A DNA stretch of 64,000 bases from positions 964,398-1,028,397 of the forward strand of contig NZ_SOBT01000009.1 of the NCBI RefSeq assembly GCF_004364935.1. The letters run 5' to 3'. Positions 1-64,000 of this stretch are shown piece by piece; position 1 is the stretch's first letter; the number at the start of each line of letters is the position of its first letter. Under the pieces are notes generated by a model that was not told the origin of the DNA, did not search any database, and worked only from the letters and a program-made list of their open reading frames with translations. This stretch comes from Panacagrimonas perspica (GTDB lineage Bacteria > Pseudomonadota > Gammaproteobacteria > Nevskiales > Nevskiaceae). A program made the position numbers and the translations under genes.

Positions 1-1
1 C

Positions 2-583
2 TACAGTTTTCAGTTAGCTGCTGAACCTACTCTTTCTATTTCGCAGGTCCACACCGCGTCGTCCTCATCGTTCCCCCTATTCATGCAGTACGTGCCTGCG
101 TCGCCCGGCGGTTCCGTCGGCTTCGAGCAGAATCTAGGTCAGGGGGCTGACCTGAATTTGTCGCCAGCATCTTTCGCCAATTTCCCTGGGGCAACGCTGG
201 TGTTCGGCAGCACTGCGAATCCTGGAGATGTCGTGATTGGGGATGACGGCTCCGTTGATGAAGGGACCAACGGGTTCAATTACGTTCTTGCTGCGGGCCC
301 TGGCGGGTTGATCTACAACTCGGACGGGATCGAGACGGATGGTGAGGTCATCGTGCTGGGGCGGGAGGCGACGGATGGGCCGCGGCCCCCGATAGATCCG
401 CCGCGGATACCTGATGTGTTGTATCCGTCGCCGCTTCCGCCCCGCCCAACAGCCGAATTCATCGCGGCCCGAAGTGAGCCGGTGTCGAATGGAGCCCCGG
501 ACGTGACGTTTGATCTCGCCGCCGCGTTGGATAGCACCATCCAGTACAAATCTGCCGCTGGCTCTGTTCTCGCGTGTCAGTAA
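2..583 (+). CDS. C-terminal part of an unknown protein, open at left edge
   Basis: This frame has no stop from base 2 to the TAA at 581-583, so the first visible Met (base 83) need not be the start and the gene may begin outside the window. The visible protein is Gly/Ala/Pro-rich with a Pro-rich linker (PPIDPPRIPDVL region) and no family I recognise. It ends 10 bases before the FecR-like gene, so the two are probably co-transcribed. The composition resembles extracytoplasmic repeat or autotransporter-like proteins, but that is only an impression. It could also be a chance open frame in GC-rich DNA. Confidence 0.45.
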   Translation, partial: YSFQLAAEPTLSISQVHTASSSSFPLFMQYVPASPGGSVGFEQNLGQGADLNLSPASFANFPGATLVFGSTANPGDVVIGDDGSVDEGTNGFNYVLAAGPGGLIYNSDGIETDGEVIVLGREATDGPRPPIDPPRIPDVLYPSPLPPRPTAEFIAARSEPVSNGAPDVTFDLAAALDSTIQYKSAAGSVLACQ

Positions 584-593
584 GGTCAAACGA

Positions 594-1388
594 ATGAACC
601 TCAAATTTTGGGCTCGCACTGGCATCCTGGTGACCACCACTTGGCTGGGTGCCAGCGGCGTTGGCTTCGCCGCGGACGCGGTTGCGGAAATCCGGTTCGC
701 CTCGGGGCAGGGTACTGTCAGCAACGGCGATGATGGCTCCATGCGCGCCGTCGCGAAGGGTGACAAGGTCTACTCCGGCGATATCATCAGTTCCGGGCCC
801 ACCACCTACATCAACCTGAAGTTCGTCGACGGCTCCTTCGTCCTGATCCGGCCCAAGTCTCGTTTTCAGATCGAAGACTTCCAGATGGCCGGTGCCGCCA
901 AGCCGGCTGCAGCGAAGGTCAAGCCCGGACAGGTCGCGGCTGCTGCTTCAGCGCCTGCCATCGATGGTTCCCGTGCGTTTTTCCGTCTGCTCAAAGGCGG
1001 GTTCCGGGCGGTTTCCGGAACGATTGGCAAGTTGAACCGCAGCGAATACCGCGTGAGCACCGCGGTGGCAACGATCGGTATTCGCGGCACGGATTACACC
1101 GCCGTCGTCTGTGATGCCGCGTGTGCCGCCGATCCGGTGATCCGGGGCGAGATCACGGAAGGCTACGTCGCCGAAGGCGGCCTCGTCACTGGCGTCGAAA
1201 CCGGTGGCGTCGACGTCGAGAGTGAAGGCAAGAACTGCGATCAGAAGGAAAAGATCGGCATCATCTGCCCGGTCGACGCAGAGCAGAATCTGCTGGTGAC
1301 GCGGGACGGATCCCAGTTCCGTCTGAGTGAAATTCCGAAATTCCTCGCGACGGATCCCATTCCCGACCCGCGTTCTTGCGGAGGCTGA
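594..1388 (+). CDS. FecR-domain secreted protein
   Basis: 264 aa, taking the ATG at 594 because a signal peptide follows directly (MNLKFWARTG..., hydrophobic to about residue 24, cleavage near GFAAD). Residues ~45-95 carry the FecR pattern: raised basal-state text 'VAKGDKVYSGDIISSGPTTYINLKFVDGSFVLIRPKS' is split here as VYSGDIIS, INLKFVDGS and LIRPKS motifs. A second beta-rich part contains VSTAVATIGIRGTDY, the usual FecR end motif. Four Cys in the C-terminal half could form disulphides. FecR domains sense or scaffold in the periplasm; there is no sigma factor or TonB receptor beside it, so this is not a classical iron-uptake FecR. It follows the upstream ORF by 10 bases. Confidence 0.75.
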   Translation: MNLKFWARTGILVTTTWLGASGVGFAADAVAEIRFASGQGTVSNGDDGSMRAVAKGDKVYSGDIISSGPTTYINLKFVDGSFVLIRPKSRFQIEDFQMAGAAKPAAAKVKPGQVAAAASAPAIDGSRAFFRLLKGGFRAVSGTIGKLNRSEYRVSTAVATIGIRGTDYTAVVCDAACAADPVIRGEITEGYVAEGGLVTGVETGGVDVESEGKNCDQKEKIGIICPVDAEQNLLVTRDGSQFRLSEIPKFLATDPIPDPRSCGG

Positions 1389-1554
1389 GCATAGGCCTCG
1401 TAAACGCTGGGTCAGCCGCTCGCAAGGTTTTTTGCCGGCGAGACACCGACCTGGCGTAAGGCGGTGGCCACTTCGCCCAACCCTGTTGGGGTGGCGCCAG
1501 TCGGCGCGACGGCAGCCGTGGGTTACGATCCGCGCTAGGCTCGATCCTCGCTGC

Positions 1555-1575
1555 GTCGCCCGTCAGTCGGGCGAC
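1555..1575 (+). terminator. Hairpin after FecR-like gene, possible terminator
   Basis: An 8-bp perfect stem (GTCGCCCG / CGGGCGAC) with a 5-base loop is followed by a pyrimidine-rich run with several T stretches before the SapC-like gene. It could end the upstream transcript or form a 5' leader structure for the next gene. The U tract is interrupted, so confidence is low. The rest of the 1389-1618 gap shows nothing else clear. Confidence 0.3.
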
Positions 1576-1618
1576 CCGCCCTTTCTTCATTCATCTTTCT
1601 CTTTTCAATTATTTGCTC

Positions 1619-2353
1619 ATGGCCGAACTCACCCTTACCTCTCCTCCTGGCTACGGCAAGATCGTCATGATGCAGCGGGATGCTCACGCCGGTCTGGGCG
1701 TCAAGCCCGGACTGGACATGCGGTGGACCGCTGGGCTCAACGCTGTATTTCTGAGTGCTGAGGAATTCCGGGTAGCGCTATTCCACTATCCCATCGCTTT
1801 CACACGTGACAGCACGAGCGGCCGCCCCATCCCAATTGCCATTCTTGGCCTCGGCGATCGCGGAAATTTTTTCGTGGATGCAAACGGCAAATGGCGCGAG
1901 GACACCTACGTCCCGGGGTACGTGCGACGTTATCCTTTCTGCCTTTCGCGTCGAGCGGATGGCCAAGAGGGTGTTCTAGCGGTCTGCGTACAAGAGGACT
2001 GTCTCGACGCGAATGCGCCTGCTCTGCTCGACTCGGACGGTAATCCCACTGACGCATTCAAGGCTCAGCACGAATTGCTTCGTGGGATGGAAGATGCTCA
2101 ACGCAGAACGGCGGCATTCGTGGCAGAGCTGGAGCGACTTGAATTGTTGGTGACGCTAAACGACCTGATCGTTCCAAGAACCAACACCCAGTTGCATCTT
2201 CAGGGGCTGATGCGGGTCGACGAAGAAAAACTGCATGCGCTTTCGCCCGATGCGCTGCACGGGCTTGCCCAACCAGGCTACCTGCACGCCGTCTACAGTC
2301 ATCTTTCCTCTCTCGCGAACTTCGCCCGCCTCGCGAATATTGCGGCTAAGTAA
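1619..2353 (+). CDS. SapC-like family protein
   Basis: 244 aa. A TTG two codons upstream (1613) is in frame, but the ATG at 1619 (MAELTL) is the likelier start. The sequence has the pattern of the proteobacterial SapC family (distinct from the SapC permease): N-terminal FLSAEEFRVALFHYPIAF, then ILGLGDRGNFFVDANGKW, YVPGYVRRYPF and a DGNPT motif, with a helical C-terminal third. Members are often encoded near TonB receptors or cell-surface genes; the function is not settled. The stop overlaps an in-frame ATG of the next ORF (TAATG), suggesting coupling. Confidence 0.7.
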   Translation: MAELTLTSPPGYGKIVMMQRDAHAGLGVKPGLDMRWTAGLNAVFLSAEEFRVALFHYPIAFTRDSTSGRPIPIAILGLGDRGNFFVDANGKWREDTYVPGYVRRYPFCLSRRADGQEGVLAVCVQEDCLDANAPALLDSDGNPTDAFKAQHELLRGMEDAQRRTAAFVAELERLELLVTLNDLIVPRTNTQLHLQGLMRVDEEKLHALSPDALHGLAQPGYLHAVYSHLSSLANFARLANIAAK

Positions 2354-2403
2354 TGACGGGCCAATCGCCCCGGCTGGAAGGATATTTGAGGGCGGCGGCG
2401 GTC

Positions 2404-2883
2404 ATGCTGCGGCGCTTGTCGTTGGTGTGTCTGCTCGGCACGATCCACGGACCCTTGGCACACGCCGCCTCCGACGCCTCCTGCAAGCCCATCATCGACG
2501 CCGACAAGGGTCGCGCCTCGGCCACGTCATGGCACAGCAAGAAGACCATGAACGGCATGAGCATGGAGATGATCCGCACGGGCGAGGACATCTACGCCAA
2601 CATGGGCGGAAGCGGCTGGAAGAAGATGCCGCCGGGCATGGTCAACAACATCGCCAAGGCGGTGGACAGCTTCAACGTCAGCGAGTGCAAGAAGCTCGGA
2701 GCCGAGAGCGTCGACGGCGTCGCCACGACGATCTACTCGTTCACCACCACGGTCCCTGGGCAGCCGACGTTCTCGGGCAAGGTGTGGATCGGCAACAAGG
2801 ACGGTCTGCCTTACCGCGAGGCCGGCGAGAAGTACGAGGGCACGACGACCTACACAGGGGTTACGGCGCCCGCCGCGAAATAG
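2404..2883 (+). CDS. Small secreted protein, unknown function
   Basis: 159 aa from ATG 2404, chosen because it puts a normal signal peptide at the N terminus (MLRRLSLVCLLGTIHG..., cleavage near AHAAS). An upstream in-frame ATG at 2353 overlaps the SapC stop and would add 17 residues. The mature part has two Cys (DASCKPII and VSECKKLG), a KKMPPGM segment and a C-terminal beta-rich part (TTIYSFTTTVPG...VWIGNKDGLPYREAGEKYEGTTTY split across the sequence). This resembles periplasmic LolA/outer-membrane-lipoprotein-carrier-like small proteins in layout, but I cannot assign a family. Confidence 0.65.
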   Translation: MLRRLSLVCLLGTIHGPLAHAASDASCKPIIDADKGRASATSWHSKKTMNGMSMEMIRTGEDIYANMGGSGWKKMPPGMVNNIAKAVDSFNVSECKKLGAESVDGVATTIYSFTTTVPGQPTFSGKVWIGNKDGLPYREAGEKYEGTTTYTGVTAPAAK

Positions 2884-2972
2884 CAGCACGAGCTGCGGAG
2901 CTCGGTTGCTCGATACGTCAGTTCGCTGCGCTCACGAATTGCTGGGAACGAAACGGGGGAAGCAGGCGGTTT

Positions 2973-3044
2973 CCGTAGCCCGGGCGAAACCCGGGACTGT
3001 TGCTCGCCGACGAGGTGGAGCCCCGGGTTTCACCCGGGCTACGG
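2973..3044. repeat. REP/BIME copy 1
   Basis: Two facing GTAG-led hairpins: CCGTAGCCCGGGCGAAACCC on the left and its near mirror ending GGGCTACGG on the right, separated by about 25 bases. It lies between the convergent ends of the small secreted protein gene and the DUF1330 gene. The GTAG tetranucleotide followed by a short GAA-loop hairpin is the form of REP sequences acted on by RAYT transposases. Confidence 0.85.
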
Positions 3045-3062
3045 GGGGTGGCGACTGACCGC

Positions 3063-3353
3063 TCAGGTGGGCTCTTCGAGCACCAGGAACGTCGGCGACA
3101 TGACCTGATCGCGGAGCGGCACTAGCGCCTGGTAGGCCGGCGACTGGTACCAGGCCTGCGCAGCAGCGACGTTCTCGAATTTCACGATCAAGCAGGAGTC
3201 GGCATCGAAGCTGCCGGCGAGCGCGACCTTGAGCTTGCCGCGCGCCACGATCGAGCCTCCGGCGGCGATGATCGTGGGGCCAGCGGCCGACGAGTATTCC
3301 TGCAGTTTCGTGGCGTCCTTGATTTTGGCGAATGCGACCAGGATTGCGGCCAT
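3063..3353 (-). CDS. DUF1330-type small protein
   Basis: 96 aa. The start is the ATG at 3353, with GGAGA 9-10 bases upstream on the minus strand; a longer upstream reading is not needed. The sequence follows the DUF1330 dimeric alpha/beta-barrel pattern: AFAKIKDATKLQEYSSAAGPTI, GGSIVARG, DSCLIVKFENVAAAQAWYQS and PAYQALVPLRD. Family members are ~95 aa ferredoxin-fold proteins with no firmly established reaction. It is divergent from the flavoprotein gene, sharing a 329-bp intergenic region. Confidence 0.85.
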   Translation of the reverse strand: MAAILVAFAKIKDATKLQEYSSAAGPTIIAAGGSIVARGKLKVALAGSFDADSCLIVKFENVAAAQAWYQSPAYQALVPLRDQVMSPTFLVLEEPT

Positions 3354-3682
3354 CGTCTTTCTGTCTCCGTCGTGGCGTTGTGGGAGCCATTCGGGAAATG
3401 GCCGCGCCGATGCTAAGCGCAGGGACCTCCGAGCACTACCCACCAAGGGCGAACACCGAGTCCGTGCGCACTCGCGTCGCGGGTGTGCACTTGCATCGAC
3501 GGGTCGTGAACCGCGACGCGCCTATGGAACAATCCTGCTCGACCCCGGCGCAAGATCGCAGGCCTCTGCGAGCGAAGCGGGGCGACGAGAAGGCCGCCGA
3601 TATCACAGCGGCCAGCAGTCCAGCGAATGAGTGACGGGGCGTGCAATCCGCCGACCCCGCACCAGGGACCCAGGAGAAATCG
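3354..3682. other. Divergent intergenic region, no gene seen
   Basis: 329 bases separate the DUF1330 gene (minus) from the Tat flavoprotein gene (plus). Open frames cross it but have no family signal and no ribosome site in a convincing position. I could not pick out a sigma70 promoter with confidence. A CAGGAGA ribosome site for the flavoprotein lies at 3671-3677. Confidence 0.5.
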
Positions 3683-5464
3683 ATGTCGAAGCAGATCCGG
3701 CAGGACGACGAGCCGCGCGGCCTGCGCCGGCGTGATGTTCTGAAAGGACTCGCGGGTGCCGGTGCGCTCGGCGCAACGAGCCTGCCTGCCATCGCCGCCG
3801 TGCCGAGCGATGCGAGCACCACCTGGAATCAGCAGGCCGACGTCGTCATCGTCGGCAGCGGCATCGCTGCGACCAGCGCCGCCATCGCGGCCACGCAGCG
3901 CGGCGCGACGGTGATCATGATCGAGAAGATGCCGTTCAAGGGCGGCACCACGGCGAAGTCGGCCGGCGTGTTCTGGATTCCGAACAATCCGCTGCTGCGC
4001 GCCGCAGGCGTCGTCGACGATCGCCTCGATGCCTTGCGCTACATGGTGCGTCTGGCCTACCCGGACAGCTTCCTGCCCAACCATCCCACGCTCGGCGCAC
4101 CGGCCGCGGCGTTCACGCTGCTCGAAACCTTCGTCGACAACGCGAGCCCCGTGCTCGAGAAGCTGATGGCCGACACCGGCCTGCGTATCATTCCCTGGCA
4201 GTTCGCGCCGGATGCGATCTGGCCCGATTACTACGGCCACATTCCCGAGAACAAGGTCAGCAAGGGACGCTCGCTGGTGACGGACGTGCGCCCGTACCCG
4301 GAGCGGCACTTCTGGGCCGGCGGCGGCGGCAGCGGCGAATCCTTGCTGTGGATGCTGCAGCAGGGCTTCGACAAGCGGCCCATCCAGATGCTGCTCGAAC
4401 ACCAGGTGCTCGCGGTCACGCAGAACGCGGCGGGACAGGTCACCGGCGTCGTCGCCGACGGCGGCGAAACCCAGCCGATCCGCGTGCGCGCGAACAAGGC
4501 CGTGATGTTCGCCACCGGCGGGTTCACGCACAACGTGCCGATGGCCGATGGCTTCCTGCGCGGAAAGATCTGGGGCGGTTGCGCGGCGCCGGGCAGCACC
4601 GGCGACTTCGTCGGCATCGCCACGGGCCTGGGCGCGACGCTCGGCAACATGAACAACGCCTGGTGGGCGCAGGTGCCCGTCGAAGTCGCCGTGAAGACGC
4701 GCAGCGTGCCGTCCAACGTCTGGTCCTGCCCGGGCGACAGCATGCTGGAGGTCAATCGCTACGGTGTACGCTTCGGCAACGAGAAGGTGGCCTACAACGA
4801 GCGCGCGCAGCTCCACTTCACCTGGGACCCGGTGAAGCTCGAGTACCCCAACCAGCTCGGGTTCATGATCTGGGATTCACGCACGTCGAAGGCCTACGCG
4901 GGCTACGACCCGATCCCGCTGCCCACGGCCAAGCCCGCACACATCATCGAAGCGGCGACGTTGCCGGAACTGCGCAAGGCCATCGAAGCGCGCCTGCTCG
5001 CCATCGCGCCGCAGACCGGCGGCATCACGCTGGCGAAGGACTTCGACGCCAATCTGCAGAAGGCGATCCAGCGCTTCAACGGATTCGCGAAGAGCGGCAA
5101 GGATGCGGACTTCCAGCGCGGCGGCACGCCCAACGAGAACGCCTGGCAGTACGCGGTGGTCAAGCCGGCCGCCAACCCGTATGCCAACAAGACGATGCAC
5201 CCCATTGCGTCGACCGGTCCGTTCTACGCGGTGATCCTCGGGGCCGGCACGCTCGACACCAAGGGCGGGCCGATCGTGAACGCGTCCGGCCAGGTGCTGC
5301 ACGCGAGCGGCCAGCCGATTCCGGGTCTCTATGGCGCCGGCAACTGCGTGGCGAGTCCGGCGCACCAGGCCTACTGGGGCGGCGGCGGCACGATCGGACC
5401 GGCGATGACCTTCGGGTACCTGGCCGGCACCGCGGCGGCGGCCGAGGCGATCAGGCCGGCGTAG
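3683..5464 (+). CDS. Tat-exported FAD-dependent dehydrogenase (fumarate reductase / ketosteroid dehydrogenase fold)
   Basis: 593 aa. ATG 3683 follows CAGGAGA by 5 bases and gives a twin-arginine signal: LRRRDVLKGLAGAG then a hydrophobic stretch ending PAIAAV (residues ~15-42). Next come the FAD dinucleotide fold VVIVGSGIAATSAA, the flavoprotein signature IEKMPFKGGTTAKSAG, and a C-terminal FAD loop GAGNCVASPAHQAYWGGGGT / IGPAMTFGYLAG. These are the marks of the FAD-binding-2 family (fumarate reductase, 3-ketosteroid 1-dehydrogenase). The substrate cannot be told; the acyl-CoA and SDR neighbours suggest a steroid or isoprenoid. Export by Tat is unusual for ketosteroid dehydrogenases. The acyl-CoA synthetase gene follows by 11 bases. 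Confidence 0.85.
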   Translation: MSKQIRQDDEPRGLRRRDVLKGLAGAGALGATSLPAIAAVPSDASTTWNQQADVVIVGSGIAATSAAIAATQRGATVIMIEKMPFKGGTTAKSAGVFWIPNNPLLRAAGVVDDRLDALRYMVRLAYPDSFLPNHPTLGAPAAAFTLLETFVDNASPVLEKLMADTGLRIIPWQFAPDAIWPDYYGHIPENKVSKGRSLVTDVRPYPERHFWAGGGGSGESLLWMLQQGFDKRPIQMLLEHQVLAVTQNAAGQVTGVVADGGETQPIRVRANKAVMFATGGFTHNVPMADGFLRGKIWGGCAAPGSTGDFVGIATGLGATLGNMNNAWWAQVPVEVAVKTRSVPSNVWSCPGDSMLEVNRYGVRFGNEKVAYNERAQLHFTWDPVKLEYPNQLGFMIWDSRTSKAYAGYDPIPLPTAKPAHIIEAATLPELRKAIEARLLAIAPQTGGITLAKDFDANLQKAIQRFNGFAKSGKDADFQRGGTPNENAWQYAVVKPAANPYANKTMHPIASTGPFYAVILGAGTLDTKGGPIVNASGQVLHASGQPIPGLYGAGNCVASPAHQAYWGGGGTIGPAMTFGYLAGTAAAAEAIRPA

Positions 5465-5475
5465 GAGTCCGTGTA

Positions 5476-7065
5476 ATGACGACGGAGCAGCCGGATCTCT
5501 TCGCAGGTTCTGCTGTGACACCCGCGCGGCCCAATCCCTGCGATCTCGCGGAGTCTCTGCGCCGCCGCGCACGTCGCGCGCCCGCGCGCCAGGCGCTGAG
5601 CTTCGAGAATCGCAGCTGGACCTACGGCGAGCTGCAGAGTCGCGTCGAACACTTCGCAGCGGTGCTCGCCGCCGGTGGCGTCGGCCGCGGTGATCGCGTC
5701 GGATGGCTGGGCTTCAACGATCCCTTCGTGCTGATCGCGCTGTTCGCGTCGGCGAGCCTCGGCGCGATCTTCGTCCCGCTCAACTTTCGTCTCGCGCGGC
5801 ACGAGCTCGAATTCATCATTGGCGATGCGGGCCTGCACACGCTCATCGTCGACGACGACCATCGCGCGACGATCGTCGATGCGCGCGCCGCAGGCACGCT
5901 GTCGTGCTGCCGCCGGTTCCTGAGGCCCGGTGCCGACACACTAGACGGATGGGACGCGACCGAACCGCTGACGCCTCCGCTCGCGATCGAACCGCGGACC
6001 TCGGTCGCCGGCGATCCGGCGGCGATCATGTACACCTCCGGTACGACCGGGCGGCCCAAGGGTGTGATGCTGACGCACGGCAACCTGTGGGCCAACAGCA
6101 TCAACTGGGTACTCGCCGGCGACCTCGGCTCATCCGATGTCGTGCTCAACTGTGCCCCGCTGTTCCACGTCGGCGGCTTGTGCGTGACCGTGCTGCCGGC
6201 ATTGCTCGCCGGTGGTCACGTCGTGCTGCAGCGTGCGTTCGTGCCGGCCGACTACCTGGCCGCCATCGCGCGTCATCGCATCACGCTGAGCTTCGCGGTG
6301 CCGGCGATGTTGCTCGCGGTCACGCAGCACGAGGATTTCGCGAGCACCGATCTGTCGAGCCTGCGGTTGATCATCGGCGGCGGCGCGCCGGTGCCCGAAC
6401 CGCTGCTGCGGCTGTTCAACGGGCGTGGCATTCCGATGAGCCAGGGTTTCGGCATGACGGAGAGCTCGTCCGCGGTCACGTTTCTCGAAGCCGAACGGGC
6501 GATCGACAAGCTCGGGTCCTGCGGCAAGGCGACGCTGCTCAGCGAGTTCCGCCTGGTCGACGCAGAGGGCGTCGTCATCACCGAAGCCGGCATCAAGGGT
6601 GAGATCTGCCTGCGCGGCGAGAACGTCACGCCGGGTTACTGGAACCGCCCCGAAGCCACGCGCGAGGCCATCGACGCCGAAGGCTGGCTGCACAGCGGCG
6701 ACGTCGGTTACTGCGACGCCGAGGGCTTCCTGTACGTGTGCGACCGGCTGAAGGACATGATCATCAGCGGCGGCGAGAACATCTATCCGGCCGAGATCGA
6801 GAACGTGCTGTACGACCATCCCGCGGTGTTCGAGGTGGCCATCGTCGGCGCGCCCGACGCGCAATGGGGCGAGCGCGTGGTGGCGTTCGTCGCGACGCGG
6901 CCTGGACACAACATGACGCTGGAGGAGCTACGCGATTTCACAGGCCAACGGCTCGCGCGCTACAAGCTGCCGCGGGAACTGCGCCTGATCGACGCGCTCC
7001 CGCGCAACTCGAACGGCAAGGTGCTCAAGGCGGAACTGCGCGAACGCTGCGCCACGTCCGCGTAG
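5476..7065 (+). CDS. Acyl-CoA synthetase (AMP-forming)
   Basis: 529 aa, class I adenylate-forming ligase making acyl-CoA from an acid, ATP and CoA. The start is the ATG at 5476, 11 bases after the flavoprotein stop. Visible motifs: A3 loop MYTSGTTGRPKGVM (~residues 180-193), GGGAPVPEPLL, A5 QGFGMTESSS, A7 WLHSGDVGYCD, A8 hinge DRLKDMIISGGENIYPAEIE, and A10 lysine in PRNSNGKVLK. The length is normal. The TAG stop lies inside REP copy 2. It probably activates a carboxylated intermediate for beta-oxidation by the neighbouring dehydrogenase and hydratase. Confidence 0.92.
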   Translation: MTTEQPDLFAGSAVTPARPNPCDLAESLRRRARRAPARQALSFENRSWTYGELQSRVEHFAAVLAAGGVGRGDRVGWLGFNDPFVLIALFASASLGAIFVPLNFRLARHELEFIIGDAGLHTLIVDDDHRATIVDARAAGTLSCCRRFLRPGADTLDGWDATEPLTPPLAIEPRTSVAGDPAAIMYTSGTTGRPKGVMLTHGNLWANSINWVLAGDLGSSDVVLNCAPLFHVGGLCVTVLPALLAGGHVVLQRAFVPADYLAAIARHRITLSFAVPAMLLAVTQHEDFASTDLSSLRLIIGGGAPVPEPLLRLFNGRGIPMSQGFGMTESSSAVTFLEAERAIDKLGSCGKATLLSEFRLVDAEGVVITEAGIKGEICLRGENVTPGYWNRPEATREAIDAEGWLHSGDVGYCDAEGFLYVCDRLKDMIISGGENIYPAEIENVLYDHPAVFEVAIVGAPDAQWGERVVAFVATRPGHNMTLEELRDFTGQRLARYKLPRELRLIDALPRNSNGKVLKAELRERCATSA

Positions 7066-7126
7066 CCCGGGTGAAACCGGGATCCGTTCCGTTTGCGATA
7101 GACACCCCGGGTTTCACCCGGGCTAC
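7061..7126. repeat. REP/BIME copy 2, supplies stop codons of two genes
   Basis: CGTAGCCCGGGTGAAACC on the left, facing GGGTTTCACCCGGGCTAC on the right. The left GTAG contains the TAG stop of the acyl-CoA synthetase (7063-7065); the right arm contains the TAG stop of the convergent acyl-CoA dehydrogenase on the minus strand (7123-7125). Confidence 0.85.
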
Positions 7127-8283
7127 AAACCTAGCTTCTTCGACGCCAGTTCCTTGAGGATGTCCTCGGCGCCGCCGCCGATCATGATCGCCTTCACGTC
7201 GCGGTAGATCCGCTCGCTGCGCATGCCGCGCATGAATCCCATGCCGCCGAGGATCTGCACGGCCTGGTCGGCGCAGGACTGCATCGTGCGGCCGGCCATG
7301 ACCTTGAGCATGCACAGCTCGGCGACGAATTCCTCGCTGCGGTCGCCCGTATCCATGCGTGCGGTGCAGCGATCGATCCACGCGCGCGTTGCGGTGATCT
7401 GCATGCGCATGTCCACCAGCTTGTGCCGGATCACCTGGTGCTTGACCAGCGGCACGCCGAAGGTGCGCCGTTCGCGCGCCCAGTCCGCCGCTTCGTCGTA
7501 ACAGACCTCGGCGAACGCGCAGGCCTCGTCCGCCATCATCAGGCGTTCGCCGTTGAAGTTCTCCATCAGCGTGCGAAAGCCGGCGCCCTCGCGGCCGAGC
7601 AGGTTGGCCACCGGCACGCGGCAACCATCGAAGTGCAAGGTCGCGGTGTCCGAGCTCCACCAGCCCATCTTGCGCAGCCGCGTGCGCGTGAAGCCCGGAC
7701 GGTCGCGCTCGACCAGCAGCATCGACACGCCGCCCGCGCCTTCGCCGCCGGTGCGTACCGCCACTACGTAGAAGTCCGCACGCATGCCGTTCGAGATGAA
7801 CGTCTTCTCGCCGTCGATGACGAACTCGTCGCCCTCGCGGCGCGCACGCGTACGCAGGTTGGCCACGTCCGATCCGCCCGAAGGCTCGGTGATGGCGCAG
7901 GCCGCGATGTGCTCGCCGGAGAACACGCCCGGCAGCGTGCGCTGCTTCTGCTCCTCGCTGCCCAGCGCCAGCATCGGCTGCGCGAAGATCGAGTGCGTGA
8001 ACAGGCAGACGAAGACGCCGCCGCAGCCGGCGCGCGCCAGTTCCTGGATCGCGACCGAGCGCATCGTCAGGCTCGCCGGCATGCCGCCGTAGGCCTCGGG
8101 ATATCCGAGGCCGAGCACACCCATCTCGCCGACCTTGCGATAGATCTCGCGCGGCATCTCGCCGACTTCCTCCCACTCGTCGACGAAGGGCGCGATCTCG
8201 CGATCGACGAAGCGGCGAAGCTGGGTCCGGAACTCGGCGAGTTCCTCGGCGGTTTCCGTGGGGCGATGGCCTTCAGGGGTCAT
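7123..8283 (-). CDS. Acyl-CoA dehydrogenase
   Basis: 386 aa FAD enzyme forming the 2,3-enoyl-CoA. Family marks in order: LGYPEAYGGM (~57-66), the substrate/flavin region CAITEPSGGSD, DGEKTFISNG, MGWWSSDTATL, ERRTFGVPL, QILGGMGFMRG and ERIYRDVKAIMIGGG. At the usual catalytic Glu position of medium-chain enzymes (YEGT) there is GGG. An ERL segment (NGERLMMAD) sits where isovaleryl-CoA-type enzymes carry their base, so that Glu is the probable catalyst (inference). It is transcribed toward the synthetase and in the same direction as the enoyl-CoA hydratase. Confidence 0.92.
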   Translation of the reverse strand: MTPEGHRPTETAEELAEFRTQLRRFVDREIAPFVDEWEEVGEMPREIYRKVGEMGVLGLGYPEAYGGMPASLTMRSVAIQELARAGCGGVFVCLFTHSIFAQPMLALGSEEQKQRTLPGVFSGEHIAACAITEPSGGSDVANLRTRARREGDEFVIDGEKTFISNGMRADFYVVAVRTGGEGAGGVSMLLVERDRPGFTRTRLRKMGWWSSDTATLHFDGCRVPVANLLGREGAGFRTLMENFNGERLMMADEACAFAEVCYDEAADWARERRTFGVPLVKHQVIRHKLVDMRMQITATRAWIDRCTARMDTGDRSEEFVAELCMLKVMAGRTMQSCADQAVQILGGMGFMRGMRSERIYRDVKAIMIGGGAEDILKELASKKLGL

Positions 8284-8322
8284 GGGGTGTCAACTCGACA
8301 AGCGCGTTTCAACGCAAAGTGT

Positions 8323-8403
8323 GTAGCCCGGACGAAGTCCGGGGGCTTTCGGCACGTGATCTTTCGGGCTTCGAACGCCGGTCCCGGACTTCGTCCGGGC
8401 TAC
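8323..8403. repeat. REP/BIME copy 3
   Basis: GTAGCCCGGACGAAGTCCGG, a ~35-base spacer, then CCCGGACTTCGTCCGGGCTA. It sits between the tandem minus-strand hydratase and dehydrogenase genes. The arms are of the GAC/GTC type, and the stem is 7 bp with a GAA loop. Confidence 0.85.
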
Positions 8404-8422
8404 GTTCCGGGGTTTCGGTTCG

Positions 8423-9223
8423 TCAGCCGCGTGGTTTGTGCTGCCCGAGAAAGGCGTCGATCTTCGCGAGGAAGGCCGGCCGCGCACAGAATTCGCGCTG
8501 GTACATGCGCTCAGCTTCGAGCATCGCGCTGAAGCCCGCACCGGGACTTGCGTCGACCATCGTGCGCGTGGCCACTACCACGTCGGCCGGCACGCTCACG
8601 AGCTTCGCCGCGGCTGCCTGGGCACGCACCAGCAGTTCCGCGTCGGGGATCACCTCCCAGACCAGCCCGAGCGACGCGCTGCGCGCGGCGTCCAGCGTCT
8701 CGCCCAGCAGCATCGCGCCGAGTGCGACGACGCGGCCGCCCAGGCGCTGCAGCAGCCAGTGCGCGCCGAGGTCGGCGACGATGCTGAGCTGTTGCGCCTG
8801 CACGAACTTGAGCTTGCCCGACGCACCGCAGAGCACCACGTCCGCGGCCAACGCCATCGCGGCGCCACCACCGGCGGCCATGCCGTTGATCGCGGTCACC
8901 AGCGGCTTGGGAAACGCGAACATCGCGGCCACCACCGGGTTGAAGCGCTCGCGCATCGCCTCGCTGACCTGCTCGCCCGAATCCATGTAGCGCTGCTGCG
9001 CGTGCACTTCGGCGAACGAGTTGAGATCCGCGCCGGCGCAGAACGCCTTGCCCGCACCGGTGATCACCAGGGCCTTGCAGGCCGGATCCTTCGCGAGCGT
9101 CGCCAGCGCGGCGAGCATCTCGTCCATCAACTCGAATCCGAGCGCGTTCAGCCGCTCGGGCCGGTTCATCGTCAGCGTCGCGACACCGCTGGCCGTATCG
9201 AGTGCAAACGGAGCCAGGCTCAT
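8423..9223 (-). CDS. Enoyl-CoA hydratase/isomerase family protein
   Basis: 266 aa crotonase-fold enzyme. Residues ~16-25 MNRPERLNAL, then the CoA-binding AFCAGADLNSF, and the second oxyanion-hole segment AINGMAAGGGAAMALAAD. The usual first catalytic Glu position reads KFVQAQQLSIVADLGAHW rather than FxxxELG-type, so hydratase against isomerase cannot be settled. The ATG at 9223 overlaps the stop of a 28-codon ORF (ATGA), and AGGTGG lies just upstream. It probably acts after the neighbouring acyl-CoA dehydrogenase in beta-oxidation. Confidence 0.9.
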   Translation of the reverse strand: MSLAPFALDTASGVATLTMNRPERLNALGFELMDEMLAALATLAKDPACKALVITGAGKAFCAGADLNSFAEVHAQQRYMDSGEQVSEAMRERFNPVVAAMFAFPKPLVTAINGMAAGGGAAMALAADVVLCGASGKLKFVQAQQLSIVADLGAHWLLQRLGGRVVALGAMLLGETLDAARSASLGLVWEVIPDAELLVRAQAAAAKLVSVPADVVVATRTMVDASPGAGFSAMLEAERMYQREFCARPAFLAKIDAFLGQHKPRG

Positions 9224-9306
9224 GCGGCCACCTGCGCGCCCGCGCCGACGATGATCGTCCGCGAGATTCCGCTGCCGTCGCCTGCCGAGGGGATGCCGCC
9301 GTCCAT
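9220..9306 (-). CDS. Possible 28-aa leader ORF ahead of the hydratase
   Basis: Minus-strand ORF of 28 codons (begins MDGGIPSAGDG, ends GAQVAA) with a strong AGGAG six bases before its ATG at 9306. Its TGA overlaps the hydratase ATG as ATGA. It could be a coupling leader peptide, a true small protein, or the residue of a degraded 5' gene. The remaining 9307-9530 gap is the divergent promoter region facing the second acyl-CoA synthetase, with no clear motif. Confidence 0.35.
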   Translation of the reverse strand: MDGGIPSAGDGSGISRTIIVGAGAQVAA

Positions 9307-9530
9307 TGCTTGCTCCTGTGTACCGCGGATCTGCGCGAACCGACGCGCTCCGGGGCATGTCGAACGAGTGTGGCCCCGGCTGCTTCGAAGGGTCTTGTAC
9401 CGACCGGCTCAAGGCGACCGGTGGGCGCAAGACTCGGAACGAAGTGTCCCCGCAGTCTCGCCGTTCGTGCGGGTCGGACCGCCGGCAGGTACACACCGCT
9501 ACACGACCCAAAACCGCGCGAGGAGAGTTG

Positions 9531-11153
9531 ATGGTGCAGACGCAGACGACGCTCATCAACCGGGTCGCGATCGGGGACATCCCGCGCCGCGTGGCCGTGC
9601 TGTATCCGGACAAGATCGCGTTCATCGACGGCGATCGCCGCGTCACGCATCGCGAGTTCGACCAGCGTTGCAACCAGTTCGCGCGCCATCTGCTCGGCCG
9701 TGGCTTGAAGAAGGGCGATGCCGTCGCCTGCCTGTGCGTGAACTCGCTGGATTTCATCGTCGCCGCTTTCGGCATCGCCAAGGCAGGGCTGGTCTGGGTG
9801 CCGATGAACGTGCTGCTCAAGCGCCAGCAGCTCGATTACATCCTGGAGAAGGTCGACGCGAAGCTGCTGATCGTCGACGAGGCGTTGTTGCCGGTGATGC
9901 GCGAAGCCGGGCGCACGCCGCCGGACCTGCTGACCATTGACGATCCCTCTCCCGTAGCCCGGACGAAGTCCGGGGGCCCGAATTCGTCGGCCGAGGCATC
10001 CCCGGACTTCGTCCGGGCTACGGGGGGGAACTTCGCCTACGCTTTCTCCGGCCAACCGACCACCGACCCCGAAGTCGAGATCCAGGACCGCGATACCGCC
10101 ATCGTCATGTTCACCAGCGGGACCACCGCCGAGCAGAAGGGCGTGGTCATCAGCCATCTCGCGGTGTACCTGGCGACGCTGAACAACATCATCGAGATGG
10201 AGATGCGCACCGACGACGTCACCGTCGCGATGCTGCCGTTCTTCCATTGCGCGCAGCACACGCTGGTCAGCTCGTTTCTGCATCGTGGCGCCACGCAGAT
10301 CGTCATGCGCGGGTTCGACGCCGAAACGCTGATGCGGCACATCACGGACCAGCGCGTCACCTGGTGCTTCGCGCTGCCGACGATGTGGCGCGCGGTGCTC
10401 GATCACCCGCAACGCGCGAAGTATCGCTTCGACTCGATGCGCTACGGCCTGTACGCGATGACGCCGATGGACGCCGAGACCTTGTCGCGGCTGATCCACG
10501 AGATTTGCCCGCGCTTCGCGCTCAGCAGCGGACAGACCGAGGTGTATCCGTCGGCCTGCGTGTTCCGCCCCGAATACCAGTTCACGAAGAAGGGTCAGTA
10601 CTGGGGTCAGCAGGGACTGACCTGCGAATTCCAGATCATGGACGACGCCGGAAATCTGCTGCCGCGAGGACAGATCGGCGAGCTCGTCGTACGCGGACCC
10701 ACCGTGTTGATGGAGTACCTCAAGGACGAGGCCGCCACGGCCGCCTCGCGCGAGCACGGCTGGCACCACACCGGCGATCTCGGCCTCATCGACGAGGACG
10801 GGCAGTTCCTGTTCAGCGATCGCAAGAAGGACATGATCAAGTCCGGCGGCGAGAACGTGGCGTCGTGCACCGTCGAGGGCGCGCTGCTCGGGCATCCGGG
10901 CGTGGCGGCCGCGGCCGTCGTCGGCCTGCCGCACGATTACTGGATCGAGGCGGTCACCGCCTTCGTCGTGCCCAAGCCCGGCATCGCGCTGAGCGAAGAC
11001 GAGATCGGCGCCTGGTGCCGCGAACGCCTGGGCAAGCACGAGGTGCCCAAGCGCGTCGTGTTCCTCGAACGTTTTCCGATGACCGTGACGGGAAAGATCC
11101 TCAAGCACGTCATCCGCAGCGAACACGCCGGGCTGTTCCGCGAGCCGGGATGA
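9531..11153 (+). CDS. Acyl-CoA synthetase with in-frame REP insertion
   Basis: 540 aa AMP-forming ligase. ATG 9531 follows AGGAGAGTTG. Motifs: MFTSGTTAEQKGVV (A3), LSSGQTEVYPS at the A5 position, HHTGDLGLIDEDG (A7), DRKKDMIKSGGENVAS (A8) and the C-terminal lysine in MTVTGKILK. Residues ~141-164 (VARTKSGG...PDFVRATG) are encoded exactly by a 72-bp REP pair and have no counterpart in the first synthetase. They lie just before the A3 motif, in a likely surface loop, so the enzyme may stay active. The SDR gene follows 52 bases later. Confidence 0.9.
   Translation: MVQTQTTLINRVAIGDIPRRVAVLYPDKIAFIDGDRRVTHREFDQRCNQFARHLLGRGLKKGDAVACLCVNSLDFIVAAFGIAKAGLVWVPMNVLLKRQQLDYILEKVDAKLLIVDEALLPVMREAGRTPPDLLTIDDPSPVARTKSGGPNSSAEASPDFVRATGGNFAYAFSGQPTTDPEVEIQDRDTAIVMFTSGTTAEQKGVVISHLAVYLATLNNIIEMEMRTDDVTVAMLPFFHCAQHTLVSSFLHRGATQIVMRGFDAETLMRHITDQRVTWCFALPTMWRAVLDHPQRAKYRFDSMRYGLYAMTPMDAETLSRLIHEICPRFALSSGQTEVYPSACVFRPEYQFTKKGQYWGQQGLTCEFQIMDDAGNLLPRGQIGELVVRGPTVLMEYLKDEAATAASREHGWHHTGDLGLIDEDGQFLFSDRKKDMIKSGGENVASCTVEGALLGHPGVAAAAVVGLPHDYWIEAVTAFVVPKPGIALSEDEIGAWCRERLGKHEVPKRVVFLERFPMTVTGKILKHVIRSEHAGLFREPG
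9952..10023. repeat. REP/BIME copy 4, inside a coding region
   Basis: CCGTAGCCCGGACGAAGTCC and the mirror arm CCGGACTTCGTCCGGGCTAC enclose ~23 bases. The unit is 72 bp, a multiple of three, and contains no stop in the synthetase frame although GTAG carries TAG in another frame. The arms are intact, which suggests a recent insertion. Confidence 0.9.
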
Positions 11154-11205
11154 TCGCTCGCGGGCCCGAATCATCCGCCATCAGAACATCGAGAGGAGAC
11201 GCCGC

Positions 11206-11988
11206 ATGCTTCAGCACAAGGGCTCCGGCCGACTGGCCGACAAGGTCTGCATCCTCACCGGCGGCGCTTCGGGTATCGGCGAGGCGACGGCACGCGTCTT
11301 CGCGGCCGAGGGCGCGCGTCTGATCATCGTGGACATCCAGGTCGACAAGGGCGAGAGGCTTGCTGCGGAGCTTGCAAAGGCCGGTGGCACCGTGGTGTTC
11401 CAGCGCTGCGACATGTCCGTGCATGCGCAAGTGAAGAGCCTGATCGAGTTCTCCGAGAAGCGCTTCGGGCGTCTCGACGTGCTGGTCAACAACGCCGCCG
11501 TCGAAAGCCCGAAGGCCGAGGTCGACACGACCGAGGAGGAGTACGACCACATCATGGACGTCAACGTGAAGGGCGTGTTTCTGTCCACGAAGTACGCGGT
11601 GCCGCTGATGAAGAAGAACGGCGGCGGTTCGATCATCAACATCTCGTCGGCCTACGGCATGATCGGCTCGATCGGATTCGGTGCGTACCACGCATCGAAA
11701 GGCGCCGTGCGCCTGTTCACGAAGAGCACCGCCGTGACGCATGCGCGTCACGGCATCCGCGCCAACTCGATCCATCCCGGCGCGGTCGACACGCCGCTGC
11801 TGCGCGAGGCGATCAACAGCAACGACGATCCGAAACGTTTCGAGAAGACGGTGGCGGAATCCCAGCCCATCGGCCGTCTCGGCCGGCCGGAAGAGATCGC
11901 CTACGGCTGCCTGTTCTTCGCGTCGGACGAATCGAAGTTCTGCATCGGCAGCGAGCTGAGCATCGACGGCGGCATGGTCGCCCAGTGA
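11206..11988 (+). CDS. SDR-family oxidoreductase
   Basis: 260 aa classical short-chain dehydrogenase. The cofactor motif TGGASGIGEA is at ~19-28, an acidic residue after beta-2 (IIVDIQVD) favours NAD, then NNAAVES, NISSAYG and the catalytic YHASK. The C-terminal SIDGGMVAQ is typical. AGGAGA precedes the ATG. It probably oxidises or reduces a hydroxyl of a catabolic intermediate made by the adjacent CoA enzymes. Confidence 0.92.
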   Translation: MLQHKGSGRLADKVCILTGGASGIGEATARVFAAEGARLIIVDIQVDKGERLAAELAKAGGTVVFQRCDMSVHAQVKSLIEFSEKRFGRLDVLVNNAAVESPKAEVDTTEEEYDHIMDVNVKGVFLSTKYAVPLMKKNGGGSIINISSAYGMIGSIGFGAYHASKGAVRLFTKSTAVTHARHGIRANSIHPGAVDTPLLREAINSNDDPKRFEKTVAESQPIGRLGRPEEIAYGCLFFASDESKFCIGSELSIDGGMVAQ

Positions 11989-12000
11989 TCGGACGCATCC

Positions 12001-12067
12001 GTAGCCCGGACGAAGTCCGGGGCTGCTGCACGCAATACGACCGGACCCCGGACTTCGTCCGGGCTAC
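12001..12067. repeat. REP/BIME copy 5
   Basis: GTAGCCCGGACGAAGTCCGG and its mirror, GAC/GTC type, in the gap between the two SDR genes and about 30 bases upstream of the second SDR start. Confidence 0.85.
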
Positions 12068-12097
12068 GTTCCACTTCAGGATCAGGAGAGCATTCCC

Positions 12098-12877
12098 ATG
12101 ACATTCGGCATCAAGACCCCGGAATACCCGGCGGGTTGCGCGGTCATTTTCGGCGGCAGCGGCGGGCTCGGCCAGGCCACGGCGGGCCTGATGGCGGAGC
12201 GTGGCAGCGACATCGTCGTGACCTACCGCTCGCGCGCCGACGAGACGAACCAGTTCGTCGAGAAGCTGCGCGGACTCGGCTACAAGGCGCAGGCCATCGC
12301 CTGCGACGTGACGGACCGCGCGCAGGTCGACGCCGTGTATGCCAGCGCCGTGAAGTCCTTCGGTCGCGTGCACACCGTGGTGTCGGCAGGCGGCCTCGTG
12401 TTCGACACCGGCCCGCTGGCGGACTTCAAGTTCGAGTCCTTCCGCGGCGTCATCGAGACCGACGTCATCGGATTCTTCAACATCGCGCAGAGTGGCATCC
12501 CGGTGCTGCGTGCCGGCAAGGGCGGCTCGTTCGTCGCGCTGATCACCTGCGCCACGCAGCGCACCGTGCCGCTCGACGCGCTGTCTGCCACGCCCAAGGC
12601 CGCCGTGCAGATGCTGATGCGCCACATCGCGACCGAGGAAGCGCGCAACGGCATTCGCGCCAACGCGGTGGGACCGGGCGTCATCGACGGAGGGATGGTT
12701 ACCGAGATGATGAAGACCGAAACCAAGAAGCTGCTCGACATGGCGGTGGAGTACACGCCGCTCGGCCGGCTCGGCCTGTGCGAGGAGGTCGCCGAAGCCG
12801 TGGCGTTCCTCGCATCGTCCAGGGCGGCCTACATCACCGGGCAGGCCTTGATGGTGGATGGCGGCCTGTCGGCCTGA
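12098..12877 (+). CDS. SDR-fold protein lacking the usual catalytic Tyr and Ser
   Basis: 259 aa. The Rossmann motif is present as GGSGGLGQA (~19-27), and the C-terminal end ITGQALMVDGGLSA is normal for SDRs. The active site is not: the region of YxxxK reads DALSATPKAAV, so the lysine (K167) is there but the Tyr position is Ser163. The Ser site reads LITCAT (Thr150/Cys151), and NNAG is replaced by VSAGG. It may be a non-redox partner, a binding protein, or an enzyme with other chemistry. It stands downstream of the canonical SDR with a REP between them, and could have diverged from a duplicate. Confidence 0.85.
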   Translation: MTFGIKTPEYPAGCAVIFGGSGGLGQATAGLMAERGSDIVVTYRSRADETNQFVEKLRGLGYKAQAIACDVTDRAQVDAVYASAVKSFGRVHTVVSAGGLVFDTGPLADFKFESFRGVIETDVIGFFNIAQSGIPVLRAGKGGSFVALITCATQRTVPLDALSATPKAAVQMLMRHIATEEARNGIRANAVGPGVIDGGMVTEMMKTETKKLLDMAVEYTPLGRLGLCEEVAEAVAFLASSRAAYITGQALMVDGGLSA

Positions 12878-12882
12878 GCGCA

Positions 12883-12954
12883 CCGTAGCCCGGACGAAGT
12901 CCGGGGTTCCCCCTCGAAGACGGAGCGCAACCCCGGACTTCGTCCGGGCTACGG
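12883..12954. repeat. REP/BIME copy 6
   Basis: CCGTAGCCCGGACGAAGTCC and its mirror ending GGGCTACGG between the convergent ends of the second SDR gene and the citrate-synthase-fold gene. Confidence 0.85.
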
Positions 12955-12955
12955 G

Positions 12956-13717
12956 TTACGGGGCCTCGTAGGGCACCGCCGCGTCCACGGCCTTCCACAT
13001 CGCACCGCCAGCAGGCTTGCGCTGTTCTTCGTACAGATGCCCGATCAGTCCCGCGGCACGGCTGAGCACCGCGAAGCCGCGCATCACCGAAGGCGGTACG
13101 TCGATCTCGAGCAGCAGCGCGGCGATGGCGCCGGTGGCGTTGATCGTCAGATGCCGGCCGTACGCGCGATCGATTTCACGCGACAGCATCTCGAGCAGAC
13201 CGATGTAGCGGCCGCTGACGCCGGCCGCGCGTCCCACGGCGAACAGCGCGGCCGGTCGCGGATCGTCGGGCCGATGATGCGGATGCCCGAAGCCCGGCAG
13301 CGACTTCTTCTCGGCACGGTGCTGAGCGACGATGTCGCGTGCCGTCGCCTCGGCGCCATCACCGCTGTCCGCGAGCTGGCACAGGATCGTGGCGCTGCCT
13401 TCCATCGTGCCGACGAACTGGCTGCCCACGCCGAGCAGGCCGGCCGCGATCGCCCCCTGCAGCGATTCCGGCGCGCCGAGATAGGTCAGTCGCGCCGCCG
13501 CCGCGCTGGGTGTCATGCCGTGCTCGCAGAGCGTCACCAGCACGGCATCGAGCACGGCGCGTTCGGTCGGTCCGCAGTTGCGTCCGGTGACCTGCATGAA
13601 CACGAACTCCGTGAAGCTCGTCTTGCCGATCAGCTCGGTGCAGAGATTGCGCTCGCGCACGAATATCTCGGTTTCGTTATAGCGGCACAGTTCGGTGGTC
13701 GCGTTCGTGGATTTCAT
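12956..13717 (-). CDS. Citryl-CoA-lyase-like protein (citrate synthase fold)
   Basis: 253 aa from ATG 13717; a GTG at 13741 inside a REP arm is less likely. It is about half the length of citrate synthase and matches the lyase-domain type: LCEHGMTPSAAAARLTYLG, the His/Asp loop PGFGHPHHRPDDPR (~140-153), NATGAIAALLLEIDVPP and AGLIGHLYEEQRKP. Such proteins cleave citryl-CoA or related 3-hydroxy-3-carboxyl CoA thioesters, or condense acyl-CoA with a keto acid. In this block it could cleave a branched acyl-CoA intermediate (inference). It is followed on the minus strand by REP copy 6. Confidence 0.8.
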   Translation of the reverse strand: MKSTNATTELCRYNETEIFVRERNLCTELIGKTSFTEFVFMQVTGRNCGPTERAVLDAVLVTLCEHGMTPSAAAARLTYLGAPESLQGAIAAGLLGVGSQFVGTMEGSATILCQLADSGDGAEATARDIVAQHRAEKKSLPGFGHPHHRPDDPRPAALFAVGRAAGVSGRYIGLLEMLSREIDRAYGRHLTINATGAIAALLLEIDVPPSVMRGFAVLSRAAGLIGHLYEEQRKPAGGAMWKAVDAAVPYEAP

Positions 13718-13740
13718 GGCGGTGCTCGGGTTCGAACTCA

Positions 13741-13809
13741 CGTGGCCCGGGCGAAGCCCGGGGGTTCACCTCGTCGGGAAGCAACAGCCCCGGGCTTCCT
13801 CGGCAACGG
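13741..13809. repeat. REP/BIME copy 7, degenerate
   Basis: The left arm reads CGTGGCCCGGGCGAAGCCCG (A changed to G in the GTAG box) and the right arm ends CCCCGGGCTTCCTCGGC without a complete GGGCTAC. It lies between the lyase-like gene and the TetR gene, and is probably an old copy. Confidence 0.7.
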
Positions 13810-13812
13810 GTG

Positions 13813-14595
13813 TCAGACCGTTGCGCGCGTGACCTTGCGTCGCGACTTCGCCGGCGGCGGAGCAGCAGGCGCAACCGTCGCCGCACGCCGCTTGGCGACG
13901 GGCAGCGACGCCGTGATCGGAGCCGTCTCCGGTGTCTGCGTGCTGAAGCGCTTCGGCAGCTGGCGTTCGAGCACGCGCAGGCGCGCGCTCAGGTGATCAC
14001 GCTGCGTGGCGTCGGCCACGCTGTAGAGCAGCACCGCGGTGCCGTAGAGCACCTGCGCACGGAACTGGTCGTCGTCGAGCTCGGACTGCACCCACAGGTC
14101 CAGCGCGCCGAGCGTGTTGACCACCATCATCCGCGCGAGCTGGTCGTGCGAGATCACTTCCGGAAGCTGGCCGGCCTCGGCCAGGTGCAGCAGTGCCTGC
14201 TTCCAGTAGAACAACGCGCGATCCATGTACGCCGGGCGATTCACCGGATCGTGGATGCCGAGCAGGAACTGGTACAGCGGCCGGTAGAAGCGCGGATCGG
14301 AGGCGAACTCGTCGCCGGCGGTCTGCGCCGCGTGCAGCACCATCTCGACCGGATCGGGCGACTTGCCGCGGCCGCGCGCGATGTCCGAGAACAGGCCGTC
14401 GACGGAGCGGTTGAGCAGCGCGTAGAGAATCCCGCCCTTGGATCCGAACAGGTTGTATGGCGTGGGGCCGCTCAGCGACGCGCGCTCGGCGAGCACGGCC
14501 ATCGAGAACTCCGTGGTCCCCGTCTTGCGGATCAGCGCCTCGGCCGCATCCAGGATCCGGCGCTTGCGATCCTCTTTCTGGATTTCGCGCGACAT
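13813..14595 (-). CDS. TetR-family regulator
   Basis: 260 aa from ATG 14595 (MSREIQKEDR). The N-terminal HTH runs over KRRILDAAEALIRKTGTTEFSMAVLAERASLSGPTPYNLFGSKGGIL (given in parts: ILDAAEALI, MAVLAERASLS, PYNLFGSKG). The C-terminal ~45 residues are Ala/Pro/Lys-rich (VAKRRAATVAP...KSRRKVT), a tail beyond the usual TetR length that may bind DNA non-specifically. It likely controls the neighbouring acyl-CoA catabolic genes. The next gene upstream (AraC) is on the same strand 46 bases away. Confidence 0.88.
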   Translation of the reverse strand: MSREIQKEDRKRRILDAAEALIRKTGTTEFSMAVLAERASLSGPTPYNLFGSKGGILYALLNRSVDGLFSDIARGRGKSPDPVEMVLHAAQTAGDEFASDPRFYRPLYQFLLGIHDPVNRPAYMDRALFYWKQALLHLAEAGQLPEVISHDQLARMMVVNTLGALDLWVQSELDDDQFRAQVLYGTAVLLYSVADATQRDHLSARLRVLERQLPKRFSTQTPETAPITASLPVAKRRAATVAPAAPPPAKSRRKVTRATV

Positions 14596-14641
14596 GCTGC
14601 CTTTGTCGAGCTTTCCGCGCGGTGATTCTTGCGTGAACAAG

Positions 14642-15466
14642 CTAGGGCTGCGAAAAGATGGCGAGGCGGCGCGAGCCGGCAAAGATGTCGCGCGGCGTGT
14701 AGCCGTAGAACTGCCGGATCGAGTGGCTGAAGTGCGTCGAGTCCGCGTAACCGGCATTGAGCGCGACATCGAGCAGGTTCAGCGGATTGGCGATCAGCGG
14801 CATCAGGCCGCGCGCCCGCTTCCAGGCGCGGAAGCGCCGGAACGTGGTCTGGGTCTGGTCGCTGAACAGATGCGTGAAGCGCGAGAACGACAGCCCTGTC
14901 ATCGCGGCGCAGTCCTCGGCGGTCAGGCGCCCTGCGGGGTCGTCCTTCATGCGTTCGATGGCGCGGGCGATGCGCGAATCGAGGTCGCGCGCCGGCAGGC
15001 GCTCGCCGAAGAAGCGCAGGTCGAAATCCTCGGACGGGCACGACGACAGCGGTCGCGACAGGCCGGCCCGGATCGTCGCGGCGACCCGCTGGCGCTGCAC
15101 GGGTGTGGCCAGGAACTGGTCGTGGAAGCGGCAGCCGTCGACAGCCTCGGCCTCCACCAGCACCTCGGCCATCTCGCGGTCCGGCGTAGAAACCAGGTGC
15201 GGCGTGTAAGGCGGCACGGCGACGAAGGTCTCGCTGCGCGACGGCCCATCGTCGATCGACGCCTCGAAAGGCGTGTTGATCGCCACGTACAGCGTCCACG
15301 CGCCGAAGTAGCGGACGCCGGGCGTGCCGAACAGTCCGCGGTAGGCAATGCGCGTGGGCGTGACCAGCATCATGCGGTCCATCCCCCGCGCCTTCCGCGA
15401 CGAGGACGTCAGGGAATGAGGGGGGTGACTCGAGAACTTCGGCTCGCGACGTCGCGCATGCTCCAT
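14642..15466 (-). CDS. AraC-family regulator
   Basis: 274 aa. The N-terminal half is a cupin-like sensor (VAINTPFEASIDDG, VPPYTPHLVS). The C-terminal double HTH is clear: LTAEDCAAMTGLSFSRFTHL and LLDVALNAGYADSTHFSHSI, ending YGYTPRDIF. The start at 15466 is the first Met of the frame; the Met at residue 29 (GMDRMML) is an alternative and perhaps better start since the first 28 residues are low complexity. Target genes are unknown. Confidence 0.88.
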   Translation of the reverse strand: MEHARRREPKFSSHPPHSLTSSSRKARGMDRMMLVTPTRIAYRGLFGTPGVRYFGAWTLYVAINTPFEASIDDGPSRSETFVAVPPYTPHLVSTPDREMAEVLVEAEAVDGCRFHDQFLATPVQRQRVAATIRAGLSRPLSSCPSEDFDLRFFGERLPARDLDSRIARAIERMKDDPAGRLTAEDCAAMTGLSFSRFTHLFSDQTQTTFRRFRAWKRARGLMPLIANPLNLLDVALNAGYADSTHFSHSIRQFYGYTPRDIFAGSRRLAIFSQP

Positions 15467-15586
15467 CGTGTTTCTCCTCCAGCGGGTCGTGGATCCGTGA
15501 TCGGCCCATCGCCCGAAAGTTTTATCGCACTAAAAGATCGCACGGGCAGAGGGTCGGGGGCAAGTCCGGGTTGCACGCGGCCGACC

Positions 15587-15646
15587 CGTAGCCCGGGCGC
15601 GCGCTCCGCAATTCGAGGGGAACCCCGGGCTTCGCCCGGGCTACGG
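15587..15646. repeat. REP/BIME copy 8
   Basis: The left arm begins CCGTAGCCCGGGCG but its hairpin is degraded; the right arm CCGGGCTTCGCCCGGGCTAC is intact (GGC/GCC type). It lies between the AraC gene start and the thioesterase gene end. Confidence 0.8.
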
Positions 15647-15653
15647 TGTGCCG

Positions 15654-16553
15654 TCAGTCCAGCAGCGCCTGCTGCGCGGCGCTGGCCAGCAGCAGACCGT
15701 CGCGGTTGAACATCGCCCCGCGCCCGAACCCGAAGCCGTTGCCGGCGACCGGGCTCTCCACCTCGTACAGCAGCCAGTCGTCGACGCTGGGTGCGGCGTG
15801 GAACCACATCGAGTGATCCAGGCTGTGCATGCGGTTGGACGGATCGAGCAGGCCTTCCGTGTGCGGACTGCGCGTGGGCCAGCACAGCCAGTAGTCCGAC
15901 AGGAACGCGAGCGCGGCGTACTGCAGCAGCGGCTCGGACGAGATCGCGACGGTGGGCTTGAGCCAGGTCGCGAGTCGCGGCTCCGGCGAACGTGACAGCA
16001 GGCCTTCCGCACCGCGAACCGGTTTGACCTGCACCGACTTCTTCGAGAGCAGGCGTTGGCGGATGCGTTCCGGCACCCGGTCACCGACGGCCGCGGACAG
16101 GGCTTCGATGTCCGCCAGCGATTCGGGCGCAGGCGCGAGGTCGCGCGCCTGTACCTGGTGTTGCGGCGGCGCCAGCACGTGAGCGTCGTTGAGATAGACC
16201 TGCGCCGAAAAGATCAGCCGGTCCGACTGGATCATCTGTACGCGCCGATGGCTCAGTCGTGCGCCGTCATGAGCGCGCTCGACGATCAGCTCCAGCGTCT
16301 GCCCCGCACGCCCGGGCCGCAGGAAGACGCCCTGGATGGACCGCGGCACGCGCGTGGGGCAACTGAGCATCGCGGCGCTCAGCGTGTTGGCGATGAACTG
16401 GCCGCCGAACAGATTGCCGTTCATGTTCAGGCCCAGGCGCGGGTTCACGTAGCGGTCCGGTCCGACCGGATCGAGTCGCAACGCGCCTTCGAGTTCGATC
16501 GGATTCCACGGCGGTGTGTCGCCACTGCGCTGCGTGTCGTTCGTGCTGCCCAT
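15654..16553 (-). CDS. TesB-type acyl-CoA thioesterase
   Basis: 299 aa from ATG 16553 (MGSTNDTQ); 34 further codons upstream run into REP DNA and are not needed. It has a double hot-dog fold pattern: GLNMNGNLFGGQFIANTL in the first domain, GVFLRPGRAGQTLELIVE, and in the second domain SLDHSMWFHAAPSVDDWLLY followed by GFGRGAMFNRDGLLLASAAQ. These match acyl-CoA thioesterase II/acyl-CoA thioesterase-8 layout, including the Asp in SLDHSMWFH. It hydrolyses acyl-CoA and could release CoA from dead-end intermediates of this block. Confidence 0.88.
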   Translation of the reverse strand: MGSTNDTQRSGDTPPWNPIELEGALRLDPVGPDRYVNPRLGLNMNGNLFGGQFIANTLSAAMLSCPTRVPRSIQGVFLRPGRAGQTLELIVERAHDGARLSHRRVQMIQSDRLIFSAQVYLNDAHVLAPPQHQVQARDLAPAPESLADIEALSAAVGDRVPERIRQRLLSKKSVQVKPVRGAEGLLSRSPEPRLATWLKPTVAISSEPLLQYAALAFLSDYWLCWPTRSPHTEGLLDPSNRMHSLDHSMWFHAAPSVDDWLLYEVESPVAGNGFGFGRGAMFNRDGLLLASAAQQALLD

Positions 16554-16617
16554 CACCGCGAATCTCCACGTGTCCGATGCGCAGTGTGCAGGCGCATCCG
16601 CTTGATCGCACGCATCG

Positions 16618-16704
16618 CGTAGCCCGGGTGAAACCCGGGATGCCCGCTTGGACACGCGCGCACGCGCTGAGATGGACGAGGCCCGGGTTGCGCCCGGGCT
16701 ACGG
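16618..16704. repeat. REP/BIME copy 9
   Basis: CGTAGCCCGGGTGAAACCCG on the left and GGGTTGCGCCCGGGCTACGG on the right, about 45 bases apart, upstream of the thioesterase start. The right hairpin has a GCA instead of GAA loop. Confidence 0.85.
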
Positions 16705-16730
16705 GTGGGCGCACTCGCTCAAAAGCCTGC

Positions 16731-16766
16731 CCCTCTCCCATGCGATGGAGCCGCATGGGGAGAGGG
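16731..16766 (-). terminator. Hairpin after the transglutaminase gene
   Basis: CCCTCTCCCATGCG pairs with CGCATGGGGAGAGGG, 14 bp with one bulge and a 7-base loop. On the minus strand it follows the transglutaminase stop and leads into a short CTTTTG run, so it fits an intrinsic terminator or a 3' stabiliser. Confidence 0.5.
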
Positions 16767-16782
16767 AGCCACTGTCTTGCTC

Positions 16783-19700
16783 TCAGCTAGGTCGGCGCAA
16801 ATCCAAGGTGCACGGATAATCCGGATTCGGCGACTCCGACGGCGGCCAGTACGTCGACGGCGTGTGCCCGCTCGGCTCGAAGCGCGACAGGCGCCGCGCC
16901 TCGGCCTCGTAGTTGTTGATCGGGAACGTCTCGTAGTTGCGACCGGCCGGGTGCATCACGTGATACGTGCAACCGGCGACGGCGCGACGATGACGCGCGT
17001 CGTAGAGATCGAACACCAGCGGCGTGTGCACGCCGATCGTGGGATGCAGCGCCGACGCCGGTTTCCAGGCGCGGTAGCGCAATCCACACACGTACTCGTC
17101 GCGCACGCCGGTGGCGCGCAGCGGCAGGCGGCGTCCGCTGACGGTGACGAAGTGACGACCCGGCACCAGCCCGCGCGTCTTGATCTGCACGCGTTCCAGG
17201 CTGGAGTCGACGAAGCGCGTCGTGCCGCCGGCGCTGCCTTCCTCGCCGAGCACCGGCCAGGGTTCGAGCGCGTGGCGCAGTTCCACCTCGATGCCCTGGT
17301 GGCCGATGGTGCCGTGCTGCGGGAAGCGGAACTCGAAGTGCGGCTCGAACCACTCCGCGCGGATCGGGTAGCCCCATTCCTTGAGTTCGTTGAGCACGTC
17401 GAGGAAGTCGGCCCAGACGAAGTGCGGCAGCATGAACTCGTCGTGCAGGCGCGTGCCCCAGCGGATCAGCGGCGCGGTGTAGGGCTTGTTCCAGAACGCC
17501 GAGATCAGCGAGCGCACCAGCAACTGCTGCACGAGGCTCATGCGTGCGTGCGGCGGCATCTCGAAGCTGCGGATCTCGAGCAGACCCAGACGACCGGTGG
17601 GGCCATCGGGCGAGTACAGCTTGTCGATCGACAGCTCGGTGCGATGCGTGTTGCCGGTGATGTCGATCAGGATGTTGCGGAACAGGCGATCGACCATCCA
17701 CAGCGGGAACTGCGCGGCATCGGCGCTGGTGCCGGCCGGCGGCAGTTGCGACAGCGCGATCTCCAGCTCGTACAGCGCCGAGTCGCGGCCTTCGTCGGGA
17801 CGCGGATGCTGCGACGTGGGGCCGATGAACAGCCCGGAGAACAGGTAACTCAGCGACGGATGGTTCTGCCAGAAGCGGATCATGCTCGCGAGCAGGTCGG
17901 GCCTGCGCAGGAACGGTGAATCCGCCGGCGTGCCCGCACCGACGACGATGTGATTGCCGCCGCCGGTTCCCACCGCACGGCCATCGATCAGGAATTTCTC
18001 GGTGCCCAGCCGCGTGAGGCGCGCCTGCTCGTAGATCTCCAGCGTGATCTCGCGCAACTGGTCCCAGGAATGCGCGGGATGGATGTTCACCTCGATCACG
18101 CCGGGATCCGGCGTCACGCGCAGCACGTTGAGGCGCGGGTCGGTCGGCGGCGGATAGCCTTCGAGGCGCACCGGCACGTCGAACTCGGCAGCGGCGTCCT
18201 CAACGGCGGTGACCAGATCCAGATAGTCGGCAAGACCTTCCACCGGCGGCATGAACACGCACAGGAAGCCTTCACGCGGCTCCACTGCCAGCGCGGTGCG
18301 CACGTTGCCGCCCTGCAGGTAGGCGCCGCGGCGTTCCGGCGGCGGCTGGTCGCGTTCCGACGTGAGCTTCTGCTGGCGCTCGCGGCGACGCTTCTCCTGC
18401 TCGGTGACCGGCGCCTGCAGGAACGGCTGGCGACGGATGTCGGGCGTGGGCAGCGGCTCGCGCTTGGCGAACGGGTCGTACGGAATGACCTGGGGCACGG
18501 CGCCGGCCGGCAGCCAGGGCAGCGTCTCCAGCGGCAGGCGGAAGCCCACGGGCGAGTCGCCCGGGATCAGGAACATGCGGCCGCCGCGGAAACTCCAGCG
18601 TTCGCTGATCCAGGCCTGCGTCTGCCAGCGCTGGACCGGCAGCGCGTAGCCCTTGGGCACATCGAGGCCGCGCGAGAACACGCGTGCGATGCGGGCGCGT
18701 TCCTCGGGGTCCTTGAGCTTGCTGTCGTCCGCGGAGACGTTCTCCGGCAGCTTGCGCTCCCGGTGCAGGTAATAGAACGCGTCCTCGTAGGCGGGGACCG
18801 CGTTGTCCGGATTCACCTCGAGCCGCTCGGCGATGCCGCGGATCAGCGCACGCGCCGAGAGTTCGTTGGCCTTGGTCGAGCCGTCGGCGAGATCACCACG
18901 CACGATGGGCTTGCCGTCGCCGCGCCAGTACAGCGCGTAGGCCCAGCGCGGCAGTGATTCGCCCGGGTACCACTTGCCCTGGCCGAACGTCAGCAGGCCG
19001 TTGGGTGCGAAGCGGTCCTTCAGGCGGCGGATGAGCTGGTTGGCGAGGCCCTCCTTCATCGGGCCGACGGCGGCGGTGTTCCACTCCGCGCCCTGCATGT
19101 CGTCGATCGAGATGAACGTAGGCTCGCCGCCCATCGTCAGGCGCACGTCGCCGGCCTTGAGCTTGGCGTCGACCTCGGCGCCGAGCTTGTCGACCGCCGC
19201 CCATTGTTCGTCGGTGTACGGCTTGGTGACGCGCGCGGTCTCGAGCACGCGCGTGACCTTCATCTCGTGCGCGAACTCGGTCTTGAGTTCGCCTTCGCCG
19301 GCGAAGGACATGGTCCCCGAGATCGGCGCGGCGGTGGCGGGTTCGGGCGTCGCGCACAGCGGGATGTGGCCTTCGCCCGCCATCAGGCCGGAGGTCGGGT
19401 CGAAGCCGATCCAGCCCGCGCCCGGCAGGTATACCTCGCACCAGGCGTGCAGGTCGGTGAAGTCGACCTCGGTGCCGCTCGGGCCATCGAGCGACTTCAC
19501 GTCCGGCGTGAGCTGCACGAGGTAGCCGGACACGAAGCGCGAAGCCAGGCCCAGGCGGCGCAGCAACTGTACGAACAGCCACGACGAGTCGCGGCAGGAG
19601 CCCGACGCGTTGGTCAGCGTCTCTTCCGGCGTCTGCACGCCGGGTTCCATGCGGATGAGGTACTTGATCGACTGCTGCAGCGACCGGTTCAGGTCCATCA

Positions 19701-20133
19701 GGAAGTCGATCGTGCGCATCGGCGTGCGCGGGATGCTGTCGACCAGCTGCTTGAACAGCGGCGTCATCTCGATCGTGCGCAGATACGGCTCGAGGTCCAG
19801 CTTGAGCGCGTCCGCGTACTTGAACGGATAGGTCTCCGCGTCCGGCTCGACGAAGAAGTCGAACGGGTTGTAGATCGCCATGTCGGCGATCAGGTCCACC
19901 GTCACCGAGAAGTGGTCCACCGGCTCCGGGAACACGACGCGCGCCTGCCAGTTGGAGAAGGCGTCCTGCTGCCAGTTGATGAAATGCGGCTCGGGCTCGA
20001 TCTTCAGCGAGTAGCTGAGCACGCGCGTACGCGAGTGCGGTGCGGGCCGCAGGCGGATGATCTGGGGCGACAACGTCACCCGGCGGTCGTAGGCGTAGAC
20101 CGTCTGGTGGAGCAAGGCAGCGTGCAGGGGCAT
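16783..20133 (-). CDS. Transglutaminase-like / DUF2126 giant protein
   Basis: 1116 aa from ATG 20133 (MPLHAALLHQ). An N-terminal bacterial transglutaminase-like part spans ~1-300: the triad is visible as Cys in NASGSCRDSSWL, His in DLHAWCEVYLPG and Asp in GFDPTSGLMAG. The remaining ~800 residues are the DUF2126 region (MGGEPTFISIDDM, GKWYPGESLPRWAYALYW, GTGGGNHIVVGAG, SPDGPTGRLGLLEIRSFEMP). This domain order and length are typical of the proteobacterial family usually found with small transglutaminases and circularly permuted ATP-grasp proteins, thought to make or modify peptides. Those partners are not next to it here. Confidence 0.92.
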   Translation of the reverse strand: MPLHAALLHQTVYAYDRRVTLSPQIIRLRPAPHSRTRVLSYSLKIEPEPHFINWQQDAFSNWQARVVFPEPVDHFSVTVDLIADMAIYNPFDFFVEPDAETYPFKYADALKLDLEPYLRTIEMTPLFKQLVDSIPRTPMRTIDFLMDLNRSLQQSIKYLIRMEPGVQTPEETLTNASGSCRDSSWLFVQLLRRLGLASRFVSGYLVQLTPDVKSLDGPSGTEVDFTDLHAWCEVYLPGAGWIGFDPTSGLMAGEGHIPLCATPEPATAAPISGTMSFAGEGELKTEFAHEMKVTRVLETARVTKPYTDEQWAAVDKLGAEVDAKLKAGDVRLTMGGEPTFISIDDMQGAEWNTAAVGPMKEGLANQLIRRLKDRFAPNGLLTFGQGKWYPGESLPRWAYALYWRGDGKPIVRGDLADGSTKANELSARALIRGIAERLEVNPDNAVPAYEDAFYYLHRERKLPENVSADDSKLKDPEERARIARVFSRGLDVPKGYALPVQRWQTQAWISERWSFRGGRMFLIPGDSPVGFRLPLETLPWLPAGAVPQVIPYDPFAKREPLPTPDIRRQPFLQAPVTEQEKRRRERQQKLTSERDQPPPERRGAYLQGGNVRTALAVEPREGFLCVFMPPVEGLADYLDLVTAVEDAAAEFDVPVRLEGYPPPTDPRLNVLRVTPDPGVIEVNIHPAHSWDQLREITLEIYEQARLTRLGTEKFLIDGRAVGTGGGNHIVVGAGTPADSPFLRRPDLLASMIRFWQNHPSLSYLFSGLFIGPTSQHPRPDEGRDSALYELEIALSQLPPAGTSADAAQFPLWMVDRLFRNILIDITGNTHRTELSIDKLYSPDGPTGRLGLLEIRSFEMPPHARMSLVQQLLVRSLISAFWNKPYTAPLIRWGTRLHDEFMLPHFVWADFLDVLNELKEWGYPIRAEWFEPHFEFRFPQHGTIGHQGIEVELRHALEPWPVLGEEGSAGGTTRFVDSSLERVQIKTRGLVPGRHFVTVSGRRLPLRATGVRDEYVCGLRYRAWKPASALHPTIGVHTPLVFDLYDARHRRAVAGCTYHVMHPAGRNYETFPINNYEAEARRLSRFEPSGHTPSTYWPPSESPNPDYPCTLDLRRPS

Positions 20134-20269
20134 GGGTCTTCGGTTCGATCCTGTCGCGGGCAGGGATGATACGTGGCCGCGTGCCCGCTTCCGCGGGAGG
20201 CTGCTGGTCGTAGCAAGAATCGATGCAGGGTAGGCGGCCACCCCTGTACTGCCCCCGGTCCGTGCTGTT

Positions 20270-20394
20270 CCTTCTCCCTCGGGGAGAAGGTGCCCCGAAG
20301 GGGCGGATGAGGGAGTGTCGGGTAGGGCACCGAATCTCCCTCACCCCCCGGCGGGCTCACGGGACTGACATTGAGTCAGTCCCGTAAGCCCGCC
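20270..20394. repeat. Intergenic hairpins upstream of kdp
   Basis: The divergent gap 20134-20496 holds a short hairpin (CCTTCTCCC tc GGGGAGAAGG, about 20270-20290) and a long one at 20350-20394 whose 20-base arms match at 19 positions (GGCGGGCTCACGGGACTGAC, loop ATTGA). They could stop transcription coming toward kdp or be a mobile palindromic element. No gene is present in this gap. Confidence 0.65.
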
Positions 20395-20424
20395 GCCTCT
20401 CCCTGCGGGAGAGGGGAGCACAGC

Positions 20425-20442
20425 CTTATGGAATCTTTATAG
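20425..20442 (+). promoter_or_regulatory. Candidate KdpE operator upstream of kdpFABC
   Basis: CTTATGGAATCTTTATAG contains two direct TTAT(G/A) repeats exactly 11 bases apart, the spacing of OmpR-family operators; the E. coli kdp operator is also a T/A-rich direct repeat with TTTATA. It lies ~55 bases upstream of kdpF. The core promoter is not obvious. Confidence 0.4.
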
Positions 20443-20496
20443 CCGGCCCCCGGTTTCCGTCTCGAATCTTCATGTTCCCCGGCGCACAGTGACCGC

Positions 20497-20586
20497 ATGA
20501 ACGCCGAGTCCTTGTTCGCCCTGCTGATCGCGGCCGCGGTTGCGGCCTACCTCGTCTACGCGCTGCTGCGCCCCGAACGCTTCTGA
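20497..20586 (+). CDS. kdpF: KdpF, small subunit of K+-transporting ATPase
   Basis: 29 aa, one hydrophobic helix ([18 protein letters not shown]) then a charged end RPERF, the standard KdpF form. KdpF stabilises the KdpFABC complex in the inner membrane. It is the first gene of the operon and ends 17 bases before kdpA. It is too short for normal gene calling but position and sequence are clear. Confidence 0.88.
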
Positions 20587-20603
20587 GCCCGGGAGACGCC
20601 GAC

Positions 20604-22301
20604 ATGCACGGGCACGACCTGTTCCGCTTCCTGTTGTTCGTGGCGCTGCTGCTCGCGCTGGCGCCGCCGCTGGGCGCCTGGCTGACGCGGGTGTTCGAAG
20701 GCCGTGCGCGCGGCCTGGGTGGAGTCGAAACGGGTCTTTACCGGGCGGCCGGCATCGACCCGGCGCGCGAGCAGACCTGGGCGACGTACGCACGCAGCCT
20801 GCTGGCCTTCAACGGCGTCGGCCTGGTGCTGCTGTTCGCGCTGCTGATGCTGCAGGGCGTGCTGCCGCTGAACCCGCAGCACCTGCCCGGACTGAGCTGG
20901 CACCTGGCGTTCAACACGGCGGCGAGTTTCATCACCAATACCAACTGGCAGTCCTACGGCGGCGAAAGCACGCTGTCCTATCTCTCGCAGATGGCCGGGC
21001 TGTGCGTGCAGAACTTCACCAGCGCGGCGACCGGCTTCGCGGTGGCGGTGGCGCTGATCCGCGGCATCACCCGCCGCGAGACGCGCTCGCTCGGCAATTT
21101 CTGGGCGGACATGACGCGCGTGACCTTGTACGTGCTGTTGCCTTTGTCCTTGCTGCTCGCGGTGTTCCTGGTCTGGCAGGGCGTGCCGCAGAACTTCGAC
21201 AGCTACGTGTCGGCCACGACGCTCGACGGCGGCACGCAGACGATCGCGCATGGCCCGGCCGCGTCGCAGATCGCGATCAAGCAGCTGGGCACCAACGGCG
21301 GCGGCTTCTTCAACGCCAATGCGGCGCACCCGTACGAGAACCCGACGCCGCTGTCGAACCTCGTGCAGGTGCTGTCGATCCTGCTGCTGCCGGCGGCGCT
21401 GGTGTTCGCGTTCGGCCGGATGGTGGGAGATCGCCGGCAGGGCTACCCGTTGCTGGCGGCGATGCTGCTGCTGTTCGTCGTCGGCTTCGGGATCGTCTAC
21501 GCGATCGAGTCGCACCCCAATCCCCTGCTGGCCTCGCTGCCGCTGGATCACCACGCCGGCAACCTCGAGGGCAAGGAGGCGCGCTTCGGTGTGTTCGATT
21601 CAGCGTTGTGGGCTACCGCGACGACGGCCGCGAGCAACGGCTCGGTGAACGCGATGCACGACAGCTTCCTGCCGCTGGGCGCGCTGGTGCCGCTGGTGAA
21701 CATGATGCTCGGCGAGATCGTGTTCGGCGGCGTCGGTGCCGGGCTGTACGGCATGCTGCTCTACGTGCTGCTGACGGTGTTCATCGCCGGCCTGATGGTG
21801 GGCCGCACGCCGGAGTACCTGGGCAAGAAGATCGAAGCGCGCGAAGTGCGTCTGCTGGTGCTCGCGATGCTGTCGATGCCGTTGTGCATCCTGGTGTTCG
21901 GCGCCGCCGCCATCGTCGTGCCGCAGAGCCTGTCCGGATTGCAGGATGCCGGCCCGCACGGCCTCACCGAGCTGCTCTACGCGTACACCTCGGCCGCCGC
22001 CAACAATGGTTCGGCCTTCGCCGGCTTCACCGCCAACCTGCCGTACACCAACACGATGCTGGGCCTGGCGATGCTGATCGGCCGCTACGCCTACATCCTG
22101 CCGCTGCTGGCCGTCGCCGGCAGCTTGGCCTCCAAGCGCGCGGCGCCGGTTTCCGCCGGCACCTTCCCGACGCACGCGCCGCTGTTCGTCGGCCTGCTGA
22201 TCGGCGTGATCCTGATCATCGGCGGCCTGACGTTCTTCCCGGTGCTGGTGCTGGGGCCGGTGGCGGAGCACTTCGCGATGCTGGCGGGGACCACCTGGTG
22301 A
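20604..22301 (+). CDS. kdpA: KdpA, K+-binding subunit
   Basis: 565 aa, about ten membrane helices. Potassium filter motifs are visible, e.g. [29 protein letters not shown] and [17 protein letters not shown]. KdpA belongs to the SKT channel-like superfamily and feeds K+ to KdpB. Normal length. The stop is followed by an unusual 185-base gap carrying a large inverted repeat before kdpB, where kdp genes are usually almost touching. Confidence 0.97.
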
Positions 22302-22320
22302 TGTGTTGCCGGGCGTTTTC

Positions 22321-22459
22321 ACCGCAAAGGCGCAAAGGGAAAAGAAAGGACGCAAAGGAAAAGAATGAAAACTCCGTCTCCTGAAATCGAGCTGCTCGAA
22401 CGGGAATCTGCCCTGATCCCATCTTTGCGACCTTTCTTTTCCCTTTGCGCCTTTGCGGT
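22321..22459. repeat. Long inverted repeat between kdpA and kdpB
   Basis: 37-base arms at 22321-22357 and 22423-22459 match at 36 of 37 positions; each arm holds CGCAAAGG repeats (e.g. ACCGCAAAGGCGCAAAGGGA) and the loop is 65 bases. Its purine-rich/pyrimidine-rich strands stand out from the GC-rich flanks. In the transcript it would form a long stem in the middle of the kdp operon. It has the look of a miniature palindromic element and no coding potential. Confidence 0.9.
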
Positions 22460-22486
22460 ATTTGGCTTCGATACCGCGCACACGCC

Positions 22487-24535
22487 ATGAAGACTCTCTC
22501 CCTGACACCCAATAACGCGCTATGGCTCTCCGCATCGCAGGCCAGCCTGCGCAAGCTCGACCCGCGCGCGCAGCTGCGCAACCCGGTGATGTTCGTCGTC
22601 TGGATCGGCGCGGTGTTCGTCAGCGTGCTGTGGCTGCGCGACCTGTTCGGCGACGGTGATGCCTTGTGGTCGGGGCAGATCGCGCTGTGGCTGTGGTTCA
22701 CGGTGCTGTTCGCGAACTTCTCCGAGAGCTTGGCCGAAGGCCGCGGCAAGGCGCGCGCGGATTCGTTGCGCTCGGCCAAGGGCGAGACCGAGGCCAAGAA
22801 GGTGCAGCGTGACGGCAAGCGCATCGAGCGCGTGTCCAGCCGCAGCCTGCGCGCGGGTGACATCGTGCTGGTGGAGGCCGGCGACAACATCCCGGGCGAC
22901 GGCGAGGTCATCGAGGGCATCGCCACCGTCAACGAAGCGGCCGTTACCGGCGAATCGGCACCGGTGCTGCGCGAATCGGGTGGCGATCGTTCGAGCGTGA
23001 CCGGCGGCACCAAGGTGGTCTCGGACTGGATCAAGGTGCGCATCACCGCCAATCCGGGCGAAAGCTTTCTGGATCGCATGATCGGCCTGGTCGAAGGCGC
23101 GGCGCGGCAGAAGACGCCGAACGAGCTCGCGCTGTCGGTGCTGCTCACCGGCCTGACCTTGATCTTCCTGATGGTCGCCGTGACCTTGCCGTTCTTCGCG
23201 CACTACTCAGGCGGCAAGCTGCCGGTGACGGCGCTGATCGCGCTGCTGGTCACGCTGATCCCGACGACGATCGGCGGCCTGCTGTCGGCCATCGGCATCG
23301 CCGGCATGGATCGTCTCGTGCGCGCCAACGTCATCGCCAAGTCCGGTCGCGCAGTGGAGGCGGCCGGCGACGTCGACGTGCTGCTGCTCGACAAGACCGG
23401 CACGATCACCTACGGCAACCGCATGGCCGAAGCCTTCCTGCCGGCGCCGGGTGTCGACGAGGTCGAGCTGACGCGTGTGTCGTGGCTGTCGTCGCTGTCG
23501 GACGGCACCGCAGAAGGCCGCTCGATCGTCGAGCTGGCGAAGCGCCGGCTGGGTGATCTGGGCAGCGACGCGCAGCGAGTGACGAAGTCGGTGGAGTTCA
23601 CGGCGCAGACGCGCCTGTCGGGCGCCGATCTCGACGACGGCACCGAGCTGCGCAAGGGCGCGGTGCAAGCGGTGATCACGTACGCGTTCGGCAGCGATGA
23701 GTCGCACGTGCCGCCGGCGTTCCGCAAGGCGGTGGAGCGCATCGCCGAATCCGGCGGTACGCCGCTGGCGGTCGCGGTGAAGCAGGGCGGCGAGACGCGG
23801 CTGCTCGGCGCGATCCATCTCAAGGACGTCGTGAAGCCCGGCATCCGCGCGCGCTTCGCCGAACTGCGTGCGATGGGCATCCGCACGGTGATGATCACCG
23901 GCGACAACCCGCTGACGGCGGCGAGCATCGCGGCCGAGGCCGGCGTCGACGACTTCCTCGCCGAGGCCACGCCCGAGCGCAAGCTCGAACTGATCCGCAA
24001 GGAGCAGCAGGGCGGGCGCATGGTCGCGATGTGCGGTGACGGCACCAACGATGCGCCGGCGCTGGCGCAGGCCGACGTCGGCGTGGCGATGAACGACGGC
24101 ACGCCAGCCGCGAAGGAAGCGGCCAACCTCGTCGATCTCGACAGCGACCCGACCAAGCTGATCCAGGTGGTCGAGATCGGCAAGCAGCTGTTGATCTCGC
24201 GCGGCTCGCTGACCACGTTCTCGATCGCCAACGACATCGCGAAATACTTTGCGATCCTGCCGGCGCTGTTCGTGAGCCTGTACCCGCAACTGGCGCCGCT
24301 GGACGTGATGCGCCTGCATTCGCCGCAGTCGGCGATCCTGTCCGCGATCATCTTCAACGCGCTGATCATCGTCGCGCTGATTCCGCTGGCGCTGCGCGGC
24401 GTGCGCTACGCGGCCCTGTCGGCGTCCGCGCTGCTGCGGCGCAACCTGCTGATCTATGGCCTCGGCGGCATTGTCGTGCCCTTCGTCGGCATCAAGCTGA
24501 TCGACGTGCTCGTGTCGGCCGTGGGCCTTGCCTGA
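22487..24535 (+). CDS. kdpB: KdpB, P-type ATPase subunit
   Basis: 682 aa. The ATG at 22487 ([10 protein letters not shown]) is chosen over an upstream in-frame start lying in the repeat-rich leader. The phosphorylation motif [10 protein letters not shown] has its Asp at residue 302. TGESAPV (actuator), [20 protein letters not shown] (hinge) and KdpB-typical [20 protein letters not shown] are present. It drives K+ uptake with ATP hydrolysis. kdpC follows 17 bases later. Confidence 0.97.
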
Positions 24536-24552
24536 GCCAGAGGAACCGGAAC

Positions 24553-25137
24553 ATGAACAGCATTCTTCGTCCCGCGCTGGTGCTGACGCTGGGCTTCACG
24601 GCGCTGACCGGCGCGCTGTATCCGCTGGCCGTCACCGGCATCGCGCAGTCGCTGTTCCCGCAGCAGGCGCACGGCAGCCTGGTGGAGCACGGCGGGCACT
24701 TGATCGGCTCCGGGCTGATCGCGCAGGGCTTCACGTCCGATCGCTACTTCCATCCTCGGCCGTCAGCGGCCGGGCAGGGCTACGATGCGAGCGCATCGAG
24801 CGGCTCCAACCTGGGTCCCACCTCGAAAGCGCTGATGACGGCCGTCGCGGAACGCACCGCGGCGCTGCAGAAGGAGAACCCGGGCCAGGCCACGGTGCCA
24901 TCGGAACTGGTGACCGCCTCGGGCAGCGGCCTGGATCCGCATCTGTCGCCGGCTGGCGCGCAGTTCCAGGTGGCGCGCGTCGCCAAGGCCCGCGGCCTGA
25001 CGGCGGTCCAGGTGCAGCAGCAGGTCGATGCGCTGACCGAAGCGCGCGCGCTGGGGGTGTTCGGAGAAAAACGCGTCAACGTGCTGAAACTGAATCTGGC
25101 GCTCGATGCGCTGCCCGGTCTTGCACCCGTACCTTGA
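24553..25137 (+). CDS. kdpC: KdpC subunit
   Basis: 194 aa with one N-terminal membrane helix ([20 protein letters not shown]) and the KdpC periplasmic domain: [52 protein letters not shown]. It stabilises the ATPase complex. Canonical length and position, last gene of the transporter part. REP copy 10 separates it from kdpD. Confidence 0.96.
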
Positions 25138-25146
25138 AGCACGAAA

Positions 25147-25234
25147 CCGTAGCCCGGGTGAAACCCGGGGCTTCTGGTTCGCGGAGAAAAAGCCCCCGCT
25201 CTTTGGCTTCGCGAAATTCAACACCCGGGCTACG
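25147..25234. repeat. REP/BIME copy 10
   Basis: The left arm CCGTAGCCCGGGTGAAACCC is intact; the right arm keeps only ACACCCGGGCTACG. It lies in the 122-base gap between kdpC and kdpD and may uncouple transporter and sensor expression. Confidence 0.8.
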
Positions 25235-25259
25235 CGGTGACGTGGCTTAAAGTAAACGC

Positions 25260-27935
25260 ATGAGCCCCGCCGCCACGCGTCCCTCGCCCGAGCAACTGCT
25301 CAAGGACGCGCGTCGCGCGGGACGGGGCCGCCTGAAGGTCTTCCTCGGTGCGGCACCCGGCGTCGGCAAGACCTACGCGATGCTGCGCGCGGCCCATCGC
25401 GCGAAAGCCGACGGCATCGACGTCTGCGTTGGCCTGATCGAGACCCATGGGCGGCTCGAGACCGAGGCGCAGCTCGCCGATCTCGAACGCCTGCCGCGCG
25501 CCAAGGTCGAGTACCGCGGCCGCACGTTCGACGAGCTGGATGTCGAAGGCATCCAGAAGCGGCGCCCGCAGCTCGTGCTGGTCGACGAGTTCGCGCATTC
25601 CAACGTCACCGGTGCGCGTCATCCCAAGCGCTACCAGGACGTCGACGACCTGCTGACGGCCGGACTCGACGTGTGGACGACGCTGAACGTCCAGCATCTC
25701 GACAGCCTCAATGACGTCATCGCGCGCATCACCGGCGTGACCGTGCGCGAGACCGTGCCCGACGAGGTGCTCGATGGCGCTGACGAGATCGAGCTGATCG
25801 ATCTTCCGCCGGAAGACCTGATCCGGCGCCTGAAGGACGGCAAGGTCTACGTGCCGGAACAAGCGCGGCAGGCGCTGACGCAGTTCTTCGGGCAGGGCAG
25901 CCTCACGGCGCTGCGCGAGCTGGCGTTGCGCGCCGCGGCCGAGCACATCGATTCACAGCTGCTCGAATTCAAGGCGCGTCACGCCGTGGACGAGCCCTGG
26001 CCGACGCGCGAGCGCCTGCTGGTCTGCGTCAACGAGCAGGACATCAGCCGCACCGTCGTGCGCGCAGCGCGCCGCATCGCGGAGCACCGGCGCATCCCGT
26101 GGATCGCCGTGCACGTGCAGACGCCGCGCGCGCTGTCGATGTCCGACGAGGCGCACGATCGCGTCGAGCGCAATCTGCGGATGGCGCAACGCTTGGGCGC
26201 CGACGTCATCACGGTGCCGGGCACCGATCTCGTCGAATCGCTGGTGGAACTGGCGCGCACGCGCAACGCCTCGCAGATCGTCGTCGGACGTCCGCAGCCG
26301 AGCCGCTGGCGCTGGCCGTGGACGCGCTCGATCGCTGCCGAGCTGATGCGTCGCGCGACGCCGCTCGACATCACGGTGGTGACCTGGAGCGGCCCGGAGG
26401 CGGCCGCCAGCGAGCCGCTGCCGCGTCCGCGCCTGCCGGCGCCATCGTGGAAGCCGTACGCCGCGACCGTGCTGATCTGCGTGGGCGCGACCGCGATCTC
26501 GCAGGTGCTCGACCAGTTCGTCGGGCTGCTGAGCCTGGGCGTCGTGTTCCTGCTCGCCGTGCTCGTCGTCGCGGTGCGCTTCGGCCTGTTCCCGGCGCTG
26601 TTCGCGAGCCTGCTCAGCTCGATGCTCTACAACTACCTGTTCACCGAGCCGCGCTTCAGCCTGATCGTGCACGACCGCGACGACTTCGCGGCGGTGGTCT
26701 CGTTCTTCCTGGCTGCGCTGCTCGTCGGCAATCTCGGCGGCCGGCTGCGCCAGCAGATCGAGGCGCTGCGCACCAGCACGCGCCGCGCGCAGGAACAGGC
26801 GGAGCTGAGCCGGCGCCTGGCCAGCGCGCTGGAGCAGCGCGAGGTGGTGCGCGCCACCGTCGAGCATCTGGCGAACACGCTGTCGACCGAGGCCGTGCTG
26901 ATGCAGCCCGGCGCCGAAGGCCGGCTGATCGTCATGGCCGGCAGCGGCAACACGCGCCCGCTGGAGGAGCTGGCGCAGGCCGCAGGGCGCTGGGCCTGGG
27001 AACACGAGGCGGAGGCCGGTGCCAGCACCGACACGCTGCCCGCCTCGCCGTGGCGCTTCCTGCCGCTGGCCACCGCGCGCGGCAAGCTCGCGATCCTCGG
27101 CGTCAACGCCAAGCAGCGTCCGCGCGAGATCGACGAGGAAGATCTGCGCCTGATGCAGTCGGTCGGCGATCTGGCCAGCCTCGCGCTGGAGCGCACGCGC
27201 CTGGCCGCGGATCTGGAATCTTCGCGCCTGACCAGCGAGACCGAAGGCCTGCGTGCCGCGCTGCTGTCGTCGGTATCGCACGACCTGCGCACGCCGCTGG
27301 TGTCGGTGCTCGGCGCGGCGGAGGCGCTGGCCTCCGATGACGGACGGCTCGACGACGGTGCGCGCCGCGAACTGGCCGCGCACGTGCTGGAGGAAGCAGA
27401 ACGCCTGAACCGCTTCGTGCAGAACCTGCTGGACATGACGCGCCTGTCCTACGGAAAGCTCAGTCCTCGCCTGGATGCCTGTGACGTCGCCGAGCTGGTG
27501 GCGGGCGCGCGCCGGCGCGTCGAGCGCCAGCTCGCAGGACGAACGCTCGACATCACGATCGCCAGCGAACTGCCCCTGATCCGGGTCGACGCCGTGCTGA
27601 TCGAGCAGGTGCTGGTGAACCTGCTCGACAACGCGATGAAGTATTCGCCGACGGATTCACCGGTGCGCGTCGAATGCCGCGCCGAGAAGGGCGACGTGCG
27701 GATCTCGGTGATCGATCGCGGGCCGGGAATTCCCGAGGCCGATCGCGAGAAAGTGTTCGACATGTTCTACCGCGTGAAGCAGGGTGATGGTCGCGCCGCC
27801 GGCACCGGGCTGGGGCTCGCGATCTGCCGCGGCATCGTGGCTGCGCACGGCGGGACGATTCGCGTCAGTGCGGGAACCGACGGGCAGGGCACGCGCATGG
27901 AGGTGCGGTTGCCGGTATCGGGAAGCCCCTCGTGA
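25260..27935 (+). CDS. kdpD: KdpD sensor histidine kinase
   Basis: 891 aa. N-terminal KdpD domain with Walker A GAAPGVGKTYAM (~residues 31-42) and LVDEFAHSNVTGARHPKRYQ (given in two parts: LVDEFAHSN, GARHPKRYQD), a Usp-like domain (~245-370), four membrane helices (~400-500), a GAF-like part, then HisKA with SVSHDLRTPL (His674) and HATPase (DNAMKYSP, DRGPGIPEADREKVF, GTGLGLAIC). It senses low K+ or turgor and phosphorylates KdpE. Its stop overlaps the kdpE GTG start. Confidence 0.96.
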   Translation: MSPAATRPSPEQLLKDARRAGRGRLKVFLGAAPGVGKTYAMLRAAHRAKADGIDVCVGLIETHGRLETEAQLADLERLPRAKVEYRGRTFDELDVEGIQKRRPQLVLVDEFAHSNVTGARHPKRYQDVDDLLTAGLDVWTTLNVQHLDSLNDVIARITGVTVRETVPDEVLDGADEIELIDLPPEDLIRRLKDGKVYVPEQARQALTQFFGQGSLTALRELALRAAAEHIDSQLLEFKARHAVDEPWPTRERLLVCVNEQDISRTVVRAARRIAEHRRIPWIAVHVQTPRALSMSDEAHDRVERNLRMAQRLGADVITVPGTDLVESLVELARTRNASQIVVGRPQPSRWRWPWTRSIAAELMRRATPLDITVVTWSGPEAAASEPLPRPRLPAPSWKPYAATVLICVGATAISQVLDQFVGLLSLGVVFLLAVLVVAVRFGLFPALFASLLSSMLYNYLFTEPRFSLIVHDRDDFAAVVSFFLAALLVGNLGGRLRQQIEALRTSTRRAQEQAELSRRLASALEQREVVRATVEHLANTLSTEAVLMQPGAEGRLIVMAGSGNTRPLEELAQAAGRWAWEHEAEAGASTDTLPASPWRFLPLATARGKLAILGVNAKQRPREIDEEDLRLMQSVGDLASLALERTRLAADLESSRLTSETEGLRAALLSSVSHDLRTPLVSVLGAAEALASDDGRLDDGARRELAAHVLEEAERLNRFVQNLLDMTRLSYGKLSPRLDACDVAELVAGARRRVERQLAGRTLDITIASELPLIRVDAVLIEQVLVNLLDNAMKYSPTDSPVRVECRAEKGDVRISVIDRGPGIPEADREKVFDMFYRVKQGDGRAAGTGLGLAICRGIVAAHGGTIRVSAGTDGQGTRMEVRLPVSGSPS

Positions 27936-28624
27936 GTCACGAGGCCGGGCGCATTCTCGTCGTCGACGACGAGGCCTCGGTGCGCAAGCTGCTGCGCATC
28001 GGCCTGTCGTCGCACGACTACGAGGTGATCGAGGCGGGTGACGGTGCCGAAGCGCTGCGTCTTGCAGTCGCGCGCGCGCCGCGGCTGGTGATCCTCGATC
28101 TGGGCCTCCCCGACATGGATGGCGTCGACGTGGTGCGACGCCTGCGTGAATGGAGCGCGGTGCCGGTGATCGTGCTGTCGGCGCGCGATCGCGAAGACGA
28201 CAAGATCGGCGCGCTCGATGCGGGCGCGGACGACTACGTGACCAAGCCTTTCAGCGTCGCCGAACTGCTGGCGCGCATACGCGTGGCGCTGCGACGTGCG
28301 GCGAGTCCCGATGGTGCGCCGGTGTTCGAGCACAACGGTCTGCGCGTGGATCACGTCGAGCGGCGCGTGAGCCTGGACGGCGCCGCCGTGGCGCTGACGC
28401 GCAAGGAATACGCCTTGCTGAGCGAGCTGGTGCGACACGCCGGTCGCGTGCTGACGCACACCCACCTGCTGCGCGCGGTGTGGGGGCCGGGTCACGAGCA
28501 CGACACGCAGTACCTGCGCGTGTTCGTGCGCCAGTTGCGCGAGAAGCTACACGACGACCCGGCGCAACCGCGCTGGATCGCCACCGAGTCGGGGGTCGGG
28601 TATCGGTGGTTGGTGAATGGCTGA
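27932..28624 (+). CDS. kdpE: KdpE response regulator
   Basis: 230 aa OmpR/PhoB-type regulator beginning at the GTG that overlaps the kdpD stop (GTGA). Receiver: VVDDEASVR, phospho-acceptor Asp56 in VILDLGLPDMDG, conserved Lys in YVTKPFSVAEL. Winged-helix: LTRKEYALLSELVRHAG...RVLTHTHLLRAVWG and TESGVGYRW. It activates kdpFABC, probably at the direct-repeat box upstream of kdpF. Confidence 0.96.
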   Translation: MSHEAGRILVVDDEASVRKLLRIGLSSHDYEVIEAGDGAEALRLAVARAPRLVILDLGLPDMDGVDVVRRLREWSAVPVIVLSARDREDDKIGALDAGADDYVTKPFSVAELLARIRVALRRAASPDGAPVFEHNGLRVDHVERRVSLDGAAVALTRKEYALLSELVRHAGRVLTHTHLLRAVWGPGHEHDTQYLRVFVRQLREKLHDDPAQPRWIATESGVGYRWLVNG

Positions 28625-28630
28625 GCTTTC

Positions 28631-28700
28631 GTAGCCCGGACGCAGTCCGGGATCCTGGCCCGATCTGCGAGAGAGATCCCGGACTTCGTCCGGGCTACGG
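28631..28700. repeat. REP/BIME copy 11
   Basis: GTAGCCCGGACGCAGTCCGG on the left (loop GCA) and CCGGACTTCGTCCGGGCTAC on the right, just after kdpE and upstream of the amino-acid dehydrogenase gene. Confidence 0.85.
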
Positions 28701-28757
28701 GAGCCGGAGCAGGTGCACGCAGTAGACTCGCCGTGAACTGCTACGCGGGACGCGCAC

Positions 28758-29822
28758 ATGTCCGTTCTCTCTCATCCCGAATACGACGACCACGAGCTGG
28801 TCGCCTTCCACCGCGATCCGGCTTCCGGTCTTCGCGCGATCATCGCGATCCACGACACCACGCTCGGGCGCGGGCTCGGCGGCTGCCGGGTCTATCCCTA
28901 CGGCAGCGAGGCGCTCGCGATCACCGATGCGCTGCGCCTGTCGCGCGGCATGACGTACAAGGCGGCGCTCGCCGGATTGAAGCAGGGCGGCGGCAAGGCC
29001 GTGGTGATGGCCGATCCGCGCCGCGACAAGACGCCGGCGATGATGCAGGCGATGGGCAAGTTCGTGCAGTCGCTCGGCGGCCGCTACGTGATCGCCGAGG
29101 ACTCGGGAACCGACGAGGCCGACATGCACGAGGTCGCCAAGCAAACCGCGTTCATCGGCGGTGGCGCTGCGCCGCTGAATCCCGATGATCCGGGCGATCG
29201 CGACACCTCGGCCGCCACGGCGCTCGGCATCTTCTTCGGCATCCAGGCGGCGGTGCGCTTCAAGCTCGGTCGTGATGATCTGAAGGATCTGCGCGTGTCG
29301 ATCCAGGGCGTGGGCAAGGTGGGAAAGGTGCTGGCCCGTCACCTGCACGAAGCGGGCGCGAAGCTGTTCGTCTGCGATGCGCATGCGCCGGCTGTCGAGG
29401 ATTGCGTGCGCCGGTACGGCGCCACCGCGATCGACGCAACGGAACTGTTCGAGCTCGAAGTCGACGTGTTCTCGCCCTGCGCGCTCGGCGCGATCCTCAA
29501 CGACGACAGCGTGCCGCGACTGCGCGCGACGATCATCGCCGGCGCCGCGAACAACCAGCTCGCCGAGCCGCGACAGGGAAAGGCCCTGCTCGAACGCGGT
29601 GTGCTCTACGCACCGGATTACGCGATCAACGCGGGCGGCATCATCAATCTGTATTACGAAGGACCGACGCGCCGCTGGGCCGACGTCGAGTCGCACCTGC
29701 GGCGCATCGGCGGCACGCTGACGACGATCTTCGAGCGTTCGCACGACGAGGGGCGGCCGACGGATGTGATCGCGGACCGGCTGGCGGAAGCGATCTTCCG
29801 CGCACCGCGCGGTGTGGCGTAG
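28758..29822 (+). CDS. Leucine/valine-type amino-acid dehydrogenase
   Basis: 354 aa Glu/Leu/Phe/Val dehydrogenase family member. Motifs: TLGRGLGGCRVYPY, RGMTYKAALAGLKQGGGKAV with lysines at 68 and 80, the same positions as the substrate and catalytic lysines known in leucine dehydrogenase, the NAD fold VSIQGVGKVGKVLA, then IIAGAANNQL and YAPDYAINAGGIINL. It oxidatively deaminates a branched-chain amino acid, feeding 2-oxo acids to acyl-CoA catabolism. Leucine against valine preference cannot be told. Confidence 0.93.
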   Translation: MSVLSHPEYDDHELVAFHRDPASGLRAIIAIHDTTLGRGLGGCRVYPYGSEALAITDALRLSRGMTYKAALAGLKQGGGKAVVMADPRRDKTPAMMQAMGKFVQSLGGRYVIAEDSGTDEADMHEVAKQTAFIGGGAAPLNPDDPGDRDTSAATALGIFFGIQAAVRFKLGRDDLKDLRVSIQGVGKVGKVLARHLHEAGAKLFVCDAHAPAVEDCVRRYGATAIDATELFELEVDVFSPCALGAILNDDSVPRLRATIIAGAANNQLAEPRQGKALLERGVLYAPDYAINAGGIINLYYEGPTRRWADVESHLRRIGGTLTTIFERSHDEGRPTDVIADRLAEAIFRAPRGVA

Positions 29823-29825
29823 CCA

Positions 29826-29850
29826 CCGTAGCCCGGACGAAGTCCGGGGG
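29826..29850. repeat. REP copy 12, single arm
   Basis: A lone left arm CCGTAGCCCGGACGAAGTCC with no mirror partner, between the convergent ends of the dehydrogenase and DUF4340 genes. It is the last copy seen; none occurs from 29851 to 64000. Confidence 0.8.
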
Positions 29851-29864
29851 CACTGCGCGCTGGA

Positions 29865-30782
29865 TTATTGCGGCGGCGTCTCGGCCGGCGGCGCAGGAAT
29901 CGCCGGCATCCCCGGAACCGCCGGCGCAGCCCCATCGACAGCCTCCGGCTTTGGCGCCTCCGGAATCTTGAACAGCTCGTCGACGAGCGCCTTCGACAAG
30001 GTGTAGCGAACGCCGAGTACCTTGCTGGCCAGCACGAGCTGCGGATCGCGCGCCTGTACGACGAGGTCGAGGACGCGACCGTCATCGAGCGTGATCTTCA
30101 CGGCGTCGCCGGTGGAGCCTTCCGGTGCATCGGCGGCATTCCACAACGCGCGCGCGTTGCGCCAGGACTCGGCGAGCTGAGCGACCTGCGCGGGTTTCGC
30201 CTGCGGATTCTGCAGCGCGCTCCAGGCGCCATCGGCGGCCTTGTCCAGGGTCAGGCCCGGCAGTTCGATGCGCTTGAGCGTGGCGCTTGCCGGCACGACG
30301 GCCTTCGACACCAGATCCGAATAGTCCGCGTCCAGTGCTGCGCTCGGCGGATCGTCGACGACGCCGACCATCTCGCCGGACGCAACGTAACGTCGATACT
30401 TGATCGGCTCGCTGCCGCCGAGATCGATCTGCGTGTCGTCCAGCGTGACGCTGTACTTCGGCGGATCGAGTTCGAGCTCCTTGCGATCCACACCGGCATC
30501 GAGCTTTGATTTCACTTCGAGATCGGCCAGCGACAGGATGCCGCCGATCTCGTACTTGTCGGTTGCGCTCTTGACCGGCTCGACCAGCCACCACGCGCCG
30601 TCCTTCTTCTCCAGCTTGATCGCCGGCTTGCCCGGATGCTGGATCGCGATGCGCGTGACCGCGTCCTGCTTGAGCGCAGTCAGCGGCGGCCCGGTCTCTT
30701 CCTTCTTCTGGCCGAACCACAGCGCGGCGCCCAGACCACCGACGACGACCAGCAGGCCCAGATTGAGATAGCTGCGATTCAT
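29865..30782 (-). CDS. DUF4340 membrane-anchored protein
   Basis: 305 aa, one N-terminal membrane helix (LGLLVVVGGLGAALWFG) then a periplasmic beta-rich domain with the DUF4340 pattern (VTRIAIQHPGKPAIKLEKK, WWLVEPVKSATD, LADLEVKSKLDAG). The C-terminal ~30 residues are Pro/Ala-rich. DUF4340 proteins are regularly the fourth member of Gld-like ABC clusters, as here; the gene follows the GldG-like gene on the minus strand by 10 bases. Confidence 0.85.
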   Translation of the reverse strand: MNRSYLNLGLLVVVGGLGAALWFGQKKEETGPPLTALKQDAVTRIAIQHPGKPAIKLEKKDGAWWLVEPVKSATDKYEIGGILSLADLEVKSKLDAGVDRKELELDPPKYSVTLDDTQIDLGGSEPIKYRRYVASGEMVGVVDDPPSAALDADYSDLVSKAVVPASATLKRIELPGLTLDKAADGAWSALQNPQAKPAQVAQLAESWRNARALWNAADAPEGSTGDAVKITLDDGRVLDLVVQARDPQLVLASKVLGVRYTLSKALVDELFKIPEAPKPEAVDGAAPAVPGMPAIPAPPAETPPQ

Positions 30783-30792
30783 GGCGTGCGTG

Positions 30793-32193
30793 TCAGCGGC
30801 GGCGACGCAGGATCCAGCGCGTCACGCCGATGCCGATCAGCAGCAGCGGCAGCACGATGACGAAGCCCACGCCGATCAGGATCACGGCCCAGTTCGGCAG
30901 GAACAGGTTCGTATCCGGCGCCTTGGGCACGTCGATATTGAGCTGCGAGTCGCGACTGGCCAGCCACTGCACGACGTTCAGGCCGAGCTGCTGGTTGCCG
31001 AGCTGGCCGAGCGAGGCGTCGGACAGGAAATCGGCATCGCCGATCAGCACGACTCGCTGCTGGCGCGTTGCGACGGGCTTGGGCTCTTCGCCCTCGGCGG
31101 CGGGAGGCGGCGGCACGCTGCCGTCCGGCAGCTCGCGCGTCAGCGTCAGGCCGATGATCAGCGGGCCGGCGATATCGCCGGCCTTGGTGTCGAGCGACAC
31201 GCCGGACTCGCTGATCGGCTGCGTCTCGAGCCAGGCTTCCTTGCTCGAGGTCAGCAGCGGCAGCATCGTGAAGCCGCTGCCCGTCTTGTCCGCGACCAGC
31301 GATCGCACCAACGGGAACAGCGTCACCTGATCGAGTCCGCGCGTGACCGGATTCTGCGGGTAGTCGAGCGCAGCGAAGATGCCGGGATGCCCGGTGCCGA
31401 GCAGCTCGTATTCCGGGAACACCGCGTAGCCGTTCTGCCAGGTGATGCCCAGGGTTTCGGCCACCGGCAGCAGGCCGGGCACGTAGTCCGGGTCGGCGAG
31501 CCACAGAAGATTCCCGCCCTTCTTCACGTACTCGTCGATCAGCTTGACCTCGCCTTCGAGCATCGCGCTCTTGGGGCTGGCGATCACCAGCACCGACGTG
31601 TTGTCGGGAATCGACGGCGTCTTGACCAGGTTCAGCGGCTGATACGTCAGGCCCTTGTCCTTGAGGACCTGTGCGAACTGCGAATAGCCGTTCTGGTCCT
31701 GCGAATCGACCACCGCGCGCTCGCCATGACCTTCGAGGAAGACGATCCACTTCTCGCCGGTGTAGCTCAGGCGCTGCAGCGCACCGGTGATGGTCTGCTC
31801 GGACATCGTGCGCAGATTTTCGCGGCGCCCCTGGTAGTCGATGACGACTTCGCCGGCGAACGAGACGTTGTACTCCTTGACCTTCTGCGGCTGGCTGCTC
31901 GGGTCGATGAACTCGAGCTCCACGTCCTTCTTGAAGCGCCGGTACTGGTCGGCGAAGAACTGCACGGTCGCGCGCTCGGGTGCCCCGGGATACGCGAAGG
32001 CGATCAGGCGGATCGGATCCTTCATCGTGGCGAGCTGCTGCTGGCTCGCCGCGGAGATCGTGTTGCGCTTGTTGAACGTCCAGTCCTGCTTGACGCTGTA
32101 GCGCACCGACAGGAAGCCGAGCATCACGATGACGGCGAGGAACAGCACGCCGCCGATGAGCTGGTTGATGAGGTTCTTGTTCTTCTGTTTCAT
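30793..32193 (-). CDS. GldG-like ABC-cluster auxiliary protein
   Basis: 466 aa from ATG 32193 (MKQKNKN). One N-terminal helix, a long periplasmic GldG/IFT52-like domain (WIVFLEGHGERAVVDS, VLVIASPKSAMLEGEVKLID, GNLLWLADPDY), and a C-terminal helix (NWAVILIGVGFVIVLPLLLIG, split as NWAVILIGVG / VLPLLLIGIG) ending in a basic tail. It is the auxiliary subunit of an ABC-2 exporter; the name comes from gliding motility in Bacteroidetes, but proteobacterial copies probably serve envelope export or assembly. Confidence 0.88.
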   Translation of the reverse strand: MKQKNKNLINQLIGGVLFLAVIVMLGFLSVRYSVKQDWTFNKRNTISAASQQQLATMKDPIRLIAFAYPGAPERATVQFFADQYRRFKKDVELEFIDPSSQPQKVKEYNVSFAGEVVIDYQGRRENLRTMSEQTITGALQRLSYTGEKWIVFLEGHGERAVVDSQDQNGYSQFAQVLKDKGLTYQPLNLVKTPSIPDNTSVLVIASPKSAMLEGEVKLIDEYVKKGGNLLWLADPDYVPGLLPVAETLGITWQNGYAVFPEYELLGTGHPGIFAALDYPQNPVTRGLDQVTLFPLVRSLVADKTGSGFTMLPLLTSSKEAWLETQPISESGVSLDTKAGDIAGPLIIGLTLTRELPDGSVPPPPAAEGEEPKPVATRQQRVVLIGDADFLSDASLGQLGNQQLGLNVVQWLASRDSQLNIDVPKAPDTNLFLPNWAVILIGVGFVIVLPLLLIGIGVTRWILRRRR

Positions 32194-32210
32194 GGTGATC
32201 GCGCCTTGGC

Positions 32211-32954
32211 TCAGTTCCGTTCCATGTCGAGCCGCAACACGGTCAGCCACAGGAACAGCGCGGTGAACAGCAGGTAATAGACGACGTCCGAGGAGTCGAA
32301 CAGGCCGCTGATCAGATCCTGGTAGTGGCTGATCAGCGACAGGTAGTCGAACACCGGCGCGAACGGCGAGTCGAAGCTCGCCGGCATCTTCAGCAGCCAG
32401 ATCACCAGCAGCGCCGCGAAGCTGCCGACCGCCGCGATCGTCGGCTCGCGCGTCAGCGACGAGATGAACAGGCCGCAGGACGCGAAGGCCATCGTCAGCA
32501 GCAGCAGGCCGAGCAGGCCGGCGGCCAGGCGTCCGAGATCGAGATTCACCACGGGCAGCAGCGAGGCCGGCATCAGTGCGAGCAGTCCGATGATGGCGAG
32601 CACGAACACCATGACGCCGAGGAACTTGCCCAGCACGATCTCGACCAGCGTCACCGGCGCCGAGAACAGCAAGGTCAGCGTTCCGGATTTCCGCTCTTCG
32701 GAGAACAGCCGCATCGTCATCAGAGGCAGGATCAGCAGCAGGATGATCGTGGCCGATCCGTAGAGTCCGCTGCCCACATAGTCCGACACGCCGACGGCTT
32801 GGTCGGCCATGTCGGAATTGCGCACGTACTGCACGACGGCGCCGGCAAAGATGTAGCCGAAAATCAGCTGCGTGACGCCGAGTACGGCCCAGGCCAGCGG
32901 CGACACGAAGATGCGGCGTGTCTCGTTGGCGGCGATTGCCAATGTGTTTCTCAT
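32211..32954 (-). CDS. ABC-2-type permease (GldF-like)
   Basis: 247 aa with six hydrophobic segments. FVSPLAWAVLGVTQLIFGYI opens, then LLLILPLMTMRLFSEERKSG, the last part being the RxFAEERRxGTxxLL-type signature of ABC-2 permeases. Its ATG lies 3 bases inside the end of the ATPase gene (ATGA-type overlap), so the two are coupled. Transported substrate unknown. Confidence 0.9.
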   Translation of the reverse strand: MRNTLAIAANETRRIFVSPLAWAVLGVTQLIFGYIFAGAVVQYVRNSDMADQAVGVSDYVGSGLYGSATIILLLILPLMTMRLFSEERKSGTLTLLFSAPVTLVEIVLGKFLGVMVFVLAIIGLLALMPASLLPVVNLDLGRLAAGLLGLLLLTMAFASCGLFISSLTREPTIAAVGSFAALLVIWLLKMPASFDSPFAPVFDYLSLISHYQDLISGLFDSSDVVYYLLFTALFLWLTVLRLDMERN

Positions 32955-33898
32955 GCCGCGTTCCTCATCAGGGGCTGCACATCGCCGGACGTCAGTTCCA
33001 CGAAGATCTCTTCCAGCGTCTTGGCCTCGAGACGAAGTTCCTGCAGGCCCCAGCCGCGCTGCACCGCGAGCGCGACGATGGCGTCGCGCGGGTCATGCGC
33101 AGGATCGAGGCTGAGACGAAAGCGGCGGTCGTCGAGCGTCTCGGCGGAGAGCACGCCCTGCATCTCGGCCAGTTCGTTCGATCCTGGCGCGCGCGCGAAG
33201 CCGACGATCAGCTTGGGATTGCCCAGATGCGCATCGATGGCGGCGTCGTACACCAGGCGTCCGCGGTTGACGATCATCACGCGGCCGCAGACGGCCTGGA
33301 TCTCGGGGAGGATGTGGCTGGACAGGATGACGCTGTGGACTCGTCCCAGTTCGCGGATCAGCGTGCGGATCTCGCGGATCTGGATCGGGTCGAGGCCGAC
33401 CGTGGGTTCGTCGAGCACCACGACCGGCGGCCGGTGGATGATCGCCTGTGCCAGTCCCACGCGCTGCTGAAAGCCTTTTGAAAGATTCCCGATGACGCGG
33501 CGTCCGACGTCGGACAGTCCGCAGTCGCGCTTGGCGGAGTCCACCGCGGCTGCGCGCGCCTTCGAGGCGATGCCGTGCAGGCCGGCGCAGTAGCGCAGGT
33601 ACTCGTCGACGGTCAGTTCGGGGTAGACCGGCGGCTGCTCCGGCAGATAGCCGAGCTGCTGCTTGGCCAATACGGCGTCGTCGCGCAGCGACTGGCCCTT
33701 GATGAAGACCTCGCCCTCGGTCGGCGCGAGATTGCCCGTGAGCATCTTCATCGTCGTGGACTTGCCGGCGCCGTTGGGGCCGAGCAGTCCGAGGATCTCG
33801 CCCTGGGCGAGCTTGAGGCTCAGATCGGCGACCGCCACGTTGGGGCCGAAGCGCCGCGTGAGGCCGCGGGCCTCGATCAGGATGTTGTCGCTGGCCAT
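32951..33898 (-). CDS. ABC transporter ATP-binding protein (GldA-like)
   Basis: 315 aa. Walker A GLLGPNGAGKSTTMKM (~37-52), signature NLSKGFQQRVGLAQAI, Walker B VVLDEPTVGLDP, then a ~85-residue C-terminal domain as in drug/polymer exporters. First gene of a four-gene minus-strand operon: ATPase, permease, GldG-like, DUF4340. Confidence 0.93.
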   Translation of the reverse strand: MASDNILIEARGLTRRFGPNVAVADLSLKLAQGEILGLLGPNGAGKSTTMKMLTGNLAPTEGEVFIKGQSLRDDAVLAKQQLGYLPEQPPVYPELTVDEYLRYCAGLHGIASKARAAAVDSAKRDCGLSDVGRRVIGNLSKGFQQRVGLAQAIIHRPPVVVLDEPTVGLDPIQIREIRTLIRELGRVHSVILSSHILPEIQAVCGRVMIVNRGRLVYDAAIDAHLGNPKLIVGFARAPGSNELAEMQGVLSAETLDDRRFRLSLDPAHDPRDAIVALAVQRGWGLQELRLEAKTLEEIFVELTSGDVQPLMRNAA

Positions 33899-34089
33899 CT
33901 TTTATTGGGCTCGTAAGGTGATGGACGCGCGATGGACCGCGCCGAAGGCGGGCGGTTCCACCGTGCGGCGGCGATTCTACGGAATCGCGGTGGCAGGACT
34001 CGCGGCCGGTGCGTTCCCACGTGCGGGTGCACGGAATTCATTTGCTAAGGTTGCGGACCCTCCGCTTCCTCGCCCGTCCGAATCCGATC

Positions 34090-35352
34090 ATGACGCCGAC
34101 TTTGATCCAGTCCGTAGCCGCCGCGATTTTCTGCATCGCGCTGGTCCACACGTTCTCGACGAAGTTCTTCGAGCACCTGGCCCATCAGCACCCGGCGCAC
34201 GAGGGCATCTTCCACCTGCTCGGCGAAGTGGAGGTCGTGTTCGGGTTCTGGGCAATGGTCCTGATCGTGCTGATGTTCATGCTGGCGGGGCGGGCGGAGG
34301 CGGTGGCCTACGTGGATTCGCGCAATTTCACCGAGCCGCTGTTCGTGTTCGCGATCATGATCGTGGCCGGCAGCCGGCCCATCCTGAACCTCGCGACCCT
34401 GATGGTGCGCGGCCTGGCCCGCGTGCTGCCGTTGCCGGCGCCGCTGGCGATGTATTTCACGATCCTGTCGTTCGTGCCGCTGCTGGGCTCCTTCATCACC
34501 GAGCCGGCTGCGATGACGCTGGGCGCACTGATGCTGCGCGACCGCTTCCTCGACGAGGACGAGGGACTGAGCACGCGGCTGAAGTACGCCACCGTCGGCG
34601 TGCTGTTCGTGAACGTCTCGATCGGCGGCGTGCTGACGCCGTTCGCTGCGCCGCCGGTGCTGATGGTGGCGGCCAAGTGGGGCTGGGACACCGCCTTCAT
34701 GCTGTCGCAGTTCGGCTGGAAGGCGGCGATCGCGGTGACCATCAACGCGGCGGCGGTGACCGCGCTGTTCGCGAAGGAATTGCGCAAGGTGCCGCCGCCT
34801 GCTGCGTCCAAGCGCGCGGCCGTGCCGCTGCCGATCATGGTCGTGAATGTACTGCTGCTCGGCAGCATCGTGACGTTCTCGCACCATCCGGCCCTGTTCC
34901 TGGGGCTGTTCCTGTTCTTCCTGGGCTTCGCCACTGCGTACCGGCATCACCACGGGCGGCTGATCATCCGCGAAGGCCTGCTGGTGGCGTTCTTCCTGGC
35001 GGGCCTGGTGGTGCTGGGCGGCATGCAGCAATGGTGGCTGCAGCCGCTGCTGCTGCAGATGAACCCCAACCAGGTCTATTTCGGCGCCACCGCGCTGACG
35101 GCCATCACGGACAACGCGGCGCTGACCTATCTGGGCTCGCTCGTCGAAGGACTCACCGACGAGTTCAAGTACATGCTGGTCGCAGGCGCGGTCACCGGCG
35201 GCGGCCTGACGGTCATCGCCAATGCGCCCAACCCGGCGGGCTACTCGATCCTGAAGAGCAAGTTCGAGGACGAGAGCATCGGGGCACTCGGAATCTTCGT
35301 CGCCGCCGTGCCGCCGACGCTCGTGGCCATCGTCGCGCTGCGCTATCTCTGA
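34090..35352 (+). CDS. Putative Na+/H+ antiporter (membrane protein)
   Basis: 420 aa from ATG 34090 (MTPTLIQSV), 10-12 hydrophobic segments. It matches the 'putative Na+/H+ antiporter' family by LHTFSTKFFEHLAH-type N terminus (here VHTFSTKFFEHLAH), SFITEPAAMTLGALML, NVSIGGVLTPFAAPPVLMVA and NAPNPAGYSIL. Ion specificity cannot be read from sequence. ubiK follows 15 bases downstream. Confidence 0.85.
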   Translation: MTPTLIQSVAAAIFCIALVHTFSTKFFEHLAHQHPAHEGIFHLLGEVEVVFGFWAMVLIVLMFMLAGRAEAVAYVDSRNFTEPLFVFAIMIVAGSRPILNLATLMVRGLARVLPLPAPLAMYFTILSFVPLLGSFITEPAAMTLGALMLRDRFLDEDEGLSTRLKYATVGVLFVNVSIGGVLTPFAAPPVLMVAAKWGWDTAFMLSQFGWKAAIAVTINAAAVTALFAKELRKVPPPAASKRAAVPLPIMVVNVLLLGSIVTFSHHPALFLGLFLFFLGFATAYRHHHGRLIIREGLLVAFFLAGLVVLGGMQQWWLQPLLLQMNPNQVYFGATALTAITDNAALTYLGSLVEGLTDEFKYMLVAGAVTGGGLTVIANAPNPAGYSILKSKFEDESIGALGIFVAAVPPTLVAIVALRYL

Positions 35353-35367
35353 GGAGCGAAGAAAGGG

Positions 35368-35640
35368 ATGAACGAGTTCAAGGGAATCGAGGAGCTGGCC
35401 GAGCGCCTGACGGCGATCCTGCCACCGGGGCTCAAGAGCCTGCGGGCCGAGCTCGAGGACAACTTTCGCGCCGTGCTGCGTGCCAACCTCGAACGCTGGG
35501 ACCTGGTGTCGCGTGAACGCTTCGACGTGCAGGCCGAGCTGCTGTTGCGCACGCAGAAGCGGCTGAAGGAACTCGAGGCGCGGCTGACGGCGCTGGAGAA
35601 AGGCCGCGGCGAGCCTGCCGCAGGGAGCCGGGATCCCTGA
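35368..35640 (+). CDS. ubiK: UbiK accessory factor (BMFP)
   Basis: 90 aa: amphipathic N-terminal helix (LAERLTAILPPGLKSLRAEL), the motif RAVLRANLERWDLVSRERFDVQ (shown in parts) and a C-terminal coiled coil KRLKELEARLTALEK. UbiK assists ubiquinone biosynthesis under oxygen by helping assemble the Ubi complex at lipids. It is commonly next to yifB/comM in Gammaproteobacteria, which supports both calls. Confidence 0.93.
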   Translation: MNEFKGIEELAERLTAILPPGLKSLRAELEDNFRAVLRANLERWDLVSRERFDVQAELLLRTQKRLKELEARLTALEKGRGEPAAGSRDP

Positions 35641-35673
35641 TCGGGCGGCGACCGACGACGCCCCCTGTCGCCC

Positions 35674-36540
35674 ATGTCGCTCGCCACCGTTTTCTCCCGC
35701 GCGCTGAACGGCCTTGCCGCCGATCTGGTGGCGGTCGAGGTTCATCTCGCGCCGGGACTGCCGGCCATCAACATCGTCGGGCTGCCGGAAGCCGCGGTGC
35801 GCGAGGCCAAGGATCGGGTGAAGGCCGCGCTGCAGACCTGCGGCTATCCGTTCCCCAATCGCCGGATCACCTGCCATCTGGCGCCGGCCGATCTGCCCAA
35901 GGAAGGCGGCCGTTTCGATCTCGCGATCGCGCTAGGCATCCTCGCCGCTTCAGGGCAGATTCCCGAGACCGCGCTGGACGGTATCGAGGTCCTCGGCGAG
36001 CTTTCGCTGTCGGGCGAGATCCGCCCGGTGCGCGGCGCCTTGCCGGCCGCGCTCAAGGCCGCGCAGGCGCAGCGCAGTCTGCTGGTGCCGATGGAGAACG
36101 CCGCCGAGGCGGGCCTGGCGAACCGGGCGAAAGTCTTCGCCGCGGCGCACCTGGCCACGCTGTGCGCCGCGCTGCACGCCGGGCCGCTGGAGCCGATCGG
36201 GCGGGTAGCGCCAGGGCCCGCGACGGCAGCGCAGCCGGATCTGGCCGAGGTGCGTGGGCAGCATCTGGCCAAGCGCGCGCTCGAGATCGCGGCGGCCGGC
36301 AGCCATTCGATGCTGATGATCGGGCCGCCGGGTTCCGGCAAGAGCATGCTCGCCGCGCGCCTGCCGGGGCTGCTGCCGCCGCTGACCGAGGACGAGGCCA
36401 TCGAAGTGGCGGCCATCGCATCGGTGAGCCAAGGCGGGTTCGATGCGAATCGCTGGGGCCAGCGGCCGTACCGGACGCCGCACCACACGGCTTCGGCCGT
36501 CGCGCTGGTCGGCGGAGGTGTGAAAAACACGCCAAATTGA
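35674..36540 (+). pseudogene. comM: comM/yifB Mg-chelatase-like ATPase, 3' half lost
   Basis: The native sequence runs from MSLATVFSRAL to ALVGGG (~281 codons of a family that is usually ~500). Present: the Lon-protease-like N-terminal domain (GLPAINIVGLPEAAVREAKD split around VGLPE), linker, and Walker A MIGPPGSGKSMLA with TPHHTASA. After VGGG the family continues with the PGEISLAHxGVLFLDE Walker B segment; here the frame instead runs into foreign DNA (VKNTPN, stop at 36538-36540). ComM is a hexameric helicase for branch migration in natural transformation, so transformation is probably reduced. The 3' part is not in the window. Confidence 0.92.
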
Positions 36541-36600
36541 GAATGAACAGCTAATTCTGAGAATGGCGAATCACTTAACCCCCTCGTCGGGAGCGTTAAA
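36519..36600 (+). mobile_element. Left end of a Tn7-like element inserted in comM (candidate)
   Basis: At the comM break the sequence starts TGTGAAAAACACGCC. Two copies of TGAGAATG follow at 36538 and 36558, exactly 20 bases apart, resembling the repeated transposase-binding sites of Tn7/AbaR-type ends. The 5 bases before TGT are GGAGG, which would be the target duplication. The DNA is visibly AT-richer than the host side. Transposition genes and the other end are not in the window, so the element type is inferred. Confidence 0.6.
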
Positions 36601-36742
36601 TTATATGAAAATCATGACGCTGAGACGAACGTACATACTTATTCGATAGCGCATCGATTGATCTGCACGTGGCCCATGGCCTTCCGGTAGGACGTGAACT
36701 AGCCTGCCAAGCATGGGCAAGCGCATCAGCAAGCAGCATGCA

Positions 36743-36796
36743 TGTTGGCGCGCGCTGAAAACTGACCAGCTGTGCTCGTTGAAAATTGACCAGGGC
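36743..36796 (+). repeat. IS21 left terminal repeats
   Basis: The outer repeat TGTTGGCGCGCGCTGAAAAC... begins at 36743 and the inner TCGTTGAAAATTGACCAGGG at about 36777. They are the counterparts of the motifs at 39189-39251 and probable IstA binding sites. Confidence 0.85.
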
Positions 36797-36841
36797 TGGA
36801 GGCCGAGGGCGTAGCCCTCGGCGTGTTGGGATTGTAGGTCG

Positions 36842-37645
36842 TCAGATCAGTTCATTGGCGTCCTCCTGGGCTTGGGTCTTGGCCTGCTCACGAGCTTTGA
36901 TGCGGGACTTGGCCGTGCTGCTGGAATGCCGGAATCGGTAGGACTCGTTGCCGGTTTCGACGATGTGGCAGTGATGCGTGAGCCGGTCCAGCAGTGCGGT
37001 GGTCATCTTCGGATCGACGAAGACGCTGGCCCACTCGGCGAAGACCAGATTGGTGGTGATCACCACGCTGGTGTGCTCGTAGAGTTTCGAGAGCAGGTGG
37101 AAGAGCAGTGCCCCGCCGGCCTGCGAAAACGGCAGATATCCCAGCTCATCGAGGATCACCAGGTCGAGGTGCATCAGCTGGTGGGCGAGTCGGCCGGCTT
37201 TTCCGGCCGCCTTCTCGTTTTCCAGTGCGTTGACCAGCTCCACCGTCGAGTAGAAACGCACGCGCTTGCCGTGGCGCACGATGGCTTCGACGCCGAGCGC
37301 CGTGGCCAGATGCGTCTTGCCCGTCCCGGTGCCGCCGATCAGCACGATGTTCTCGGCTTTCTCGGTGAAGGCCGTCGTGGCGAAGGTGCTGATCTGCTTG
37401 CGGTCGACTTTCGATTGGTCGAAGTCGAAGCCGGCCAGATCGCGGTGAATCGGGAAGCGGGCCGCGTGCATCTGGTAGCGGGTCGAGCGCATCGCGCGGT
37501 CCGTGGTCTCAGCGTCCAGCAGATGCGTCAGTAGATGCTCGTAGGTGGTCAGGCCTTGGGCACTGCCTTGTTCCAGGATCTCGGCGTAGCGCTGGGCCAT
37601 GCCATATAGCCGCAGTCGTTTCAGATCAGCGACGAGATCAGCCAT
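36842..37645 (-). CDS. istB: IstB, IS21 helper ATPase
   Basis: 267 aa DnaC-like AAA+ protein: Walker [13 protein letters not shown] (~103-114), Walker [20 protein letters not shown] and sensor [12 protein letters not shown]. It regulates the IstA transposase and target choice. Its ATG overlaps the istA stop region by 8 bases, and the length is normal, so the element looks functional. Confidence 0.95.
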
Positions 37646-39134
37646 GGCTCACCTCCGTGCGCAGGCTGTCGTAGCGCTGCGTGTCGGCGGTCGGTGCCGT
37701 CTTCACGGTGAGATTGGTCTCGACGCTCTCCGGTGGCGGTCCCTCCTTCAATCGCGTCAGCACATTGAGGACGTGCTCGGCACTGGGCCGGCCGGATTCG
37801 AGGACCAGATCCACCGCGACGAGCACCGCTTCAAGCCCGAAGCGCGGCACCGCCGACAGCACCTGGGCCATCACCCGGTCGCCACCCTCGCGTCGCAGCA
37901 GCGCACGGCTGAGCTTCTGCAGCGGCATCGGCAGCTCGGCAAACGGAGCGCCGTTTCGGAGCGCCCCGGGCTTGCGCTCAATGAGCGGCAGGTAGTGCTG
38001 CCAGTCGTAGACGACGTGATCGCGGTCTGACGCACGCGGATGCTCGGCGACAATCTGCTGATCCGCGACGACGGCGATGCGCTCGGGATACAGCCGCACG
38101 CTGACGCGGTGTCCGGCCAGGGCACACGGCACCGAATAGCGATTGCGCGCCACGCAGACCAAGCTCGTGCTCGACACCCGGGCCGGTAGCTCGACATATC
38201 CATCGAAGGGCGTCGGCATGGGCATCAGCTGCGGCTGCTCGTGCTCCCACGCTTCCTGAATCGTCATGCCGGGATATTCCGGATGTGCAGCCGAGCGGGC
38301 CGATACGCACTGCGTGGCCAGCCACACATTCAATTCGGCGAAGCTCGCGAAGCGGTGGTCGGCGGCCGACTGCCAGATGCGTCGCCGGGTGTCCTGCACG
38401 CTCTTCTCGACCCGGCCCTTCTCCCAGCCCGAAGCGACATTGCAGAAGTCGGCGTCGAAGAGGTAGTGCGACGTCATCGCTGAAAACCGTGCATTGACGA
38501 TGCGCGCCTTGCCGCGTCCCGGCACGCGGTCCACCGCCGTTTTCATATTGTCGTAGATGCCCCGGCGCGCCACGCCGCCTAGGCCCGTCAGGCAGCGGGT
38601 GTGGGCATCAAACAACATCTCGTGGCTCTGGGTCGGATACGCCACCAGCCAGAAGGCACGGGACGCGCACAGCTTCATGTGCGCGAGCTGGATCTTGCGC
38701 CAGATCCCGCCGATGCTCAGGTGCTCCTCGCTCCAGTCGAATTGAAACGCTTCGCCCCACTCGAAGCGCAGCGGCACGTAGGCCGAGCGGGCGGTCACAG
38801 CGCCTTGGTCGGATCGCCATCGACGGACAAACTCGGTGACGCGGCTGTAGCTGCCTCCAAAGCCCTGAGATTGAAGCTGGGCATACAACCGCAGCGCGGT
38901 GCGACGCTCCTTGCGCGGCCGGTGCGCGTCAGCCTCTACGGCTTGGCGTAGCCAAGCCTCGTGTGCATCGAGCTTCTTGGGACCGGCCGGACGTCGGTAG
39001 GCCATCTCGTTGCGGGACGCCTCACGCAGCCAGCCCTTGATGGTGTTTCTCGACAAGCTGGTCCGGCGTGCGATCTCGCTGATCGACAGGCCGTCCCGAA
39101 ACCGCAGTCTCCGAACTTTTGCGTACATCGCCAT
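37638..39134 (-). CDS. istA: IstA, IS21 transposase
   Basis: 498 aa from ATG 39134 ([10 protein letters not shown]), which follows GAGGTG by 6 bases; the upstream TTG reading is unlikely. An N-terminal HTH ([22 protein letters not shown] given as [16 protein letters not shown]), then the DDE core: [23 protein letters not shown], and the Glu in [15 protein letters not shown]. The C-terminal domain is beta-rich. No frameshift is seen. Confidence 0.95.
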
Positions 39135-39188
39135 GGTGTGCACCTCGTCTTCCTGCAGGGCCAAAACCCCGCAGGCTAGTGAAGAACA

Positions 39189-39251
39189 CCCTGGTCAATT
39201 TTCAGCGCGCAGAACCTCGAAATACTGGTCAACTTTCAACGCGCGGCAACA
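39189..39251 (-). repeat. IS21 right terminal repeats
   Basis: The inner copy CCTGGTCAATTTTCAGCGCG starts at 39190 and the outer copy CTGGTCAACTTTCAACGCGC ends with GGCAACA at 39251. Both are inverted relative to the left-end repeats. Confidence 0.85.
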
Positions 39252-39840
39252 CTGCCGGGTAGTAAAGGTAGGCAACTGTGCCTCGAGTGGCGGTCGCGTT
39301 GTCTCGATTCTCAAGTTGGATTTCGGCGTAGAAGTCCGGCGACGAGATTCCAAGCCGCTTTCCGAGGTCTTTCACCGCGCTTGCCTTCTCCGGTCTTAGG
39401 CCTTTGCAGAGGTCGGATGCGCCTGCTATTCCTTGGCACCAGTCGTCATCCGGCGACTCTCCATTCGCATCCCGTTTCAGAGCGGTTCCATGCGCGATCC
39501 GGATACAGGTCGCCGTTTGCGGCGCGTTGGATCCGGCACGGTAATAAAGGAATGACCCGTCGACGAACGCTTGCGAGAATCCGATCCGGTCCTTCTCGGC
39601 CGCTTCCTGCACCTTGTCGACTGCCGCGCTCAGTGCCCAGTCGGCGACCTTTGTTATCGCAGAAATGGCGAAAGGAGACAGCCTTGCTGCTGAATCTCCA
39701 TTGGACAAGCACTCGTCCTTGGACAGATCGGCAACCCACTTCTGAGGCAGCACTTCAGCTGCGGGTTTTTGGGTGGCCTGCGGCGTGCAAGCAGACAGCG
39801 CGCAGGTAGCCGCGAAAATGGCCGCGATAGCAGTTTTCAT
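39229..39840 (-). CDS. Lipoprotein of unknown function, C terminus replaced by IS21 end
   Basis: 203 aa from ATG 39840 with GGGAG 5 bases upstream. Lipoprotein signal: MKTAIAAIFAATCALSAC with the lipobox LSAC. The mature part has Cys in DECLSNG, TATCIRIAHG, DDWCQGI and SDLCKGL and no family I know. The last codons (about RVES) and the stop lie inside the IS21 right end, so the native C terminus is probably missing. The lost 3' part is not recognisable on the other side of the IS, which agrees with the missing target duplication. Confidence 0.7.
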   Translation of the reverse strand: MKTAIAAIFAATCALSACTPQATQKPAAEVLPQKWVADLSKDECLSNGDSAARLSPFAISAITKVADWALSAAVDKVQEAAEKDRIGFSQAFVDGSFLYYRAGSNAPQTATCIRIAHGTALKRDANGESPDDDWCQGIAGASDLCKGLRPEKASAVKDLGKRLGISSPDFYAEIQLENRDNATATRGTVAYLYYPAVLPRVES

Positions 39841-40172
39841 TGTCACTCCCAGATCTATATCTGCACAAAGTTCGTCGGACTTCGCGCCCCCACGAGAACG
39901 CTATCGCAAAGAGGTGCCGTATTCCAGAGCGGATGCACTCGTGGCGAAGAGTTCTTTATAGAAATAAACGGCCGCTGTTCCGGTGTCGATACCTCTGTTC
40001 CGGGAAACCCTGACGGCTCCGCCGCTTCCCTTCCCAGGAATGCCAAGTGGTGCAGCCGAGACGATCGGTACTACGTGAGGTGGCTGCGCACCGCGGCATT
40101 TGCGGGCGGTATTGAACGCGCGCTTTTTTTGCGAGTATCTTTATCCGATCCAGTAAGGGCGCCGAATTCGAG
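39841..40172. other. Divergent intergenic region before the HTH gene
   Basis: 332 bases without a convincing gene. A possible promoter for the HTH gene is TTGAAC (40112-40117), 18 bases, TATCTT (40136-40141). Short frames on both strands lack ribosome sites and family signals. Confidence 0.4.
40112..40141 (+). promoter_or_regulatory. Possible sigma70 promoter of the HTH gene
   Basis: TTGAAC and TATCTT separated by 18 bases, ~30 bases before the start codon at 40173, with a T-rich spacer. Confidence 0.3.
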
Positions 40173-40607
40173 ATGGCCAGCATCGCCGCAGCGCTGAAAG
40201 AAGAGATCGTTCGCCTTGCGAAGAAGGTCCTCAAACAGGGAATGACACCCGTGTCGGCGGCGACGGCCCGGCATCGCAGGGACATCGCGGAGCTGAAGAG
40301 ATCCGTTGCCGCGCTCGAGAAGGAGCTCAAGCAGCTACGCAAGGGAACCGGCCGTCCGACAGAGACACCTAGCGCCGAGGTGTCGAGCATGCCGATCCGA
40401 TTCCAAGCGAAGGGTCTTCGTTCCCTGCGGGCCCGTCTCGATCTGAGCGCTTCGGAAATGGGTCGCTTGATCGGTGTTTCGGCGCAGACCGTCTACAACT
40501 GGGAAACCGAGAAGTCGCTTCCGCGTCGGGCGCAGCTCGAGTCTCTCGCTGCCGTCAGACACCTGGGGAAGAAGGAAGCCGCCGCCAGACTCTCCTCCGG
40601 CGCCTAG
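40173..40607 (+). CDS. HTH (XRE-like) regulator with coiled coil
   Basis: 144 aa. Residues ~35-58 form a heptad-rich coiled coil (IAELKRSVAALEKELKQL). The C-terminal part is an XRE-like HTH: LRARLDLSASEMGRLIGV, then SAQTVYNWETEKSLPRRAQL. It ends in a CTAG shared with the convergent vsr gene, each using TAG on its own strand. It probably controls the adjoining defence-like genes. Confidence 0.8.
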   Translation: MASIAAALKEEIVRLAKKVLKQGMTPVSAATARHRRDIAELKRSVAALEKELKQLRKGTGRPTETPSAEVSSMPIRFQAKGLRSLRARLDLSASEMGRLIGVSAQTVYNWETEKSLPRRAQLESLAAVRHLGKKEAAARLSSGA

Positions 40608-41062
40608 CCCCTGCCGAGGGGTGATCGCGCTACGGCGAATCGACGCCGATCCCGGAGCCTCCACGCGATTGTGCGCTGCACGCGGTCTGCGGCTGCCGAC
40701 GGATCAGCTTTGATCGAGTGCCCCCAAATTCGGACAACCTTCCAACCTTGGCGGCGCAGCAGGCGGAAGTTCCTCAGGTCCCTTACCCGATTCGCCCGGA
40801 TCTTTTCGCGCCAGTACGGCGGCAGCTTTTGGGCCTTCTCCCGGAAGCGCCAGCCGTGCCAGAAATCCCCGTCGACGAACACGGCGACACGCGCGGGACC
40901 GAACACGATGTCCGGTCGGCCTGGAAGCGACTTCACGTGTTTTCGGAACCGCAGCCCGCGACGGTGCAGCTCGGAACGCAGGGACGTCTCGATGTCGGTG
41001 TCCGCGGAACGAACCCTCGACATCAGCCGCGAACGACGCTCGGGGGTCAATCGATCGGCCAT
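40604..41062 (-). CDS. vsr: Vsr-type mismatch endonuclease
   Basis: 152 aa. It matches Vsr closely in numbering: Asp51 in LPGRPDIVF (the catalytic Asp of the E. coli enzyme), then VFVDGDFWHG with Phe67, Trp68 and His69, and WREKIRANRVRDLRN, GWKVVRIWG. The E. coli Thr63 is Val. Vsr nicks T:G mismatches made by deamination of 5-methylcytosine, so it normally accompanies a cytosine methyltransferase. That is the divergent gene 105 bases away. In defence islands Vsr-like nucleases can also act as restriction partners. Confidence 0.93.
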   Translation of the reverse strand: MADRLTPERRSRLMSRVRSADTDIETSLRSELHRRGLRFRKHVKSLPGRPDIVFGPARVAVFVDGDFWHGWRFREKAQKLPPYWREKIRANRVRDLRNFRLLRRQGWKVVRIWGHSIKADPSAAADRVQRTIAWRLRDRRRFAVARSPLGRG

Positions 41063-41167
41063 CGGTTCCGGCTCCTCGCAAACCCAAAAAGGCCTGATAC
41101 CCGAAAGGAGGCGACTCCAAATGTCGGCGCGATCGCCAGCCGGCCAATATTTGGGTAGTATGCGAAA

Positions 41168-42331
41168 ATGTTCGACTCCATTGCTCGTCCCGCCGTAATC
41201 GACGTCTTCTCGGGCGTCGGCGGACTGAGTCTCGGCGCGGCCAGGGCGGGATTCGACGTCGCCGCCTCAGTCGAACTCGATGAGCGCGCTTCCGACGCCC
41301 ACGCGGTCAACTTTCCCGGTGCGTTGCACCTGCCGTGGGACGTCTCGAAGACCAGCGGCGAGAAGCTGCTCGAAGCGTTGAAATGCGCCGTTGCGCCAAC
41401 CGGTTTGCTGGGCGGGCCACCGTGCCAAGGCTTCAGCAGCATCGGGAAACGCTCCAAAGAGGATCCTCGAAACCAGCTGTTCTGGCATTTCTTCCGATTG
41501 GTGTCGGAACTGCGTCCCGCCTTCTACGTAGCGGAAAACGTACCCGGCATTCTCTGGCCACAAAACGAAGACGTGCGAACGACCGCCCTCGCGCTCGTGC
41601 CCGAGTCGTACGTGAAGCTGGAACCGACGGTTGTCGATTCCGGCCAACTCGGAGCCCCAACATCGCGTGAACGCGTGTTCTTCGTCGGCTATGACCCGAA
41701 CCGTGTCGATGCCCTGACTGCGGAAAGCCTCTTCGAAGCCAAAGGCTTCAAGACGATCACGGTCAAGGAAGCGTTGACCGGGCTTCCCAACAAAATTCGA
41801 AGCGACTGGCAGCGCCCCGAACAAGGCTGGCGCCGATCGACCCTCGTCGGCTCCTCGTACTTCCGGAGTCGGGTCCTGGGCAACATCCCGGCCGGCGTGG
41901 GCGACGAGAAGAGCATCGCCAGGTTGGCTGAACACAAAGAAGTGTCGGGATGCCTGGGAACCAAGCATTCCGAGGATACGCGCAAGCGGTTCCAGCGCGT
42001 GCGCAGCGGAGAGCGCGAATCGATCTCGCGATTCCCGAGGCTCGACGGCGACGGCCTATGCCCGACGCTCCGCGCAGGCACCGGGCCGGAACGCGGCAGC
42101 TTTCAGTCGGTCCGTCCTATCCACTGGAAATATCCACGTGTAATCACGCCGCGCGAGGCCGCTCGACTGCAAGGATTTCCGGACTGGTTTCAGTTCGACG
42201 AAACCAAGTGGCATTCGTTCCGGCAGATCGGCAACAGCGTCAGCCCGCTCGTGGCGGAAGTAATCCTGTCGCGAATTTTCGCGAAGCTTCACCAGCAAGT
42301 CGGCTCTGTTCCGCTCGCGGCCCGTCCGTAA
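41168..42331 (+). CDS. DNA (cytosine-5-) methyltransferase
   Basis: 387 aa. Motif I DVFSGVGGLSLGAARAG (~12-28), catalytic Cys86 in GGPPCQGFSS, motif VI AENVPGI (Glu123), motif VIII GAPTSRERVFFVG, motif IX/X LQGFPDW and QIGNSVSPLVAE. All catalytic motifs are intact. The target-recognition region (~190-300) is short and its sequence specificity cannot be predicted. Divergent from vsr and convergent with the three-gene operon that follows. Modification part of a restriction-like system. Confidence 0.95.
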   Translation: MFDSIARPAVIDVFSGVGGLSLGAARAGFDVAASVELDERASDAHAVNFPGALHLPWDVSKTSGEKLLEALKCAVAPTGLLGGPPCQGFSSIGKRSKEDPRNQLFWHFFRLVSELRPAFYVAENVPGILWPQNEDVRTTALALVPESYVKLEPTVVDSGQLGAPTSRERVFFVGYDPNRVDALTAESLFEAKGFKTITVKEALTGLPNKIRSDWQRPEQGWRRSTLVGSSYFRSRVLGNIPAGVGDEKSIARLAEHKEVSGCLGTKHSEDTRKRFQRVRSGERESISRFPRLDGDGLCPTLRAGTGPERGSFQSVRPIHWKYPRVITPREAARLQGFPDWFQFDETKWHSFRQIGNSVSPLVAEVILSRIFAKLHQQVGSVPLAARP

Positions 42332-42349
42332 TTCGTTGGGCCCGGAGCG

Positions 42350-42913
42350 CTAGAGGGTAGCTAGGATCGCTTCGGCTACGTTGACGAATTCGCGCACGTC
42401 CTTGGCGCAAAGCACCACGGGATCCGATCCCGACAGTCCCACCTCGAAACCCTCAAGGACAGGGTCGAGCGCTTTGAATTGGGCGCGGGTGCAATAGAAC
42501 GCCACGATGGGGTGGTCTTCGTGATGGTCGTGTACGAAGGCGCCGCCGTTGCAACTCGCAATCGGAACGCATCCGTAAGCCGCTAGAGCAAGCGTTACCG
42601 CACAACATCCGAGATCCAGCTCCGGGACCTTCGAAGGACATTCGTCCGCGAACTCGACCTCGAGTTCGCTGCCACTGATCTCGTCGCCGCTATTGGGCGG
42701 AAGCTCGTCGATCAGTTTCTTCTCGAGCTCGGCGACCTTACGGATCGTGTCCGCGCTGAATCGGCCGATCGGACTGTACGAAAGGTTGTGGGCGTACCCC
42801 ATCGCGTGCCATTCGGGGGTCGCGCGCGCCGGCAGCTCCGAGACGACCACGACTCGGTCCAACGAGATGTCGAAGATCCGCCGAAACTCGCTGTCCTCGT
42901 CGACGGAGATCAA
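42350..42913 (-). CDS. 187-aa unknown protein of the GHKL operon
   Basis: The start is taken as TTG 42913, which overlaps the TGA of the 330-aa gene (TTGA) with AAAGG 7 bases upstream; longer upstream frames are shadows. The N-terminal part is acidic (VDEDSEFRRIFD). The conserved-looking C-terminal half has LDLGCCAVTLALAAYG, PIASCNGG and VHDHHEDHPIVAFY: a Cys and several His close together, possibly a metal or catalytic site. The TxxSCxG pattern recalls small uncharacterised proteins seen in defence islands. No function assigned. Confidence 0.7.
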   Translation of the reverse strand: MISVDEDSEFRRIFDISLDRVVVVSELPARATPEWHAMGYAHNLSYSPIGRFSADTIRKVAELEKKLIDELPPNSGDEISGSELEVEFADECPSKVPELDLGCCAVTLALAAYGCVPIASCNGGAFVHDHHEDHPIVAFYCTRAQFKALDPVLEGFEVGLSGSDPVVLCAKDVREFVNVAEAILATL

Positions 42914-43902
42914 ACGATGACCTTTGAGAAGTACGGGTAGTGGCGATAGAAGCGACGGTAGCTCTCCAGCGCTTCGATCGACCGATCTTCCGTTCCCTCC
43001 GCCAGGCCGAAACCCATCCGTCGTAAGACACTTCGGGACTTCGTTTTCGGCATCAGCTGATCGATGAAGAGTCGCTCGCGAACGGACATTTCCGGGATGC
43101 CGATCTCGATGGGATCGGTAACGCCGTTCCCCCAATCCGTTGTGGCCAATGGCCACTTGTTCAGACCGGTCTCCTTCAGAAACGCCGAGGTTTTGTCTAC
43201 CGGCAAGACGATCCCGGTCGCGGTGAGCATCTGATGCATCGAGTCCGAATACACGAATGCCGCCAAAGGCTGGAAAACGTGTCCCTTCTTTCCCGCCATC
43301 GCGCGCTTGCATGCCGTCTCTATCGCCTTCAACACGAAGCGGGGATAGCCTTTACGATCGATGTCGTCCGGATCGATCACCGGCGGGGTCGGCAGGAACG
43401 CGCCGAACCGATGCTTCGCGCGATCAAGCCTGCGCTGCAGATTGTTCGCCTCGCCGAGAGAAAGATGATTGGCGTTGACCGTCAGTTTCAGGACGTCGTA
43501 CGGCGCCATCTTCTGGAGTAAGAACTCCGCTTCCGCAATTTGATCGCCGACCTTGCTCGCCTCGGCATAGTCCAACCATGCGATGGTCGGGCTGCTTCCG
43601 TCGAATGCATCGATGTAGTCGCGGGCGGAGCATTTCTTGTACGAAATGCATCTGATGGGCGCGTTCCATTTCTGTCGCCGGTGAACGACATCTTCGGCCT
43701 CGACCGAGATCATCTTCGCCAGTCCGAGGTGCTGATGGATCAGCTTGAAGTCCTCAGAGAAAGGCCCGGCGAACCCCACGTACGTGAACTTGTGGATCGG
43801 CACCGCCGTAGATCTTCCCACCCGCGAGAGAAGATCGATGAAAACAGCCCGCTCGACCGATTTGTTCTGCCGGAGGTGATAGGGGACGAAACCGCCGCTC
43901 AC
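42910..43902 (-). CDS. 330-aa unknown protein, possible methyltransferase-like fold
   Basis: GTG start at 43902 overlapping the GHKL gene stop (GTGA). The order of motifs suggests a Rossmann methyltransferase layout: FTYVGFAGPFSEDF (glycine/acidic loop), AKMISVEAEDV (acidic end of a strand), SPTIAWLDYAEAS, DVLKLTVNANHL. A cysteine-containing stretch RCISYKKCSARDY lies between. The C-terminal half has SVRERLFIDQLMP and YRRFYRHYPYFSKV. It may be an effector or a second modification enzyme; I cannot name a family with confidence. Confidence 0.75.
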   Translation of the reverse strand: MSGGFVPYHLRQNKSVERAVFIDLLSRVGRSTAVPIHKFTYVGFAGPFSEDFKLIHQHLGLAKMISVEAEDVVHRRQKWNAPIRCISYKKCSARDYIDAFDGSSPTIAWLDYAEASKVGDQIAEAEFLLQKMAPYDVLKLTVNANHLSLGEANNLQRRLDRAKHRFGAFLPTPPVIDPDDIDRKGYPRFVLKAIETACKRAMAGKKGHVFQPLAAFVYSDSMHQMLTATGIVLPVDKTSAFLKETGLNKWPLATTDWGNGVTDPIEIGIPEMSVRERLFIDQLMPKTKSRSVLRRMGFGLAEGTEDRSIEALESYRRFYRHYPYFSKVIV

Positions 43903-45338
43903 TGTTTCACTCTCTTAAGTACACGCTCGAAGCACTCGTTTCCGACCTCCGACGGGTCCGAATCCTTGTCGTCGAAGAGGTACTCGGCGACGGCTTCGAA
44001 CTCCTTGATCGGCCGCGTGAAGCGAATGGACTTGGTCGTTTCGGGCTTGGGCGCGGGCTTGGGTAGCGAGGGAACGTACTTGGAGCCTCCAAGTCCTTTT
44101 CGCACTGCCGTCCATTGCTTGGGGCTGTTGGCGAGCAGTGCGACGGCTTTGATGGGGTCGATCGCCTTGGCCTGCTTCATCATCGCTTTACGTTCTTCGC
44201 CCCTCGACTTCCAGTGGTTGGTGAAGTTGGTAAAGAGCTTGAGGCCTTCCTGCATGACGTCCCGAACGGAAAGGTATAGCTCCGAACTCGCCTCGATACC
44301 TCGCTTGGTTGTCGTGACCGGGAGTTTTCCGACGTCCATGCTTCGAAAGCGAACCAGTCCGGAGATGGCGATGAACTGCGGGTGGTAGGCCGGAACGGTG
44401 GCCAGGCCCCAGCCGGTCAGTCCAGTCTTATCGCTGTATAGGACTACCCGGTCGTTGCAGATGACCGTCCAGCCACAGGTATCCCGGCTGCCGGAGGTCG
44501 ATTTTCCCTCCACTTCGGCCTGGACCTCGTCGTCGGTCGGAATCTCCCGATAAAGACCTACGGTCAGCTCGACTTCGACACCGTTCGACGAGGTCTTGTA
44601 GATGAACGGTTCGATGCGTTGGTCCTTGGGAATACTTCTGTCCGAGACGAGTACGCCGAGCGACTTCGGGACGATCTCCTTGCCGTTGATGGAGACCGAA
44701 AAGCCTTTATGCATGATGTACGCGTAGTGGGTCGCGATCGTATTGGCGAGGCCGGTCAGGAACAACGAATGCTTGGCGTCGAACTCCTGGGCAATCGGAG
44801 CATGCAGGTTCGTTACCGAAACAACCGTTCCCAAGGTACCGTCGCGGAGCGGCTTCGGAAGATCTTTTCGAGGTACGTCGGCGAGAGGTAGATCCCAATC
44901 TGTGTCGCTCTCCATCCACCTCGGAGAGATCGTCACGGCGTAGACGCCTTCCCCGTGGGATGTCGTTACGGAACACGACCGTCCCAACTTGAAGATCGCG
45001 CGCTTCATGCCGATTCCGTACAGGCCGACAGTCGGCAAGTTCTCGTCCTTGAGACCTTTGGGTCTCCCGAGCCTGAAGGCGTATTTCTCGGCAGTCTCGC
45101 GGGGAATGCCGCCGCAATTGTCGGAGATAACGAAAACCTTCGGATTGATCGTGAGTTCCGCCTTGAATCCCTCGTACGGGCGGTCGGCGTCGTCCGGCTG
45201 GGAGTCTTTGTTGGTCCGGAGGATGCCGTCGACACAGTTGTCGACCAGATCCAATACGGCGTCGCGCAGATCGATATCTCTCGTCAGCATCGCGACGAAA
45301 AAGCTTTTCGACGGATGAGCAGACGCGGTGTTCCCCAT
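43899..45338 (-). CDS. GHKL (MORC/MutL/Hsp90-type) ATPase
   Basis: 479 aa, first gene of the coupled three-gene operon. N-box LRDAVLDLVDNCVDG (Asn34), G1 ISDNCGGIP (Asp73), G2 GLYGIGMKRAIFKLG (~105-119), then an S5-like part with KLPVTTTKRGIE, as in MutL and MORC proteins. The C-terminal ~130 residues are Lys/Pro-rich with no visible nuclease motif. Prokaryotic GHKL ATPases of this sort are known to be linked with methyltransferase and Vsr genes in restriction-like systems. It probably acts as the ATP-driven sensor or clamp. Confidence 0.88.
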   Translation of the reverse strand: MGNTASAHPSKSFFVAMLTRDIDLRDAVLDLVDNCVDGILRTNKDSQPDDADRPYEGFKAELTINPKVFVISDNCGGIPRETAEKYAFRLGRPKGLKDENLPTVGLYGIGMKRAIFKLGRSCSVTTSHGEGVYAVTISPRWMESDTDWDLPLADVPRKDLPKPLRDGTLGTVVSVTNLHAPIAQEFDAKHSLFLTGLANTIATHYAYIMHKGFSVSINGKEIVPKSLGVLVSDRSIPKDQRIEPFIYKTSSNGVEVELTVGLYREIPTDDEVQAEVEGKSTSGSRDTCGWTVICNDRVVLYSDKTGLTGWGLATVPAYHPQFIAISGLVRFRSMDVGKLPVTTTKRGIEASSELYLSVRDVMQEGLKLFTNFTNHWKSRGEERKAMMKQAKAIDPIKAVALLANSPKQWTAVRKGLGGSKYVPSLPKPAPKPETTKSIRFTRPIKEFEAVAEYLFDDKDSDPSEVGNECFERVLKRVKQ

Positions 45339-45506
45339 GGTGCCGCCCCCAAAGTTCGAAGTTCCTTGCGGATTCGGACGACCTGCGGTGTCGTCCGGAG
45401 CTGATCACATTCTTTCCCCCACCCCGGCAAGGATATCGGATTCGATGCGCTTCTCCGCCGTATCGCAGTTCCGTCAACATTAGGACGAAATATGGGATGT
45501 GGGGAA

Positions 45507-46943
45507 TCAGGTTTTTGCCGCAGCGACCGCGGTGCTCGCCGGTGCTGCACGCGGACTTTGCTGCAGGCCCAGGCAGAGCAGTCCGACCAGCAGGGCAAGC
45601 GCAACGTGGCTTGCGTACGTGACCGAAAAGTCCGCACGCGACAATTGCTCGTTGCCGAGCAGCACGATCGTGACAGCGACGCCGACCGTGCCGCCGATCT
45701 GCCGCAACGCCTGGTTGAAGCCGTTGCCCACCCCGTAATGGACCGGTGCGAGGTTCGCGACCGTTGCGCCCGACAGCGACGGCATGATCATTCCGACACC
45801 TATCCCGCTGACGATCAGACCGGGCAGCCAGGCGGTCGCGTAGTGAGGCTCGGTGCCGGGAACCAGCATGAACCAGACGCCGCTCGCGGCGTAGACCATC
45901 GATCCGGTCAGGAGGATTCGCCTGTGCCCGAATCGGCCGGCCAGCTTGCCGACGGCGATCGCCGTCGGAATGACGGTCAGCGGTCCGGGCATGATCGCCA
46001 TTCCCGCGCGCGGCAGGCTGAATCCCCAGATGTTCGTCATGTAGAAGAAGAAGGCGAAGAACATCATCGAGAAAGCGACGCCGAACACGAACGTCGCCAT
46101 GTTCGCGAACCGGTAGTTCGCGTCGCGGAACAGCTCCGGCGGGACGAGGGGTTCCTTCGACATCCGCATCCACACGACGAAGGCCGCGAGCGCGGTCCCG
46201 CCGACGATCGCGGCGAAGGCGATCTCCTGGGAGCTCCAGTCGGGCGAACCGTGCTGAACGATGGCCGTGAGAACGGCGCCGACGCCGACGATCATCGTCG
46301 CCATACCCGTCCAATCCAGCGGGCGTTTCACCGCAGGCTTCGAAGATTCCGCCAGCGTCCGCTGCGCTCTCCAGAAGCAGTACGCGCCAAGCGGTAGGTT
46401 CAAGTAGAACGCCCACGACCATCCCATCGTGTCGACGATCAACGCGCCCAGGCCCGGGCCGGTGGCGGCGGCCAGCGCACCGACCGCGCCCCAGGCGCTC
46501 ACGGCCAGCGCCCGGTGCGAGAGCGGGAAAGCGTCGAGGACCAGCGAGAAGGACGACGGCGTCAACAGCGCTGCGCCGACCGCCTGGAGGATGCGGGCAG
46601 CGACGAGAAGTTCGACCGTCGTCGACAGTCCGCACGCGGCCGATGCGGCCAGGAAGACGCCGACGCCGATCAGGAAGATCATCTTTCGGCCCAGGCGGTC
46701 GGCCAATCCCCCTGCGGGGATCAGCATCGCAGCGAACACGACCGTGTAGGCGTTGAGTACCCAGGACAGGTCGGCGGCCGAAGCATCGGGAAAACCTTGG
46801 CGCAGCGCGCCGAACGCCGCGAAGAGGACCGTGCTGTCCAACGAAACCAGGAAGACCGCGATGCTGGCGATCCGGAATACGGACCATCCGCGCTTCACCG
46901 CGATCTCGGCGTCGGCTCCAGATGTCGGCGCGCCGACGTTCAT
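45507..46943 (-). CDS. MFS drug-resistance-type transporter (DHA2 family)
   Basis: 478 aa from ATG 46943 overlapping the SDR stop (ATGA). About 14 membrane segments. Motif A GGLADRLGRKMIFLIG (loop 2-3), motif C region AVGALAAATGPGLGALI, and LNLPLGAYCFW as in EmrB/QacA-type carriers. It exports a small organic molecule using the proton gradient. Under the TetR gene next door it fits a substrate- or stress-induced efflux unit. Right neighbour region 45339-45506 has no gene. Confidence 0.9.
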   Translation of the reverse strand: MNVGAPTSGADAEIAVKRGWSVFRIASIAVFLVSLDSTVLFAAFGALRQGFPDASAADLSWVLNAYTVVFAAMLIPAGGLADRLGRKMIFLIGVGVFLAASAACGLSTTVELLVAARILQAVGAALLTPSSFSLVLDAFPLSHRALAVSAWGAVGALAAATGPGLGALIVDTMGWSWAFYLNLPLGAYCFWRAQRTLAESSKPAVKRPLDWTGMATMIVGVGAVLTAIVQHGSPDWSSQEIAFAAIVGGTALAAFVVWMRMSKEPLVPPELFRDANYRFANMATFVFGVAFSMMFFAFFFYMTNIWGFSLPRAGMAIMPGPLTVIPTAIAVGKLAGRFGHRRILLTGSMVYAASGVWFMLVPGTEPHYATAWLPGLIVSGIGVGMIMPSLSGATVANLAPVHYGVGNGFNQALRQIGGTVGVAVTIVLLGNEQLSRADFSVTYASHVALALLVGLLCLGLQQSPRAAPASTAVAAAKT

Positions 46944-47647
46944 GCCTGCAGGCCGGTCAGGTAGAGTGGTTTGGCCGTCGACATCGATGCCTTCACGTTT
47001 TTCGAGATCTCGTCGACGAGAACCTCGTCGAGGCCCGCGGCGAGTCCGTCGTAAGTCGCGATCGCCACCTGTCGCGGCGCAACCTTCTCGCTGTCGATGC
47101 CCTTCGTGAGATCGGTATCGACGAAGCCGACGTGCACGCCCACGACCCGGGTCTTCTGCGCGGCAAGTTCGAGCCGCTGCGAGTTGGTCAACGCCCATGC
47201 GGCGGACTTGGTCGCCCCGTACACGCCGAGGAACGGGAGGGTGAACCAACTGACCACCGACAGCACGTTGACGATCGCGCCGCCTCCGTTGGCGGCGAGG
47301 ATCGGGGCGAACTCCTGCGCCAAGCGCAACGGGCCGTAGAAATTGATCTCGAACTGCTGGCGCGCCGCTTCCGCCGCGTTGTCGGCCATGAACCCGCCGA
47401 GCTGCGCGACGCCCGCGTTGTTCACCAGGATCGTAACGTCCTTGCACAGCGCGGCCGCCGCGGCGATCGTCTCGGGACGTGTGACATCGAGGCGGATCGG
47501 AACGACGCCCGCAATGTCGACCGACGCGGGATCGCGAGCGGCCGCATACACCTTCTTCGCGCCGCGTGCGACCGCCTCGGCGGCGTACGCCTTGCCGATG
47601 CCGCGATTGGCGCCGGTAATCAGTACGACGGAATCCTTGACCTGCAT
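46940..47647 (-). CDS. SDR-family oxidoreductase
   Basis: 235 aa from ATG 47647, chosen because GGAG stands 7 bases upstream; an ATG four codons earlier has no ribosome site. Canonical motifs: TGANRGIGKA (~10-19), NNAGVAQ, NVLSVVSW with catalytic Ser, and VYGATKSAAW with Tyr and Lys. Coupled to the MFS gene by overlap. It resembles SDRs that act on small aldehydes or hydroxyls; the substrate is unknown. Confidence 0.9.
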   Translation of the reverse strand: MQVKDSVVLITGANRGIGKAYAAEAVARGAKKVYAAARDPASVDIAGVVPIRLDVTRPETIAAAAALCKDVTILVNNAGVAQLGGFMADNAAEAARQQFEINFYGPLRLAQEFAPILAANGGGAIVNVLSVVSWFTLPFLGVYGATKSAAWALTNSQRLELAAQKTRVVGVHVGFVDTDLTKGIDSEKVAPRQVAIATYDGLAAGLDEVLVDEISKNVKASMSTAKPLYLTGLQA

Positions 47648-47711
47648 GACGAGCTCCATGTGACGGAAAACGGGTAGGGATGCCGCGGACTCCGGTGTGG
47701 CCCGGAATCCG

Positions 47712-48314
47712 TCAGCGGAGAGCGGCGCTCTCCAGTCGGGACAGCAGCATTCGGCGGTGTGTGGCCAGCGTCGCGCGGGCCTGCGCGGGGTCCGAGATCG
47801 CGCGGGCCATCTGAAGGGAACCGATCAGAGTCGCCGCGATGGAGCGGGCTTCGTTCCGGGAGCTGCCGGCGGGGAGATGTTCTCCGACCAGTTCGACGAA
47901 GCGGCACAACCGACGCTCCGTAGCGTCGCGGATCTCGGGCGCCTGTCTGCCCGCTTCGCCGATCAGCGCGGCGACGGGGCATCCGGTCTCGACGCCGGCC
48001 AGATGCGCATCCGACAGATAGGTTTCGACGAGCGCTTCGGCGGGCGCGGCGCCCCCTTCGATCCGCTTGGCGACGCCGCGGCGGACGGCCTCGAGACTCT
48101 GAAGGCCGGCACGGTCGATCGATTCCGCGACCAGGGCGTCCCGCGTCGGAAAGTGCGCGTAGAAGCCGCCGTGCGTGAGTCCGACCGAACCCATCACAGC
48201 TCCGACGCTCACGCCGTCGCAGCCGGCACGTCGGACCAGCTTCGACGTCGCATCCAGAACTTTCTCGCGTGTCGCCTGCTTTTTCCCTTCGGGGCCGTAG
48301 ATTCTGCTCGTCAT
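47712..48314 (-). CDS. TetR-family regulator with operator on its own start
   Basis: 200 aa. HTH: ATREKVLDATSKLVRRAGCD, then VGAVMGSVGLTHGGFYAHFP, the LTHGGFYAHF form typical of this TetR branch. The C-terminal ligand domain includes VETGCPVAALIGE. A perfect palindrome overlaps the start codon, which implies autorepression. First gene of the minus-strand TetR-SDR-MFS unit. Confidence 0.92.
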   Translation of the reverse strand: MTSRIYGPEGKKQATREKVLDATSKLVRRAGCDGVSVGAVMGSVGLTHGGFYAHFPTRDALVAESIDRAGLQSLEAVRRGVAKRIEGGAAPAEALVETYLSDAHLAGVETGCPVAALIGEAGRQAPEIRDATERRLCRFVELVGEHLPAGSSRNEARSIAATLIGSLQMARAISDPAQARATLATHRRMLLSRLESAALR

Positions 48315-48330
48315 ATGATGATCATCATAT
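48313..48330. promoter_or_regulatory. Perfect 18-bp palindrome, likely TetR operator
   Basis: ATATGATGATCATCATAT is a perfect palindrome that includes the first base of the TetR start codon (CAT at 48312-48314). It is AT-rich in a GC-rich setting. Size and place fit a TetR operator. The gap up to the divergent gene at 48615 (300 bases) shows no other clear signal. Confidence 0.7.
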
Positions 48331-48614
48331 TAAAGGCGCGCGCCGTCAATACCGCAACGCGAACGAGCGGTGGAACCGCAAAAAAAGGCCGACGAACGCG
48401 CATGTATGAGCGCAATCGATGAGTTCGATACACGCGGCTTATGGCGCCGAGAACACAATCGAATCGCGACGAATACTCGCAGGATCGGGCGTAGGCGCAC
48501 GCGGATGCGCTGCCTACGATCTCCGCACATCGAGACGGTTCGCGACCGCAATACGCGAATCGCGAGGCGGGGCGTCGACACGACGCCCGCGCGCGACGAG
48601 GAGAACAAAGAAAG

Positions 48615-49607
48615 ATGAAGTCGTACCTGTTGGTCGTTGCGGAGCCGAAGATCGGCTCAGGCGAAAAGCCGAACCCGGCACAAGGATGCTGGGCGTCCGA
48701 AGCGGCGTGCGCGGTCGAGGAGACGGCGCGCGCGTCGGCGACGCTTCGGATCGCGACGGCGTCCGGCACCAGGCCCGCCGTTTCTCGCTTGAGTCTCGAG
48801 CCGCGCTTCCACTACGAACTCGCCGATCTCGCTTTCGCCGCGGCGATCGCACGTCCGAGCGCACGGCACCCCGAGTCGTCGAGCCTGTCGCTGGTCGACC
48901 TCACCGAGCGCGCATTCGTTTGTGCGAGGAATCTCGCCTCCGCGCTTCGGGCGCGCGGCGAAACGCAGGACAAGATTCTCGAGGCGCTCGAGCGCGCGGC
49001 GCGCGCGGCGTTGAAGGAGCGCGCCGGATTCGACGCTGCTGCCGCGGCGCAGCCCGCGGTCGCCGCCCGACTCGGCGTAGCCGATGTGGCGGAGGCGCTG
49101 GACGCCGCCGTGCGCGGCGCTCGCGAGCGGGGATCCGCGGTGATGCGTGTCCTCGAGCCGGCGTTTGCAACGGTGCTCGCGCTCCGAGACGTCGACCTGA
49201 GGACCGTCGACGGTTTGATCGTCGCCGGCGCCCCGGCTAACGACGCGGGCACGGATCCGGACGTCGCCGATGCGATCGGTCGGGCGCACGCGCTGGGCAA
49301 GCCCATCGCCCTGCTGTCGTACGGCGCGGCCGCTGCTCTCGAAGCGGGACGGCTCGGCGACGGCCGCTGGCTCTTCGACGGATACGTGGCGACTGGACCC
49401 TCGGCCGACGAGCGCGACCAAGTGCGCGAGGCGATGTCCATCGACGTCGCCGACACCGAAACGCTGCTGAAAAACCGCGGCGCGGTGGTCGCCACCGCTG
49501 CGCCTTGGACGCCGAATGTGCGGATCGACCGGAACCTGATTTCGACGCAGAACTATCTGTCGGCGTCGGCCGCCGTGTCGCGACTTCTGGGAAGGGCAAG
49601 CCGATGA
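48615..49607 (+). CDS. DJ-1/PfpI-like protein with Ser at the nucleophile position
   Basis: 330 aa; AGGAG lies ~14 bases before the ATG. N-terminal MKSYLLVVAEP could be the first strand. Residues ~60-180 are Ala-rich helices of unknown type. The last ~130 residues follow the DJ-1/PfpI order: DGLIVAGAP, HALGKPIALLSYGAAAAL, GAVVATAAPWTPNVRIDRNL and ISTQNYLSASAAV. The usual CHG nucleophile elbow reads SYG, so Cys is Ser and His is Tyr. It is the first gene of the monooxygenase operon and overlaps the next start (ATGA). It may be a binding or scaffold protein, or a hydratase variant. Function unknown. Confidence 0.7.
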   Translation: MKSYLLVVAEPKIGSGEKPNPAQGCWASEAACAVEETARASATLRIATASGTRPAVSRLSLEPRFHYELADLAFAAAIARPSARHPESSSLSLVDLTERAFVCARNLASALRARGETQDKILEALERAARAALKERAGFDAAAAAQPAVAARLGVADVAEALDAAVRGARERGSAVMRVLEPAFATVLALRDVDLRTVDGLIVAGAPANDAGTDPDVADAIGRAHALGKPIALLSYGAAAALEAGRLGDGRWLFDGYVATGPSADERDQVREAMSIDVADTETLLKNRGAVVATAAPWTPNVRIDRNLISTQNYLSASAAVSRLLGRASR

Positions 49608-50029
49608 GCCGCAATCGCGAAACACCGTTGGACAAGCTGCTGTCCGCCGTTCAGGCCGGATCGGTCGAGGGTGCGCTCGCCTACCTGGCACCCGACGCCC
49701 GCGTGCGCGGATCTTCCGAGAAACAGGACACGGAACGTCCGCTTGCCGCATTCCTGCGCGAGCTCATTGCAGGCAATCCGGCGCTCGTCGTGCGGATTCG
49801 CCGATCGTTCCGGGGCGGGACGCGCGGCGTCGCCCAGGTGACGCTCGACGGATTGCAGTCGCTTCCCGGATCCGACGCCGCCAATGTCGCCGGAATGTGG
49901 ATCGACCAGGCGTGGGTGGCGGTCGACCGCGACGGGAGGATCGAGACCCTCGAACTGCACTGGTGCCGGGAGCAATGGGCGCGGCGGCGCGAGGTACATG
50001 TCCACGGACCGGCGGCGGAGGCGGCATGA
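49604..50029 (+). CDS. NTF2-fold (SnoaL-like) protein 1
   Basis: 141 aa, ATG overlapping the previous stop. The pattern is NTF2-like: N-terminal helices LDKLLSAVQAGSVEGALAYL, ARVRGSS, then strands GVAQVTLDGLQ, DQAWVAVDRDGRIETLELHW. No active-site set of a known epoxide hydrolase or ketosteroid isomerase is clear. It is followed by a second NTF2-like gene with ATGA overlap; the two may form a heteromer. Confidence 0.7.
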   Translation: MSRNRETPLDKLLSAVQAGSVEGALAYLAPDARVRGSSEKQDTERPLAAFLRELIAGNPALVVRIRRSFRGGTRGVAQVTLDGLQSLPGSDAANVAGMWIDQAWVAVDRDGRIETLELHWCREQWARRREVHVHGPAAEAA

Positions 50030-50475
50030 GCGTCAACACGAATGCGGATCGAATCGCACGAGACTTTTTCGCGGCTTTCCGAAGCGGGGATGTTCGATCG
50101 ATGACCTCGCTCTGCGACGAACGCGCCACGATCCGGCACGTCGCGGGAGACTTTCCGCGCACGCAACGGTTCGAGCGCAGCGAAGGGCACGTCGTGTCGA
50201 TCGGCCGGACGCTCTGGACCGAGATGCTGACGTCGTTCGAGACGCTGGAACACCGCGTGCTGTGGGTCGAATCGGACGCGGACGGCAACTGCGCGTGCTC
50301 CGTCGAGATGAAAGGCGTCCAGACCCGCCCGTACGCGGGCATCCCGTCGCGCGGCGGCCGCATGGACCTGCCGGTCCTGTACCTCTTCAAGCACAACGAC
50401 GCCGGAAAGATCTCCGAGATCGCGGCGTACTGGGACGGACGCGAAATGCGCCGTCAGCTCGCCGCCGTCGCCTGA
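50026..50475 (+). CDS. NTF2-fold (SnoaL-like) protein 2
   Basis: 149 aa. NTF2/SnoaL layout: ADRIARDFFAAFRSGDVRSM, CDERATIRHVAGDF, LPVLYLFKHNDAGKISEIAAYWDGREM (parts: LYLFKHNDAGKI, AAYWDGREM). The end resembles the YFDLREF end of limonene-1,2-epoxide hydrolase, which also has this fold. The Arg and first Asp of that enzyme's catalytic set are not evident, so hydrolase activity is doubtful. It precedes the hydroxylase alpha subunit by 28 bases. Confidence 0.7.
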   Translation: MSVNTNADRIARDFFAAFRSGDVRSMTSLCDERATIRHVAGDFPRTQRFERSEGHVVSIGRTLWTEMLTSFETLEHRVLWVESDADGNCACSVEMKGVQTRPYAGIPSRGGRMDLPVLYLFKHNDAGKISEIAAYWDGREMRRQLAAVA

Positions 50476-50503
50476 CGGCACCCGAACCGAGAAGGAGAAC
50501 GAC

Positions 50504-52018
50504 GTGGCTCGACTCAAGCGCGAAGACTGGTACGACCTCTACAGGGATGTGGAGTGGACCTATTCCTACGTGGACCGCGAGGCGGTCTTTCCAGAGGCTA
50601 TGGCCGGCAGCGGCACGGTTCCGGACGACGACTGGAAGGGTTGGGACGAGCCGTTCAAGGTGACGTATCCCGAGTACGTCGCTACGCAGCGCGAAAAGGA
50701 ATCCGGCGCCTACGCGGTCAAGGCGGCCATGAAGCGGTCGGGCGCTTTCCAGAAGATGGACGAAGGCTGGAAGTCCGCCACCAAGATCCACTACGGCGTG
50801 ACCACCGGCGCCGAGTACATGGCCGGCGTGGGCGAGCTGCGCATGGCCCGCTTCGGACTGTCGGCCGCTTGGCGCAACATGGCGGTGTTCGGGATGCTGG
50901 ACGAGATCCGCCACACGCAGCTCGATCTGAACTTCGCGCACGAGTTCATCGACCGCGATCCTCAGTTCGACTGGGCGCAGCGCGCGTTCCACACGAACAA
51001 TTTCGTGACCGTCTCGAATCGCGGCGTCTTCGACTCGTTGATGGCGAATCCGAGTGCCGTCGATGTCGCCATCCAGCTGCCTTTCACCTTCGAGACCGGC
51101 TTCACCAACATCTCGTTCGTGGCCATGGCCGCCAACGCGTTGGCGGCGGGGGACATCAGCTTCGCCAATATGATCTCGTCGGGTCAGACGGACGAAGCAC
51201 GCCACGCGCAGCAAGGGCATCCGACCATCGAAATCCTGATGAAGCACGACCCCAAACGTGCCCAGTGGTTGGTCGACAAGTCCTTCTGGCTGTCGGCGCG
51301 TCAGTTCTGCTTCGCGCTGGGCGTCCCGATGGACTACTACGCGCCCCTGGCCGAACGGAAGGTTTCGTACAAGGAATTCATCGAGGAGTGGCTCGTCACG
51401 CAGTACATGGACACCCTCAAGGAGTTCGGGCTCCAGAAACCTTGGTACTGGCAGGAATTCCTCGACGGACTCGAAACCTGGAACCACGCGTGCCACATCG
51501 GCATCTGGTTCTTCCGTCCGGCGATGTACTGGAGACCTCAGGCAGGCGTCTCCCGGCGGGAGCGCGACTGGCTCGTGAAGAAGTACCCGAAGTGGGAAGA
51601 GCAGTTCGGCGGCATCTGGGACGTGATGATCGAAAACGTCGTCGCCGGCAAGGAAGCGCTCACGCTGCCGGCGACGCCCGGTTGGACCTGCAACTGCTGC
51701 CAGGTGCCGATCGGCACCGCGTCGGCGCCCAACGATCCGTCCTGTCCGATGGCCAACTACAGCCTGGTCCACGGCGGCGTGAAGTACCACTTCTGTTCGA
51801 AGCCGTGCCGCCAGATCTGGTGGCAGGACCGCGACATGCTCAATCAGAAGACGGTCGTCGAGAGGATCGCGACCGGCGGGCTGGGTCCCGAGCCGCCGAC
51901 CGTCGAACGCATCCTCGAATTCATGGGGATGGACCCGGCGAGCCGCGGAACCGACGCCTACGACTACCGGTGGGCCTCGGAGTACGGAAGGCCTTCGCCC
52001 CTGGGTCGTGCGGCCTGA
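50504..52018 (+). CDS. Toluene-monooxygenase-type hydroxylase, alpha subunit (di-iron)
   Basis: 504 aa, the catalytic subunit of a soluble di-iron monooxygenase. All six iron ligands stand at the residue numbers known for toluene-4-monooxygenase: Glu104 (TGAEY), Glu134 and His137 (DEIRH), Glu197 (FTFETGFTN), Glu231 and His234 (DEARH). Thr201 and the pocket residues Phe176, Phe196, Phe205 and Gln228 are kept, while position 100 is Thr and 103 Ala, so the substrate pocket differs. The C-terminal part has a Cys-rich YHS-like motif (CNCCQVP, then YHFCSKPCRQIW) stronger than in TmoA. It inserts oxygen into an arene or alkene. Confidence 0.95.
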   Translation: MARLKREDWYDLYRDVEWTYSYVDREAVFPEAMAGSGTVPDDDWKGWDEPFKVTYPEYVATQREKESGAYAVKAAMKRSGAFQKMDEGWKSATKIHYGVTTGAEYMAGVGELRMARFGLSAAWRNMAVFGMLDEIRHTQLDLNFAHEFIDRDPQFDWAQRAFHTNNFVTVSNRGVFDSLMANPSAVDVAIQLPFTFETGFTNISFVAMAANALAAGDISFANMISSGQTDEARHAQQGHPTIEILMKHDPKRAQWLVDKSFWLSARQFCFALGVPMDYYAPLAERKVSYKEFIEEWLVTQYMDTLKEFGLQKPWYWQEFLDGLETWNHACHIGIWFFRPAMYWRPQAGVSRRERDWLVKKYPKWEEQFGGIWDVMIENVVAGKEALTLPATPGWTCNCCQVPIGTASAPNDPSCPMANYSLVHGGVKYHFCSKPCRQIWWQDRDMLNQKTVVERIATGGLGPEPPTVERILEFMGMDPASRGTDAYDYRWASEYGRPSPLGRAA

Positions 52019-52065
52019 CGCCGCATCGCATCCGTCCCCCGAGACCGAATCCGAGGAGCCCGCGC

Positions 52066-52326
52066 ATGGCGCAGCCCGAAGCAATACCCGTGAACGCGAT
52101 ATTCGAAGGCGACTGCATGTCGCTGCTCGTGGTCCTGCTCGGCGGCGAGACCGTCGCCGAGGCCGCGGCGAAGGTCGCTTCGCACGTGGTGGGCATTCGC
52201 GTCCGCCCGCGCGACGCCCGGCTGATCGTCGCGGATTCGTCGGGGCGGGACGTCGCGGACTCGCTGACGGTGAAGGCCGCGGGCATCTCTCCGATGGACG
52301 CGATCCGTGTCCGGTACGCGGAGTAG
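52066..52326 (+). CDS. Monooxygenase gamma subunit (TmoB-like)
   Basis: 86 aa, AGGAG upstream of ATG 52066. It matches TmoB-type subunits: IPVNAIFEGDCMSLLVVLL, GETVAEAAAKVASHVVGIRV, and the end SPMDAIRVRY. TmoB-like proteins have a ubiquitin-like fold and bind the hydroxylase core. Position after the alpha gene is canonical. Confidence 0.9.
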   Translation: MAQPEAIPVNAIFEGDCMSLLVVLLGGETVAEAAAKVASHVVGIRVRPRDARLIVADSSGRDVADSLTVKAAGISPMDAIRVRYAE

Positions 52327-52330
52327 GACG

Positions 52331-52843
52331 ATGGCACCGACGATCTCGGATATCGACGCGCGTGCGGAACGGCTTCAGGACGTCATGCAGGGGCACGCCG
52401 CCCTCGGCGTGTTCGTCGGCCTGGTCGGCGGATGGCTGTTCGCGTTCGCGCAGATGCAGGAGGTCAACCTGTGGCCGTTCTTCGCGTTCGAGGTGCACAT
52501 CCCGGGCGACGCGCGCGGATGGGCCGGCGCGCACGTGGGCCCGATTCTGAACGGGATGTTGTGCGCGTTCGGCGCGGCAGTCGTTCCCAAGCTCGACGGA
52601 AAATTCCGTGCGGCGATCGCCTGGACGCTGATCGCCACCGTGTGGCTGAACATCGTCTTCTACTTCTGCGTCCCGTTCGGAAACGTGCACTGCATGACCG
52701 GGGGCTACTCGAAGACCTTCGGCGCGACGGGAAACGTGTTCGACGCGGTCGGCTACTGGGCGGCGGTGTCGGTGGCGCCCTTCACGATGGCGTCGACGAT
52801 CCTGATCGCCGCCGCACTTCTGCGCCCGCGCCGGTCGGCCTGA
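52331..52843 (+). CDS. Styrene-oxide-isomerase-like membrane protein
   Basis: 170 aa with four hydrophobic segments, only 4 bases after the gamma gene. It matches StyC: MQGHAALGVF (StyC MAGHGILMIF), FEVHIPGDARGWAGAHVGP then ILNGM (StyC EFHVPGSPEGWARAHSGP), and WLNIVFYF (StyC WSNVGFYL). His68, Asn74 and Tyr111 align with StyC His58 (haem ligand), Asn64 and Tyr103. SOI rearranges an epoxide to an aldehyde in the membrane. No such gene belongs to the known toluene monooxygenase operons, where the Rieske gene tmoC occupies this place. Confidence 0.88.
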   Translation: MAPTISDIDARAERLQDVMQGHAALGVFVGLVGGWLFAFAQMQEVNLWPFFAFEVHIPGDARGWAGAHVGPILNGMLCAFGAAVVPKLDGKFRAAIAWTLIATVWLNIVFYFCVPFGNVHCMTGGYSKTFGATGNVFDAVGYWAAVSVAPFTMASTILIAAALLRPRRSA

Positions 52844-52907
52844 CGGCCCGCCGCGACACGGTCGTTCCACTTCGCGGCTTGTCGCCGCGGAACTTTGCGG
52901 AGCCGAT

Positions 52908-53210
52908 ATGGCAGATCCGAATGAAACGCTGGTGGGTCCCGTCCTGCGGATGTCCGAAGAGGTCGAACGCATCGTCGACGCGATCATCGAGGACAACCCG
53001 GACGAGGACGTCGAAGTTCTCGACCGCGGCGCGTACGTCCGCGTGCATTGTCACGGCTACATGAAGGTCACCCGCGCCGCCATCGAGCGCAACGTCGGTC
53101 GCGCATATCCGATGCGGCTGCTCGAAACGATGATGTCCTCGTGGGCCGGACGCATCCACGTGGGCACCGACATGATCGAGTGGCGGCTCAAGGGCCGCGA
53201 CGCGGCATGA
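52908..53210 (+). CDS. Monooxygenase effector protein (TmoD/MmoB-like)
   Basis: 100 aa. MmoB/DmpM family: VGPVLRMSEEVERIVDAIIE, VHCHGYMKVTRAAIE and MSSWAGRIHVGTDMIEW. It binds the hydroxylase and tunes access of substrate and electrons to the di-iron site. Standard place before the beta subunit gene. Confidence 0.92.
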   Translation: MADPNETLVGPVLRMSEEVERIVDAIIEDNPDEDVEVLDRGAYVRVHCHGYMKVTRAAIERNVGRAYPMRLLETMMSSWAGRIHVGTDMIEWRLKGRDAA

Positions 53211-53259
53211 CGACCCGACAACACCCTACGAACACACGATCCGGAAAACGGGAGCGCGC

Positions 53260-54303
53260 ATGAACGGCACCAGTCCCACTCGACCGACGAAGAAACTGCG
53301 TGCCTGGAGCATGCTCGGAAATCTCGGGCGCGTTCCGACCGAATACGAGGTCGGATCGCACGATCTGAATCCATCCACGCGACGCAACCGCGAGTCGCCG
53401 CTCGAGCTCAATCCGTCGTCGCCCGTGAACACCTGGTTCACGACGTACCGCGACCGCTCGGAAGTTCAGGCGGACGATTGGCAGAAATTCCGGGATCCGG
53501 ACGAGATGACGTACCGGAAGTACGTCACGGTGCAGGAAGAGGAAGAAGCGTTCCTCAACGGCGCGATGGATGAGTACTCCGACGCGGGACACGACGCACG
53601 GCTCGGAGCGGACTGGATCGGATATCTCGCCGCGGCGTTCGTGCCGACGCGTTACCTGACCCACGGCATCCAGATGGTGCAGATGTACATCGCGGGCATG
53701 GCGCCCTCGTCCTACATCACCTATTGCGCGTCGTTCGCCGCGGGCGACCTGCTGCGGCGCGGTTCGCTCGCTGCCTACCGGACGCGTCAGATGCAGATCG
53801 CCTGCCCGTCCGTCGCGGCCTTGGCGGAGGGGCGCCGGACCTGGGAGACGCGTCCGGAGTGGCAAGGCCTGCGCAAGCTGGTCGAGCGCTCGTTCGTGGC
53901 GTACGACTGGGCCGAGGCCTTCGTCGTCTCCAACACGGTGATCCGGCCGCTGGTCGACGAAATGCTGGTCGAGCGTCTGGGCGCGATCGCAAGAGCCAAC
54001 GGCGACGAACTCACGTGGATGCTCCTGAAGAATCTCTCGAAGGATTCCGAACGGGCGATGCGTTGGACCGAGGCCTTGGCTAAGTACGCGGTCGCACAAA
54101 ATCCCGCCAACCGGGTTGCGTTCGAGCGCTGGCACGCGGAGTGGTCCGAGCGCGCCTCGGACGCCGTGCGCGGACTCGCCGAGCTGCTGGGATCGGATCC
54201 GGCCGGCTCGGCCGATCGCGCTTCGCTCGAGAAGGCGGGATTCGAGGCGATTGCGCGAACGCGCGCCGCATTCGGCGGATCGGACGCCCGGCCCGCCGCG
54301 TAA
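53260..54303 (+). CDS. Monooxygenase beta subunit (TmoE-like)
   Basis: 347 aa. Typical pieces are KLRAWSMLGNLGRVPTEYEV, LNPSSPVNTWFTTYR, FRDPDEMTYRKYVTVQ and ALAKYAVAQNPANR. No metal ligands, as expected for the structural beta subunit. The stop TAA overlaps the ATG of the AraC gene (TAATG), an unusual arrangement that puts the regulator inside the structural operon. Confidence 0.93.
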   Translation: MNGTSPTRPTKKLRAWSMLGNLGRVPTEYEVGSHDLNPSTRRNRESPLELNPSSPVNTWFTTYRDRSEVQADDWQKFRDPDEMTYRKYVTVQEEEEAFLNGAMDEYSDAGHDARLGADWIGYLAAAFVPTRYLTHGIQMVQMYIAGMAPSSYITYCASFAAGDLLRRGSLAAYRTRQMQIACPSVAALAEGRRTWETRPEWQGLRKLVERSFVAYDWAEAFVVSNTVIRPLVDEMLVERLGAIARANGDELTWMLLKNLSKDSERAMRWTEALAKYAVAQNPANRVAFERWHAEWSERASDAVRGLAELLGSDPAGSADRASLEKAGFEAIARTRAAFGGSDARPAA

Positions 54304-55334
54304 TGACGCTCGGCGCAGCCGCGTTCGTGCCTTTGTCGGCGTATCCGCCGTCGGATCCGGACGCGCTCGACCGTCGCCGGGGCGAGGCCGCGCTGAAGAA
54401 GGCGATCGAGCAGGTGTGTCCGGCGGACGGATCGGCCGAACTGGCGGCCGGGAGCCTGCTCGCGCTGCGGTCGTCGCGCGTCGCCGAGCCGCACCGGCGC
54501 GCGCCGTCGTCGTCGCTCGCCGTGGTGTGCGTCGTGTCGGGAAGAAGCGTGGTCAACGTGGCGGGCGCTTCGGCGACCGTCGCGGCGGGCCAGTACGCGA
54601 TCCGCGAGGACGATCCGGGAATCGAACTCGTCGAGCCGTTCTCGGGCGCACCCTTCGTAGGCGTCGTCCTGGAGATGTCGGCCTCGACGATGGCCGAAGT
54701 GCTGGTCGGCGGGGACCCGAAGGATGCGCCCGAGGACATGTCGTCGCGGGGACCGGCGTCCGCACCCGGCGTCTACGATCTGACGCCCGGAATCGCCGAC
54801 GCGTTCCGGCGTCTGATCGACGCCCAGGCCGACGGATCCGAACGGCGGGTGCTGGGAGCGCTCTTTCTCAAGGAGATCGCGTTCCGGCTGTACCGCCGAC
54901 ACCCGGACTTGGTGCGCGGCAAGGCGCTCTACGAACGCCAAGCGAAGAAAGTGACGGCCGCGATCAAGATCATGCAGGCCGAGCTGCACCGGCCGATCCG
55001 CATTTCCCACATCGCCGAGCGCGTGGGCGCCAGCACTTCGTCGCTGGCGCACGGCTTCAAATCCGTCATGGGCGTATCGCCGCACCAGTTTCTCCGGCGC
55101 ATGAGGCTCGAGCGCGCCCGCGTGATGATCGTCGGGGAAGGACTGCGGGTCAGCGAGGCGGCCCTGCGCATCGGATACGCCAGTTCTTCGCACTTCGTCG
55201 AAGAGTTCAAGCGCCAGTTCGGCGAGTGCCCCAGCGAATACCTGCGGCAGTTCCGTCGACGCCAGGAACGCGAAATCGATTTGGACCCGACCGGCAGCGG
55301 CCGGTCGGAACATCAGGATCCGGAAACGACATGA
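54303..55334 (+). CDS. AraC-family regulator inside the monooxygenase operon
   Basis: 343 aa. An N-terminal AraC-N-type sensor (AVVCVVSGRSVVNVAG, AAGQYAIREDD) and a C-terminal double HTH: RISHIAERVGASTSSLAHGF and VSEAALRIGYASSSHFVEEF. It overlaps both neighbours (TAATG before, ATGA after) and must be co-transcribed with the hydroxylase. It is probably an inducer-responsive activator forming a feedback loop; it could regulate the DUF1329 promoter as well. Confidence 0.92.
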   Translation: MTLGAAAFVPLSAYPPSDPDALDRRRGEAALKKAIEQVCPADGSAELAAGSLLALRSSRVAEPHRRAPSSSLAVVCVVSGRSVVNVAGASATVAAGQYAIREDDPGIELVEPFSGAPFVGVVLEMSASTMAEVLVGGDPKDAPEDMSSRGPASAPGVYDLTPGIADAFRRLIDAQADGSERRVLGALFLKEIAFRLYRRHPDLVRGKALYERQAKKVTAAIKIMQAELHRPIRISHIAERVGASTSSLAHGFKSVMGVSPHQFLRRMRLERARVMIVGEGLRVSEAALRIGYASSSHFVEEFKRQFGECPSEYLRQFRRRQEREIDLDPTGSGRSEHQDPETT

Positions 55335-55696
55335 CACACCCCTCGACGCCGACCGTCGGCGAATCCGCAGCCGCCGGCACCTGGCTCGACGCCGGTGCGG
55401 CGGACGAAGTCTGGCAAGGCGAAATGGTCGGCGTATCGGTCGGCGGAGCCGAGGTGCTCCTGCTCGGACTCGACGGCGGCGTGCGCGCCTACGAGGACAA
55501 GTGTCCGCACAACGGCGGGCTGCTGAGCAAAGGCGAGTTCTGCGACGGCGTGGTGGTGTGTACGCGCCACCAGTGGGAATTCTGCGCCCGTACCGGCGTC
55601 GGTCTGAATCCGGCCGACACCAAGCTCAAGGAGATCCCGATCCGCGTGGTGTCGGGCCGAATCGAAGTGCTCGTCGAGGACGGCGCGGCCCGCTGA
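55331..55696 (+). CDS. Rieske ferredoxin (TmoC-like)
   Basis: 121 aa. Rieske [2Fe-2S] ligands: CPHNGGLL (Cys and His) and CTRHQWEF (Cys and His). The rest fits TmoC-type ferredoxins. It passes electrons from the reductase to the hydroxylase. In toluene monooxygenase operons this gene lies between the gamma and effector genes; here it has moved to after the AraC gene. Confidence 0.93.
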   Translation: MTHPSTPTVGESAAAGTWLDAGAADEVWQGEMVGVSVGGAEVLLLGLDGGVRAYEDKCPHNGGLLSKGEFCDGVVVCTRHQWEFCARTGVGLNPADTKLKEIPIRVVSGRIEVLVEDGAAR

Positions 55697-55717
55697 CGGC
55701 GCGCGGAGGAACCCGGG

Positions 55718-56944
55718 ATGTCGAAGAAAACGTTCGTGATCGTCGGAGCCGGCCAGGCCGGAGGTCAGGCCGTGCAGACGCTGCTGTCGGAAGGATTCGA
55801 CGGACGCATCGTCGTGGTCGGAGACGAGCGCCACGTGCCCTACGAGCGCCCGGCACTTTCGAAGGAAGTGCTTCTGCACGGCGAGCCGCAGAGCGCGTCG
55901 GCGCTGATGCTTCCCGCGGCCTTCTACGAGGACAAAGGTGTCGAATTGCGGCTGAGCTGCCGCGCGTCGGCGATCGACCGCGAGCACAAGCGGGTGGTGC
56001 TCGGCGGCGGCGGAATCGGATACGACAAGCTGCTGCTGGCGACGGGATCGAGGCCGCGGGCCCTGAACATCCCGGGTGCGGATCTGGACGGCGTTCGCTT
56101 TCTGCGGACCATCGACGATTCCGTCGCCCTGCACCGCTGCATGAAGGAAGGCGCCAGGGTCGTCATCGTCGGCGGAGGCTTCATCGGACTCGAAGCCGCG
56201 GCCGCCGCACGCTCGATGGGTTGCGAGGTCACGGTGCTGGAAATGCATCCGAACCTGCTGCAGCGCATCGCGGCTCCGCATCTTGGGCGACTGTACGAGG
56301 ATCTGCATCGCGCCAACGGCGTGGAGATCCGCGTGAGTTCCGTTGCGATCGGAATGCTCGGCAACAGCCGCGTCGAGCACGTGATCTGCTCGGACGGAAC
56401 GATGATACCCGCGGATGTCGTTCTGGTCGGCGTCGGTGTGGTGCCGAACGTCGAGCTCGCCCGCGACGCGGGCCTGAACGTCGAGGACGGCATCGTCGTC
56501 GACGAGTTCGGCCGGACTTCGGATCCGGACATTTTCGCGGCAGGCGACGTTGCGTGCCATACCAACGAATACGTCGGCCGAAGGGTGCGCCTCGAGTCGT
56601 GGGAGAACGCCCGCAACCAATCGATCGGAGCCGCCAAGGCAATGTGCGGACGCGGGACGCCGTACTGCGACGTCCCGTGGTTCTGGTCGGATCAGTTCGA
56701 CGTGAACATGCAGATGCTGGGCCTTCCGGACCGCTGGGACGATGCGGTCGTACGCGGCGACCGTTCCGAGATGAAATTCACCGTCTTCTATCTTCGACAG
56801 GGACAGATCGTCGGAGCCAGCATGGTCAACCGGGGAGGCGACGTCACGCCCACGCGGAAGATGATGAGGGAACGCCGGATCGTCGATCCCAAGCTGCTGA
56901 CGGATCAGGCGCATCCGCTGCGGCGCATGGCGGCGAGTGCGTGA
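55718..56944 (+). CDS. Ferredoxin reductase, glutathione-reductase type
   Basis: 408 aa. FAD fold VIVGAGQAGGQAV, NAD fold VIVGGGFIGLEAAAAA, FAD end DIFAAGDVACH and the closing PWFWSDQFDVNMQM, as in BphA4/CamA/AlkT-type reductases. Classical toluene monooxygenases use a different reductase (TmoF, FNR type with a plant-type iron-sulphur domain). It follows the Rieske gene by 21 bases and ends the operon. Confidence 0.94.
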   Translation: MSKKTFVIVGAGQAGGQAVQTLLSEGFDGRIVVVGDERHVPYERPALSKEVLLHGEPQSASALMLPAAFYEDKGVELRLSCRASAIDREHKRVVLGGGGIGYDKLLLATGSRPRALNIPGADLDGVRFLRTIDDSVALHRCMKEGARVVIVGGGFIGLEAAAAARSMGCEVTVLEMHPNLLQRIAAPHLGRLYEDLHRANGVEIRVSSVAIGMLGNSRVEHVICSDGTMIPADVVLVGVGVVPNVELARDAGLNVEDGIVVDEFGRTSDPDIFAAGDVACHTNEYVGRRVRLESWENARNQSIGAAKAMCGRGTPYCDVPWFWSDQFDVNMQMLGLPDRWDDAVVRGDRSEMKFTVFYLRQGQIVGASMVNRGGDVTPTRKMMRERRIVDPKLLTDQAHPLRRMAASA

Positions 56945-56987
56945 TCGCCGCACTGCAGCATGCGCGTAGCATAAGCCGAATAGTGAA

Positions 56988-57018
56988 TTGAGATAATTCC
57001 AATCGATTGGAGTTATGC
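56988..57018 (+). promoter_or_regulatory. Candidate promoter with palindromic operator ahead of DUF1329
   Basis: TTGAGA (56988-56993), 17 bases, AGTTAT (57011-57016). The spacer contains the perfect palindrome TCCAATCGATTGGA (56998-57011). The half-site GATTGGAG recurs next to the TetR gene at 59846-59853 (minus strand). It would drive the DUF1329 gene 185 bases downstream; the leader has no gene. Confidence 0.5.
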
Positions 57019-57200
57019 GAACGGCGGGCCTAAGATCCTTGCGCCGTGCGTGCGAACTCGTTGCTCCGCGGCATCCAACCGAAACATTCCCTCGTACGTG
57101 CTATCGGCGATGGAATGATGGATATCATTCAATAGAGTCGCCTCAACCGGCATCGCCCGTCCGGACACAACGGGGCATTAGTGCGACACAGGAGAAACCA

Positions 57201-58580
57201 ATGCGTATCAGGAAATACGACTTCGACTACGGTCGTCGTGCCCTGCTGGAGAAGACGGCCAAAGGTGCCGCAGCAGCGGGCATCTTCGCGCCGGTTTGGC
57301 CGATGATTGCGAACGCGAGCGACGTCAGCAAGGCGTACCCCGACGAGCTCATGTCGATCGAGATGTTCACGAAGGGCAAGATCAAGACGGGCGATACGAT
57401 CTCGGCCTCGAACGTCGAGGATGCGAAGGAACTGCTCGATCCTTTCACCTACAACCAGATCAAGAACCAAGGCCGCCTGATCAAGATCCGCCCCTCGGAG
57501 CGCGATCTGACGAAGATGTATCCGAAGAAGTGGCTCGAGGTCAGCATCAAGAACAAGGGCCAGGCGGTATTCGGTCCGGACGGAAACGTCTACACGAAGG
57601 ACGGCAAGACCTGGATCGGCGGCGCGCCGTTCCCGGAACTGAAGACCGGTGCCGAAGCGCTCGCGAACATGTCCCTCTGCTGGGGCAAGCACGACTACTG
57701 CGGTCACGCGATCCGCGAGCGTTCCGTCTCCCCCGCCGGCGACGTCGACTACAAGTACGAGTTCATCAAGGTCGAGCTGCAGATCACCAACCGTCTCGAC
57801 GGCACGATCTTTCAGAACAAGAAAGATCTGCTGCGCGCGCACACATTCGCGTTCGCGGCGCCGGCCGCTCAGGAAGGCACTTCCTTCCTGGACATCTGGC
57901 ACTACGACCAGCGCAAGTTCAACGATCTGTACGGCTATCTGCCCGACTTCCGTCGCGTGCGCCAGTTCCCGACCAACCAGCGATTCGAGCCGCTGATCCC
58001 GGGCGTGGTGTGGCTGCTGACGGATCCGTGGGGCGCCGGAGATCCGATGCTGACCTGGGGCAACTTCAAGATCGTCGAGCGTCGGCCGATGCTCGGTCCC
58101 TTCCAGGGCAACTGGTCGGGTTCGAAGCCGAACTGGGATCACCCGACGCACGGCGGCAAGAAGGGCACGCAGTTCTTCAACGCCGAGTGGGAAATGGTGC
58201 CGGAGATGCTCGTCGTCGACTTCGAGCCGACCGGCTATCCGCGCGCTCCCGTGAGCAAGAAGCGCGCGTGGATCGATGCCCGTACCGGCAACTACTTCAA
58301 CTGCGGCCGCTACGACCGCGCTGGCAATCCGTGGGTCAACTTCGAGCTCGGCTCGGGCCAGATGATCGACGGAAACACCGTGTGGAAGGACAACGAAGGC
58401 AACGTCGAGTGGTCGTGGCACTACGTCCACATCTACGACGTGCAGACGGGTCGCATCAGTCTCATCGAGTACAAGCCGACGGTCACCGGCGGCCACAAGA
58501 GCGAGCTCTTCGCCGACCCCGAGGTCATCTACAACAAGTACTGCACCCAGGAAGCCATTCAGCGCTTGGGCAAGGCGTAG
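57201..58580 (+). CDS. DUF1329 protein, Tat-type signal
   Basis: 459 aa. AGGAGA precedes ATG 57201. The N terminus has an RR and a hydrophobic stretch (YGRRALLEKTAKGAAAAGIF, ending MIANAS), fitting a Tat signal. Family marks: YPDELMSIEMFTKGKIKTGD, GYLPDFRRVRQFP, GDPMLTWGNFK and NKYCTQEAIQRLG. DUF1329 proteins resemble LolA/LolB-type lipid carriers and pair with DUF1302 outer-membrane proteins. Proposed role: periplasmic handling of the hydrophobic substrate. Confidence 0.9.
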   Translation: MRIRKYDFDYGRRALLEKTAKGAAAAGIFAPVWPMIANASDVSKAYPDELMSIEMFTKGKIKTGDTISASNVEDAKELLDPFTYNQIKNQGRLIKIRPSERDLTKMYPKKWLEVSIKNKGQAVFGPDGNVYTKDGKTWIGGAPFPELKTGAEALANMSLCWGKHDYCGHAIRERSVSPAGDVDYKYEFIKVELQITNRLDGTIFQNKKDLLRAHTFAFAAPAAQEGTSFLDIWHYDQRKFNDLYGYLPDFRRVRQFPTNQRFEPLIPGVVWLLTDPWGAGDPMLTWGNFKIVERRPMLGPFQGNWSGSKPNWDHPTHGGKKGTQFFNAEWEMVPEMLVVDFEPTGYPRAPVSKKRAWIDARTGNYFNCGRYDRAGNPWVNFELGSGQMIDGNTVWKDNEGNVEWSWHYVHIYDVQTGRISLIEYKPTVTGGHKSELFADPEVIYNKYCTQEAIQRLGKA

Positions 58581-58588
58581 GCACCGGC

Positions 58589-58625
58589 GTTCCGCGGCGG
58601 GGTCCGGGGGATCCCGCTGCGGAAC
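58589..58625 (+). terminator. Hairpin after DUF1329, no U tract
   Basis: GTTCCGCGGCGGG pairs with CCCGCTGCGGAAC (12 of 13), with an 11-base loop. It lacks a following T run, so it more likely stabilises the mRNA end or lowers read-through into the tautomerase gene. Confidence 0.5.
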
Positions 58626-58715
58626 TGTCGGATCCGACGTTCGCTCGCTCGTCTTCCGCAGCCGACGAAAGACCGAGTCCGAATCGTGTCGGCAAAACCA
58701 TAACAGGAGAGTTCC

Positions 58716-59186
58716 ATGCCGCTTTGGAAGGTGTATCACCCCGTTGGCGCGTATACCCCGCAGGAAAAGCAGGCCTTCTCGAAGGCGATCACCAAGCTGT
58801 ACACCTCGATCCCGATCCCGGCGTTCTACGTCGGCGTGATCTTCCAGGAAGTGCCGGCCGATTCGTTCTACATGGGCGGCGAACCCCGCAAGGATTTCGT
58901 GCGCATCTGGATCGATCACATCGCGCGCACCCTGCCCGAGCCGGAGCAGCGCGCCTTCTGGGTGAAGTTCAGCGACGAAGCGATCGCGCCCTGGGTGAAG
59001 GACAAGGGCTTCGATTGGGAATTCCACATCGACGAGACGATGTTCGATCTGTGGTCCATCCACGGCCATCGGCCGCCGCCGTTCCAGTCCGCCGCGGAAG
59101 CGCGGTGGGTGCAGGAGAACAAGGCGACCGCGTACGACTGGAAGGAAACCATCACCCCGCCGAATCGCGGCAGGACCACGGCCTGA
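58716..59186 (+). CDS. Tautomerase-superfamily protein (cis-CaaD/oxalocrotonate type)
   Basis: 156 aa, AGGAGA upstream of the ATG. The residue after Met is Pro (MPLWKVYHPVG), the N-terminal catalytic base of the tautomerase superfamily. PAFYVGVIFQEVP and DFVRIWIDHIARTL fit the Tautomerase-3 family. It may isomerise an enol/keto intermediate of the substrate of this cluster. It sits between DUF1329 and the TetR gene, convergent with the latter. Confidence 0.8.
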   Translation: MPLWKVYHPVGAYTPQEKQAFSKAITKLYTSIPIPAFYVGVIFQEVPADSFYMGGEPRKDFVRIWIDHIARTLPEPEQRAFWVKFSDEAIAPWVKDKGFDWEFHIDETMFDLWSIHGHRPPPFQSAAEARWVQENKATAYDWKETITPPNRGRTTA

Positions 59187-59240
59187 GCCCGACGGGTCGT
59201 CGGCCGCTCGCGGCCGACGACTCGACGCGGTGCATCCCGA

Positions 59241-59837
59241 TCAGGACGCTTTCTTGCGTCCGCTGCCGAGCCGGCTTTTCACCTGCGAGCGGGCGTTCTT
59301 GAGGAAGTTCGCGGATTCGGGATCGGGCAGTGCCCTGGCGACGACCAACGAACCCACCATCTCCGCAAGCGCGGACTTCGTCAGAGGTGTGGCGTTGGCG
59401 CCGTGTGCCGGACGAAGCAACTTGCTCATGCGGACGACCAAGCGCTCGTACCCGTTCCTGAACTGCAGGCAGGCACCGCTCTCCATTCGGCTGAGTTCGG
59501 CGGACAGGGCCGGGATCGGACATCCCGTCTCGGGACGATCGCGATGGTCGAGCGAGAGGTAGTCGTCGACGAACGCCGCCAGCGCTTCGCCGGGATCCTT
59601 GAGACCTTCGTACGAGAGGACCGTCGCGTAGCGCTGATCGAACATGTATTCGACCGCGTGCCCGATCATGTCGTCTTTGGATTCGAAGTGCGCATAGAAG
59701 CCGCCGTGCGTGAGGCCTGCTCGCTTCATGATGTCCGCGACGCTGACGCCAGCCGTTCCGTGCTCGCGCAACGCGGTGGCGGCTTCGCGAAGCACACGCT
59801 CGCGGGTTGCCGCTTTGTGGTCGGGGGAATATCTCAC
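59241..59837 (-). CDS. TetR-family regulator
   Basis: 198 aa from GTG 59837, with GGAGA 7 bases upstream on the minus strand; upstream frames are not coding. HTH: ATRERVLREAATALREHGTA, then VADIMKRAGLTHGGFYAHFE. The C-terminal domain includes RPETGCPIPALSAEL. It is closely similar in form to the TetR at 47.7 kb. A 15-base inverted repeat lies just before its start, and its half-site also occurs in the DUF1329 promoter, so it probably represses both (inference). Confidence 0.9.
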   Translation of the reverse strand: MRYSPDHKAATRERVLREAATALREHGTAGVSVADIMKRAGLTHGGFYAHFESKDDMIGHAVEYMFDQRYATVLSYEGLKDPGEALAAFVDDYLSLDHRDRPETGCPIPALSAELSRMESGACLQFRNGYERLVVRMSKLLRPAHGANATPLTKSALAEMVGSLVVARALPDPESANFLKNARSQVKSRLGSGRKKAS

Positions 59838-59840
59838 GTT

Positions 59841-59855
59841 CTGATCTCCAATCAG
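59841..59855. promoter_or_regulatory. Inverted repeat at the TetR start, candidate operator
   Basis: CTGATCTCCAATCAG, five-base arms with a five-base centre, overlapping the ribosome site of the TetR gene. It contains CTCCAATC, the complement of the GATTGGAG half-site at 57005-57012. Confidence 0.4.
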
Positions 59856-60233
59856 CCCGCAGTATTCATGAAAGCGAAGGGAGTCGTCATGAAGGGCTTT
59901 TCCGTAGCGGATGCGAGTAAGGCATAACGCGAGTGGATGCGGTTCATAAGAACAAAGAGTTTTACTTATGTTCGACCGCTCCATAGGCTGCACGGCGTCG
60001 AATGGCGCCGTGCGCGGGATGCATCGACATCCTACAGCGCGGCGGTCGTTTCGGTACCGAGCGGCGTACGGATCGTGGAAACGGGACGAGTTCCGCATCG
60101 CATTCGGCAAAGGAATGATGAGCAACATATAAAGAAAGATGCCCAAGCCGGCTTGCTGAATCGAATGACTGGGAAGGGACGCGTCGCGCAAGAGCGAACG
60201 CGCTTAGAAAATCGAACGAACGAGGGTAGGAGA
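59856..60233. other. Divergent leader between TetR and DUF1302, no gene seen
   Basis: About 380 bases, AT-richer in parts (for example TTCATAAGAACAAAGAGTTT near 59944 and ACATATAAAG near 60126), probably containing promoters for both directions. No convincing ORF. GGTAGGAGA gives the ribosome site for the DUF1302 gene. Confidence 0.4.
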
Positions 60234-62264
60234 ATGAGAAAAGCAATCGAGAAGCAGATCGCGACCGCAACCGCCGCCGCGATGCTCGCCGTCGTGTCCG
60301 GACCCGCCAGCGCCCTCGACGGGTGGAACTGGGCGGGTATGGATATCAAGGTGGGCGGGTTCCTTCGTCAGGAAACCGCGATCAGCACCACGGGCGACAA
60401 GAACGTCGCCAATCAGAACGGCAACGTGTTCCAGGACAGGACGGTCGAGCGCCAGGCCTATCTGCCTCCCGAGATGTCGGCCAACCTCGTGCGATGGGGA
60501 GATCTCCCGATCCCCTTCGCGGACACTGTACGTCGTTCCGACTTCGTCCCGAACGACGAGAACGACATCAATTACATGATCATGCGCGGTGAAATCGAGA
60601 TGGGTATTCGCATCTCGGATCGCGTAAGTTTCAATAGCCGTCTCAGGGCGATCTACCAGCCCAATGTCTATGACGACTTTAACGGCGACAGCGTGTCTGG
60701 GTTCCAGGGCGGGATCACGGGCGGCGACTCAAAGCTGTATCACGGCCAGCCCAACTACATGCAGTACATCGTCGAAGGGGATCGGCATCCGCTCCCGCTC
60801 GAATGGAGCGGAAGAAACTATCAGGTCTACTTCCCCACATTCTTCTTTGAAGTGACGCCCGGAAACGGCACCACCGCGATCCGCATCGGCAATCAGCAGA
60901 TCGCTTGGGGTCAGGCACTCTTCTTTAGAACGCTTGATGTTCCGAACGGTCTCGACCTGCGGCGCCATCTGATTCTCGACAAAGGTCTTGAGGAGTTCTC
61001 CGACAAGCGAACCCCTCAGCCGTCGATCCGAATTACCAGCCAGTTGACTGACACGCTACTCGTAGACGCATACATATCGAAATTCACCCCGACCGTCTTC
61101 GGCAACCCGAACACCGCCTACAACGTCATCCCTGTGCAGTTCACCGTGCATGACATGTACGCGAAGAACGGCCTCGATGAATGGGACAAGGTCAGCTTCG
61201 GCCTGAGGTTCAAGGGCGACTACGGTCAATTCGGCTGGCAGGCGGGAGCGGTGAGACGCTACAACCCCGATGGCGTATTCCGCTGGACCGAGTCCGGGGT
61301 CGTTAAGCCGTTTGATCAAAGTCTGGGAAGCGTGGGTTCGATCGTCAATACGACCTACGCATTGAAGTTGCCTGCGGCTGTCGGATGTCCCGGGGAGTTC
61401 GACCCGACGATCTGCCGCCTCTATGGCAGCGCCGCTGAGGCGATGTCGCACTCGCCCTTCGAAGTCGCTCCCGCAGGCGTCTACACCGCAGACGAATGGT
61501 TCTCGTACGCTGCATCAACGCGCCTGCAAGCCATTGAAGGCTTCAACGCCGCAGTCCGCGATTTCCCTGCACTGCAGGATGCGTTTCAGAGCGAAGTAGC
61601 AGACGCCACCGAACTGAGGGCGGCGCTCAATACGGACTTCATGGCGGCCGGTGGCAGCCTCCGGGGTCACCTTGCCCGCGAGTATTTCAAGGAAACAAAC
61701 CTCATGCTCGGCGGAAGCTATGTGCTCGAAAGCGAGAACGAGTTTCTCAATCAGCTGATCTTCAATCTTGAGGCGCAGTACACACCGGATCGCGTCTTCA
61801 CAGCGCCCGACCTTAGTAAGGGCTTCAAAGAGACAGACGAGTACATTCTCTCGTTGGTCGTCGACAAGTGGCATCGATTCTCGAATGACTTCCCGGGAAC
61901 CTATCTGGTGTTCGAAATTCTTACAAAAAATAAGAGTGATCTTGTGGGGCGTCTTCTCGAAGGATTCGATGGCAGCGAAACCAAGAGCGCAGGCGGCCTG
62001 AGTGGAAACGCGAACTACTTCGTGTTCGGCATGACCCAGCCGTTCCCGAACAAAGTTTTCGAAGTTGATTTCGCATCGCTCTACGATCTTCGCGGCGGAG
62101 TCTTTCTGCAGCCACTGGTCCGGTGGAATGTTCGCGGCAACGTGACCCTTGAAGCCTTCTACAACTATGTCGACGGCGGGTTGTACGGCAATCCGAATAA
62201 CAACCTCCTGTCGACGATCGACTACGCGGATGAAATCACGATCCGCGCCAGTCTCAAGTTCTAA
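60234..62264 (+). CDS. DUF1302 outer-membrane protein
   Basis: 676 aa from ATG 60234 with TAGGAGA upstream. Signal peptide MRKAIEKQIATAT...GPASA (~27 residues). Long beta-rich sequence with alternating aromatic strands, GRNYQVYFPTFFFEV, RIGNQQIAWGQALFFRT, and the last residue Phe, as in barrel proteins inserted by Bam. DUF1302 proteins are thought to form outer-membrane channels for hydrophobic compounds and occur with DUF1329. Residues ~390-470 may be an inserted domain with two Cys (VGCPGEFDPTICR). Confidence 0.9.
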   Translation: MRKAIEKQIATATAAAMLAVVSGPASALDGWNWAGMDIKVGGFLRQETAISTTGDKNVANQNGNVFQDRTVERQAYLPPEMSANLVRWGDLPIPFADTVRRSDFVPNDENDINYMIMRGEIEMGIRISDRVSFNSRLRAIYQPNVYDDFNGDSVSGFQGGITGGDSKLYHGQPNYMQYIVEGDRHPLPLEWSGRNYQVYFPTFFFEVTPGNGTTAIRIGNQQIAWGQALFFRTLDVPNGLDLRRHLILDKGLEEFSDKRTPQPSIRITSQLTDTLLVDAYISKFTPTVFGNPNTAYNVIPVQFTVHDMYAKNGLDEWDKVSFGLRFKGDYGQFGWQAGAVRRYNPDGVFRWTESGVVKPFDQSLGSVGSIVNTTYALKLPAAVGCPGEFDPTICRLYGSAAEAMSHSPFEVAPAGVYTADEWFSYAASTRLQAIEGFNAAVRDFPALQDAFQSEVADATELRAALNTDFMAAGGSLRGHLAREYFKETNLMLGGSYVLESENEFLNQLIFNLEAQYTPDRVFTAPDLSKGFKETDEYILSLVVDKWHRFSNDFPGTYLVFEILTKNKSDLVGRLLEGFDGSETKSAGGLSGNANYFVFGMTQPFPNKVFEVDFASLYDLRGGVFLQPLVRWNVRGNVTLEAFYNYVDGGLYGNPNNNLLSTIDYADEITIRASLKF

Positions 62265-62306
62265 ACGAGTTCATCCCCGCGAGTCTCCTCCTTCCGGGGT
62301 TTCTTT

Positions 62307-62343
62307 GGCCGGTGGCGTCTTTCGGCGCCATCGGCCCTTTTCG
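62307..62343 (+). terminator. Intrinsic terminator after DUF1302
   Basis: GGCCGGTGGCG pairs with CGCCATCGGCC (one G:T), loop of 8 bases, followed by CTTTTCG. This would separate DUF1302 from the second DUF1329 gene at least in part. Confidence 0.65.
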
Positions 62344-62387
62344 TTGACGACGACCAAACTGTCCGGTCCTCGCCGGGAGCGTTCCGC

Positions 62388-63779
62388 ATGCGTGTGATTC
62401 GTTACGACCGCCAGTATTCCCGCAGAAAATTCCTACGCGACTGCGCCGCCGGGATCCTCGGGACGGGCGTCCTCTGTCCGCTCGCGCAGGCGATCGCGGA
62501 CACGGGCACGATCGAAAAGGCGTATCCCGAGGAACTGCTCTCGATAGAAGGGTTCACGAAGGGCCGCATCAAAACCGGTGACGTGATCGACGCCTCGAAC
62601 GTCGAGCACGTCAAAGATCTGCTCGAGCCGGTCAGGTACGAGCAGCTTCTCAAGCTGGGGCGGCGCCTCAAGACGCTCCCGACGACGCGGGACGCGATGC
62701 GGCTGTCGCCGTGGGAGTACATCGAGGCGACGCTGCGCAATGCGGGAAAGGCGAAGTTCGATGCGAAAGGGAACGTCGTCAACGCCGCCGACGGCGAGCC
62801 CTGGATCGGCGGGAATCCGTTCCCCGATCCGAAGACGGGACTGGAGCTCTTCGCGGCGCAGACGCTCAACTGGGGCCGTCACGACGCGTCGACCTACGCC
62901 TTCAAGGAGTTCGAGATCTCCGGCAAGGACGGCAAGGTGCGCTTCAACTACGCCGGCGTCTGGGCCGAGTTCTCGCCCGTCGCCCGCGTGGTCCTCGAAC
63001 CTAAGCCGTATTGGCCCGAGCACAAGGACAAGCTTCGGTACCAGACGGTCTGCTTCCTGTCGCCGACGTCGTTCCGCGGCACATCGTTCCTGAACATCTG
63101 GGACTACGACCACAGCACGTTCCCCAACCTGTACGGCTACGTGCCCGAGTTCCGGCGCGTGCGCCAGTTCCCGACGACCCAGCGGTTCGAGCCCCTTGTC
63201 CCAGGCTCCTCGTTGTACCTGTCGGACGCGTGGGCCGCCGGTGACCCGCTGCATACCTGGGGCAACTACCGGATCGTCGGCCGGGGTCCGTTCCTCGCGG
63301 GATTGTCCGGAAACTGGAATCCGAGCCATCCGAACTGGGAATGTGGGGTACATGGAGGGGCAGCCGGCCAATCGTTCTGGGACACGTCGGTCGAACTGAT
63401 TCCGGAGACGATCATCGTCGAGGCGGAACCCCTGAAGTTTCCGCGGGCACCGATCTCCAAGAAACGGGTTTGGTTCGACGCGCGGAACAACGCGGTCGTG
63501 GGAATGCTCACGTTCGATCGCCGCGGACAGCCGTACCGCTCTTTCGACGGCGCCTACGATCTGTACGAGAAAGGGTCCGATCGCCACATGGACGGAGCCC
63601 ATCCCTACTGGAGCTGGGTCCACGTCACGGCGTCCGACATCCAGACCGGCGACATCACGCGCCTGAACCAAGTTCGTGTTCTCGAAGGCTCGCACCGCAG
63701 CGGTGCGAACGATCCCGACATCTACAACAAGTATCTGACCCAAGCGGCGCTCATCAAGCTCGGAGCGAGTTCGGCATGA
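62388..63779 (+). CDS. Second DUF1329 protein, Tat-type signal
   Basis: 463 aa paralogue of the protein at 57.2 kb. Tat-like YSRRKFLRDCAAGILGTGVL start, then AYPEELLSIEGFTKGRIKTG, GYVPEFRRVRQFP, GDPLHTWGNYR and NKYLTQAALIKLG, all matching the first copy. Two DUF1329 copies flank one DUF1302 gene; they may handle different substrates or form a relay. It overlaps the next gene (ATGA). Confidence 0.9.
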   Translation: MRVIRYDRQYSRRKFLRDCAAGILGTGVLCPLAQAIADTGTIEKAYPEELLSIEGFTKGRIKTGDVIDASNVEHVKDLLEPVRYEQLLKLGRRLKTLPTTRDAMRLSPWEYIEATLRNAGKAKFDAKGNVVNAADGEPWIGGNPFPDPKTGLELFAAQTLNWGRHDASTYAFKEFEISGKDGKVRFNYAGVWAEFSPVARVVLEPKPYWPEHKDKLRYQTVCFLSPTSFRGTSFLNIWDYDHSTFPNLYGYVPEFRRVRQFPTTQRFEPLVPGSSLYLSDAWAAGDPLHTWGNYRIVGRGPFLAGLSGNWNPSHPNWECGVHGGAAGQSFWDTSVELIPETIIVEAEPLKFPRAPISKKRVWFDARNNAVVGMLTFDRRGQPYRSFDGAYDLYEKGSDRHMDGAHPYWSWVHVTASDIQTGDITRLNQVRVLEGSHRSGANDPDIYNKYLTQAALIKLGASSA

Positions 63780-64000
63780 ACACACCTTTCCCGTTCCCCA
63801 ATGCCGGGCGGCCTTCCAACCGACAGATCGTCCTCGGTCGGCGTCCGAACGGGACGCCGTCAGCGGACGACTTCGCGATCTGGCACGCGGAGATCCCGCA
63901 CGTGCAGCCTGGCGAAGTCCTGATCCGGAATCTCTTCTTGTCCGTCGAACCCGCGATGCGGGGGTGGGTCAACATCGCAGCGAACTACGGGACGCCGGTG
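63776..64000 (+). CDS. CurA-type NADPH-dependent reductase, 5' part (runs off window)
   Basis: First 75 codons of an MDR-family enzyme, start overlapping the DUF1329 stop. SNRQIVLGRRPNGTPSADDF, PGEVLIRNLFLSVEPAMRGW are the N-terminal marks of curcumin/enone reductases of the zinc-free MDR group. It likely reduces an enone or aldehyde double bond in the cluster's pathway. The rest lies beyond base 64000. Confidence 0.85.
   Translation, partial: MNTPFPFPNAGRPSNRQIVLGRRPNGTPSADDFAIWHAEIPHVQPGEVLIRNLFLSVEPAMRGWVNIAANYGTPV

Follow-up and report, generated by a model that had tools for sequence, protein, structure and literature searches.

An in-frame GTAG REP pair in an acyl-CoA synthetase gene, at a site probably renewed by REP turnover

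REPIN/RAYT systems have been described by Bertels and Rainey (2011, PMC3116915) and by Nunvar et al. (2010, PMC2817692; 2013, PMC3686654), and copies of REP elements inside genes are also on record. In the portions of Di Nocera et al. (2013, PMC3733652) available to us, which deals with intragenic GTAG/CGTC REPs, in-frame GTAG REPs are reported in many annotated genes, more than half of them are dimers or groups coding for 20-30 aa that are thought to lie in loops or linkers, and recB of X. campestris and X. oryzae carries different REPs at about the same site. Those portions hold no mention that we could find of the gene or the genus considered here. The Rickettsia palindromic elements (RPE; Ogata, Claverie), as cited in the same portions, lie in frame in genes whose proteins are likely functional. 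The accessible part of Delihas (2007, PMC2759123) describes enterobacterial RU elements, small mobile repeats with open frames in annotated genes.

Here we compare with these systems a REP pair from the window, a 64,000-nucleotide stretch of DNA whose numbering is used for all positions given without a contig name. An earlier note on this DNA had presented the pair as a repeat turned into protein within an otherwise complete enzyme.

The REP pair and its host gene

The pair lies within the reading frame of an acyl-CoA synthetase gene, and the features of the locus are as follows:

9531..11153, + strand: AMP-binding acyl-CoA synthetase, 540 aa, host of the insert (ORF, Pfam, homologues, dN/dS)
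9954..10021, + strand: GTAG REP pair (REPIN/BIME), codons 142-164 (inverted repeat, genome copies)
9954..9974, + strand: left REP, GTAGCCCGGACGAAGTCCGGG, which translates to VARTKSG (sequence)
9975..10000, + strand: REP spacer, hairpin tip (inverted-repeat search)
10001..10021, - strand: right REP, an inverted copy, whose + strand translates to (S)PDFVRAT (sequence)
10113..10127, + strand: P-loop motif TSGTT, residues 195-199 (sequence, alignment)

The element is a perfect inverted repeat: its arms (9951-9975 and 10000-10024) are complementary at 25/25 nt and enclose a 24-nt spacer. The span from GTAG to CTAC is 68 bp (9954-10021), and complementarity reaches 9951-10024. Both arms are inverted copies of GTAGCCCGGACGAAGTCCGGG, the dominant REP of the genome, and in both the 5' GTAG head is followed by a short imperfect palindrome, as is typical of GTAG REPs and REPINs. 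The host ORF starts with the ATG at 9531, stays open through the REP pair and ends at the stop codon at 11151-11153, which bears out the earlier description of a pair that is in frame with intact arms. In the host frame, codons 142-164 translate to VARTKSGGPNSSAEASPDFVRAT; SGGPNSSAEASPDFVR is an example of a peptide within or across these residues.

The claim of an otherwise complete enzyme also stands. The Pfam models AMP-binding (4-384/384) and AMP-binding_C (2-76/76) are matched nearly at full length, the best PDB fold match of the protein is feruloyl-CoA synthetase 8wev (TM 0.84/0.93), and the catalytic motifs are kept, with 38 columns invariant over 24 homologues, including T195, G197, T198, K203 and K522. 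Judged by its sequence, the host protein is an AMP-binding (ANL) acyl-CoA synthetase, with both Pfam domains, the P-loop TSGTT and the Lys of the C-terminal domain. The insert had been placed just before the ATP-binding loop: it does lie upstream of this loop, but not immediately so, with TSGTT following about 30 residues downstream.

Compared with the orthologue from the same genus, the host gene has a dN/dS of 0.215 (dS 0.51, dN 0.11). The value is much the same 5' and 3' of the insert, which indicates purifying selection and not the decay of a pseudogene. The suggestion that the locus is a pseudogene or an assembly artefact, in favour of which we found nothing, is hardly credible: the frame is open, the catalytic motifs are kept, on each side of the insert dN/dS is about 0.2 and coding scores are high (0.84/0.81), and a REP is found at the same place in the separately assembled genome of the relative.

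Folded as RNA, the REP pair reaches -72.3 kcal/mol (z -8.2), as expected of any REP pair. A stable mRNA hairpin of this kind might slow ribosomes, or affect mRNA decay or downstream transcription. However, the right arm, and with it the large hairpin, is absent in the relative, and even so the comparison of the two species shows constraint on the gene. A role at the RNA level is thus very improbable.

The REP family and its rare copies in genes

That the element comes from an abundant REP family, and is no chance pattern, is indicated by the 477+491 matches (968) of the pattern GTAGCCCGG-N(4-14)-CCGGG in 5.4 Mb, compared with 1+2 (3) for a reversed control pattern. A 96-bp query gives 82 matches in its own genome, and the window contains 19 strict REPs in 11 clusters. 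Close inverted doublets are common (135 of the 237 REP clusters on contig C1 are +- pairs), and the most frequent lengths of REP pairs are 67-68 nt. An ORF for a RAYT-type Y1_Tnp protein (L045, C2:624212-624562) has copies of GTAGCCCGGACGAAGTCCGGG on both sides, identical to the REPs of the pair studied here. This gene, flanked by the same REP as a cognate RAYT would be, is the likely source of the family. The element belongs to the GTAG REP/REPIN (RAYT-linked) family, and it is the location of this copy, not its sequence, that is the exception.

Other repeats lie nearby in the window. A REP pair at 7062-7126 separates a convergent acyl-CoA synthetase gene (4348-7065, +) and acyl-CoA dehydrogenase gene (7123-8283, -), and according to the ORF table and the sequence its two GTAG heads give TAG stop codons to both. 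The intergenic REP pair at 12000-12068, shortly 3' of the acyl-CoA synthetase gene, is not present in the same-genus relative: the gap that holds it measures 118 nt here and about 30 nt there, pointing to a lineage-specific insertion. An unrelated, purine-rich inverted repeat at 22321-22459 (ACCGCAAAGGCGCAAAGGG...; 37-nt arms, 97% complementary) possibly represents another repeat family.

The statement that REPs are normally intergenic proved true of this genome. In a survey of 2.46 Mb (about half of the genome, largely contig C1), 3 of 248 REP clusters passed a test for in-frame cases, which called for an open frame and coding-like hexamer scores on both sides; two of these are convincing, the present pair and C1:303507-303573. 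Training ORFs of at least 1200 nt alone make up 66% of the first 1.2 Mb, yet convincing in-frame placement within a gene is limited to 2/248 clusters, indicating that REPs are strongly depleted there. The family as a whole is thus extragenic in this genome, but this copy is not. The third match (C1:925949-925976), a single pattern without a pair in the gene of a Nudix-like protein, was put down to chance.

The present pair is not the only case in the genome, since the second in-frame pair (C1:303507-303573; L213; L061:2882-4021; GLRHHRSPDEVREGSSTGAGLPDFVRATGG) lies in a 2Fe-2S/FAD-type oxidoreductase. The orthologue of this oxidoreductase in the relative has exactly 28 codons fewer at this place, which marks a clear empty site. 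Both in-gene REP-coded stretches end in PDFVRATGG. Keeping the frame through a REP pair is not hard: all of the REP pairs tested (192/192) are open in at least one of the six frames (3.6 on average), and 29% match the length of this pair modulo 3.

A variable loop and its REP in a related species

The orthologues without an insert that the earlier note had envisaged do not include the nearest one. The same-genus orthologue (L012), about 80% identical in amino acids to the host protein, carries GTAGCCCGGGCGCAGCGCGGG in the corresponding loop, with orientation and frame unchanged (RVARAQRG, compared with PVARTKSGG here). A single mismatch separates this sequence from GTAGCCCGGGCGCAGCCCGGG, which is common among the REPs of the relative's own genome; that genome has 91 strict REPs. 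The loop therefore carries a REP in both species, and in each the REP is of the type of that genome. In L012 it is a single, decayed REP of 21 nt: there is no right REP, and the left flank shows a difference of 6 codons. Searches at family and order level gave one same-genus orthologue (L012 and L041 denote one contig), so that the case for shared ancestry of this site depends on a single comparison; a clean empty site, which would represent the ancestral state, was not seen at this locus in any relative compared.

The loop itself varies in length. Between conserved anchors (112-199) there are 88 residues here, 79 in the same-genus orthologue, 70-71 in the four nearest REP-free orthologues (L013-L015, L043) and 68-77 in other homologues, and the loop sequence has no clear similarity among homologues. 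Thus the REP pair sits in a length-variable loop. The net gain is +9 codons relative to the same-genus orthologue and about +17 relative to the closest REP-free orthologues, less than the length of the element, indicating that some of the original loop has been lost or replaced. A clean 24-codon insertion into an unchanged loop is rejected: without the REP codons the loop would have 64 residues, fewer than in all homologues compared (68-77). The figure of 24 added codons must accordingly be replaced by a net gain of 9-17, in a place where orthologues carry an unrelated, variable loop. The finding that the earlier note had named as refuting its reading, an unrelated loop of the same length in orthologues of distant species, is thus in part what the comparison shows.

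An AlphaFold2 model of the host protein (24 sequences) has a mean pLDDT of 87.8, and its sole internal segment below 50 is 141-164, which comprises the REP codons 142-164; as low pLDDT is expected where homologues are absent, this segment by itself is weak evidence of disorder. The model places the insert in a predicted loop, as the earlier note had suggested, and the loop is presumably at the surface. We predict that the REP-coded stretch is disordered.

Could the insert have been co-opted, its peptide or the added loop length altering the substrate, partner binding or domain movement of the enzyme? The gene that retains it is intact and constrained (dN/dS 0.215), and a REP is found in this loop in two species. 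However, the relative's loop has diverged and is without half of the element, the insert is predicted to be disordered, and the loops of homologues are unrelated, with 68-77 residues between the same anchors. We consider co-option extremely improbable.

Other REP sites of the two genomes bear on the history of this one. Intergenic gaps that bear a REP in the relative bear one here in 9 of 13 cases, compared with 5 of 30 for gaps that are REP-free there (Fisher P=0.0014; 41 stretches of the relative mapped against the sampled half of this genome). In several shared gaps (e.g. L110, L128) the GTAG boundaries match to the nucleotide and the arm types differ; in the shared gaps L124 and L126, the REPs are at different nucleotide positions in the two genomes. 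The cores at shared sites are mostly ACGAAGT or GTGAAAC here and mostly GCGAAGC or GCGCAGC in the relative, a sequence pattern that would be expected from replacement of the REP type at old sites. The relative has a similar RAYT-type gene (L142), flanked by a different REP type than L045. At a dS of about 0.5, the perfect consensus arms suggest that the present pair arose after the two species split or has been renewed. As a separate observation, REP counts are tenfold apart in these two genomes of one genus (968 and 91), and their dominant types differ.

We favour, with a probability of about 0.65, the reading that the site has long carried a REP, which RAYT/REP turnover renewed in this lineage and which is tolerated as a disordered loop. 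A REP was probably present there already in the common ancestor with the same-genus relative. Renewal could have taken the form of RAYT-driven re-insertion at the resident GTAG, or of conversion from other copies, and the renewed REP would be of the dominant type of this genome. We infer both the shared ancestry and this mechanism from the comparisons above. The pair would then be read in frame as a disordered stretch of 23-24 residues in a working acyl-CoA synthetase, presumably translated and neutral, and would have been kept because it has no stop in the frame in use, is of a length that leaves the frame intact and lies in a tolerant loop. Retention would require no function of the REP-coded peptide.

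The competing reading that deserves most attention is that of two independent REP insertions in the same tolerant loop, one per lineage. The arm types are lineage-specific, each of its own genome's type, so that renewal would not be needed; the flank lengths and copy number differ (a 68-nt pair and a single 21-nt REP); and the second in-gene pair of the genome is clearly lineage-specific, with an empty site in the relative. But REP sites shared by the two genomes have commonly changed arm type, and because in-gene REPs are rare (2/248), chance is unlikely to have placed two of them in one loop with matching orientation and frame. Independent insertion is therefore possible but doubtful.

Renewal of an old site may be part of a broader process, in which a genome-wide change of REP type also turned the in-frame REP already present here into the new type of the lineage, and the repeat population repeatedly edits a loop of an enzyme that remains functional. 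We regard this wider proposal as evenly balanced.

Comparison with known systems

With its GTAG head, palindrome and inverted doublets, the element resembles those of the REPIN/RAYT systems. As in the orthoswitch (PMC3686654), related genomes have RAYT genes that are alike but whose flanking REPs differ in type; that model deals with REP populations and RAYT flanks, whereas here the type changes at a site inside a coding gene. The RPE, an older precedent, are likewise palindromic repeats in frame in genes, but they differ in sequence family (CGTC or longer), hosts and frequency, in-gene cases being rare in this genome. The RU elements, in the accessible part of their description, differ in being longer and MITE-like (103-168 bp), and form another family.

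A close match is with the intragenic REPs of Di Nocera et al. (2013). As defined in the available portions of that article, the REP here lies wholly within an ORF of >120 aa, the frame is open, and homologues (L013-L015, L043) are without it. In contrast to the cases given there, the age of the site and its turnover were tested here against a relative. The locus appears to offer a clean example of a repeat that is read as protein; the enzyme can be assayed, and a relative shows another state of the loop. Together with C1:303507-303573, where the empty site is clear, it offers tests of the neutrality of REP peptides and of type change in place. In-frame REP dimers have been known since 2013; to these the locus adds an instance in which turnover of REP type within a working gene can be tested.
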